Shown here piece after piece: positions 1 to 36,941 of a stretch of DNA of 36,941 nucleotides. The position numbers and the translations under genes are program-made. The DNA lies in assembly GCA_002699165.1 (NCBI GenBank), contig PABO01000011.1, positions 1 to 36,941 on the forward strand, read 5' to 3'. The notes under the pieces were generated by a model that saw nothing but the letters and a program-made list of their open reading frames with translations, made no database searches and was not told the DNA's origin. The stretch comes from Chloroflexota bacterium. GTDB taxonomy: Bacteria; Chloroflexota; Dehalococcoidia; Lucifugimonadales; Lucifugimonadaceae. Positions within the stretch are counted from its first letter, which is position 1, and every line of letters starts with the position of its first letter.

Positions 1-1691
1 CCATAGTCTTCTACTAATCCAGAAATTTCAATTCCTAGTCTAGCCCAGTCACTCATAACAGTGTCAGCTACTTCAAGTCCAACAGGACCTGCTTCAGCTG
101 CGTATGCTTGTAGTACAAGACCATCAATGGCCCTATTACCATCAGCATCTGCTGGGTAACCAGCTTGATCAAGTAGAGCTCCAGCAGCTTCGATGTCACC
201 ATCAGGAAGCTCATAAATTACTCCACCTGTTGCAGAAGTTTTTGTTCCTGCGGCATCCCAAACTCCAGTGTCTCTCTTAGGATCCCAACCAGGATATTCT
301 GGTCCCATGTACTCTGAGTAGATTGGTGTTCCGATTCCATTTAATAGAGAATCGTTAATACCGTTTCTATCTAGAGCTGTAGAAAGAGCAAGTCTTACTA
401 GTCTTGCTTGTTCCATATCTGTCATACCTGCAGGGTTGTCAGTATCTGTATATCTTACAACAGATGAGTCTGTTCCACCTTCGTGGTATGAATCTTCTTG
501 CCATGGGTCACCAATCCATGCAACATCTTTATCGTAAGCAGGAGAATCCCAAGGGTTCAATGCTTCACCAGTTCTTGCATGAGTTTCTTCCCAAAGGTTA
601 CCTGGGAAAATGATTGATTGTCCAACATATCCACCTGGCATAGTCTCTAGGAATCTAAGGTCATCAGATCCAGAAACAACATCAGCAAGTAGTTTATAGT
701 CAACTACAGCCATGTCTACTTCACCAGACTTTAACATAGCAACCTGAGTTTGTGACTCAGGAACTTGAATTACTTCAATTTCAGCTACATTTGGAGTTGC
801 TCTCCAGTGATCTTCAACAGCAAATACTGAACATCTGTCACCTGCAGTACACTCACCGTGTGCATAAGGTCCAGTCATTACAGCATTCTTTGAAGCCCAG
901 TCAGCACCCATCATGTCAACGTGGTGAACAGCACCTTGAACAGGAGCAGCACCTAAACAACCGAACTCAGATAAAGGTAAACAGAAAAATACTGGACTTA
1001 CCAATCCAACTTCAAATGTTAAGTCATCAACAACGGAAGCTTTTGTGAAAATAGCACCAACGTCCCCAGAATCTGGGTATGAGCTATCTGGGTTTACAGT
1101 TCCGTTAACTGTGTTAAACCATCTTACTCTGTCTTCAGCAGTAACAAATCCAAAGTCAATATCTTCTGAACCTTTAGGAGACTGCCATTTCATTCCAGCG
1201 TTAAGCTCGATTGTAACTTTAGTTCCTGCAGGGTCTATTGTCCAAGATTTTGCCATCTGTGGAGTCATAGCGTTACCTTTATCAAAATAGAAAAGGTGTT
1301 CTCCGATACCTATCAAGTCAGCAGCAGACCACTTATAAGGACCTGACCATGGAGTTCCAAAAACTGGATTTACTTCATGGTGAGCTCTTATTAGTTTCCC
1401 ACTAGGGCCACTTGGAGCAGAAGTCGAAGATTTTGAAGCACTTGCAGCTTTAGTTGCTTTACTCTCTGCTTTGGCAGCAGGAGCAGCAGCTTTAGGGGCT
1501 TCAGGTTTGGCAGCCGCTTGAGGAGCAGCAGGCGCTTTTGGTGCAGCAGGTGCAGCTGGTGCAGCTGATGATGAAGATGATGATGAAGTTTCAGCATCGT
1601 CTCCGCCACAGGCAACAACTAGAACCATTAGCATTGAAGCAACCAGCAATCCTGCTAGCATACCAGATTTACGTAGTATATTTATACTCAT
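1..1691 (-). CDS. ABC transporter family-5 solute-binding lipoprotein (5' part; runs off the window)
   Basis: About 563 residues are visible, read on the minus strand from an ATG at 1691; the 3' end lies beyond base 1. The start has a strong Shine-Dalgarno GGAGG (1700-1704) 8 bases upstream. A signal peptide ends in a lipobox (LVVAC, Cys28), so the protein should be a membrane-anchored lipoprotein. Residues about 32-85 are a low-complexity Ser/Ala/Pro/Lys linker. The rest resembles SBP_bac_5 (DppA/OppA-like) proteins, which bind peptides or other small solutes for an ABC importer: an early WSGPYKWSAADLIG stretch, the phrase GEVDMAVVDY, and a region with many Asp and Tyr residues. The ligand cannot be told. 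Base composition is richer in G+C and the codons more uniform than in neighbouring genes, which suggests high expression (inference). Permease and ATPase genes are not in the window. Confidence 0.9.
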   Translation of the reverse strand, partial: MSINILRKSGMLAGLLVASMLMVLVVACGGDDAETSSSSSSSAAPAAPAAPKAPAAPQAAAKPEAPKAAAPAAKAESKATKAASASKSSTSAPSGPSGKLIRAHHEVNPVFGTPWSGPYKWSAADLIGIGEHLFYFDKGNAMTPQMAKSWTIDPAGTKVTIELNAGMKWQSPKGSEDIDFGFVTAEDRVRWFNTVNGTVNPDSSYPDSGDVGAIFTKASVVDDLTFEVGLVSPVFFCLPLSEFGCLGAAPVQGAVHHVDMMGADWASKNAVMTGPYAHGECTAGDRCSVFAVEDHWRATPNVAEIEVIQVPESQTQVAMLKSGEVDMAVVDYKLLADVVSGSDDLRFLETMPGGYVGQSIIFPGNLWEETHARTGEALNPWDSPAYDKDVAWIGDPWQEDSYHEGGTDSSVVRYTDTDNPAGMTDMEQARLVRLALSTALDRNGINDSLLNGIGTPIYSEYMGPEYPGWDPKRDTGVWDAAGTKTSATGGVIYELPDGDIEAAGALLDQAGYPADADGNRAIDGLVLQAYAAEAGPVGLEVADTVMSDWARLGIEISGLVEDY

Positions 1692-1883
1692 AAAATTTTC
1701 CTCCAACACTTATCCACCAGAAATCCAGTGGACTTGTTTATTTTTTCGCTAATATAAGTGACGGAAATGAGATTATAATAAAAGGCTCTCTCTAAACTCT
1801 CCGCTTAGTAAAATATACAATCGGCTAATTTATTATTACCTTAATATTAAAAGTTCAATATTCCGCAGTTATATCTGCGAGTT
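1692..1883 (-). promoter_or_regulatory. Long 5' leader of the solute-binding protein mRNA with small hairpins
   Basis: The inferred leader contains a CGCAG/CTGCG stem with a six-base loop (1864-1879) just after the predicted start site. A second hairpin (1713-1732; six pairs including one G-U, eight-base loop) ends shortly before the Shine-Dalgarno. No riboswitch family is recognised, and no leader ORF or poly-U terminator is seen. Confidence 0.35.
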
Positions 1884-1889
1884 CTACGT

Positions 1890-1918
1890 AGAGTATATAT
1901 AATATGCGCATATGTCAA
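1890..1918 (-). promoter_or_regulatory. Sigma70-type promoter of the solute-binding protein gene, with a palindrome in the spacer
   Basis: On the minus strand a perfect -35 TTGACA (1913-1918) is followed after 17 bases by TACTCT (1890-1895). The spacer holds a perfect 12-base palindrome, ATATGCGCATAT (1902-1913), which would be well placed for a repressor. Transcription would begin near 1883, leaving a leader of about 190 bases. A second TATAAT (1772-1777) lies nearer the gene but has no good -35. Confidence 0.6.
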
Positions 1919-1970
1919 CAAAAAATAGATTTTTTTTTATATAAAATTTATACTAAAAAATTAAAGGATT

Positions 1971-1976
1971 TATAGT
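1971..1976 (+). promoter_or_regulatory. -10 element of a probably leaderless transcript for the dehydratase gene
   Basis: TATAGT is followed by only five bases (ACGTT) before the ATG at 1982, so transcription should begin at or beside the start codon. An AAAGGAT further upstream is too far away to act as a ribosome-binding site. No convincing -35 is seen. Confidence 0.45.
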
Positions 1977-1981
1977 ACGTT

Positions 1982-3139
1982 ATGAATGAAATATATAGAC
2001 TAGAATTTAGGCAATTTTCTGCAGAGCATCATAATGCATCTAGAAATTGGCTTATTCCTATTATTTACTGCAAAAACTCTGAGTTATTTGGAATAGGAGA
2101 TGCTAGTTATTTGGGAGATGATGACAGAATAATTGATGAAATAAAGTACCTTTTTGAAAAGTATTACAAAGGAAAGGACCCTCTAGATAATGAGTCGATT
2201 TGGTTGAATGCATATAACAACTCTATGCAAAGAGGTGGGAGAATTTCCACAACTGCTATTTCAGGTTTAGATATAGCACTATGGGATCTAAAGGGGAAAA
2301 TATTAAATCAACCTATCTATAAGCTATTGGGTGGATCGCTTAGAGAAAAAATCATGGTTTATGCTAATGGATGGTATACAAATCCTGGAACGCCAAAGCT
2401 AAATGCAGAAGAGGCTAAAGAGGTAATAGGTATGGGTTATAAAGCAATTAAGTTTGATCCTTTTGGCCAAAAAAATTTTTATAAACTTTCAAAAGAAGAA
2501 TTTTTTCTTAGCGAAAATAGAATAAAAGAAGTTAGAAAAGCGGTTGGGCAAAATGTTGAAATCCTGATTGAAGGTCATGCAAAGTTTAATGTAATGAATG
2601 CAGTAAAGATTGCTGAAATGATAAAAAAATATGATCCATTGTTTTTTGAAGAACCAGTTTCTGAAGAAAATATTTCTGAACTAGTTAATCTCAAAAAATA
2701 TACTAATATATCAATTGCAACAGGAGAAAGGTTATATACAAAATTTCCTTTTGGAGAAATTATTGATAAAAATGCCGCAGATGTGCTTCAACCCGATATT
2801 GCTAATGCGGGAGGTTTAACAGAATTGAAAAAAATTTCTAATATGGCAGAAGCAAAACATATAACCATAGCTCCTCACAATACATGCTCCCCAGTTGGAG
2901 CAATTGCAGAAATGCATCTTTGTAAAAATATCCCAAATTTTGAAATAATGGAGTACCATGCAGAATTTTATTCTCCACAATATTTCAAGTTTTTTGAAGG
3001 ATTTCCTCGTCAAAAAGATGGATATGTTACACTATCTGATAAGCCAGGATTAGGGCTTGAAATAAATGAGAAAGAAATACAAAAGCATCCTCCATTTGTG
3101 AATACAAATGCTAGAGGAGGAGCGAACAAAACTATATGA
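1982..3139 (+). CDS. Enolase-superfamily (mandelate racemase/muconate lactonizing type) sugar-acid dehydratase
   Basis: 385 residues, the usual length for the family. Three Mg2+ ligands can be read at the classical 26-residue spacing: E197 (in IEGHAKF), E223 (FFEEP) and E249 (ATGER). H199, two residues after the first ligand, and the D272/H299 pair (QPDIANAGG; APHNTCSP) are the acid/base residues expected in galactonate or ManD-like acid-sugar dehydratases. The barrel signature LDIALWDLKGK is at 96-106. The first metal ligand is Glu where well-studied members usually have Asp. The likely reaction is dehydration of an aldonic acid to a 2-keto-3-deoxy acid; the substrate is not determined. The aldolase gene follows 10 bases downstream and would cleave such a product, so the two probably act in sequence. 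Confidence 0.88.
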   Translation: MNEIYRLEFRQFSAEHHNASRNWLIPIIYCKNSELFGIGDASYLGDDDRIIDEIKYLFEKYYKGKDPLDNESIWLNAYNNSMQRGGRISTTAISGLDIALWDLKGKILNQPIYKLLGGSLREKIMVYANGWYTNPGTPKLNAEEAKEVIGMGYKAIKFDPFGQKNFYKLSKEEFFLSENRIKEVRKAVGQNVEILIEGHAKFNVMNAVKIAEMIKKYDPLFFEEPVSEENISELVNLKKYTNISIATGERLYTKFPFGEIIDKNAADVLQPDIANAGGLTELKKISNMAEAKHITIAPHNTCSPVGAIAEMHLCKNIPNFEIMEYHAEFYSPQYFKFFEGFPRQKDGYVTLSDKPGLGLEINEKEIQKHPPFVNTNARGGANKTI

Positions 3140-3149
3140 GGAGATTACT

Positions 3150-3884
3150 ATGATTGAAAATACAATAATGAAAAAAAACAGAGAGGGTAAAAAAGCAAAT
3201 GTTTTTGGACTTACATATCCATCACTAAATCTAGTAGAACTTGCTGCACACGCAGGTTTCGATGCAATTAATTGTGATGGAGAACATGGGCTATTTTCAC
3301 CAGAATCACTAGACGATATATGTAGAGTTGCAAACGGTTACGGAATGAGCGTAACTGCAAGGGTTCCTGATAAAAGTCCCTATTGGATCAACTTATATTT
3401 AGACAGAGGAATTCAAGGAATTGTAGGTCCTCATGTTGAATCAAAAAAAGAAGCTCAAGAATTTGCTGATGCTTGTTTATTTCCAACTTTTGGAAAAAGA
3501 TCTTGGGGTGGAGGAAGAGGAACTGAATTTAATGATGATCAAAAAATTTCTGAATATGGAGGTAAGTTAGAATTTGCTAAATGGACAAATAAAAACATGC
3601 TTGTAATTGCTCAGATAGAGTCAGTCCCTGGATGGGATAATTTAGAAGAAATCTTAAGCGTTGAAGGTTTGACAGGTATTACTGGAGGCCCAAATGATTT
3701 AGCAGCTTCAATGGGAATACCAGGTGAGCCTGATAATCCTAAAAGACAGCAACTTACATCCGAAATAGAGTCCAAAGCAAGAAAAAATAATAAAATAGTT
3801 CAAGATGACATAATGAGAACTTTATCAATTCAAGAATTGATGATAGATGGTGGTAGAAAATTTATTTCTGAGGGTCAAAAATAA
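3150..3884 (+). CDS. HpcH/HpaI-family class II aldolase
   Basis: 244 residues from the ATG at 3150, chosen because GAGGAG (3138-3143) lies six bases before it; an in-frame ATG at 3108 would add 14 residues inside the preceding gene and has no ribosome-binding site. Family motifs are present: CDGEHG near the N-terminus, an arginine in TARVPD, the LDRGIQGIVGPHVES strand, IAQIES with a metal-ligand Glu, and GGPNDLAASMG with the second ligand Asp. These metal-dependent enzymes cleave 2-keto-3-deoxy acids (for example 2-keto-3-deoxy-rhamnonate) to pyruvate and an aldehyde. It sits 10 bases after a sugar-acid dehydratase, which supports a two-step catabolic unit. The exact substrate is unknown. Confidence 0.87.
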   Translation: MIENTIMKKNREGKKANVFGLTYPSLNLVELAAHAGFDAINCDGEHGLFSPESLDDICRVANGYGMSVTARVPDKSPYWINLYLDRGIQGIVGPHVESKKEAQEFADACLFPTFGKRSWGGGRGTEFNDDQKISEYGGKLEFAKWTNKNMLVIAQIESVPGWDNLEEILSVEGLTGITGGPNDLAASMGIPGEPDNPKRQQLTSEIESKARKNNKIVQDDIMRTLSIQELMIDGGRKFISEGQK

Positions 3885-3886
3885 TT

Positions 3887-4309
3887 ATGAAAAAAACTTC
3901 ATTCATAAAATCAGGAGATAAAGAACTTGCAATTCATGGAGACTATCTAAGATTTAAAGATGATGAATCTATCAAAGATATAGTAATAAATAAGATAACC
4001 TCAATATCTGTTGAAAATATTAATGATCAATATTCAAAATTGATATGGGCAGCATTAGGTTTTTTCACTTCAATAATCTCCTGGTATTTATTAGAAGAAA
4101 GCATATTTTCTACTATAATTTCCATTTTGAGTCTAATTGGAGCCGTAGTTTTTTTTATTAGCTATTTCTTACTGTCACTTTACAGAAAATTTACTATTAA
4201 GACGGCTAGAATAGATATTTTTCTAGAATTTTCTAGTTTAGATAACCATAAAATTTTAGAATTCAAGAAAACATTATTGGAGAGAATGAACAGCTATAAT
4301 TCTAAGTAA
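3887..4309 (+). CDS. Small membrane protein of unknown function
   Basis: 140 residues, starting two bases after the aldolase stop codon, so probably co-transcribed. Residues 1-50 are polar and beta-rich. Two hydrophobic segments follow at about 50-67 and 73-98 with a short turn between them, and a basic/polar tail resembles the N-terminal part in character. A soluble domain split by a two-helix hairpin resembles small bacterial PH-like membrane proteins, but no family is firmly recognised. The last eight bases overlap the convergent tsaD gene. Nothing links it to sugar-acid breakdown except position. Confidence 0.7.
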   Translation: MKKTSFIKSGDKELAIHGDYLRFKDDESIKDIVINKITSISVENINDQYSKLIWAALGFFTSIISWYLLEESIFSTIISILSLIGAVVFFISYFLLSLYRKFTIKTARIDIFLEFSSLDNHKILEFKKTLLERMNSYNSK

Positions 4310-5333
4310 CATTTAGTTGAGGATTAACTAAAATTTCATTTGACGGAATAATTTTATTTTTTTTAAAATCAACCAATCCCCTGCAAGCAATCATGAGGCC
4401 ATTATCCGTGCAATGTTTTCTTTCAGGGAAAATAGATTTTATGGATTTTTTTTCAAATTTTTCTCTTATGAATCCGTTAGCTGCAACCCCACCAGATACT
4501 AAAATATTTTTACAATTATATTTTTCAGCTACACGTATTGATTTAGTTATCAATACATCTGAAACAGCAACTTGAAAAGCATAAGCCAATTCAGACATTT
4601 CATTTTTTATTTCTTCTTGGTTAATTTTTTTATTATCATAAATTTTTTCATAAGCTAAATTTTTTGAAGCTGTCTTTAGACCACTAAAGCTAAATTCTTC
4701 ATCTTTTTTTAACCAAGCCCTTGGCAATTCATAATTTTTATTTCTTGCTAATTTAGCCCATTTTTCAATAACTGGACCTCCAGGATAACCCAATCCCAAT
4801 ATTCGAGAAACTTTATCAAATGCTTCTCCCACTGCATCATCTCTGGTTTGACCTAATAATTTATAAGAATCGTAGTCGTTCATTAAGATTAACTCTGTAT
4901 GACCACCTGAAATCAATAATGATATACAAGGAAAGATCTCATTTTTATGCAAATTAAATTTATTCTCCTCAATAAAACATGCTGAGATATGTCCTTCTAA
5001 ATGATTTACTCCAATTAGCGGTATATTTAAAGATGAAGATAAACCTTTTGCAAAATTCAAGCCTACTAATAGCGAACCTGCTAATCCAGGTCCGTTAGTC
5101 ACCGCAATAGCAGAAATATCATTTAAAGAAAGATTTGAAATTTTAATGGCTTCTCTTACAACTTTATGAATATTTATGATGTGTGCCCTTGAAGCCAATT
5201 CTGGAATAATTCCTCCATAAGGAGCGTGTGTTTCGATTTGAGAAGCGACTACATTACTTAATATATTCCCATTAAGATCAATTATCCCACAAGCAGTTTC
5301 ATCACAAGATGTTTCTATACCTAATATTGCCAT
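4302..5333 (-). CDS. tsaD: tRNA N6-threonylcarbamoyladenosine (t6A37) synthase subunit TsaD
   Basis: 343 residues, full length. TsaD transfers the threonylcarbamoyl group to A37 of ANN-decoding tRNAs in the cytoplasm, together with TsaB and TsaE. The N-terminal GIETSCDETACG motif, the metal-binding HLEGH (H111, H115), LISGGHTEL, GYPGGP and the C-terminal VSGGVAANGFIR nucleotide-binding motif are all present. No Shine-Dalgarno is seen before the ATG at 5333. The gene stands alone: it is divergent from ctaA with 72 bases between the starts, and convergent with the membrane protein gene. TsaB, TsaC and TsaE are not in the window. Confidence 0.97.
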   Translation of the reverse strand: MAILGIETSCDETACGIIDLNGNILSNVVASQIETHAPYGGIIPELASRAHIINIHKVVREAIKISNLSLNDISAIAVTNGPGLAGSLLVGLNFAKGLSSSLNIPLIGVNHLEGHISACFIEENKFNLHKNEIFPCISLLISGGHTELILMNDYDSYKLLGQTRDDAVGEAFDKVSRILGLGYPGGPVIEKWAKLARNKNYELPRAWLKKDEEFSFSGLKTASKNLAYEKIYDNKKINQEEIKNEMSELAYAFQVAVSDVLITKSIRVAEKYNCKNILVSGGVAANGFIREKFEKKSIKSIFPERKHCTDNGLMIACRGLVDFKKNKIIPSNEILVNPQLNVT

Positions 5334-5405
5334 TTTGATTAATTATTTTTTTAGAAGAGCATTTTAAATATATATTAATTTAAATTAATTTAGTCTAATT
5401 AATAT

Positions 5406-6290
5406 ATGGAGAAAAAAAAATTTACTAATAAAAAATTTTTACTTACTTTTGCTTTACTAGGTATATTCTTTTCTTTTTTCCAACCTACATGCGGAGCATT
5501 CACAAGAGTAACTGATTCAGGAGATGGTTGTCCAGATTGGCCTACATGCTTTGGTTCTTGGATCCCTCCAAACGATATTCATGCAATTATAGAATGGAGT
5601 CATCGAACATCAGGAGTGTTATTCGGAATAGTTTCAATAATGCTAGTAATTTTTTCATACCTTGTTTACAGAAAATTTAACTATACAGTAAAAACATACA
5701 CAGTTATTCTAATCTTAATTATCATAGTTGGAGGTATTGGAGGGGCAGTTGTTTTGTCTGAACTAAATCCTGCTATAAGAACAGTGCATTTAGCTGGTGC
5801 GCAAACAATTGCAGCATTAATGGTGGCATCATTTATTTCTATTAATATTTCAAAAGTTGATACAAATAAAAAAATAAAAACCTTATCAATAATTACAGCA
5901 TTTTTAGCAATTGCTTCATTACTATCTGGGGCATACGCTGTATGGCAGGGAGCGGGAGCGGTTTGTTACAGATGGCCTTTATGTGACGATTACCTTATCC
6001 CTAGATATACAAATCAGTGGATTCATATGATCCATAGAATTATTTCTATTGGATTATTGCTCCATATAGCAAGATTATCTTATGTACTAATAAAATCTAA
6101 ATACAGTACAACTTTAGTTAGATCGGGGTATTTATTATTGTCAGTTGGAGTTTTACAAACTCTAATAGGTGCGTCTATACCAATTTCAGAATTTTCAGTT
6201 TGGTCAAGGTCTGTTCACTTAGGTCTAGCAACTATAGTATGGATGGTTAGCGTATCTATTATAATGATCACAAAGACTAAAAATCACTAA
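5406..6290 (+). CDS. ctaA: Heme A synthase (COX15/CtaA)
   Basis: 294 residues with about eight membrane helices. CtaA oxidises the C8 methyl group of heme O to make heme A for cytochrome oxidase. The two extracytoplasmic cysteine pairs of the Bacillus/actinobacterial type are present: C42 and C48 (CPDWPTC) and the CYRWPLC pair near residue 200. Heme-ligand histidines follow in the EWSHR (E63, H66) and WIHMIHR motifs. A TAGTCT hexamer ends nine bases before the ATG, so the mRNA may have almost no leader. ctaB follows after 10 bases; together they supply heme for an aa3-type oxidase, implying aerobic respiration. Confidence 0.95.
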   Translation: MEKKKFTNKKFLLTFALLGIFFSFFQPTCGAFTRVTDSGDGCPDWPTCFGSWIPPNDIHAIIEWSHRTSGVLFGIVSIMLVIFSYLVYRKFNYTVKTYTVILILIIIVGGIGGAVVLSELNPAIRTVHLAGAQTIAALMVASFISINISKVDTNKKIKTLSIITAFLAIASLLSGAYAVWQGAGAVCYRWPLCDDYLIPRYTNQWIHMIHRIISIGLLLHIARLSYVLIKSKYSTTLVRSGYLLLSVGVLQTLIGASIPISEFSVWSRSVHLGLATIVWMVSVSIIMITKTKNH

Positions 6291-6300
6291 GCATAGTTTT

Positions 6301-7179
6301 ATGATCTCAACTATAAATAATTATTTTCTTTTGACCAAACCTAGAGTTTTAACTTTACTTATATTTACAAGTTTCGGAGGGGCTTTTTTAGCCAAACAAG
6401 GCGTTCCAAGTTTATTGGAGTGTCTAGGACTATTCATAGGAGGATATTGTGCTTCTGGTGCTGCTGCAACTCTAAATATGTACTTTGAAACAGATATAGA
6501 TCGTGATATGGGTAGAACCAAAAATAGGCCAATTGCTGATGGATCTATTTCACATAAAAAAGCTTTGGGGTTTTCAATAGCTTTATCAATTATTTCTTTT
6601 ATTTCTTTGTTTTTTCTCAATAATTTCCTTGCAGCTATTTTAGCTTTTTCGGGAGGTTTTTTTTATGTTGTCATTTACACACTCTACTTAAAAAAGAGAA
6701 CTATTCAAAATATAGTTATTGGAGGGGCAGCCGGAGCTTTTCCCCCACTAGTAGGATATGCTGCAATAAATAATAATTTAACCTTAGAATCCATTTATCT
6801 ATTTTTAATTATTTTCTTTTGGACACCTCCTCATTTCTGGGCATTAGCAATCATGATAAAAGATGACTATGCAAAAGTTAATATCCCTATGTTACCAGTT
6901 GTAAAAGGGGTAAAAAATGCTTCAATGCAAATTTTACTTTACAGTATTCTCCTTGTATTCATAACTATACTGATAGTAACAATTTCTCCTAGCTTGGGAT
7001 GGATTTATGTTATTAGTTCGATTATTTTGGGGATAATCTTAATAATCAAGGCTTTTTACTTGTTCAAAATTCAAGACAGGACTTCAGCTGTATCTATTTA
7101 CAAGTATTCTTTAATTTATCTATTTCTTCTAATTGGATTTATTATGATAGATAGTTCAATTAATTTTTTAGAAATTTAG
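6301..7179 (+). CDS. ctaB: Protoheme IX farnesyltransferase (heme O synthase), UbiA family
   Basis: 292 residues with about nine membrane helices. It farnesylates protoheme IX to heme O, the substrate of CtaA encoded just upstream. The prenyl-diphosphate/Mg2+ motif NMYFETDIDRD (N59 to D69) followed by RTKNRP is typical of CtaB/COX10. A second acidic motif, DDYAKVNIPMLP, matches the family. The gene begins 10 bases after ctaA and its last four bases overlap the 3' end of the convergent rplT. No cytochrome oxidase subunit genes are in the window. Confidence 0.96.
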   Translation: MISTINNYFLLTKPRVLTLLIFTSFGGAFLAKQGVPSLLECLGLFIGGYCASGAAATLNMYFETDIDRDMGRTKNRPIADGSISHKKALGFSIALSIISFISLFFLNNFLAAILAFSGGFFYVVIYTLYLKKRTIQNIVIGGAAGAFPPLVGYAAINNNLTLESIYLFLIIFFWTPPHFWALAIMIKDDYAKVNIPMLPVVKGVKNASMQILLYSILLVFITILIVTISPSLGWIYVISSIILGIILIIKAFYLFKIQDRTSAVSIYKYSLIYLFLLIGFIMIDSSINFLEI

Positions 7180-7523
7180 GAGTTCACTTGCTCTACAAGC
7201 GATGCAAAGCCCTGAGGTTCTCTTACGGCTAATTCAGCTAATGATTTTCTGTCAATCTGAATATTTTTTTGAGTTAAAAGATTCATAAATTTTGAGTATG
7301 AAATACCATTTTCTCTAGCAGCGGCATTAATTCTAGTTATAGCTAGTCTTCTCATTGTTCTTTTTTTTAGGTGCCTATGCTTTGTTGAATAATTCAGTGC
7401 ATGAGTTAGAGATTCTTTAGCTGCACGAATTCTAGTTCTGCTGGCTGCTCTGTGACCCTTTACCTGCTTAAGTATAGATTTATGTTTTCTTCTGGTGGTC
7501 ATTCCACCTTTTACTCTAGACAT
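7176..7523 (-). CDS. rplT: 50S ribosomal protein L20
   Basis: 115 residues, the normal length. L20 binds 23S rRNA early in large-subunit assembly. The basic N-terminus (MSRVKGGMTTRRKHKSILK, GHRAASRTRIRAAKES) and the C-terminal INAAARENGISYSKFM region are diagnostic. A GGAGAG Shine-Dalgarno precedes the start. It is the last gene of the conserved infC-rpmI-rplT operon, 15 bases after rpmI. In some bacteria L20 represses this operon, but no clear L20-binding structure was identified here. Confidence 0.97.
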   Translation of the reverse strand: MSRVKGGMTTRRKHKSILKQVKGHRAASRTRIRAAKESLTHALNYSTKHRHLKKRTMRRLAITRINAAARENGISYSKFMNLLTQKNIQIDRKSLAELAVREPQGFASLVEQVNS

Positions 7524-7538
7524 TTCTCTCCAAAATTC

Positions 7539-7730
7539 TTATATTAGATTTTTTATTTTATCTGAAATTCGAGTTGAATCTAGCTCAACTTTACCACCAA
7601 ATAATCTTTTTACTCTTTTAGCTTTTTTTCTTCTAAGATGACTTTTTGGTCCCTTGGTCCTAACTAATTTACCCGAACCTGTTACATGAAACCTTTTTTT
7701 TGCAGCTTTGTTAGTTTTAATTTTTGGCAT
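7539..7730 (-). CDS. rpmI: 50S ribosomal protein L35
   Basis: 63 residues, very basic, matching L35: MPKIKTNKAAKKRFHVTGSG at the start and the HLRRKKAKRVKRL core. It lies between infC (one base upstream) and rplT in the standard order. No separate ribosome-binding site is visible, so translation is probably coupled to infC. Confidence 0.96.
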   Translation of the reverse strand: MPKIKTNKAAKKRFHVTGSGKLVRTKGPKSHLRRKKAKRVKRLFGGKVELDSTRISDKIKNLI

Positions 7731-7731
7731 T

Positions 7732-8283
7732 TTATTCTTTATTCTCTTTTTCTTTATTTTTCATAGTCCCAATTGGGAAAGCTGGAGAAACAACTAAACT
7801 TAATGTCCGCCCTTCATTTGAAGGTCTTTTATCAAGCTTGGCCATATCTTTTACCCCTTCAGCAACTGACCTCAATACTTTCATTGCAAAATCAGGATGA
7901 GCCGCTTCTCTACCTCTTAGCATAACGGCAACTCTAACTTTTGATCCATCATCAAGTAGTGATCTAACTTTTTTAATCTTCAGATCAACATCATTTTTAG
8001 AAGTCCCAGGCCTTAACCTAACTTCTCTTTGTGTTTGAGTCGTTTTACTTTTATTTTTCTTATCTCTTTTTGAGAGATTGTACTTAAACTTTCCATAATC
8101 AAGCAATCTACATACGGGAGGATCTTGATTCGGGGACACTTCAACTAAATCTAGACCATTTTCAATTGCCATTTGCATGGCTTCGCTTGTTTTCAAAATT
8201 TTAGAGTTGGATTGATCTTCACCTGAAATCAATCTAACTGAGCTAGTTCTAATACGCTCATTAACCCTATATTCCTTAGCTAT
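7732..8283 (-). CDS. infC: Translation initiation factor IF-3, with a rare ATA start codon
   Basis: 183 residues if it starts at the ATA codon (8281-8283). IF-3 binds the 30S subunit and checks the start codon and initiator tRNA. Reading on from ATA gives AKEYRVNERIRTSSVRLI, the standard IF-3 N-terminus, and AGGAG (8290-8294) lies six bases before ATA. An in-frame TAA lies only two codons further upstream and there is no ATG, GTG or TTG until the internal TTG at 8232, which would delete 17 conserved residues. The conserved core is present: GLDLVEVSPNQDPPVCRLLDYGKF, then the C-domain with VRLRPGTSKNDVDLK and VMLRGREAAHPD. Non-canonical infC starts (AUU in E. coli) are a known basis of IF-3 autoregulation; the same is inferred here. 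It heads the infC-rpmI-rplT operon. Confidence 0.94.
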   Translation of the reverse strand: MAKEYRVNERIRTSSVRLISGEDQSNSKILKTSEAMQMAIENGLDLVEVSPNQDPPVCRLLDYGKFKYNLSKRDKKNKSKTTQTQREVRLRPGTSKNDVDLKIKKVRSLLDDGSKVRVAVMLRGREAAHPDFAMKVLRSVAEGVKDMAKLDKRPSNEGRTLSLVVSPAFPIGTMKNKEKENKE

Positions 8284-8331
8284 TTTTTACTCCTGTATTC
8301 ATGTATTTTTTTATAAAAAGTCTACTAATCT

Positions 8332-8419
8332 ATAGTATCACAAGAAGCTAAATCTTGATAAGAATAATCATTTTATTTATAAACAAATAATTAATTTTTT
8401 TTTATTCTTGTGATAGGAT
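8332..8419. promoter_or_regulatory. Divergent infC/ftsH promoter region with an 11-bp inverted repeat
   Basis: TATCACAAGAA (8336-8346) and its exact reverse complement TTCTTGTGATA (8405-8415) point away from each other. Each copy runs into an extended -10 pattern: TGATACTAT toward infC (minus strand, 8332-8340) and TGATAGGAT toward ftsH (plus strand, ending at 8419). The repeat may be shared promoter sequence, a two-site operator, or both. No good -35 hexamers are seen. Confidence 0.5.
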
Positions 8420-8443
8420 TTTATTATACATAATAAATAAACT

Positions 8444-8449
8444 TACTAT
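8444..8449 (+). promoter_or_regulatory. Possible second ftsH -10 element giving a leaderless mRNA
   Basis: TACTAT is followed by six bases and then the ftsH ATG (8456), which itself has no Shine-Dalgarno. Transcription from here would start at the ATG. It competes with the extended -10 at 8411-8419 as the real promoter. Confidence 0.35.
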
Positions 8450-8455
8450 TAATTA

Positions 8456-10378
8456 ATGAACAAAAAATTTCTCAACAATAGCATTACCTACGTTATAGCA
8501 GGTTTGCTTATGATTGGAGCCTTCTATTTGTTCTTAGGTAGATCCTTTGAAAGTTCAGAAGAAAAAGATCTTGGACACCTTGTCAGAATATCTAGAAGTG
8601 CAGAAGGAACTGCTTATCCAATAAACATAGAGGTTAATGGAGACAAATTAACATATTCTAAAAATGGTGAAGTGTTTAAGGCAACCAAAGAACCTGGAAC
8701 AAGCGTATATGAAATAATGTCAGCTTCTGATATAGATCCTTCAGCATACTCAGTTGTAGTGAAAAATGGTGGTGGAATAGGCACAATATTTTCTATACTT
8801 ATCGGGTTATTACCCTTTATCTTAATGTTTGGTTTTCTATTTTTTATTATGAGGCAAGCTCAAGGTTCTGGAAATAGTGCAATGAACTTCGGAAAAAGCA
8901 AAGCTAAAATGTTTGTTGGATCAAAGGCAAATGTAACTTTTTTTGATGTTGCAGGCCTACCAGAAGCAAAAGAAGAGCTTGAAGAGGTAGTAGAATTTCT
9001 AAAATTTCCAGAAAGATTCACAGCACTTGGTGCTAAAATCCCATCCGGTGTGTTGCTTGTAGGGCCTCCTGGTACAGGAAAAACCTTAATAGCTAGAGCT
9101 GTAGCTGGAGAGGCAGGAGTACCGTTCTTTTCAATATCTGGATCAGAATTTGTTGAGATGTTTGTAGGAGTTGGGGCTTCAAGAGTAAGAGATTTATTTT
9201 CTCAAGCCAAAAGACATTCTCCATGTATAATTTTTGTTGACGAAATTGACGCTGTCGGCAGACATAGAGGCGCTGGATTAGGTGGTGGACATGACGAAAG
9301 AGAACAAACATTAAATCAAATATTAGTTGAGATGGATGGATTCGATACAAATAATAATGTTATTGTTGTTGCAGCTACTAATAGGCCTGATATTTTAGAT
9401 CCTGCCCTTCTGAGACCTGGAAGATTTGATAGAAGGATTACTATTGATAATCCAGATGTAAATGGACGTACAGAAATACTTTCAGTTCATGCTAAAGGAA
9501 AACCCATAGACAAAAACGCAGATATGTCAGCTATAGCAAAACAAACTCCAGGATTTTCTGGTGCTGATCTTGCAAATCTAATTAATGAATCTGCCTTACT
9601 TACTGCTAGAAGAAATTCAAAAACTATAACCCTAGCAGACCTTACAGAAGCGATTGATCGAGTTTCGATGGGACCTGCTAGAAAATCTAAAGTGATTAGT
9701 GAAAATGAAAGAGAATTAGTTGCTTATCACGAAGCTGGACATGCTGTAGTATCTCACTTTATGCCTGAAGGAAAAAATGTTGGCAAAATAACTATAGTAT
9801 CTAGAGGCCATGCAGGTGGATTTACTAGATATGAGCAAGAAGATCAATCATTAATGACTAAGATTGAACTAGAAGCAATGATTGCATCTATGATGGGCGG
9901 GAGAGAAGCAGAATTTATTACCCATAAAGGAGTGCTTACAACGGGTGCATCTAACGACTTTGAGCAAGCAACAAAAATAGCTAGAGAAATGGTTATGAGA
10001 TATGGGATGGTTGCAGATTTGCCTCAAAGAACATACGGTAAAAAACAACAAGCAGTTTTCCTTGGTAGAGAACAAAATGAAGAGCAAGATTATTCAGAAG
10101 AAACTGCGATTAAAATTGATAAAGAAATATCTAATCTTTTAACAGAAGGTAAAAATAACGCAAATAAGATATTAAAGAAACACAAAAAAGAATTAGAACT
10201 CTTAGCTGATGCTTTATTAAAGTACGAAACCTTAGACGCAGATCAATTTAGGGCCCTCATGGAAGGAAAAGAATTAGATATCAAAGTAATACCAACACCT
10301 GATACAAAAATTAAAGATAAAGAGAAAAGTGAAAATCCTAAAACTAAAAAAGGATACCCTGAACCTCAATCTTCATGA
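8456..10378 (+). CDS. ftsH: ATP-dependent zinc metalloprotease FtsH
   Basis: 640 residues, full length. FtsH is a membrane-anchored hexameric AAA+ protease that degrades damaged membrane proteins and short-lived regulators. Two membrane helices (about 10-27 and 110-132) flank an extracytoplasmic domain. The AAA module has Walker A GPPGTGKT (203-210), Walker B IIFVDEID (258-265) and the second region of homology [19 protein letters not shown] (308-326). The zinc site HEAGH is at 425-429. The C-terminal tail is Lys/Glu-rich. The gene is divergent from infC and shares an inverted-repeat promoter region with it. The next gene begins inside the ftsH stop (ATGA), so downstream genes are translationally coupled. 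Confidence 0.97.
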
Positions 10379-11043
10379 AAATCTTCGAGAATAAAGAACT
10401 TAAAATTGAAAATTTTATTTCGGGGAATCTAAATAACAACTCTTACTTAATAAGCTCAAAATTGACTGAGAACTCTCTTGTAGTAGATGTCCCGGATAAT
10501 CCTAGGGAACTAATCAATAAAATTCCCAGAAATAGGCTTAATAAATCTCAAAATTTAGAAAAAATAAAAATTCTAATTACTCATGGACATTATGATCATA
10601 TTGAGGGGATTGAATTACTCACAGAAAGAATTGGGCTTGTAGATATTAAAATTGGTTTTGCTGATGCTAAATATCTTAATTACTCTGGAAATATAGATAG
10701 ATTAAGAAGTCAAAAAGAAATAATTTTTTCAAATATAAAACTAGAAATCATTTATACTCCTGGTCATACAGAAGGATCTACATGTTATTTTGCTAATTTT
10801 GATGATAATAAATTTTTATTTAGTGGAGATACTTTATTCCCAGGTGGCCCAGGAAAAACAATAGATTCTCAAAATTTTAAAAAAATTTATGAATCAATAA
10901 AAAATAAATTATATATACTTCCTAAAGATACTGTCATACTTCCAGGTCACGGTGACTCAATAACAATTGAAGATTCAATTAAAGAGTTTAATAATTTTGA
11001 ATATAAAAATCATATTTCTGGCGATATATCGTGGACAAAATAA
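10375..11043 (+). CDS. Metallo-beta-lactamase-fold hydrolase (glyoxalase II-like)
   Basis: 222 residues. Zinc-binding motifs are complete: THGHYDHIEG (HxHxDH), TPGHTEGS, FSGDTLF and the final PGHGD. This pattern fits the YcbL/GloB-like group that hydrolyses thioesters such as S-lactoylglutathione or related thiols, but the substrate cannot be fixed by sequence. The start codon overlaps the ftsH stop by four bases, and the 3' end overlaps the next gene by 13 bases. Confidence 0.85.
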   Translation: MKIFENKELKIENFISGNLNNNSYLISSKLTENSLVVDVPDNPRELINKIPRNRLNKSQNLEKIKILITHGHYDHIEGIELLTERIGLVDIKIGFADAKYLNYSGNIDRLRSQKEIIFSNIKLEIIYTPGHTEGSTCYFANFDDNKFLFSGDTLFPGGPGKTIDSQNFKKIYESIKNKLYILPKDTVILPGHGDSITIEDSIKEFNNFEYKNHISGDISWTK

Positions 11044-11876
11044 ATAGAAAGAGATACTTTTCTAATTTATATTTTTTCGCATCTATTTCAATTTTTACAA
11101 TTTTTTTTATCGAATATATTGAGTTTTTAGTAGATACTCTTTTAGGAGAAAAAAAATTAGAAATATTTAATTTTTTTATCCTTAATATATCTGTTTTTTT
11201 AGCATATTTTTCCTTGGTCTTTTTTAGAAAAAAAACCAAAGTCCCTACTAAAAAGGTTCGAAGTTACTTATTTGTAATATTAGCTTTAGCAATAATTAAT
11301 TTTCTATTCATTTCTGAAAACTATAATCTGATAATTCAAATACTAATTATTGATTTAGGGTGTATTTATATAATTTTTCAAATTTGTAAAACCTTTGATC
11401 AAAATCCCTCTAATTGGTTAGGGCTTATTAGATTTGATATAAAAAAATCAAAATATTTCTTATATTATTTTTGGGCATGGCCTCTAATTATTTTTTGGGC
11501 ATTAATAGTAGAGTATTTGAACATAGAAGTACTTAAAAATTCTAGTTATACTCAAGATATAGTTGAAGCATTAAATAACAATTACATAATAATTTTTTTT
11601 CTTGCTTGTATAGTAGCTCCTCTATCTGAGGAAATTATTTTTAGAGGATTTATTTTTAAGATAATTAGACAGAAATATTCTACTTCAATAGCAATAATTA
11701 TAAATTCTTTTTTATTTGGAATAATTCACTTAAGTCCAAGTGCAATTATTCCTGCATCAATACTTGGGGCTGCTTTATCAATTATTAGAATAAAAACAAA
11801 TAGTGTTTATGGATCAATCATAATACATTCATTACATAATCTTTTTGCACTCCTTATAACAACTCAGGCATTATAA
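11031..11876 (+). CDS. CPBP-family (CAAX/Rce1-like) intramembrane metalloprotease
   Basis: 281 residues from a GTG start that overlaps the preceding gene by 13 bases. It is mostly hydrophobic with about seven to eight membrane helices. The catalytic motifs of the CPBP family lie in the C-terminal half: SEEIIFRG (EExxxR), a GIIHLS histidine motif, and HSLHNL. Such proteins process membrane or prenylated peptides, or serve in stress and bacteriocin immunity; the role here is unknown. The codons are extremely A+T-rich. Confidence 0.8.
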   Translation: MDKINRKRYFSNLYFFASISIFTIFFIEYIEFLVDTLLGEKKLEIFNFFILNISVFLAYFSLVFFRKKTKVPTKKVRSYLFVILALAIINFLFISENYNLIIQILIIDLGCIYIIFQICKTFDQNPSNWLGLIRFDIKKSKYFLYYFWAWPLIIFWALIVEYLNIEVLKNSSYTQDIVEALNNNYIIIFFLACIVAPLSEEIIFRGFIFKIIRQKYSTSIAIIINSFLFGIIHLSPSAIIPASILGAALSIIRIKTNSVYGSIIIHSLHNLFALLITTQAL

Positions 11877-11895
11877 TGTATCAAAGGAGCAAATT

Positions 11896-12663
11896 TTGAT
11901 TTCAAAAGTAATTCAATCAAATAGTAAAACTGCAATTATACCTTTTATAACCTGTGGCTATCCGAATATAGAAAATTTTATAAATTTATTGATTTCTCTG
12001 GAAAAATCAGGCTCAAGTGTAATTGAGATAGGAATGCCTAATAGTGACCCTCTAGCCGAAGGATTAACTATTCAATATTCAAGTACGGTGGCTTTGGAAA
12101 ACGGAGTAAACACAAAAATTTGCTTAGATATTGTGAAGAAAGCAAGAGAAAAAGGTTTAAAAATACCTGTAGTTCTTATGGGCTATTACAATAATGTAAT
12201 TGCTTACGATACTGAAAAGTTTTGTCTAGAAGCAAAAGACTCAGGGGTAGATGGACTAATAATTGCTGATTTACCAGTATTTGAGTCAAAATCAATTATC
12301 GGTTATTCAAAAAAATATGATTTATCTTATATTCCTTTACTTTCAGTCAATTCTTCTAGTTCAGTAATTGAAGAAGCATGTAACCTAGCATCAGGTTATG
12401 TCTATTGTATATCTGTATTAGGAGTTACTGGTGAAAGAAAAGTTGTATTTGACAGGGTTAAAGTTTTAGTTGAAGAGGTCAAAAAAAATACTTCAATTCC
12501 GGTTGCTGTAGGTTTCGGAGTTTCGAACAAGTCAGATGTTTCTGAAATTGGAAAATTTGCAGACGGAGCAATTATTGGGTCTGCACTTATAAATAAAATA
12601 CGTGAATCAAAAGATGATAATATTGTTGATGTAGCTGGAAAGTTTATTTCTAGCTTAATTTAA
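11896..12663 (+). CDS. trpA: Tryptophan synthase alpha chain
   Basis: 255 residues from a TTG start with AAAGGAG (11883-11889) six bases upstream; this is the only sensible start. TrpA cleaves indole-3-glycerol phosphate to indole and glyceraldehyde-3-phosphate, passing indole to TrpB. The catalytic Glu (VIEIGMPNSDP) and Asp (SDPLAEG) are present, with VLMGYYNNV, GVDGLIIADLP, GYVYCISVLGVTGER and the phosphate-binding VAVGFGVS and GAIIGSAL. PLLSVNSS replaces the more common PLVAPTT loop. trpB is not adjacent; aroH follows after 19 bases. Confidence 0.93.
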   Translation: MISKVIQSNSKTAIIPFITCGYPNIENFINLLISLEKSGSSVIEIGMPNSDPLAEGLTIQYSSTVALENGVNTKICLDIVKKAREKGLKIPVVLMGYYNNVIAYDTEKFCLEAKDSGVDGLIIADLPVFESKSIIGYSKKYDLSYIPLLSVNSSSSVIEEACNLASGYVYCISVLGVTGERKVVFDRVKVLVEEVKKNTSIPVAVGFGVSNKSDVSEIGKFADGAIIGSALINKIRESKDDNIVDVAGKFISSLI

Positions 12664-12682
12664 ATTTTTACAAGGATTGAAC

Positions 12683-13045
12683 ATGATTGTTAGAGGAGTC
12701 AGAGGCGCAACAACTGTTTTAGAAAATACCAAAGAAGAAATAGTTAAGCATACTGCAGAATTATTGGAAAGAATAATTAACGAAAATAATATTGATACTG
12801 AAAATATTGCATCAATAATTTTCACTACAACTTCAGATGTGTACAATGAATTTCCTGCTGTTGCTGCAAGAGAAATTCTATCTCTAAATTCAGTCCCTTT
12901 ACTCAATATGCAAGAAATAGATAATCCCAATGGGTTAAGTAAGTGCATAAGGATACTTATACATTGGAATACAAATCTAAAACAGAATGAAATTAAGCAT
13001 GTTTATTTAAACGAAGCAACTATATTAAGAACTGATCTTAAATAA
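12683..13045 (+). CDS. aroH: Chorismate mutase, AroH (Bacillus) type
   Basis: 120 residues. The ATG at 12683 is preferred over an in-frame TTG at 12677 because AAGGA (12672-12676) lies six bases before it and AroH proteins begin MIxRGIRGATT. This monofunctional mutase converts chorismate to prephenate, the branch point to Phe and Tyr. Motifs RGVRGATTV, the FPAVAAREI segment and NMQEIDNPNGLSKCIRILIHWNT closely follow the B. subtilis enzyme. It sits between trpA and the attenuator-controlled DAHP synthase operon. Confidence 0.94.
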   Translation: MIVRGVRGATTVLENTKEEIVKHTAELLERIINENNIDTENIASIIFTTTSDVYNEFPAVAAREILSLNSVPLLNMQEIDNPNGLSKCIRILIHWNTNLKQNEIKHVYLNEATILRTDLK

Positions 13046-13050
13046 ATGTG

Positions 13051-13080
13051 TAGGCAAAATCATAAAATTTAAGTTAGACT
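13051..13080 (+). promoter_or_regulatory. Possible promoter of the aromatic leader/DAHP synthase operon
   Basis: TAGGCA (13051-13056) and TAGACT (13075-13080) are 18 bases apart. Transcription would begin near 13087, about 15 bases before the leader peptide ATG. The match is moderate, and read-through from aroH, which ends at 13045, is also possible. Confidence 0.4.
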
Positions 13081-13101
13081 AGTTGATAGAGAAAACAAAA
13101 A

Positions 13102-13143
13102 ATGAATATTTTTTTTAACACATATTATTATATTAAGACCTAG
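13102..13143 (+). CDS. Phe/Tyr leader peptide of the DAHP synthase operon attenuator
   Basis: A 13-codon ORF reads MNIFFNTYYYIKT and stops at TAG (13141-13143). Five of 13 residues are Phe or Tyr, as Phe-Phe (13111-13116) and Tyr-Tyr-Tyr (13123-13131). A weak AGAGA lies nine to ten bases upstream of the ATG. It sits directly before alternative RNA hairpins that end in a terminator, and upstream of the first enzyme of aromatic amino acid synthesis. This is the arrangement of ribosome-mediated attenuators such as pheL and trpL. The peptide itself probably has no function. Confidence 0.82.
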   Translation: MNIFFNTYYYIKT

Positions 13144-13202
13144 AGTCTTTTTTTAGTGTGTAAATTAAATCATTGATAAAAGGTTCTAAATAGGAGCCTT
13201 TT
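13135..13202 (+). promoter_or_regulatory. Transcription attenuator (alternative hairpins 1:2, 2:3, 3:4) before DAHP synthase
   Basis: Region 1 is AAGAC (13135-13139), straight after the Tyr codons. Region 2 is GAGTCTTTT (13143-13151), region 3 AAAAGGTTC (13178-13186) and region 4 GAGCCTTTT (13194-13202). 1:2 forms a five-pair hairpin (AAGAC with GTCTT). 2:3 forms nine continuous pairs including two G-U, the antiterminator. 3:4 forms nine pairs including one G-U, followed by Us, the terminator. Regions 2 and 4 differ at one base, so they compete directly for region 3. A ribosome stalled on Tyr codons would mask region 1 and favour antitermination; one reaching the TAG would cover region 2 and allow termination. 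Confidence 0.8.
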
Positions 13203-13206
13203 TTTT
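13178..13206 (+). terminator. Rho-independent terminator, part of the aromatic attenuator
   Basis: AAAAGGTTC (13178-13186), a seven-base loop, GAGCCTTTT (13194-13202), with the T run extending to 13206. It lies 31 bases before the DAHP synthase start, too late to be only the end of the aroH transcript. Confidence 0.85.
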
Positions 13207-13237
13207 GTTAAAAAATAATGAGCAAAAGGTATAAAAA

Positions 13238-14281
13238 ATGACAGAAATAACGAATTTAAATATAAAAGATTTATCAAAACTACCCTCTCCTGATTTTTAT
13301 ATTAATAAGTATCCATCTAATGATGAACAGAATTTATTAATTAAGGAATCTAGAAAGGTTATAGAAGATATTTTAGAAGGAAAAGATAAAAGATTGCTAC
13401 TACTTATGGGCCCATGTTCAATTCATGATACAGCTGCAGGAATTGAGTATGCAAAAAAATTAAAAGTTTTAGCAGATAAGGTAAAGGATAAAATTTATAT
13501 AGTAATGAGAGTTTACTTTGAAAAACCAAGAACTACTGTTGGATGGAAAGGGCTAATAAATGATCCTGACTTGAATGATACCTTCAACATTCCTAAGGGT
13601 ATTGAAATAGCTAGAGAATTCTTATCTGAAGTTACAAAAATTGGACTGCCTACTGCAACAGAATTTTTAGATCCATTTACTCCTCAATATATTGGAGATT
13701 TGGTTTCTTGGGGAGCAATAGGTGCAAGGACAACAGAGAGTCAAACACATAGACAAATGGCAAGTGGATTATCTATGCCAATAGGGTTTAAGAATGCAAC
13801 AGGGGGTTCTGTTCAACTAGCTATTGATGGAATGATCGCATGTAGCGGAGAGCATGCATTTTTAGGTATAGACAATGAAGGTAAAACTTCAGTTGTTATA
13901 ACTAAAGGGAATAAAGCAAACCATATAATATTAAGAGGTGGAACATCGGGTACAAACTATGACTCTAAATCAATCAAAGATGCTCAAGATATGTTGAAAA
14001 AAAATAATCTTGAACCAAATATTGTAGTTGATTGCTCACATGGTAATTCAAATAAAGACCATAACAGGCAACCGATAGTATTCAATGAGGTTATAAAACA
14101 AAAAATTGATGGAAATGAAAAGATCATTGGAATAATGTTAGAAAGCAATTTAAGTCCTGGTAATCAGTCATTAGGGGACAACATTAAAGATTTAGAATAC
14201 GGAGTTTCCATCACAGATAAATGTGTTGGATGGGAAAAAACAGAAGAAACAATTATGGAGTCTTACGATATTCTTAAGTAA
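13238..14281 (+). CDS. aroF: 3-deoxy-7-phosphoheptulonate (DAHP) synthase, class I AroFGH type
   Basis: 347 residues, like the E. coli isozymes. It condenses phosphoenolpyruvate and erythrose-4-phosphate, the first step of the shikimate pathway. Signature segments include LLLMGPCSIHD, RVYFEKPRTTVGWKGLINDP, GARTTESQTHRQMASGLS, GFKNATGG and ILRGGTSGTNYD, plus the metal-ligand region VVDCSHGNS. A Shine-Dalgarno AAAAGG (13224-13229) lies eight bases before the ATG. The Phe/Tyr attenuator upstream suggests control by charged tRNA-Phe/tRNA-Tyr. Whether the enzyme is itself inhibited by Tyr or Phe, and so whether it equals AroF or AroG, cannot be told from sequence. ribF begins directly after the stop codon. 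Confidence 0.95.
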   Translation: MTEITNLNIKDLSKLPSPDFYINKYPSNDEQNLLIKESRKVIEDILEGKDKRLLLLMGPCSIHDTAAGIEYAKKLKVLADKVKDKIYIVMRVYFEKPRTTVGWKGLINDPDLNDTFNIPKGIEIAREFLSEVTKIGLPTATEFLDPFTPQYIGDLVSWGAIGARTTESQTHRQMASGLSMPIGFKNATGGSVQLAIDGMIACSGEHAFLGIDNEGKTSVVITKGNKANHIILRGGTSGTNYDSKSIKDAQDMLKKNNLEPNIVVDCSHGNSNKDHNRQPIVFNEVIKQKIDGNEKIIGIMLESNLSPGNQSLGDNIKDLEYGVSITDKCVGWEKTEETIMESYDILK

Positions 14282-15220
14282 ATGGGTGATACTTTTACAG
14301 AAATAATTGAAAAATTATCTAAAGATATTTCAAAAAATAATACTTCTTTATGCATAGGTACTTTTGATGGAGTTCATAGTGGGCATAAAAAATTATTTAA
14401 TAAATTAATAAGAGTTTCCAAAGATAATAATTCCTTAGCTGTTGTATTTGTTTTTAAGATTAGACCAAGAGAAATAATAAATATAAAATCATCTAAGCCT
14501 TACATTTTGCCATTTAAAAATAGAGCTAATAAAATCAAAGACTCTAATATAGAAAAAATCATTGAAATAGATTTTGACAAAAAATTACAAGTACTATCTT
14601 CGGAAGAGTTTCTAAAAATATTAAAAGAAAAAATAAATTTAAGGTCACTAATAACAAGTGTAAATACCAGAATAGGTAAAGATCAAATAAATGGAAATAA
14701 ATTACAAACTGTGTGTAAAAACTTAAATATAGATTTTCATCAGATAGATATGACCTCAGATAATGAAAAAATTATATCCTCATCAAATATTTCATCATTG
14801 ATTGATGGCGGAAAGATTGAAGAGGCAAATTCTATGCTGGGCGAAAATTTTTATTTTTCAGGCAGAGTTATAGAGGGAGATAGGCTAGGGAGAACAATAG
14901 GATTTCCAACTGCAAATTTATTTGTTAAGAAAAATCAACAAGTTCCAGGAGATGGAATTTTTGTATCAACTGTTGAGATTGAAAATAAACAATATCCTGG
15001 TGCTTTGTCAATTGGAATTAGGCCTGTGATTAAAAATGATGACACAAGAAAAATAGAAGTTTATATATTAGACTTTAACAAAGATATTTATGGTGAAGAA
15101 ATAAAAGTAAACGTTATAAAAAAAATAAGAAACCAAATAAAATATAATTCTTTAGAGGATTTAAAAATCCAAATCAAAAAAGATATTACAGAAATAAAGA
15201 AAATACTAAGTAATGGCTAA
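14282..15220 (+). CDS. ribF: Bifunctional riboflavin kinase / FAD synthetase
   Basis: 312 residues. It converts riboflavin to FMN and then FAD. The N-terminal adenylyltransferase domain has LCIGTFDGVHSGHKKLF; the C-terminal kinase domain has DRLGRTIGFPTANLF followed by YPGALSIGIRP. It starts at the base after the DAHP synthase stop and its end overlaps tyrS by eight bases, so it is in the attenuated operon. ribF is elsewhere often linked to truB/rpsO; the present context is unusual. Confidence 0.95.
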   Translation: MGDTFTEIIEKLSKDISKNNTSLCIGTFDGVHSGHKKLFNKLIRVSKDNNSLAVVFVFKIRPREIINIKSSKPYILPFKNRANKIKDSNIEKIIEIDFDKKLQVLSSEEFLKILKEKINLRSLITSVNTRIGKDQINGNKLQTVCKNLNIDFHQIDMTSDNEKIISSSNISSLIDGGKIEEANSMLGENFYFSGRVIEGDRLGRTIGFPTANLFVKKNQQVPGDGIFVSTVEIENKQYPGALSIGIRPVIKNDDTRKIEVYILDFNKDIYGEEIKVNVIKKIRNQIKYNSLEDLKIQIKKDITEIKKILSNG

Positions 15221-16502
15221 CAAATTTAAAAATGTTATAGAAGAATTTAAGTGGAGAGAATCATTAAAAGACCTAACAACAGGTGCAGATCAAGAACTAA
15301 TAAATGGAAAAATAACTTGCTACAACGGGTTTGACCCCACTGCTAAAAGCTTGCATATAGGAAACTTAATTCCAATTTTAGGACTTCAACGCTTACAAAA
15401 CTATGGTCATACTCCTATTGTAATAATTGGGGGAGGGACCGGTATGATAGGAGACCCATCAGGCAGGTCTGATGAACGAAAATTACTATCAATGGACCAA
15501 ATACAGCAAAATTTAATGGGTATAAAAACACAATTAGAAAAATTTTTAGATTTCAATAATAAAAAGAACCCTGCAAAAATAATAAATAATGCTGAGTGGC
15601 TTAACGAAATAAATTTAATTGAGTTCCTCAGAGAAACAGGTAAGTTTTTTAATATAAATAATATGATGAGCAAAGACTCTGTAAAGAATCGACTATCTAG
15701 AGATGAAGGTATTTCCTTTACAGAATTTTCCTATCAATTATTACAAGCATACGACTTTCTATATTTATTAGAAAATTATAACTGTACATTCCAAATGGGT
15801 GGCTCAGATCAATGGGGGAATATTATTGCAGGTGTTGATCTTATCAGAAAAATGAACTCTAAAAAGAAAGCACATGGAATTACTTACCCTTTATTAACTA
15901 CTTCTAGTGGAGAAAAATTTGGAAAAAGTATTGATGGAGCAATCACATTAGACTCTGAAGTAACTATCCCCTATAAACTTTTTCAATATTTTTTTAATTC
16001 TTCTGATGAAGAAGTCATGGGGTATATAAAATTATTTACAGATATCAATCCCAAAGATTTTGAAGAATTAAACAAAGCTACCCTTGAATCTCCATATAAA
16101 AGAGAAGCTCAAATGTACCTAGCTAAAGAGATAACAAAAATTGTACATGGAGAAAATGGACTAAATGATGCCATTAGGCAAACAGAAGGATTAAATAGAG
16201 GAAATTGGGAAATTCTATTAGATAAAGATTATGAAGATCTATATCGAAATTCTGAAAAAACATCAGAATTAAAGCGAGAAAAAATAGAAAATGGTATTAC
16301 TATCCAACAATTAGCTGTAGATTATGGCCTATGTAATTCATTAGCTGAATCAAAAAGATTAATAAATCAAGGTGGCATTTCAATGAATGGTCAAAAAATT
16401 GAAGATTCAAATAAAGAAATATCAATTCAAGACCTTAAGGCAGATAAAATAATAATCCTTTCAAAAGGTAAGAAAACTCATAAGATAATAACAGTACATT
16501 GA
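15213..16502 (+). CDS. tyrS: Tyrosyl-tRNA synthetase
   Basis: 429 residues, full-length TyrRS of the bacterial TyrS type. It charges tRNA-Tyr. Class I motifs are HIGN (48-51, for HIGH) and KFGKS (for KMSKS), with GGGTGMIGDPSGRSDER and the tyrosine-site phrase QMGGSDQWGNI. A C-terminal S4 RNA-binding domain carries the ESKRLINQGGISMNG segment. It overlaps ribF by eight bases. Being downstream of a Tyr-codon attenuator would let the cell raise TyrRS when tRNA-Tyr charging falls. No T-box leader is seen, although many Gram-positive tyrS genes have one. Confidence 0.96.
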   Translation: MANKFKNVIEEFKWRESLKDLTTGADQELINGKITCYNGFDPTAKSLHIGNLIPILGLQRLQNYGHTPIVIIGGGTGMIGDPSGRSDERKLLSMDQIQQNLMGIKTQLEKFLDFNNKKNPAKIINNAEWLNEINLIEFLRETGKFFNINNMMSKDSVKNRLSRDEGISFTEFSYQLLQAYDFLYLLENYNCTFQMGGSDQWGNIIAGVDLIRKMNSKKKAHGITYPLLTTSSGEKFGKSIDGAITLDSEVTIPYKLFQYFFNSSDEEVMGYIKLFTDINPKDFEELNKATLESPYKREAQMYLAKEITKIVHGENGLNDAIRQTEGLNRGNWEILLDKDYEDLYRNSEKTSELKREKIENGITIQQLAVDYGLCNSLAESKRLINQGGISMNGQKIEDSNKEISIQDLKADKIIILSKGKKTHKIITVH

Positions 16503-16527
16503 GAAATATAGAAATTATTATTAGTAT
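16499..16527 (+). promoter_or_regulatory. polA promoter giving a leaderless mRNA
   Basis: TTGAGA (16499-16504, overlapping the tyrS stop codon) and TAGTAT (16522-16527) are 17 bases apart, and the polA ATG follows after six more bases. The start point would be the A of the ATG, and no Shine-Dalgarno is present. Among the -10-plus-ATG arrangements in the window this has the best -35. Confidence 0.6.
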
Positions 16528-16533
16528 CTAAAT

Positions 16534-19296
16534 ATGAGTATAAAAAAAGAAAAGCTTTTAATTGTAGATGGACATGCTATGGTTTTCAGGGCATGGTTCT
16601 CTATTCCTGAAAGACTTACCTCCAATAAGATTGATACTCGAGGGGCATATGGATTTATTAACACATTAACAAAATCAATTAGAGAAAATAATATAACCCA
16701 TGTTGCAGTTTGTTTTGATACAAAGGCGGCAACTTTTAGAGATGAAATTTTCCCTGAATATAAAGCACAAAGACCACCCACTGACCCTGATCTTCATAAG
16801 CAGATACCAATTGCAAAAGATTTATTGAAATCTCTAGAGGTTCCTGTTTTTGAAAAAGATGGATTTGAAGCAGATGATTTAGTGGGAACTATAAGCCATA
16901 TAGCAAATAAAAATGAAACAGAATGTCTAATCCTAACTGGTGATGCAGATCAATTGCAACTAGTAAATGAAAAAACAAAAGTTCTTATGTATTCAGGTTA
17001 TGGAGATATTAGAATATATGATCCAGAAAAAGTGAAGGAAAGATATGACGGTTTAGGTCCAGAATTTGTTGCAGAAATAAAAGCATTAGAAGGAGACCCT
17101 TCTGATAACATACCAGGAGTTCCAGGTATTGGTAAAAAAGCTGCAAGAACCCTACTTTTAGAATATGGACACTTTGATGAACTATTTAAAAATATAGAAA
17201 ATATAGAAAATATAAATATTCGAGGGGCTAAAAGAATAAAAAATATAATGTCTGAAAATATTGAAGTAGCAAAAGCTTGCTTGAGACTTACAAATATAGT
17301 CAAAACAGTAGATTTAGATTTCGAAATAAAAAAATGTGAGTTTTCAAATCATAATACAGAGGAAATAGTCAGAGTCTTTGAAAGTTATGAGCTAAGGAAT
17401 AGCCTGAATAACTTAAAGTCAATAATAGATTTTAAAAATATTTCGTCTGAAATAAAACTTTCTAATAATTATGATGGAATTCCAGAAGAAAATTTATTAC
17501 TAGTAAATGACCTAGAAAGTTTTGACAGAATGCTTGCCTCTCTAATAAAATCAGAGCATTTTTCTTTTGATACAGAAACTACTGGATTAAATACAATTGA
17601 TGATGAAATCATAGGAATTTCATTTTCAAATTCTGAGAAATTAGCTTGGTACCTTGTAATTAAACATGATAACGAAAAGATTTTTTTTGATAAAGAAATA
17701 TATTTAAAAGTAAAAGATTTATTTGAAAATAAAAATATATCTAAGTCCGCTCATAATGCTAATTTTGATTTAATGGTACTAAAAAACTTTGGGATTGAAG
17801 TTAATAACTTAAATTTTGATACCGTTATTGCTGCATCTTTATGTGATAAAAGAAGAATTGGGCTAAAAAGTTTGTCTGAAGAAATACTTAATATAAAAAT
17901 GACAAATATTCAAGAATTAATTGGGTCAGGAAAAAACCAAAAAAGCCTTAATCAGGTTGAGCTAGAAAGAGTATATAAGTATGCCGCTGCTGATTCGTTG
18001 ATCACGTTTAAGTTAAGAAATTTCTTTATTAATGAATTAAGAAAGTATGATCAAGAAAAGTTATTTTATGAGGTTGAAGTACCGCTAATAAATGAAATCA
18101 TAGATATGCAATTTAACGGTATAACTCTAGACTTAAGTCTACTTGATAGTATGTCTAAAAAACTAGAAATTGATTTAAGAGAAATAGAGGAAGCTATTCA
18201 TAGAATTTATCCAGAGAAAGAATTTAATTTAAATTCTGGCAAGCAAGTAGCTGAAATATTGATTGATGAACTAAAAGCTCCAACTATAAAAAAAACAAAA
18301 ACTGGAATATCAGTTGATGCAGAAGTATTAGAAAATTATTCAAAAAATAAAGATTTAGATGATCGAGTTGTTCAAATTTCTTCAGGTATTTTGAAGTATA
18401 GAGAGCTTTCAAAACTAAAATCTACATATGTAGATTCCCTGCCTAATTTAGTCAGCAACAAAACAAAAAAAATTCATACTACATTTAATCAAATTGGAAC
18501 ATCTACAGGTAGATTATCTAGCCAAAATCCCAATGTTCAGAATATACCTGTAAGATCTAATATTGGTAGAGAAGTAAGATCTGCATTTATTGTTAATTCA
18601 AAAAATAATTATCAAATGTTATCAGTAGATTATTCACAAATAGAACTAAGAGTTTTAGCTCATCTTTCTAAAGAAAAAAATTTAGTAAAAGCTTTTGTAA
18701 ATGGTGAAGATATTCATAACGCTACGGCAAAATTAATGTACGAAACAGATGATGTGTCTTCAGACCAGAGAAGAATTGCCAAAATATTAAACTTCGGTGT
18801 TTTATATGGACTTGGCCCTCGCGGTGTTTCACAGCAAACCGACTTAACAAGAGAACAAGGTAAACAATTTATAGATCTATATTTTGGTAAATATCCAGGG
18901 ATAAAAGATTTTCAAAAAACCCAAATAGAAAAATCCAAAACAACTGGATATTCTCAAACATTATTAGGTAGAAAAAGATATTTAGACGATATAAATTCTC
19001 CTAATGCACGAATAAGAGGTTTTGCTGAAAGAGTTGCTATAAATATGCCTATTCAAGGTACCGCTGCTGAAATTATAAAAGTTGCAATGATACAGATAGG
19101 GCAACAAATTAGAAAAGAAAAAATGAGATCGAAAATGCTTATTCAAGTTCATGATGAGCTAATTTTTGAAGTGGCTCCAGGTGAGCTTATGGAGGTTGGA
19201 GCAATAATAAATGAAATAATGCCCAATGCGATAAAGCTAGATGTGCCTGTTTTGGTAGATATAAAAACTGGTGATAGCTGGGGTAGCCTAGATTAA
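16534..19296 (+). CDS. polA: DNA polymerase I
   Basis: 920 residues with three domains. The N-terminal 5'-3' flap exonuclease begins LLIVDGHAMVFRAW and has a helix-hairpin-helix GVPGIGKKAARTLL. The 3'-5' proofreading domain is intact: DTETTGL near 346, AHNANFDLMVL, and YAAADSLITFKL carry all four DEDDy acids. The polymerase has motif A DYSQIELR near 699, motif B RRIAKILNFGVLYGLG with Phe at the position that excludes dideoxynucleotides in E. coli Pol I, and motif C QVHDELIFE near 872. It repairs DNA and processes Okazaki fragments. It is 31 bases after tyrS and probably has its own promoter. A short repetitive Asn-Ile-Glu stretch near residue 225 reflects A+T-rich slippage-prone DNA. Confidence 0.97.
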   Translation: MSIKKEKLLIVDGHAMVFRAWFSIPERLTSNKIDTRGAYGFINTLTKSIRENNITHVAVCFDTKAATFRDEIFPEYKAQRPPTDPDLHKQIPIAKDLLKSLEVPVFEKDGFEADDLVGTISHIANKNETECLILTGDADQLQLVNEKTKVLMYSGYGDIRIYDPEKVKERYDGLGPEFVAEIKALEGDPSDNIPGVPGIGKKAARTLLLEYGHFDELFKNIENIENINIRGAKRIKNIMSENIEVAKACLRLTNIVKTVDLDFEIKKCEFSNHNTEEIVRVFESYELRNSLNNLKSIIDFKNISSEIKLSNNYDGIPEENLLLVNDLESFDRMLASLIKSEHFSFDTETTGLNTIDDEIIGISFSNSEKLAWYLVIKHDNEKIFFDKEIYLKVKDLFENKNISKSAHNANFDLMVLKNFGIEVNNLNFDTVIAASLCDKRRIGLKSLSEEILNIKMTNIQELIGSGKNQKSLNQVELERVYKYAAADSLITFKLRNFFINELRKYDQEKLFYEVEVPLINEIIDMQFNGITLDLSLLDSMSKKLEIDLREIEEAIHRIYPEKEFNLNSGKQVAEILIDELKAPTIKKTKTGISVDAEVLENYSKNKDLDDRVVQISSGILKYRELSKLKSTYVDSLPNLVSNKTKKIHTTFNQIGTSTGRLSSQNPNVQNIPVRSNIGREVRSAFIVNSKNNYQMLSVDYSQIELRVLAHLSKEKNLVKAFVNGEDIHNATAKLMYETDDVSSDQRRIAKILNFGVLYGLGPRGVSQQTDLTREQGKQFIDLYFGKYPGIKDFQKTQIEKSKTTGYSQTLLGRKRYLDDINSPNARIRGFAERVAINMPIQGTAAEIIKVAMIQIGQQIRKEKMRSKMLIQVHDELIFEVAPGELMEVGAIINEIMPNAIKLDVPVLVDIKTGDSWGSLD

Positions 19297-19385
19297 GTTT
19301 TAGATTAGAATATTATTCTATATACTTTTTGTGCAATAAATAACAGGAGAGGTAATATATAATTATATTTGTGTTTTTGTCCAAA

Positions 19386-19475
19386 GGAGGGGTGGCTGAG
19401 CGGCTGAAAGCGTCTGTCTTGAAAACAGGAGTATCCGTAAGGGTACCGCAGGTTCGAATCCTGTCCCCTCCGCCA
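19386..19475 (+). tRNA. tRNA-Ser (anticodon UGA)
   Basis: A 90-base class II tRNA: acceptor arms GGAGGGG (19386-19392) and CCCCTCC (19465-19471), discriminator G at 19472, and an encoded CCA (19473-19475). The anticodon stem CTGT/ACAG encloses the loop CTTGAAA, giving UGA (Ser, UCN codons). A long variable arm (GTATCC-GTAA-GGGTAC) is typical of tRNA-Ser, and GGTTCGAATC forms the T arm. Confidence 0.97.
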
Positions 19476-19478
19476 TTT

Positions 19479-21269
19479 TCATTGTGCATTCTCATTGATC
19501 CAATCATTTTCTAATTTTTTTATTTCTTTATTTATAAGCTGATATTCATCAGAAAGATTTGATAAAGTTTCAAATTTATCTAAATTTTTAGGCAGACTCA
19601 TTTCTATTTCAATTTCTTCTTTTTTTAGAACTAATTTATTAATCTCAGTTTCTATTTTTTTTATTTTTTTATTTGATGATTTATTTTTATTTTTATTTTT
19701 TGTGGGGTCAAATTGATCTTTTATATAAAGTTTATAATTTAAAAGATCTTCGGAAAAAGATTCTACTTTACCATCACTTACAACTAAAATCTGATCAGTT
19801 ACTTTTTCTATAATATCGTTATCATGACTTACTAAAATAATTGCTCCTTCAAAAGCATTTAAAGAATTTATTAAGGATATTCTGGAGTCTATATCTAAAT
19901 GATTTGTAGGTTCATCCAATAATAAAAGATCTGGAGAGTGGTAGCTCATAATACAAAATAGCAATCTAGTTTTTTCACCTCCTGATAATTTTTCTACAAG
20001 TGTTTCAGATTTCTCTTTATCAAAACCAAATCTTCCGAGTACTCCTCTCAAAAATAAATCTGGTTTTTCTTTATCTAAATCTGAAATAATCTCATAAGCA
20101 GTTTTAGTTACATCTAATTCATCAGTTTGATGCTGAGCAAAATATCCTATTTTCAATTTTTTATTTCTTATAATTTGCCCACTCATAGGAGTTATATTTC
20201 CATAAATCAATTTAATTAAAGTAGATTTACCATTCCCATTTGCACCCACTAAGGCGATCCTAGAGTCATTTGAAATACTTAAGTTTATATCCTTTAAGAC
20301 AGGAGATTTATTATAACCAACTTCAACTTGGTTTATTAGCAACATAGAAGATCCTAAGTTTTTGGGTTGAGGAAAAGTAAAGGTTATAGATCTTTCAGAT
20401 ATAACTGCATCTACTAAGTCTAATTTTTCTAAGGCCCTTAATCTACTTTGTGCTTGTTTTGCTTTAGTAGCCTTTGCTCCAAATTTATTCACATATCTCA
20501 TCACATTATTCTTAAAGATTTGCTGCTTTTTATATAAAGCATCCTGAGCTAAATTTTTTTGAGCAAGCTGAGATTCAAACTGATCATAGTTTCCTGTATA
20601 TAAATTCAAGCCTAAATTTTCAACATGAAGTATATGATCCACTGTATTATTCAAAACTTGTCGATCATGACTTATCATAATAAATGTTCCAGAAAAATCT
20701 CTTAAGAAATTTTCAAACCAAACAACACTTTCAAAATCTAAATGATTAGTCGGTTCATCAAGTAGTAGTAAATCAGGGTTACTGTACAATGACGCAGCTA
20801 ATCCAACCCTATTTCTCCATCCCCCTGATAGTTCACTGAGTTTTTTAGAATGTTCATTTTTATGAAACCCTAACCCAGATAAAATATATGATGCTTTCCA
20901 ATTATCCTTAAAGGCATCTAAGTCTTCTAAGATAGATGAAAGTTCTAGTATTCTATTTTGATCTACAGAGGTTTCAAATTCATTAATTAGATCTTGGACA
21001 TACGAGTCACTAGCTATAACGTATTCTAAAATAGAAAGATCGCTTTGAGGAATTTCTTGCTCTAAAAGAGAAACCTTTTTATTTTTTTCAATATTTATTG
21101 TTCCTTCATCAAGTCCTAATGATTTATCAATCAAATTAAATAAGGTGGTTTTACCAATCCCATTTTGCCCTACTAAACCTACATGATAGCCACTAGGGAT
21201 TTTGAAAGAAGCACCCTCAAACAATTTTCTCTGAGAAACAGAGTAAGAAATTTTATTTACATCTAGCAT
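19479..21269 (-). CDS. ABC-F family ATP-binding protein
   Basis: 596 residues with two ABC ATPase cassettes and no membrane segments, the mark of ABC-F proteins, which act on ribosomes (translation factors or antibiotic protection). The first cassette has GQNGIGKTTLF, LSGGWRNRVGLA and DLLLLDEPTNHLDFES; the second has ANGNGKSTLIKL, LSGGEKTRLLF and DLLLLDEPTNHLDI. A charged linker lies between them, and a Lys/Glu-rich C-terminal coiled coil (about 525-590) resembles Uup or YheS. Whether this is a housekeeping or resistance member cannot be decided. It ends four bases from the convergent tRNA-Ser. A 33-residue membrane peptide gene lies just upstream on the same strand. Confidence 0.92.
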   Translation of the reverse strand: MLDVNKISYSVSQRKLFEGASFKIPSGYHVGLVGQNGIGKTTLFNLIDKSLGLDEGTINIEKNKKVSLLEQEIPQSDLSILEYVIASDSYVQDLINEFETSVDQNRILELSSILEDLDAFKDNWKASYILSGLGFHKNEHSKKLSELSGGWRNRVGLAASLYSNPDLLLLDEPTNHLDFESVVWFENFLRDFSGTFIMISHDRQVLNNTVDHILHVENLGLNLYTGNYDQFESQLAQKNLAQDALYKKQQIFKNNVMRYVNKFGAKATKAKQAQSRLRALEKLDLVDAVISERSITFTFPQPKNLGSSMLLINQVEVGYNKSPVLKDINLSISNDSRIALVGANGNGKSTLIKLIYGNITPMSGQIIRNKKLKIGYFAQHQTDELDVTKTAYEIISDLDKEKPDLFLRGVLGRFGFDKEKSETLVEKLSGGEKTRLLFCIMSYHSPDLLLLDEPTNHLDIDSRISLINSLNAFEGAIILVSHDNDIIEKVTDQILVVSDGKVESFSEDLLNYKLYIKDQFDPTKNKNKNKSSNKKIKKIETEINKLVLKKEEIEIEMSLPKNLDKFETLSNLSDEYQLINKEIKKLENDWINENAQ

Positions 21270-21290
21270 GCAATAGTTTTATTGGAATAT

Positions 21291-21392
21291 TTATTTTTCT
21301 TTTTTAGCTAGATAATTATTGATTAGTTGAAGAATTAATAACCAAATAGCTGTAGAACCAAATACAATTATTAATGCCCATAAAGCTTCCAT
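21291..21392 (-). CDS. Putative 33-residue single-pass membrane protein
   Basis: A short ORF begins MEALWALIIVFGSTAIWLLI and ends in the basic tail LAKKEK. Residues 4-24 form one hydrophobic helix. GGAG (21399-21402) lies six bases before the ATG, a proper ribosome-binding site in a region where many genes lack one. It ends 21 bases before the ABC-F start and probably shares its transcript. No family is recognised; many small membrane peptides of this size tune larger membrane complexes, but no partner is evident here. Confidence 0.6.
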   Translation of the reverse strand: MEALWALIIVFGSTAIWLLILQLINNYLAKKEK

Positions 21393-21527
21393 ATTTATCT
21401 CCAAAAATCTTATTACTAGATTTAATAATATTACATTATATTAGTTGGTGTCTTCAGTATTCGATAACTCTTTTTATAATTTATTTTGCTGTCAAAGTTG
21501 ACGTCAATAGATTTTATCAGTGTGGAT

Positions 21528-21761
21528 TCATCTGTTTAGCTCTATGTCCTTGCTATAGAGGTACTCAAGAGTTAATGCGAAGGTCTCAATTTGATATGCA
21601 AGACCTAAGGAAACAAGCATTTCACCTTTTTTCATAGTTTCGGGCGGTACCTTTGAAGAAAAATCAATGCCTCTTTGATCACACTTAATTTGAATTTCCT
21701 CAATTACTTCATTGAGTTTGTTTACTGCTCCAGAATACGATTCATAACTAGATTTGTTCAT
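21528..21761 (-). CDS. Hypothetical small protein (77 residues)
   Basis: Reads from ATG at 21761; an in-frame TTG at 21779 would add six residues. The product is soluble, mixed charged and probably helical (GAVNKLNEVIEEIQIKCDQRG; MKKGEMLVSLGLAYQIETFALTLEYLYS), with composition like a real protein, unlike the Cys-rich frame on the other strand. No Shine-Dalgarno and no recognised family. It is upstream of the ABC-F and small membrane peptide genes on the same strand but 135 bases away from them. Confidence 0.5.
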   Translation of the reverse strand: MNKSSYESYSGAVNKLNEVIEEIQIKCDQRGIDFSSKVPPETMKKGEMLVSLGLAYQIETFALTLEYLYSKDIELNR

Positions 21762-21928
21762 ATATAAATTATGTATCAATGAGAAAAATAATTCAATTTT
21801 TCATTTCACTAAGACTCCAAATATGCATCAAAATCCCTAAAAAAATAGAAACTCTGCTAAAAAACTATTATGAATTTTACAAATATAGGATTTAATTAGA
21901 TAGTTAGTATTTAAATTTAAGTTTCCAA

Positions 21929-23095
21929 ATGAATTTACACGAATATCAATCAAGAGATCTATTAAGTCAATATAATGTTAATTTTCCTAAAGGAGAAGTT
22001 GGCTCTTCACCTGATGAAATATATGAGATTGTAAAAAGATTTAATTGCGAAGTAGTTGTAAAAGTACAAATTCATTCTGGAGGTCGAGGTAAAGCCGGTG
22101 GAGTTAAGTTATGTAAAACTCCGGAAGAAGCAAAATTTTTTGCTGATGAAATGATTGGAAAAAGAATTGTTACTGATCAAACTGATTCTGAAGGAGTAAT
22201 AGTAGAAAAACTATTAGTTACAGAGCTAACTAATATAAGTAAAGAAATTTATCTTTCCATTATTATTGATCCTGATTTTGAAGGTCCTGTGATGATTGCT
22301 TCTTCAGAAGGTGGAATGGATATAGAAAAAATAGCTGAAGAATCTCCAGAAAAAATTATAAAAATAATTTTTGATCCTGTATTAGGGCTAAAGCCCTACC
22401 AAGTTAGACAAATAACAGATAAGCTTGGAATTCCGAAAAAATCAATTGGTCAATTTTACAACTTAGTTTCTAATCTTTATAAAGCTTTCTTAAGTACAGA
22501 TAGTACTTTGATAGAAATAAACCCACTAGTCTTGGATGAACAAGAAAATATAGTCCCTCTAGACTGCAAAATAAATATTGATGATGACAGTCAATTTAGA
22601 CAAAAAAATATTTTTGAGTTAAGAGATAAAAAACAAGAGAATCCAATGGAAACTAGAGCAAAAGATTTTGATTTAGCATATGTAAAGTTAGATAAAGGAA
22701 ACGTTGGTTGCTTAGTCAATGGAGCAGGTTTAGCAATGGCTACAATGGATGTCACAACTAAGTCAGGTTGCTTTCCAGCAAACTTTCTGGATGTTGGTGG
22801 TTCAACCGACAAAGATAAAATCAAAGAAGCATTTAGAATTCTTGTGTCTGATAAAAAAGTAGAATATCTACTCATAAATCTATTTGCTGGTATTGCAAGA
22901 GCTGATCTGATAGCAGAAGGGGTAGTAGAGGCTGCAAAAGAAACATCTTTTAGCTTACCGATTATTGTATGTATGAGAGGTACAAATTCTGATTTAGGTT
23001 TCAAAATATTAAATGAATCAGAATTAAATATTCATATCGCACAAAATTTAGGTCATGCAGCTGAACTGTTAACTTCAGTAAGTAATGGGAAATAA
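21929..23095 (+). CDS. sucC: Succinyl-CoA synthetase (ADP-forming) beta subunit
   Basis: 388 residues, full length. With SucD it converts succinyl-CoA to succinate with formation of a nucleoside triphosphate in the TCA cycle. It begins MNLHEYQSRDLLSQYNV and contains the ATP-grasp segment VQIHSGGRGKAGGVKL, EINPLVLDE, VNGAGLAMATMD, and the C-terminal FLDVGGSTDKDKIKEAF and INLFAGIARADLIAEG. The stop codon is one base before the preferred sucD start. The 150 bases upstream contain no clear promoter that can be named with confidence. Confidence 0.97.
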   Translation: MNLHEYQSRDLLSQYNVNFPKGEVGSSPDEIYEIVKRFNCEVVVKVQIHSGGRGKAGGVKLCKTPEEAKFFADEMIGKRIVTDQTDSEGVIVEKLLVTELTNISKEIYLSIIIDPDFEGPVMIASSEGGMDIEKIAEESPEKIIKIIFDPVLGLKPYQVRQITDKLGIPKKSIGQFYNLVSNLYKAFLSTDSTLIEINPLVLDEQENIVPLDCKINIDDDSQFRQKNIFELRDKKQENPMETRAKDFDLAYVKLDKGNVGCLVNGAGLAMATMDVTTKSGCFPANFLDVGGSTDKDKIKEAFRILVSDKKVEYLLINLFAGIARADLIAEGVVEAAKETSFSLPIIVCMRGTNSDLGFKILNESELNIHIAQNLGHAAELLTSVSNGK

Positions 23096-23096
23096 A

Positions 23097-23960
23097 ATGT
23101 TATTAGATAAAAATACAAAAGTATTAGTTCAAGGTTTAGGGAAAGACGGAAGCTTTCAAGCAAAAAAATCTATCGAATATGGAACTAATGTTGTCGCGTG
23201 TGTCCATCCAAATAGAAATGGTCAATTGTTTGAAGATAAAGTTCCTTATTTTGATACAGTAAAAGATGCAATAAATAAAACAGGAGCAAATGCAGGAGTC
23301 ATTTATGTTCCAGCTCCATTTGCTTCAGATGCAATAATTGAACAAATAGATGCAGGTTTGGATCTCATAGTATGTATCACTGAAGGTATACCTGTTCATG
23401 ATATGGTGAGGGTAAAAAGCTACTTGAAAGGTAAAAAAAGTAGATTAATTGGACCTAATTGCCCTGGAATAATTTCTCCTGAATTAAGTATAAAAATTGG
23501 AATTATCCCAGGAGATATTTGTAATGAAGGAAAAGTTGGAGTGGTATCACGATCAGGCACCCTTACCTATGAAGCAATTTCTCAGATAGGAGATGCAGGG
23601 TTTGGTCAATCTTTATGTATTGGTATAGGAGGAGACCCTATACATGGTACAACTTTCATTGATGCTTTAGAATTTTTTGAGAAAGATAAAAATACAGAAT
23701 ATATCGTTTTGATTGGAGAAATAGGTGGTACAAAAGAACAGCAAGCAGCAGAATTTATAAGGAATAATGTGAGCAAGCCCGTAGTCTTTACAATTGCAGG
23801 GACAACTGCTCCAAAAGGGAAAAGAATGGGGCATGCAGGAGCAGTAATAAGCGGGAAAATGGGTCTTGCTAGTGAAAAAATAAAGACGCTAAAAAGTGCT
23901 GGAGCTCATCATGCTGATGATCCTTCAAAAATAGGAGATACCTTAAAAAAAATAAGCTAA
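23097..23960 (+). CDS. sucD: Succinyl-CoA synthetase alpha subunit
   Basis: 287 residues from the ATG at 23097. GGGA (23087-23090) lies six bases before it and SucD proteins begin with a short lead into LIDKNTKV; an in-frame ATG at 23085, inside sucC, would add four residues. The phosphohistidine motif GHAGAVISG is present, with IGPNCPGIISP, GVVSRSGTLTYEA and GEIGGTKEQQAAEF. It pairs with SucC encoded one base upstream. Confidence 0.96.
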   Translation: MLLDKNTKVLVQGLGKDGSFQAKKSIEYGTNVVACVHPNRNGQLFEDKVPYFDTVKDAINKTGANAGVIYVPAPFASDAIIEQIDAGLDLIVCITEGIPVHDMVRVKSYLKGKKSRLIGPNCPGIISPELSIKIGIIPGDICNEGKVGVVSRSGTLTYEAISQIGDAGFGQSLCIGIGGDPIHGTTFIDALEFFEKDKNTEYIVLIGEIGGTKEQQAAEFIRNNVSKPVVFTIAGTTAPKGKRMGHAGAVISGKMGLASEKIKTLKSAGAHHADDPSKIGDTLKKIS

Positions 23961-23965
23961 AAAAA

Positions 23966-24133
23966 TTATTTTTGATCAGATGAAACATCATCAAATTTTG
24001 TTTTTTTATCCTCGTCTAGCTTTTCTGTGATATCAGAGGTTTTCCATTTATCAGATTTATTTTTATTAATTTGCTTATATAAATTATTTCTATTTATTTT
24101 TTTTATTTTTTTATAATATTCTTCGTCATCCAT
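23966..24133 (-). CDS. Possible small hydrophilic protein (55 residues)
   Basis: An ORF starting MDDEEYYKKIKKINRNNLYK, rich in Lys, Asp and Asn and with no hydrophobic segment, lies 17 bases downstream of the dehydratase gene on the same strand and ends five bases from the convergent sucD stop. Two Trp/Tyr-containing patches and an acidic tail give it a protein-like look, but A+T-rich DNA readily yields such frames. No clear ribosome-binding site and no known family. Confidence 0.4.
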   Translation of the reverse strand: MDDEEYYKKIKKINRNNLYKQINKNKSDKWKTSDITEKLDEDKKTKFDDVSSDQK

Positions 24134-24150
24134 AACTACATCTTACTAGA

Positions 24151-25305
24151 TTATACTGAATATCCTACAGATCCATCTATTCTCATTGGAATATTTTTTT
24201 GTAGTCTTGATTCATATTTTTGCTTACTAATTTGATTAAAATTCATACTAATTCCTATTCCTATACAATCTGGAACATTTATAAATCCATTTTTTCTTAC
24301 CCAATCAGTTTTTATATCTTTATTAACAGGAGCTTCATCAATTGTAGAAAATTCTTGAGTAATAAAATTTGGAATAGATGCATCAATATTACAAGAAGCA
24401 GCAGTGATAACAGGACCTAAATAATTATGTGTCACTACTGGCGAATGATATGATTCGGCTATAGATGCAATTTTTTTTACATGAGTAATTCCCCCTGCTA
24501 AACCTAAATCTGGTCTAGCATATTGACTCCCTCCAATTTCAAACATTTCTTTAAATTCCCAAATATTATGCATTCTTTCACCATTAGCCACTGGCATTGA
24601 AATCTTTTGAGCTATCTCGGATTGAGATTTAATTGAATCTATTTGTATTGGATCTTCATAAAATAAAGGATGAAATTCAAATAATTCTTCAGCCAACGCA
24701 ATAGCATTCATTGGATTTAATTTTCTATGAATTTCTAAAATTATATCTACCTCAATACCCGCTCCTTCTCTTAAAGCAGAAACATTTTCTTTTGTCTCTT
24801 TTATTAATTGAGATAATGACATAGATTGATAACCATCTGGGAGAGGATCAATTTTTATTGCTGTAAAGCCTTCATTCACAGCATCTATAGCATTTAATCT
24901 TAATCCTTCAGATGTTGTTCCTTGATCTGCTGCATCAGGTCTATCACTACCCATAAGAAGATGAAGTCTTATCTTATCCCTAACTTTTCCTCCTAAAAGT
25001 TGCCAAACAGGAGCTGAGTAATATTTACCTTTTATATCCCATAAAGCAATATCTATAGCACTTATAGCAGCAGTTAATATTGAACCCCTAAATGGGCCCA
25101 TTCTATAAAGATATTGCCAGTGATGCTCAATTTTGAGGGGATCTTCTCCCAGTAAATAATCCTCAAAACTAGATATAATTGAATGTGTAGCTTCCATATA
25201 ACCCCAACAGCCGGATTGCCCTATACCTTCCAAGCCATTATCTGTAATGATTCTTACAAAGTGGCTATTTCCAGATAAGATGGATTCAACTTTGTCTATT
25301 TTCAT
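24151..25305 (-). CDS. Enolase-superfamily (ManD/galactonate dehydratase-like) protein
   Basis: 384 residues. Metal ligands follow the 26-residue spacing: E191 (LEIHRK), E217 (FYEDP) and E243 (NGERM). H193 and the D266/H293 pair (RPDLGLAGG; THNYLGP) are the expected acid/base residues of acid-sugar dehydratases. SAIDIALWDIKGK (82-94) marks the barrel start. As in the gene at 1982, the first ligand is Glu rather than Asp, but the proteins otherwise differ substantially, so they probably act on different acids. An AAGGA lies seven bases before the ATG. It is divergent from the alpha/beta hydrolase pair. Confidence 0.86.
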   Translation of the reverse strand: MKIDKVESILSGNSHFVRIITDNGLEGIGQSGCWGYMEATHSIISSFEDYLLGEDPLKIEHHWQYLYRMGPFRGSILTAAISAIDIALWDIKGKYYSAPVWQLLGGKVRDKIRLHLLMGSDRPDAADQGTTSEGLRLNAIDAVNEGFTAIKIDPLPDGYQSMSLSQLIKETKENVSALREGAGIEVDIILEIHRKLNPMNAIALAEELFEFHPLFYEDPIQIDSIKSQSEIAQKISMPVANGERMHNIWEFKEMFEIGGSQYARPDLGLAGGITHVKKIASIAESYHSPVVTHNYLGPVITAASCNIDASIPNFITQEFSTIDEAPVNKDIKTDWVRKNGFINVPDCIGIGISMNFNQISKQKYESRLQKNIPMRIDGSVGYSV

Positions 25306-25406
25306 TTTTTCATTCCTTAAGTTTTTTTTAAACTATCATATTTATTTTTTTTATTAATAGGATAGGATAATATTTCATAGAATCTAATACAAAAATCAAT
25401 AATAGC

Positions 25407-26213
25407 ATGTACAAAGAATCATATATACATACAAATGATGTGGCCATAAATTTAGCTTCAAGAAAAAATTCAAAATCTAATATAAATATTTTTTTTGTAC
25501 ACGGATTTTTGGAAAGATGGCAATCTTGGATTCAGATAATGGACCTTCTACCAGAAAAATATAATGTTTTTTCTGCAGATCTAAGAGGATTTGGAAGATC
25601 TGGTAGAACTTTGGATAGTCACAAAAGATCAACATGGGCCAAAGATATTTCTCAAGTTATAAGTAAATTAGAAATTAAGAATATTTTTTTAGTTGGACAT
25701 TCGTTAGGAGGGCCCATAGTTTCTGCAGTTGCAAACTACAACAAAAATCAAGTTTCTGGAGTTATATTAGAGGATCCATTTTTAGGTTCTCAACCTGTTG
25801 ATAAAACAGGAAGAGCAAATAGAGGTAAACTTGTTGCGGACACTATAGATAACTCAAAAAATTTGAATGAAGCGATAAAAAATCTAATTAAGTTAAGACC
25901 AGATTGGAGAGATGATATTCCAGTAGAAATAGCTACTGCAAGAAAATTAACTGATAAATATTTATTGCAAGTTCCAAGAAAATTTAAGGATGACTTTTCT
26001 ATAGAAGAAATATACAAACAAGTAAAATGTAGAATCATCTTAAATCATTCAAATCCAAATTTTGGAGGTATAAATTCTTCAGAAAAATTAGAAAACTTAA
26101 AAAATATCAATCCTAAAATAGAGATACAAAATTGGGAAAAATCTGGACACAATATACATAGAGACTTTCCAAAGGAATTTTCTGAAAAATTAATTAATTA
26201 CATAGAAAAATGA
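25407..26213 (+). CDS. Alpha/beta-fold hydrolase (first of a tandem pair)
   Basis: 268 residues. The fold markers are the oxyanion motif FFVHGF (29-34), ADLRGFGRSG, the nucleophile elbow VGHSLGG with Ser99, and a final histidine in SGHNIH near 252. It could be an esterase, lactonase or C-C hydrolase; no substrate can be named. The stop overlaps the start of the next hydrolase by four bases (ATGA). No Shine-Dalgarno is visible. Confidence 0.82.
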   Translation: MYKESYIHTNDVAINLASRKNSKSNINIFFVHGFLERWQSWIQIMDLLPEKYNVFSADLRGFGRSGRTLDSHKRSTWAKDISQVISKLEIKNIFLVGHSLGGPIVSAVANYNKNQVSGVILEDPFLGSQPVDKTGRANRGKLVADTIDNSKNLNEAIKNLIKLRPDWRDDIPVEIATARKLTDKYLLQVPRKFKDDFSIEEIYKQVKCRIILNHSNPNFGGINSSEKLENLKNINPKIEIQNWEKSGHNIHRDFPKEFSEKLINYIEK

Positions 26214-27007
26214 AAAATTTTCTGACTAAAAATAATAAAAAACTTTCCTATAAAAAAATTGGCAACGGTAGTCCCATTATTTTTTTGCATGGTATAACAA
26301 GTTCTTCAAATACCTGGAATTCAATATATGAAGATATAAGCAAAATTAGGACTATATATATGATAGATTTTAGAGGTCATGGTTTTTCAGATCATTTTAA
26401 TAGTTATAAGTGGGATGAATTAAGTGAAGACATAACTCTTTTTATTGAAGAAAAAATTGACTCTCCAGTAGATATTTTAGGGCACTCATTAGGTGCTTGT
26501 ATTGCCTCTAAAGTAGCAGAAACATCTCCTGAAAATATTAGGAGTTTAATCCTAGAGGATCCTCCTTTATTTCATCATTCCAGAGTAGGCATTGAAGGCA
26601 TAAGTAAAAGATTCAAATATAACTTATCATTGGCAAAATCATATAATTCCAAAGAAGAAATATTGAAAAAATTTAAAGAAAATTCAAAATTAGTAAATGT
26701 AAAAAATTTAGAAGATATTGCATTAAACTTAAGTAAACTTGATCATAAAGTACTAGAGCAAACAATTGATGGATCGGCATTAAGATATTTCAAGCCAAAA
26801 AAAATTATTAAGAATATTAAAAATATTAATACACTTTTATTAGTTGGAAATGAAAAAAAAACAGGTGAAGTTATTATAAAAAAAGAAGTAGATTTTATAA
26901 AAGAAAATATAAAAAATTTAAGTATAAAAAATTTTGATTGTGGGCATAATATTCATGAAGAAAAAACTAAAGAATATAAAGAAATAGTTATAAGTTTCTT
27001 ACAATGA
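26210..27007 (+). CDS. Alpha/beta-fold hydrolase (second of a tandem pair)
   Basis: 265 residues with FLHGITSSSNTW, MIDFRGHGFSD, the nucleophile elbow LGHSLGA (Ser93) and a final histidine in CGHNIHEE. The shared layout and the common GHNIH ending suggest a duplication of the preceding gene, although the two have diverged. This copy is richer in Lys, Ile and Asn, especially after residue 120. It is translationally coupled to the first hydrolase, and its 3' end overlaps the convergent pgpA by nine bases. Confidence 0.8.
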   Translation: MKNFLTKNNKKLSYKKIGNGSPIIFLHGITSSSNTWNSIYEDISKIRTIYMIDFRGHGFSDHFNSYKWDELSEDITLFIEEKIDSPVDILGHSLGACIASKVAETSPENIRSLILEDPPLFHHSRVGIEGISKRFKYNLSLAKSYNSKEEILKKFKENSKLVNVKNLEDIALNLSKLDHKVLEQTIDGSALRYFKPKKIIKNIKNINTLLLVGNEKKTGEVIIKKEVDFIKENIKNLSIKNFDCGHNIHEEKTKEYKEIVISFLQ

Positions 27008-27499
27008 TGGAAATATATAAAAGTTTTCTATTACTAATATACAGATCAAAGTAAATATACCTGCAATAATATCGTCACCTAAAACCCCATATGCTTTAGG
27101 TAATTTTTCAAACTTATTTATTGGAAATGGCTTAAAAATATCAAAAAACCTAAAAATAAAAAAAGATAAGACCAAAGCAACAAAATTAAATTCTATAAAC
27201 ATCATTGGGATAAACATACCTACCCATTCATCAAAAACGACATGATGAGGATCAGGATTTTCTTTTGTAATAGTCCTATTTATAGTAAAAATACCTAGTG
27301 GCAAGTAAAGGATTAGCATTACAAGATTCATTATAAAAAAAATATTATTACTCAAATTAAAAATATCTATCAATAGATATTTGGAAAAAATAAAATATAG
27401 TAAACAAATTAATGCAGCCCAGCTACCTCCCCCCCTTAATGGAAAATATCCTACATAAAACACAGTTGAAATAAGATTAGATAAAGTTTTCGAATTCAT
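26999..27499 (-). CDS. pgpA: Phosphatidylglycerophosphatase A
   Basis: 166 residues with about four membrane helices. PgpA removes phosphate from phosphatidylglycerophosphate to give phosphatidylglycerol. Family motifs: GYFPLRGGGSWAAL near the N-terminus (for the usual PGTxGS), DPHHVVFDEWVGMF, FRFFDIFKPFPI and YGVLGDDIIAGI. It is the last gene of the run that starts at moeB, eight bases after the hyi-like gene. Confidence 0.88.
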   Translation of the reverse strand: MNSKTLSNLISTVFYVGYFPLRGGGSWAALICLLYFIFSKYLLIDIFNLSNNIFFIMNLVMLILYLPLGIFTINRTITKENPDPHHVVFDEWVGMFIPMMFIEFNFVALVLSFFIFRFFDIFKPFPINKFEKLPKAYGVLGDDIIAGIFTLICILVIENFYIFPSL

Positions 27500-27507
27500 T
27501 TTTTTTC

Positions 27508-28281
27508 TTATGTATTATTAATCCAAGATAAAGAATCTAATGTGTTTATTAATGGCTTATACTCACATCCAACCCATCCTTTGTATCCAATTTGATCAAA
27601 TACTTCAAAAATTTTAGGATAGTTTATTTCTCCTGTACCGGGTTCGTTTCTTCCTGGATTATCTGCAATTTGAACATGTCCAATTTTATCAATTATGTTT
27701 GATATAGTTCTTATTAGATCCCCTTCCATAATTTGCATGTGATAAACATCATAAAGAAGGAATGCATTACTATGATTTATTTTTTCAATCAATTGAATCC
27801 CCTGCTTTGATGTATTAATAAAAAAACCAGGCTGATCAATAACATTAATCGGCTCTATGAGAGCCATAATATTTTTTTCAAATAATTTTTCAGATGCAAC
27901 TTTTTGATTATCAATTAATGTTTGATAAATTTCTTCATCATCAAATCCTTCAGGTTTTGTACCTACTCCTGTATTAATTCCTAAGCATCCAAGATTTGAA
28001 GCATACCTTAATCCTAAATCCAACCTTTCTAAAAAAAGATCTTTTCTATCAGGTCTTAATGCAATATTCCCTAAATTAGTATCAGGATCAGTAACTGGAA
28101 GATTAATAATTACATGCTTCAAGTTATGTTTATCAAGTTTCTCTTTTATTTGATCAATTTCAAGAGAATAGGGTGCTTGTAATTCAACTCCCTTAAAGCC
28201 AGATTTCGCTGCCTGTTCGTATCTGTCAATAAGTTCAAATTCATTGAACATAAATTGTAAATTTGCTTCTAGTTTAACCAT
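27508..28281 (-). CDS. hyi: Hydroxypyruvate isomerase-like TIM-barrel protein (copy 1)
   Basis: 257 residues. Hyi interconverts hydroxypyruvate and tartronate semialdehyde; related enzymes epimerise or isomerise other small sugars. Catalytic glutamates are at E143 (LIEPINVID) and E240 (GCEYKP), the positions seen in Hyi. The diagnostic LYDVYHMQIMEGDLIRT and IADNPGRNEPGTGEINY stretches are nearly invariant in the family. It lies one base after the second hyi-like gene. Where Hyi has a DFAAGERG-type loop this copy reads TDPDTNLGN, so the substrate may differ. Confidence 0.85.
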   Translation of the reverse strand: MVKLEANLQFMFNEFELIDRYEQAAKSGFKGVELQAPYSLEIDQIKEKLDKHNLKHVIINLPVTDPDTNLGNIALRPDRKDLFLERLDLGLRYASNLGCLGINTGVGTKPEGFDDEEIYQTLIDNQKVASEKLFEKNIMALIEPINVIDQPGFFINTSKQGIQLIEKINHSNAFLLYDVYHMQIMEGDLIRTISNIIDKIGHVQIADNPGRNEPGTGEINYPKIFEVFDQIGYKGWVGCEYKPLINTLDSLSWINNT

Positions 28282-28282
28282 T

Positions 28283-29059
28283 TTATTTTGTTAATTCATT
28301 GATCCAATTAAGACCACTTTCTGTTGAATTCAAAGGACTATACTCGCACCCAATCCATCCGTCATAGTTTTCTGACAAAAATGAAAAAATATTTTTATAG
28401 TTTATCTCACCTGTACCTGGTTCATTTCTGCCAGGATTATCCGCAATCTGAATATGTCCTATTTGAGATTTATTATTTTGAAATGTTCTAATTAAATCTC
28501 CTTCCATTATTTGCATATGGTAAATATCAAATTGTATTTTTACATTATCTTTAGCGGTTGAATCAACTATTTGCTTACAGTGATTAGTATTTGTAACAAA
28601 ATAGTTAGGTGCATCAATTAAATTTAAGGCTTCAACCAAAACATTAATACCTTTATCCATTGTTTGATCTGACGCATAGATAAGATTTTCAATTAATGTG
28701 TCATTTAATTCATTTTTAGTAAATTTTCCGTTATCAATTCCAACAAGAACAGTCAATCTCTTACAGTCCAAAACATCTGCATACTCTATAGCTTGATGCA
28801 CACCTTCTTGAAACTCTGATTTTCTGTCTGGATAGATTGCAATTCCTCTTTCTCCTGCAGCAAAATCTCCTACAGGAAAATCAAATAAAATTTGTTCTAA
28901 ATTATTTTCTAGTAATTCATTTTTTATATCATCCTTTTCATAATCATAAGGAAAAAGATACTCTACTCCCTTAAATCCAAACTCAGAGGCTAGTTTAAAT
29001 CTTTTCATAAAATCTTGCTCGTTATACAACATTGATAAATTTGCTGCTAAATTAATCAT
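28283..29059 (-). CDS. hyi: Hydroxypyruvate isomerase-like TIM-barrel protein (copy 2)
   Basis: 258 residues from the ATG at 29059. AAGGAG (29066-29071, inside the last codons of the amidase gene) lies six bases before it, so the in-frame ATG at 29074 is not preferred. Closer to classical Hyi than its neighbour: ANLSMLYNE, FPYDYE, FPVGDFAAGERGIAIYPDR, FDIYHMQIMEGDLIRT, IADNPGRNEPGTGEINY and GCEYSP. The first catalytic Glu is kept (E143), but in VEALNLID instead of EPIN. One base separates it from each neighbour. Confidence 0.87.
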   Translation of the reverse strand: MINLAANLSMLYNEQDFMKRFKLASEFGFKGVEYLFPYDYEKDDIKNELLENNLEQILFDFPVGDFAAGERGIAIYPDRKSEFQEGVHQAIEYADVLDCKRLTVLVGIDNGKFTKNELNDTLIENLIYASDQTMDKGINVLVEALNLIDAPNYFVTNTNHCKQIVDSTAKDNVKIQFDIYHMQIMEGDLIRTFQNNKSQIGHIQIADNPGRNEPGTGEINYKNIFSFLSENYDGWIGCEYSPLNSTESGLNWINELTK

Positions 29060-29060
29060 A

Positions 29061-30494
29061 TTATTCTCCTTCATTTATTATTTTTGGTTTAATTTTATAA
29101 AAATTAGTTTCTTGTTCAAATATTTTTGCAATTCTTAAGACATTTAGGTCATCCAATTTTTTCCCTACAATTTGTATCCCTGTAGGCAACCCTTTAATGA
29201 ATCCTCCGGGAATACTTATACTTGGACATCCAGTAGCTGTTATAGCATAACATAGACCCATCCAATCGATATATGTTTCAAGTTTAACTCCGTCAATTTC
29301 TTCAACATACTCAATATTTTTATCAAAAGGTAAGACACTTGTCGAAGGAAGAACAAGATAATCATATTTTTCAAAAAATTCAGCTATATTTTGATCAACT
29401 ATTGATCTTTGTGATTCAGCTAAGCTAAGGTCTGTTGCTTTTAATTCAAGCCCTTTTTCAACATTCCAGATCAAAGTTTCTTTCATAAGGTCTCTATTTT
29501 TTACAATGTGCTCTTTATGAGCATTGGCAAATGTGTAAGCCCTATATGTTTGAAAAATATTATCAACATTCTCTAAGTTTGGAAATGATTCTTCCATTTC
29601 GAAACCTAATTTAGAAAAAATTTCTATGGAATTACCGAAAGCTTCTTTTATATCTTTGCTAACAGGATAAATTCCTAAATTATGACTAAAAGCAATTTTA
29701 ATATTTTTGGGATCTGGTAATTTTAAATCTAAAAATCGTTCTGAAGATTCATTAATACTATTGCCTATTCTATTGTCGTATCCTGCCATACAAGATAAAA
29801 GAATAGATAAATCTTCTACATTTCTTGCCATTGGACCATTTACACTCATCATATTATAAGTAATATCTGCAGGTAATTGAGGAATCGTACCAATAGAAGT
29901 TCTAAACCCAACTACATTATTCCAAGCAGCAGGGTTTCTTAAGGATCCTCCCATATCACTGCCTTGGGCGATAGGAACCATTCTCATAGCCAAAGCGACT
30001 CCAGCACCTCCACTCGAACCTCCTGCAGTTTTTGAAAGATCAAAAGGGTTATATGTTGTTTTAAATACATCATTGAATGTATGAGAACCTGCTCCAAATT
30101 CAGGAGTATTACTTTTCCCAAGTATCAAAGCACCTGATTTTTTTATTTTTTTTACAACTAAATCGTCTTCATCAGGTATAAAATCTTTATAAATTCTTGA
30201 CCCCATTGTTGTACGAATACCAGCCGTTTTATTCAAATCTTTTATAAGAATTGGGATTCCTGATAAAGGTTTATTATAATCTTTAGTTTTATCAATTTTT
30301 CTTGCATTATCTAATGCAAAATCAAGAGAAAATGTACATACTGCATTCGTCTTAGAGTCAAATTTATCAATTTGATCTGCATGAATATTAACTAATTCTT
30401 CTGAAGTAATATCACCTGAAAGAAGCATATTCTTCATTTTTTTGACGCTATGATTTAAAATTATCTTTTTTTCCGAATTTGAAAAATTTGTCAT
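29061..30494 (-). CDS. Amidase-signature family hydrolase
   Basis: 477 residues from the ATG at 30494, which overlaps the cysM stop by one base (TAATG); a GTG at 30503 would add three residues. The Ser-cisSer-Lys triad is complete: K85 (GIPILIKD), S160 (GGSSGG) and S184 (SDMGGSLRNPA), with the same spacing as FAAH. The family hydrolyses amides of many kinds. GatA is a relative, but without gatB or gatC nearby and with this length and context a catabolic amidase is more likely. Its position between cysM and two hyi-like genes gives no direct substrate clue. Confidence 0.88.
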   Translation of the reverse strand: MTNFSNSEKKIILNHSVKKMKNMLLSGDITSEELVNIHADQIDKFDSKTNAVCTFSLDFALDNARKIDKTKDYNKPLSGIPILIKDLNKTAGIRTTMGSRIYKDFIPDEDDLVVKKIKKSGALILGKSNTPEFGAGSHTFNDVFKTTYNPFDLSKTAGGSSGGAGVALAMRMVPIAQGSDMGGSLRNPAAWNNVVGFRTSIGTIPQLPADITYNMMSVNGPMARNVEDLSILLSCMAGYDNRIGNSINESSERFLDLKLPDPKNIKIAFSHNLGIYPVSKDIKEAFGNSIEIFSKLGFEMEESFPNLENVDNIFQTYRAYTFANAHKEHIVKNRDLMKETLIWNVEKGLELKATDLSLAESQRSIVDQNIAEFFEKYDYLVLPSTSVLPFDKNIEYVEEIDGVKLETYIDWMGLCYAITATGCPSISIPGGFIKGLPTGIQIVGKKLDDLNVLRIAKIFEQETNFYKIKPKIINEGE

Positions 30495-31453
30495 TACCAC
30501 CACACTTTTCCATCAATATCATTAGCTATTTCAGAAAAATCTTTCTCATAAATCCCACTAGATAAATATTTCCAACCTCCATCTGCAAAAATAGTCACTA
30601 TTATCGAATCTTCAAGTCTTTTAGACATCTTTACACATGTAGCCAAAGTTGCCCCTGATGACACTCCAACAAATAATCCATGAGTTTCCATCACTTTTTT
30701 TGTCCAATAAAATGATTCTTCAGCTTCCACCATTATTCTTCCATCTAATTTATCTAAATCTAAAATTGGAGGAATGTACCCATGCTCTATTGATCTTAAT
30801 CCTTGCACCACATCATCAGGATGAGGCGCAGTTGCAATTATTTTTATTGAGCCATTAAATTCTTTTAATCTTTTCCCTACTCCCATTAATGTTCCTCCGG
30901 TTCCAAGACCTGAAACAAAATGTGTGACATCTGGCATTTGTTTAGTTATTTCTAATCCTGTAGTGTAGTAATGAGCTTTTATACTTGCTTGGTTTCCATA
31001 TTGAAAGGGCATAAAATACTCAGGGTTTTCAGATGAAATTTTTTGAGCAAGCTTAATTGATCCATTAGTTCCTTCTTTTCCTTCAGAAAAAATTATATCT
31101 GCTCCAAATGATTTTAATAAAGATACACGCTCTTGGCTGACTGAATCAGGCATAACTGCAATCATCTTATATCCCTTAATCTTTGCAATCATTGCAAGAC
31201 CAATCCCTGTGTTGCCAGATGTAGGTTCAATTATAGTTTGACCTTTAGTTATTTTGCCTTCCTTCTCAGCATCAAAAATCAAACATTTTGCTACTCTATC
31301 CTTGATAGACCCAGTAGGATTTTCACCTTCTAATTTAGCGTAGATCTTCACCGAAGAATTATGACTCAATGAAGAGAGGTCAACAAGGCTAGTATTACCT
31401 ATATTCTTTAGCTGCCCTTGACTAAAATTATCTATGTTTAATGTTGCTTTCAT
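30494..31453 (-). CDS. cysM: PLP-dependent cysteine synthase, CysM-like
   Basis: 319 residues. The PLP lysine is K51 (NPTGSIKDR), with EPTSGNTGIGLAM (76-88), the phosphate-cradle GLGTGGTLMG, and VSSGAT. The C-terminal DGGWKYLSSGIY resembles actinobacterial CysM, which uses O-phosphoserine and a thiocarboxylated carrier protein; an O-acetylserine-using CysK is the alternative. It lies four bases after a MoeB-type activating enzyme, consistent with carrier-protein sulfur delivery, but no CysO or Mec gene is here. A leader peptide with tandem Cys codons and a terminator precede the pair, which supports a role in cysteine synthesis. Confidence 0.88.
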   Translation of the reverse strand: MKATLNIDNFSQGQLKNIGNTSLVDLSSLSHNSSVKIYAKLEGENPTGSIKDRVAKCLIFDAEKEGKITKGQTIIEPTSGNTGIGLAMIAKIKGYKMIAVMPDSVSQERVSLLKSFGADIIFSEGKEGTNGSIKLAQKISSENPEYFMPFQYGNQASIKAHYYTTGLEITKQMPDVTHFVSGLGTGGTLMGVGKRLKEFNGSIKIIATAPHPDDVVQGLRSIEHGYIPPILDLDKLDGRIMVEAEESFYWTKKVMETHGLFVGVSSGATLATCVKMSKRLEDSIIVTIFADGGWKYLSSGIYEKDFSEIANDIDGKVWW

Positions 31454-31457
31454 AGTT

Positions 31458-32273
31458 TTAGCTAACTACTTTTACACCACAAAATATTTCATAATCTATC
31501 AATTCTGTAACCTCAGGATTATCACCACAGAGCTTACAATTCGGATTTTGTCTTATTTTTATTTCCCTAAATTCCATTCCAAGCGCTTCAATTAGCAACA
31601 TTCTTCCCATAAGAGGTTCGCCTATTTCTAAAATAAGCTTAATAGTCTCTAATGCTTGGATTGACCCAACTAATCCAGGAAGAGCTCCTATTACTCCAGC
31701 TTCAGCACAACTAGGGACTTCTCCAGGTGGAGGTGGATCTGGAAAAATACACCTATAGCACCCATTTCCTGGAATATAAGTTGTAGCCTGACCATCAAAA
31801 ATTAGAATAGCTCCATCAACTAACGGTTTCTTTAATAAAAATGCTGCATCATTAACCAAATATCTTGTGGCAAAATTATCTGCTCCATTTATTACAATGT
31901 CGTAATCCTTCATAATTTCAAAGGCATTAGAAGAATTAATAGGTTCTTCATGAATGGTTACATTGACATCAGGATTATGTGCAAGCAAAGTTTCTTTTGC
32001 AGATTCAACTTTTCTCTTTCCAACATCTGAATCTGTATGCAAGATTTGTCTTTGAAGATTAGATACATCTACTGTATCAAAATCTACAATTCCAATATTC
32101 CCTACTCCAGCCAAAGCTAAATATAATGAAACTGGAGATCCTAAGCCTCCAGCTCCTATAATCAAGACTTTTGAATCTAAAAGAGCTCTTTGACCTCTGC
32201 TACCTACGTTAGGCATTATAAGGTGCCTACTATATCTTTCCACTTGTGATGGATTTAATGGTGTTATTGACAT
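31458..32273 (-). CDS. moeB: MoeB/ThiF-family sulfur-carrier adenylyltransferase
   Basis: 271 residues. It adenylates the C-terminal Gly-Gly of a ubiquitin-like sulfur carrier such as MoaD, ThiS or CysO. ATP-binding GAGGLGSP is at 40-47, the Arg-finger-like NLQRQILH near 72, catalytic Cys189 in SCAEAGVIGALPG, and zinc cysteines CYRC (172, 175) and CKLC (246, 249). There is no C-terminal rhodanese domain, unlike MoeZ/MOCS3. First structural gene of the moeB-cysM-amidase-hyi-hyi-pgpA run; GGAG precedes the ATG. Its leader carries an intrinsic terminator and a Cys leader peptide. Confidence 0.93.
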   Translation of the reverse strand: MSITPLNPSQVERYSRHLIMPNVGSRGQRALLDSKVLIIGAGGLGSPVSLYLALAGVGNIGIVDFDTVDVSNLQRQILHTDSDVGKRKVESAKETLLAHNPDVNVTIHEEPINSSNAFEIMKDYDIVINGADNFATRYLVNDAAFLLKKPLVDGAILIFDGQATTYIPGNGCYRCIFPDPPPPGEVPSCAEAGVIGALPGLVGSIQALETIKLILEIGEPLMGRMLLIEALGMEFREIKIRQNPNCKLCGDNPEVTELIDYEIFCGVKVVS

Positions 32274-32294
32274 TTATTTCTCCAAAATTTTATT

Positions 32295-32321
32295 AAAAAA
32301 AAACCCCCTAATTTGGGGGTT
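32295..32321 (-). terminator. Rho-independent terminator in the moeB leader
   Basis: On the minus strand, AACCCCC pairs with GGGGGTT (32302-32321; seven pairs, six-base loop) and is followed by a run of nine Ts (32295-32303, partly inside the stem). It is the most stable hairpin in the window and stands 29 bases upstream of the moeB start codon, so it must be read through for moeB-cysM expression. Confidence 0.88.
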
Positions 32322-32374
32322 CGAACAATTATTAAACTATATTATCAATAGCTCGAACGCTTACTATTGCAACA
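32319..32374 (-). promoter_or_regulatory. Cysteine-responsive attenuator hairpins upstream of moeB-cysM
   Basis: After the tandem Cys codons (32369-32374) the minus-strand RNA has CAATAG (32364-32369), able to pair with CTATTG (32346-32351): region 1:2. GTTCGAGC (32351-32358, overlapping region 2) can instead pair over eight positions, one G-U, with GTTCGAAC (32319-32326), whose last three bases are the 5' end of the terminator stem. Stalling at Cys would block 1:2 and free this antiterminator. The overlap with the terminator is only three bases, so how fully it disrupts termination is uncertain. Confidence 0.6.
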
Positions 32375-32404
32375 GTTTATTAAAATTGTATTTGAATAAC
32401 TCAT
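32345..32404 (-). CDS. Cys-Cys leader peptide of the moeB-cysM operon
   Basis: A 19-codon ORF reads MSYSNTILINCCNSKRSSY and stops at TGA (32345-32347). Adjacent Cys codons TGT-TGC are at 32369-32374, and five residues are Ser. TATAAT (32411-32416) lies exactly six bases before the ATG, so the ORF is probably leaderless. It is followed by competing hairpins and a terminator before a cysteine synthase operon. Leaderless Cys-rich leader ORFs acting as attenuators are known in mycobacteria; this looks like an independent or ancient counterpart (inference). Confidence 0.75.
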   Translation of the reverse strand: MSYSNTILINCCNSKRSSY

Positions 32405-32410
32405 AGGATC

Positions 32411-32416
32411 ATTATA
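32411..32416 (-). promoter_or_regulatory. Consensus -10 (TATAAT) of the leaderless Cys leader transcript
   Basis: A perfect TATAAT on the minus strand, six bases before the leader peptide ATG at 32404. The -35 region is A+T-rich without a good TTGACA match, so an activator may be needed or UP-like A+T DNA may suffice. Confidence 0.6.
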
Positions 32417-32437
32417 TATAAAAAAGATAAAATTTAT

Positions 32438-32455
32438 ATTGATTAAATTATCAAT
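32438..32455. promoter_or_regulatory. Inverted repeat between the Cys leader promoter and the SDR gene
   Basis: ATTGAT (32438-32443) and ATCAAT (32450-32455) form a dyad across six bases. It covers the -35 position of the minus-strand Cys leader promoter and lies 46 bases before the plus-strand SDR start, so a bound protein could affect either. In such A+T-rich DNA a six-base dyad may be chance. Confidence 0.3.
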
Positions 32456-32501
32456 AAATATAAAAATACAATCATATATTTTATATTCAAGGAGAAAGAA
32501 T

Positions 32502-33347
32502 ATGCCGTCTGGACAAAGACTCGAAGGTAAAGTAGCAATAGTTACTGGTGCTGGTACAAGAGGTGAAATTGCAGGTACGGGACAAGCTGCGGCTATTTTA
32601 ATGGCAAGGGAAGGGGCCAAGATTTTACTTTGTGATATCGATGTAGAAAGAGCTGAAGAAACCTTAGATGTGATTGAAAAAGAAGGCGGAATTGGAAAGA
32701 TTTTTATTGGAGATGTAACATCTGAAAAAGATTGTGAAGATATGATCAACGAATCAGTTAAACAATTCGGGAAACTAGATATTTTATTTAATAATGTAGG
32801 CGGCCCCGGTGGTGGAATGGTCACAGAAATCGAAGAAGAAGATTGGCATAGATCAATAGATCTAAATATGAAAAGTGCAGTTATGGGTTCAAAATATGCA
32901 ATCCCTGCAATGGAAAAATCTGGGGGAGGTTCCATAATAAATGTCTCTTCAATTGATGGTACTCAAGCAGGTTCAACAAGGAATGTTCCTTATTCAATTT
33001 CTAAGGCAGCTATCTCTCATCTTTCTAGAATTATGGCTGTTCATCACGGCAGACAAAATATTAGAGTTAATTGTGTAGCGCCAGGGCATGTTTATGGAGC
33101 TTTTCCAAATAGATTCAAAAAAATGGATGACGAATGGAGAGACTTAAGAAGAAAAGCAGGACCTTTAGGTACAGAAGGAACTGCATGGGATGTTGGATGG
33201 GCTGTAGTATATCTAGCTAGCGATGAAGCAAAATGGATAACAGGTGTTGTTCTACCTGTTGATGCTGGGGTTCAAGCTGCATCACCATTATCAATGTGGG
33301 ATGATCTAAATGACGAAGGTGGACCTAAAACAAGTATTGAATATTAA
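32502..33347 (+). CDS. Short-chain dehydrogenase/reductase (SDR)
   Basis: 281 residues from the ATG at 32502; AAGGAG (32489-32494) lies seven bases upstream, so an in-frame TTG at 32439 is not the start. Cofactor motif VTGAGTRGEIAGTG carries an insertion compared with the usual TGxxxGIG. NNVGG, catalytic Ser149/150, Tyr164 and Lys168 (YSISK) are present. The Asp at the end of strand 2 (LLCDID) suggests NAD+ preference. The substrate is unknown. The gene is convergent with the lactonase-like gene (four-base overlap), which with the second SDR may make a sugar oxidation cluster. Confidence 0.87.
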   Translation: MPSGQRLEGKVAIVTGAGTRGEIAGTGQAAAILMAREGAKILLCDIDVERAEETLDVIEKEGGIGKIFIGDVTSEKDCEDMINESVKQFGKLDILFNNVGGPGGGMVTEIEEEDWHRSIDLNMKSAVMGSKYAIPAMEKSGGGSIINVSSIDGTQAGSTRNVPYSISKAAISHLSRIMAVHHGRQNIRVNCVAPGHVYGAFPNRFKKMDDEWRDLRRKAGPLGTEGTAWDVGWAVVYLASDEAKWITGVVLPVDAGVQAASPLSMWDDLNDEGGPKTSIEY

Positions 33348-34207
33348 ATTTTATAAATAGACTCTGCATTTTTAAAAAAAAACGCTTCTTTCTCTTCATT
33401 TGATAAATTTTTTGTTAAATCTTTATAAGAATTAATTACTTTTGAATAATCACTATAAAGACTATCTACAGGCCAATTAGTAGCAAATATAGTTCTAGAA
33501 ATCCCAAATAACTCCATACACGTTTCAACATATGGAGCAATAGAGTCTTTTGTCCAATTATGATCTCCCATCCCAAGACCTGATATTTTACAAATAATAT
33601 TTTCCATTTTTGAAATTTTAGACATACTATTTTTCCAGTTGTCATAATATTCTCTAGTACGGTAATCAGGATTCCCTGCATGATCTAGAACTATAATTAT
33701 GTTTGGAAATGAATTGGCAAGATCTGAGAGTTTTTCCATTTCATCCCATCTTGCCGCAATGCTAGATATAAGCCCATATTCTTCTTGTAATTTAAAACCT
33801 CTTCTAAAATCGCCACTTATCAAATAATCTCCATTAGAAAAATCTCGTATACCCTTAAAATGTTTGTATTCTAGATGTTTTTCTATAACTTCTCTAGCAT
33901 TTGGTGACCTTAGATCAACATGTCCTACAATTGCATTTGGAATTCCTGTTTCAATATAAGCATCTTCAAGCCATTTAGTTTCTTCAACTGGATCATCTGA
34001 TCCAATAGCAGCTTGCACATGAATTGCTTTTTTCATTCCTAAATCTTTAGCTTCATTTAGAAAATCACTAGCAAGATAATTTTTTTTCCCAAGTTCGCTT
34101 AGAGGCAAATCTTCATCTGGTTGCCAATGCCCATAATGTAACTTTGGATGATTCATATCATAAAAATGAACATGAGAATCTATGAATTCAAAATTATCCT
34201 TAATCAA
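33344..34207 (-). CDS. Amidohydrolase-family (COG3618-type) sugar lactonase
   Basis: 287 residues from TTG at 34207, chosen because GGGGAG lies six bases before it; an in-frame ATG at 34222 has no ribosome-binding site and would add five residues. The N-terminal metal motif IDSHVHFYD, HVQAA, GHVDLRSPN, KGIRD, VLDHAGNPD, KISGLG and FATNWPVD match the group that includes L-fucono-1,5-lactonase, L-rhamnono-lactonase and 2-pyrone-4,6-dicarboxylate hydrolase. It overlaps the SDR upstream by eight bases, in line with hydrolysis of a lactone made by that dehydrogenase. Confidence 0.83.
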   Translation of the reverse strand: MIKDNFEFIDSHVHFYDMNHPKLHYGHWQPDEDLPLSELGKKNYLASDFLNEAKDLGMKKAIHVQAAIGSDDPVEETKWLEDAYIETGIPNAIVGHVDLRSPNAREVIEKHLEYKHFKGIRDFSNGDYLISGDFRRGFKLQEEYGLISSIAARWDEMEKLSDLANSFPNIIIVLDHAGNPDYRTREYYDNWKNSMSKISKMENIICKISGLGMGDHNWTKDSIAPYVETCMELFGISRTIFATNWPVDSLYSDYSKVINSYKDLTKNLSNEEKEAFFFKNAESIYKI

Positions 34208-34964
34208 TAGTTGCTCCCCCATCGATAACTAATTGGGTACCTGTAACGTAAGAAGCCTCATTTGAGGCTAAAAATAATGCTCCATAAGCTATTTCTTTAG
34301 GATCTCCATTTCTTTTTAGAAGTGCATCATTTCCGAAATCTTCATAAGCCTTATCAGGATCTAAGCCTAGAGATTCTATGTGTTGGTCTGTAGCTCTAGT
34401 ACGTATAGAACCAGGACAAATTGAATTTACTCTAATATTATACTTTCCTAAATCCATCGCTAAACACTTACTTAACTGAATAACCGCCCCTTTTGAAGTG
34501 TTATAAGGAACAAATTCTGGCTGAGCTATAAAAGAAGAAACAGATGCAATATTTATAATATTACTATCTTTATTTTTCTTTAGAGAACTTAGAGTTTCTT
34601 TGACACAATTTGCATACCCAATAACATTTACTCCCAATACTTTATCCCAATCAGATGTATTAATATCTTCTATTTTTCCAAAAACAAAAGCTGCTGCATT
34701 ATTTACTAAAATATTTATTTCTCCGTATTCTGTTATTGCTGATTGAACCATATTTTGAACAGAAGCAATATCTGATGTATCGACTTTTATATATTTAGCA
34801 TTCCCAGATTCTTTATTAATATTTTCCGCAGTACTTAAGCCTGCATCTTCTTCTATATCAGCAACTATAACATTAGCTCCTTCTTTTGCAAAAAGTTCAG
34901 CAATAGCCTTACCTATACCGTTAGCACTTCCAGTGATTATAGCGTTTTTGTTCTTTAATCTCAT
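34200..34964 (-). CDS. SDR, probable sugar 1-dehydrogenase
   Basis: 254 residues. TGSANGIGKA (11-20) binds the cofactor, the strand-2 Asp (VADIEED) suggests NAD+, and NNAAAF, Ser141-144 and Tyr154/Lys158 (YNTSK) are the active site. An AGGAG lies seven bases before the ATG. It stands between a rhamnose mutarotase and a lactonase-like gene, so oxidation of a 6-deoxyaldose to its lactone is the most economical reading; this rests on context, since SDR sequence alone does not show the substrate. Confidence 0.86.
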   Translation of the reverse strand: MRLKNKNAIITGSANGIGKAIAELFAKEGANVIVADIEEDAGLSTAENINKESGNAKYIKVDTSDIASVQNMVQSAITEYGEINILVNNAAAFVFGKIEDINTSDWDKVLGVNVIGYANCVKETLSSLKKNKDSNIINIASVSSFIAQPEFVPYNTSKGAVIQLSKCLAMDLGKYNIRVNSICPGSIRTRATDQHIESLGLDPDKAYEDFGNDALLKRNGDPKEIAYGALFLASNEASYVTGTQLVIDGGATID

Positions 34965-34985
34965 TTTTTTCTCCTATTTAAAAAA

Positions 34986-35309
34986 CTAATCTATATGAAA
35001 AACTTCTTCTAATTCAAGCATTGATTGATCAGGGGCTGCACCCTCAGGAATTTCAAAATAAGGAGACATTAGGTCTTGCCATTTTTTATTTATAGCCTCT
35101 TTTGACATCCCTTCTAAAGAATTTATAAAGGAATCTTTAGCTTCAAAATATCCAAACATTAAGCCATCTTTCCTCATAAATAATGAATAATTATTCCAAC
35201 CGTTTTTAGTTAGAGCTATCTTCATCTCTGGCCAAACATTTTGATGATGAGCCTTATATTCTTCAATATAATCTTTGCGGACCTTAAGAATGAACCCCAC
35301 TCTTTTCAA
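34986..35309 (-). CDS. rhaM: L-rhamnose mutarotase
   Basis: 107 residues from a TTG start with AAAGGG a few bases upstream; no ATG is available. RhaM/RhaU interconverts alpha- and beta-L-rhamnose. The conserved N-terminal KRVGFILKVRKDYIEEYK, His21/His22 with VWPE, NNYSLFMRKDGLMFGYFEA and the C-terminal LEEVFHID match the family (COG3254). Some relatives act on L-fucose. It is 21 bases upstream of the SDR gene on the same strand and probably heads that operon. Confidence 0.9.
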   Translation of the reverse strand: MKRVGFILKVRKDYIEEYKAHHQNVWPEMKIALTKNGWNNYSLFMRKDGLMFGYFEAKDSFINSLEGMSKEAINKKWQDLMSPYFEIPEGAAPDQSMLELEEVFHID

Positions 35310-35346
35310 AGATGCCCTTTCGAGTTATTTATATAAATTTAGAAAT

Positions 35347-35784
35347 TTAGATAAAGGAAACATATTTTTTATTCAAATTTGATTGCCTACTAGCTAAATC
35401 TTTAATTGAAATTTTACTCAAATGATTTATTAGTACCTCTTCTACCCCTATCCATAATTCTCTTTGGCTGCAAGCATCTGAATGGATACAAACATCTTCA
35501 TTGTGGATACATTCAATTGGGGATAAGGTATAGTCTAAAAGCTTAATGATATCTGATACAAATAAAGATTTTGGATCACCTTTTAGTTTATGCCCGCCTG
35601 AAGGACCTCTATTAGATTCTATGATATCTGCTTTTTGCAATTCATTAGAAATTCTTTGAAGAAATTTCAATGGAACTCCTTGGTCTTTTGAGACTTCATC
35701 TGTCTTAATAAGTCCTTTATCATTATTAACTGAAAGGTATACTAAAAATCTTAGAGCATAGTCTATTTTCATCGGTATTAACAT
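35347..35784 (-). CDS. Rrf2-family transcription regulator
   Basis: 145 residues. An N-terminal winged helix-turn-helix (KIDYALRFLVYL, GVPLKFLQRISNELQKADIIES, NRGPSGGHKL) is followed by three cysteines, C92, C99 and C105, almost at the IscR cluster positions (92, 98, 104), so a [2Fe-2S] or redox sensor is likely. ATG at 35784 is used; an in-frame ATG four codons later is possible. An extended -10 ends six bases before the start, giving a leaderless mRNA. It could control the deoxysugar genes just downstream or Fe-S and sulfur genes; the sequence does not say which. Confidence 0.88.
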   Translation of the reverse strand: MLIPMKIDYALRFLVYLSVNNDKGLIKTDEVSKDQGVPLKFLQRISNELQKADIIESNRGPSGGHKLKGDPKSLFVSDIIKLLDYTLSPIECIHNEDVCIHSDACSQRELWIGVEEVLINHLSKISIKDLASRQSNLNKKYVSFI

Positions 35785-35788
35785 ATCT

Positions 35789-35802
35789 ATATACTAGCAT
35801 AT
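35789..35802 (-). promoter_or_regulatory. Palindromic site over the rrf2 promoter
   Basis: ATATACTAGCATAT is a dyad around CTAG and includes the extended -10 TGCTAGTAT (minus strand), whose hexamer is 35791-35796, six bases before the ATG. A site here would suit autorepression, which is common in the Rrf2 family. Confidence 0.4.
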
Positions 35803-35907
35803 CTAGAGAAATTAGTTGTTTTTTGAGGTTTTTTAAGTTATATGATTTCAAATAAATTATACAATTAATGAGTTAGCATAACTGGATAAATAAGAATTGG
35901 AAAAATA

Positions 35908-36588
35908 ATGGCTGAAGAAATTATCTTAGAAACTGAAAAAAGAAATACCTTTGGAAAAAAGAATAAAACCCTAAGATCTACAGGAGTAATACCTGTAAAC
36001 ATGTATGGCTTAGGAGATTCTATGAGCTTGCAAGTAAAAGAAGATACTTTATTTAAGACTTTAAAAGCAGCCGGTTATACGACTCCGATTAAAATATCAG
36101 TCAACGGTAAAGATGAAACATATACCTTAGTCAGAAATGTCGATAGACATCCAGTTACAGATGCTTTAGTTCATGTAGACTTTCTTAGAGTAGATATGGA
36201 AAAAGAAATTGAAGTTCAAGTTCCAGTAACTCTTACAAACCAAGATTCTGCCCCAGGTATAAGAGGAGGAGCTGGTGTTGTTACTCAAGGAGTTTACGAA
36301 GTTACAATTTTAGCAAAGCCACTTGAAATTCCATCAGAATTAATTGCCGATTGTTCTGTTTTAGAAAATTTGGAAATGTATGTTTTTGCTAAAGATTTAA
36401 ATATCCCTGATAGTGCTACATTAACTTCAGATGAAGAGGCTCAAATTGCTTGGATTCAACCTCCTAGAGTTCAGGAAGAAGAAGTTGTTACAGCAGTTGT
36501 TGAAGGTGAAGAAGGTGCTGAAGGTGAAGAAGGTGCTGAAGGTGAAGAAGCTGATTCTGAATCTAGTGGATCTGAAGAATCAAATTAA
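35908..36588 (+). CDS. rplY: 50S ribosomal protein L25/general stress protein Ctc
   Basis: 226 residues, the long TL5/Ctc form. L25 binds 5S rRNA. The N-terminal domain (LETEKRNTFGKKNKTLRSTG, IPVNMYG) and RHPVTDALVHVDFLRV are typical; the second beta domain follows (EVQVPVTLTN to IAWIQPP). The last 35 residues are an acidic tail with the repeat EGEEGA. GGAAA lies a few bases before the ATG. It is divergent from rrf2 and 72 bases before the aminotransferase gene. Confidence 0.95.
   Translation: MAEEIILETEKRNTFGKKNKTLRSTGVIPVNMYGLGDSMSLQVKEDTLFKTLKAAGYTTPIKISVNGKDETYTLVRNVDRHPVTDALVHVDFLRVDMEKEIEVQVPVTLTNQDSAPGIRGGAGVVTQGVYEVTILAKPLEIPSELIADCSVLENLEMYVFAKDLNIPDSATLTSDEEAQIAWIQPPRVQEEEVVTAVVEGEEGAEGEEGAEGEEADSESSGSEESN
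36502..36555 (+). repeat. Tandem 18-bp repeat encoding the acidic tail of L25
   Basis: GAAGGTGAAGAAGGTGCT occurs at 36502-36519 and again exactly at 36520-36537. A third, slightly changed copy at 36538-36555 ends in GCTGAT. The copies encode EGEEGA, EGEEGA and EGEEAD. Copy number is likely to vary between strains. Confidence 0.85.
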
Positions 36589-36660
36589 ATAAAAAAATAA
36601 ATTCTTTAGATAATAGGAATTTTTAATAAAATTTAAATTAAATATTTGATTGTGAATATT

Positions 36661-36941
36661 ATGTTTTTTGATGATATAAATGAAGCTCCAAAAGATCCTA
36701 TATTAGGCTTAACTGATGAGTTTAACAAAGATAAAAATTTAAATAAAGTTAACTTAGCTGTTGGAGTTTATCAAGACGATAATGGATTAACTACAACTTT
36801 TGAATCAGTTCTTGAAGCAGAAAAAATACTCTTAGATATGAATATACCTAAGTCTTATAAGCCGATTGATGGAGATAAGGAATTTCTGAATAAATCTATT
36901 GAAATGGTACTAGGAGAAAAAATATTACATGACAATGAATC
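36661..36941 (+). CDS. Aspartate/aromatic aminotransferase (class I, AspC/TyrB type), 5' part
   Basis: 93 complete codons are present before the window ends. The reading begins MFFDDINEAPKDPILGLTDE and continues with VNLAVGVYQDD and YKPIDGDKEFL, matching the N-terminus of the E. coli AspC/TyrB group (AP-DPILGL, NLGIGVYKDE, Y--IDG). It transfers amino groups to oxaloacetate or to aromatic keto acids. The PLP lysine region is outside the window. Given the aromatic genes elsewhere in the window, a TyrB-like role is possible but not shown. Confidence 0.88.
   Translation, partial: MFFDDINEAPKDPILGLTDEFNKDKNLNKVNLAVGVYQDDNGLTTTFESVLEAEKILLDMNIPKSYKPIDGDKEFLNKSIEMVLGEKILHDNE

Follow-up and report, generated by a model that had tools for sequence, protein, structure and literature searches.

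Attenuators of the trp, his and leu type are built from a leader peptide with regulatory codons, the hairpins 1:2, 2:3 and 3:4, and a terminator in front of a biosynthetic operon. In the Firmicutes, cysteine genes are under RNA control by T-box leaders, which act via tRNA charging. In a terminator survey of 2010, leader-peptide systems were described as known only in Proteobacteria and Actinobacteria, with Firmicutes added (PMC2965389). For the Actinobacteria (Mycobacterium, Propionibacterium acnes and Bifidobacterium longum), leader peptides with runs of Cys near the stop codon were predicted upstream of cys and cbs genes, and no terminators were found (PMC1262725). The leaderless Cys ORFs of mycobacteria were detected by ribosome profiling (Shell et al. 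2015, PMC4633059), were reported, according to the article that cites the work, to be cysteine-responsive attenuators (Canestrari et al. 2020, cited in PMC9094748), and have been described as translational attenuators (PMC13236596).

The leader analysed here lies in a 36,941-nucleotide stretch of DNA (the window) from a SAR202-type Chloroflexota (Dehalococcoidia) MAG. Like the mycobacterial polycysteine ORFs, it is built on a short ORF, here predicted to be leaderless, that precedes sulfur or cysteine genes and carries a Cys run close to its end, and the response to cysteine, proposed or shown in mycobacteria, is proposed for it. The mycobacterial ORFs are described as translational and have no conserved terminator, whereas the window leader has a terminator and an antiterminator and belongs to another phylum; the candidate Cys leaders of the Actinobacteria likewise differ in phylum and in the lack of detected terminators. 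Compared with the trp, his and leu type, the window leader would sense cysteine, would be leaderless or nearly so, has no Shine-Dalgarno sequence, and has an antiterminator that, in the window's genus, only trims the terminator. Unlike a T-box leader, it has no T-box match and its sensor would be the translating ribosome. Taken as an attenuator, the window system is trp-type attenuation in a new form, paralleled by the leaderless Cys ORFs of mycobacteria. Nothing relevant on leader-peptide attenuators of Chloroflexota was found in the open-licence literature, where absence is not proof, nor was the combination of cysteine sensing with a terminator found in the open-licence literature searched.

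Architecture of the leader

The leader and the genes that follow it lie on the minus strand, with the following features.

32411..32416, minus strand: -10 box TATAAT, separated from the ATG by six bases; the predicted transcript start is the ATG
32345..32404, minus strand: leader ORF MSYSNTILINCCNSKRSSY, 19 codons, ATG at 32404, stop TGA at 32347-32345, without Shine-Dalgarno sequence
32369..32374, minus strand: adjacent Cys codons TGT TGC (candidate regulatory codons), TGTTG being invariant in 8/8 genus loci
32346..32369, minus strand: hairpin 1:2, CAATAG (32369-32364) with CTATTG (32351-32346), found in the window and in contig L032
32351..32358, minus strand: element 2, GTTCGAGC, 10-11 nt past the last Cys codon; a ribosome positioned on the stop codon would cover it
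32319..32326, minus strand: element 3, GTTCGAAC, partner of element 2 and base of the 5' arm of the terminator
32301..32322, minus strand: stem (3:4) of the intrinsic terminator, GAACCCCC-N6-GGGGGTTT, followed by a T run that ends at 32295; all eight genus loci have this terminator
31458..32273, minus strand: moeB/ThiF-type adenylyltransferase, first gene of the putatively regulated operon, Shine-Dalgarno GGAG at 32280-32283
30494..31453, minus strand: cysM, cysteine synthase, whose best solved relative is M. tuberculosis CysM
29061..30503, minus strand: amidase, overlapping the end of cysM; possibly a further member of the operon

An earlier note on this DNA had described a TATAAT six bases before a 19-codon ORF with adjacent Cys codons, and this arrangement was confirmed on the minus strand. 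The 1:2 hairpin (CAAUAG:CUAUUG) and the alternative 8-pair helix GUUCGAGC:GUUCGAAC that it named were both found in the window leader. The terminator, with a run of nine T at 32303-32295, had been called the strongest intrinsic terminator of the window, which agreed with our results, as no second terminator-like site there had both an uninterrupted T run and a stem comparably rich in G-C pairs. Its distance to moeB had to be corrected from 29 bases to 27 nt, counted from the end of the stem to the ATG. Both the GGAG at 32283-32280 and the moeB ATG at 32273 follow the T run. Folding of the window leader gave a structure more stable than those of shuffled sequences (z -2.9). The search of Rfam 15 at the gathering score returned only a tRNA elsewhere in the window and nothing in 16 related loci; a T-box or other riboswitch or leader family of Rfam was ruled out, since the leader itself had no match.

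The cysM of the window was the sole convincing cysK/cysM match in the 1.38-Mb assembly, which is about 88% complete, and the other four matches were far weaker. A CysO-like thiocarboxylate route would be possible, as three ThiS/MoaD-type carrier genes lie elsewhere. Downstream of the amidase, two adjoining genes of the hydroxypyruvate/2-oxo-tetronate isomerase type occupy 27508-29074.

Proposed mechanism

From the anatomy of the leader and the conservation, spacing and covariation described below, we infer leaderless initiation, stalling, termination and a response to cysteine. The preferred reading, to which we assign a probability of about 0.87, is that a trp-type transcription attenuator stands before moeB-cysM, in which the ribosome mediates a response to cysteine. 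Transcripts would begin on the ATG or very close to it, and ribosomes would load on their leaderless or nearly leaderless 5' ends. With ample Cys-tRNA, the ribosome would reach the stop codon and its footprint would mask element 2 (32358-32351), leaving element 3 free for the terminator 3:4, so that transcription would stop near 32295. With scarce Cys-tRNA, the ribosome would halt at the Cys codons, its front edge a little short of element 2; elements 2 and 3 would then pair, the base of the terminator would be removed, and the polymerase would read into moeB-cysM.

Conservation within the genus

The genus set consisted of eight loci: the gene was present in seven of the nine genus genomes, and one further locus came from contig L032 (DFQF01000080.1). 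This contig, assigned in its record to Nitrospinaceae UBA3496, has a moeB-cysM leader of the SAR202 type, and its MoeB is 94% identical to that of the window; it is probably misbinned. An ORF with adjacent Cys codons was present in all eight loci, with peptides MSYSNTILINCCNSKRSSY, MKYLNTILVSCCNS, MKIICKNLTMCCLRVSSDS, MNIXNLKLNICCCRRSVEL, MNIMYLKVNTCCCRRSIEL, MNILSINLNLCCWRAIEL and MNNNKKSFICCRT (the last found twice), and a wobble change between TGT and TGC was seen. The blocks conserved in the alignment were the start codon, TGTTG, element 2, element 3, CCCC, the T run and GGAG, while the remaining ORF sequence drifted and the mean column identity was 70%. Element 2 (TTCGA/TCGAAC, or TTCGAGC in its fuller form) and its partner in element 3 (GTTCGA) occurred in 8/8 loci. 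The pair cells of helix 2:3 were kept in 92%, with UA, GC or GU as the outermost pair; taken by itself, this covariation is modest.

The spacing was kept more closely than the length of the ORF. The distance from the ATG to the Cys codons was 30 or 27 nt, a multiple of three, and that from the last Cys codon to element 2 was 10-11 nt in 8/8 loci, a result independent of the hand-picked start codons used elsewhere. The leader varied from 13 to 19 codons, and the first base of the stop codon lay either 8-10 nt downstream or 4-5 nt upstream of the first base of element 2. The front edge of a ribosome lies about 9 nt beyond its codon according to the textbook value. With the stop codon within reach and the front edge about 9 nt further, a ribosome waiting at the stop would mask all or most of element 2 at every one of the eight loci. 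When the same 9 nt past the A-site codon was assumed throughout, the geometry in which stalling frees element 2 and termination masks it fitted 8/8 loci in the window's genus, 8/9 in sister genus g5 and 14/14 in the distant family f41.

The earlier note had asked whether related loci keep the Cys codons, the position of the stop and both hairpins while other codons drift. The Cys codons, helix 2:3 and the terminator were indeed kept in 8/8 loci. The stop codon was not fixed in position, yet it stayed near element 2. Among the eight loci, the 1:2 hairpin was recorded as one helix in the window and L032.

At each of the eight loci the next gene upstream was a divergent SDR gene, and cysM came after moeB. 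In a region between divergent genes the terminator cannot belong to a preceding gene; that reading was rejected, and the terminator can serve only moeB-cysM.

The promoters of these loci agreed with initiation at or near the start codon. TATAAT was found 6 nt before the ATG in five of the eight loci and 7 nt before it in one, TAGTAT stood at 9 nt in the other two, and no -35 box was recognisable in the genus loci. Across the families, -10 boxes lay 4-12 nt before the start codon in 32 of 43 leaders against a background of 12%, a count that is somewhat favourable because the leaders were hand-picked from the Cys leaders and the start codons of families f34, f37 and f28 were picked with the promoter in view. 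These boxes support the leaderless start that had been claimed for the window, and suggest that most leader ORFs begin within a few nucleotides of the predicted transcript start.

Overlap of terminator and antiterminator

In the window's genus, the overlap between helix 2:3 and the terminator base amounted to no more than 2-4 nt. Folding gave -13.8 kcal/mol for the terminator of the window, -11.7 with 6 nt of element 3 taken and -7.5 with 8 nt taken, and the stalled-state fold of the window leader still held a shortened terminator. In G003 (locus L002) the predicted loss was small, almost none. Because the overlap is only 2-4 nt, the two hairpins would not be strictly exclusive at equilibrium in this genus, and the folds support a weakened terminator better than an abolished one. 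The weakened hairpin would allow read-through. The overlap was clear in g5, where it was accompanied by covariation, and was also present in f41.

Such trimming is a point in favour of translational attenuation, in which a ribosome stalled on the Cys codons would rearrange the leader and make the moeB start more or less accessible, the terminator playing a lesser part. The leaderless Cys ORFs of mycobacteria are described in these terms (PMC13236596) and lack terminators (PMC1262725). However, the Shine-Dalgarno GGAG of moeB (32283-32280) lies after the T run and outside the switching hairpins, and the single fold of the full leader placed it beside a weak A-U hairpin made by the T run. The terminator was moreover kept in 8/8 genus loci and in g5, and a purely translational switch needs none. 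This alternative to transcription attenuation is accordingly improbable, though it is the best of those considered.

Leaders in related families

Like designs were found upstream of the same gene in the sister genus g5 and in other families of the order. The leaders of g5 (MFIEAKNKFFCMCC..., MNFAKLCCINCCIL and MIFDLIQDCCCCQ...) had different sequences and a plan in common with the window's genus, and the last Cys codon was 10-15 nt from element 2 in 8/9. Element 2 was GGGCAUU or GGGUAUU, element 3 was AAUGCCC or AGUACCC, and the terminator was GCCCCG...CGGGGC in most members. Pairing in helix 2:3 reached 98%, and at two of its pairs both bases had changed; one of these changes depends on G046, a row aligned one base out of register. 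Its score was matched by 4-22 of 500 shuffles according to the measure used (4 on most), and the covariation of the terminator helix alone was not above shuffles. The base common to both hairpins covaried as C-G-C, U-G-U or U-A-U in elements 2, 3 and 4; the joint change at this shared position fits, since alternative pairing predicts joint changes. The rrf2 gene ended just upstream of the g5 leader, and most of the loci L023 and L140-L146 had no more than about 4 nt between its stop codon and the leader ATG. Because the ATG overlaps or nearly touches this stop, translation of the leader is probably coupled to rrf2 in place of a leaderless start. The g5 relative L025 had a leader with seven Cys (MNIYCLCKNNNFCLPCTRCRLSCL), a Shine-Dalgarno-like GGAG and a terminator, and, unlike in other g5 members, the element 2 pattern was not recognisable in it.

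In f41, the leaders were short ORFs with TGY...TGT, for example MLPAPIALVDCACPRT or MITVQFQLNCACTCPPT, behind promoters like TTGACA-N17/18-TAGACT that stood 9-11 nt before the ATG in most cases; in L206 the scripted in-frame start lay nearer the promoter, and this promoter spacing depends there on the choice of start. All 14 of 14 leaders had 11 nt between the last Cys codon and the G run of element 2. The predicted folds contained a 1:2 hairpin holding the Cys codon, and helix 2:3 formed before the terminator arm was complete; the third hairpin was the terminator GCCUGCGC...GCGCAGG-U, and the three were in competition. For most f41 leaders the full-length stalled-state fold still favoured the terminator, and therefore kinetics would matter in f41 too.

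The order was surveyed with one locus per genus in 74 genera, the expectation being taken from dinucleotide shuffles. Short ORFs with Cys doublets (C or CxC) were found upstream of thiF in 22 of the 74 genera against 5.5 expected (z 7.5, which overstates independence because ten of the 22 Cys-leader genera belong to f41). Among the 20 amino acids, Cys was the only one clearly enriched at this place, the next best having z 2.3. Beyond the order, 39 genomes of the class yielded no Cys leader at this gene; the positive controls passed, and in these genomes the gene may stand elsewhere in its operon. Two other loci are recorded here. In L164, a TAAAAT-N6-ATG leader with one Cys (MKRFKDDLFHLCNSSN) and a long terminator hairpin lay in the 250 bases that precede the RYSRH motif of thiF; in L026, a strong terminator (CACCCCGC...GCGGGGTG) preceded thiF, with rrf2 upstream and no Cys leader detected. 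Overall, the comparison of relatives (8/8 genus loci, g5 and other families) gives good support to the cysteine-responsive attenuator of moeB-cysM put forward in the earlier note.

The Rrf2-family gene of the window (35347-35784), weakly similar to CymR and IscR, is parted from moeB by rhaM, two SDR genes and an amidohydrolase. It could be imagined that the leader is constitutive or under the control of a protein, with a regulator such as this Rrf2 bound to the terminator or to the TTCGA repeats and the Cys codons incidental. Rrf2 proteins include regulators of cysteine such as CymR, and most other genera of family f1 had no Cys leader and carried rrf2 directly upstream of thiF, the gene being 3 kb off in the window. 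However, g5 and f41 had no TTCGA, and other complementary sequences stood there at the same distance from the Cys codons. Neither the Cys-specific enrichment nor the conservation of the codon frame would be expected from an operator, which makes protein control less probable still than the translational switch.

The leader ORF forms the end of an open frame of 196 codons (32345-32935) that runs antisense to the SDR gene, and a gene caller may wrongly annotate this frame. The pattern of TATAAT-N6-ATG followed by TGYTGY within 9-39 nt occurred at four sites in the 1.38-Mb assembly, and the Cys codons were in frame, as judged by eye, at one of them, the window leader. An accidental ORF of AT-rich DNA that shares the reading frame of this long antisense stretch would account for an open frame upstream and for a TATAAT-like string, which is common in such a genome, but conservation in relatives is the decisive test against chance, and with the start, Cys codons and spacing kept in 8/8 loci against drift elsewhere, the order-wide enrichment of Cys and the single in-frame case in the assembly, it was ruled out as the least credible explanation.

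Discussion

On the attenuator reading, the ribosome-to-hairpin spacing has persisted despite nearly complete turnover of the sequence. The chances are about even that several families of one Chloroflexota order sense cysteine by terminator-based attenuation from leaderless or nearly leaderless ORFs, where ribosomes that load on the free 5' end while it emerges from RNA polymerase may do the work of the classical pause hairpin and Shine-Dalgarno sequence, with coupling to rrf2 serving instead in g5. If true, the moeB-cysM leader would be the first cysteine-specific attenuator of the terminator type and the first leader-peptide attenuator described in Chloroflexota. Leader-peptide attenuation would thus be extended to this phylum, with cysteine coupled to a terminator, and leaderless ORFs with Cys codons would have a second case beside that of mycobacteria. 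SAR202 bacteria, which are common deep-sea organisms, are difficult to study, and the host is uncultured; for its assembly's only convincing cysteine synthase, a specific and testable circuit could be proposed from sequence alone.
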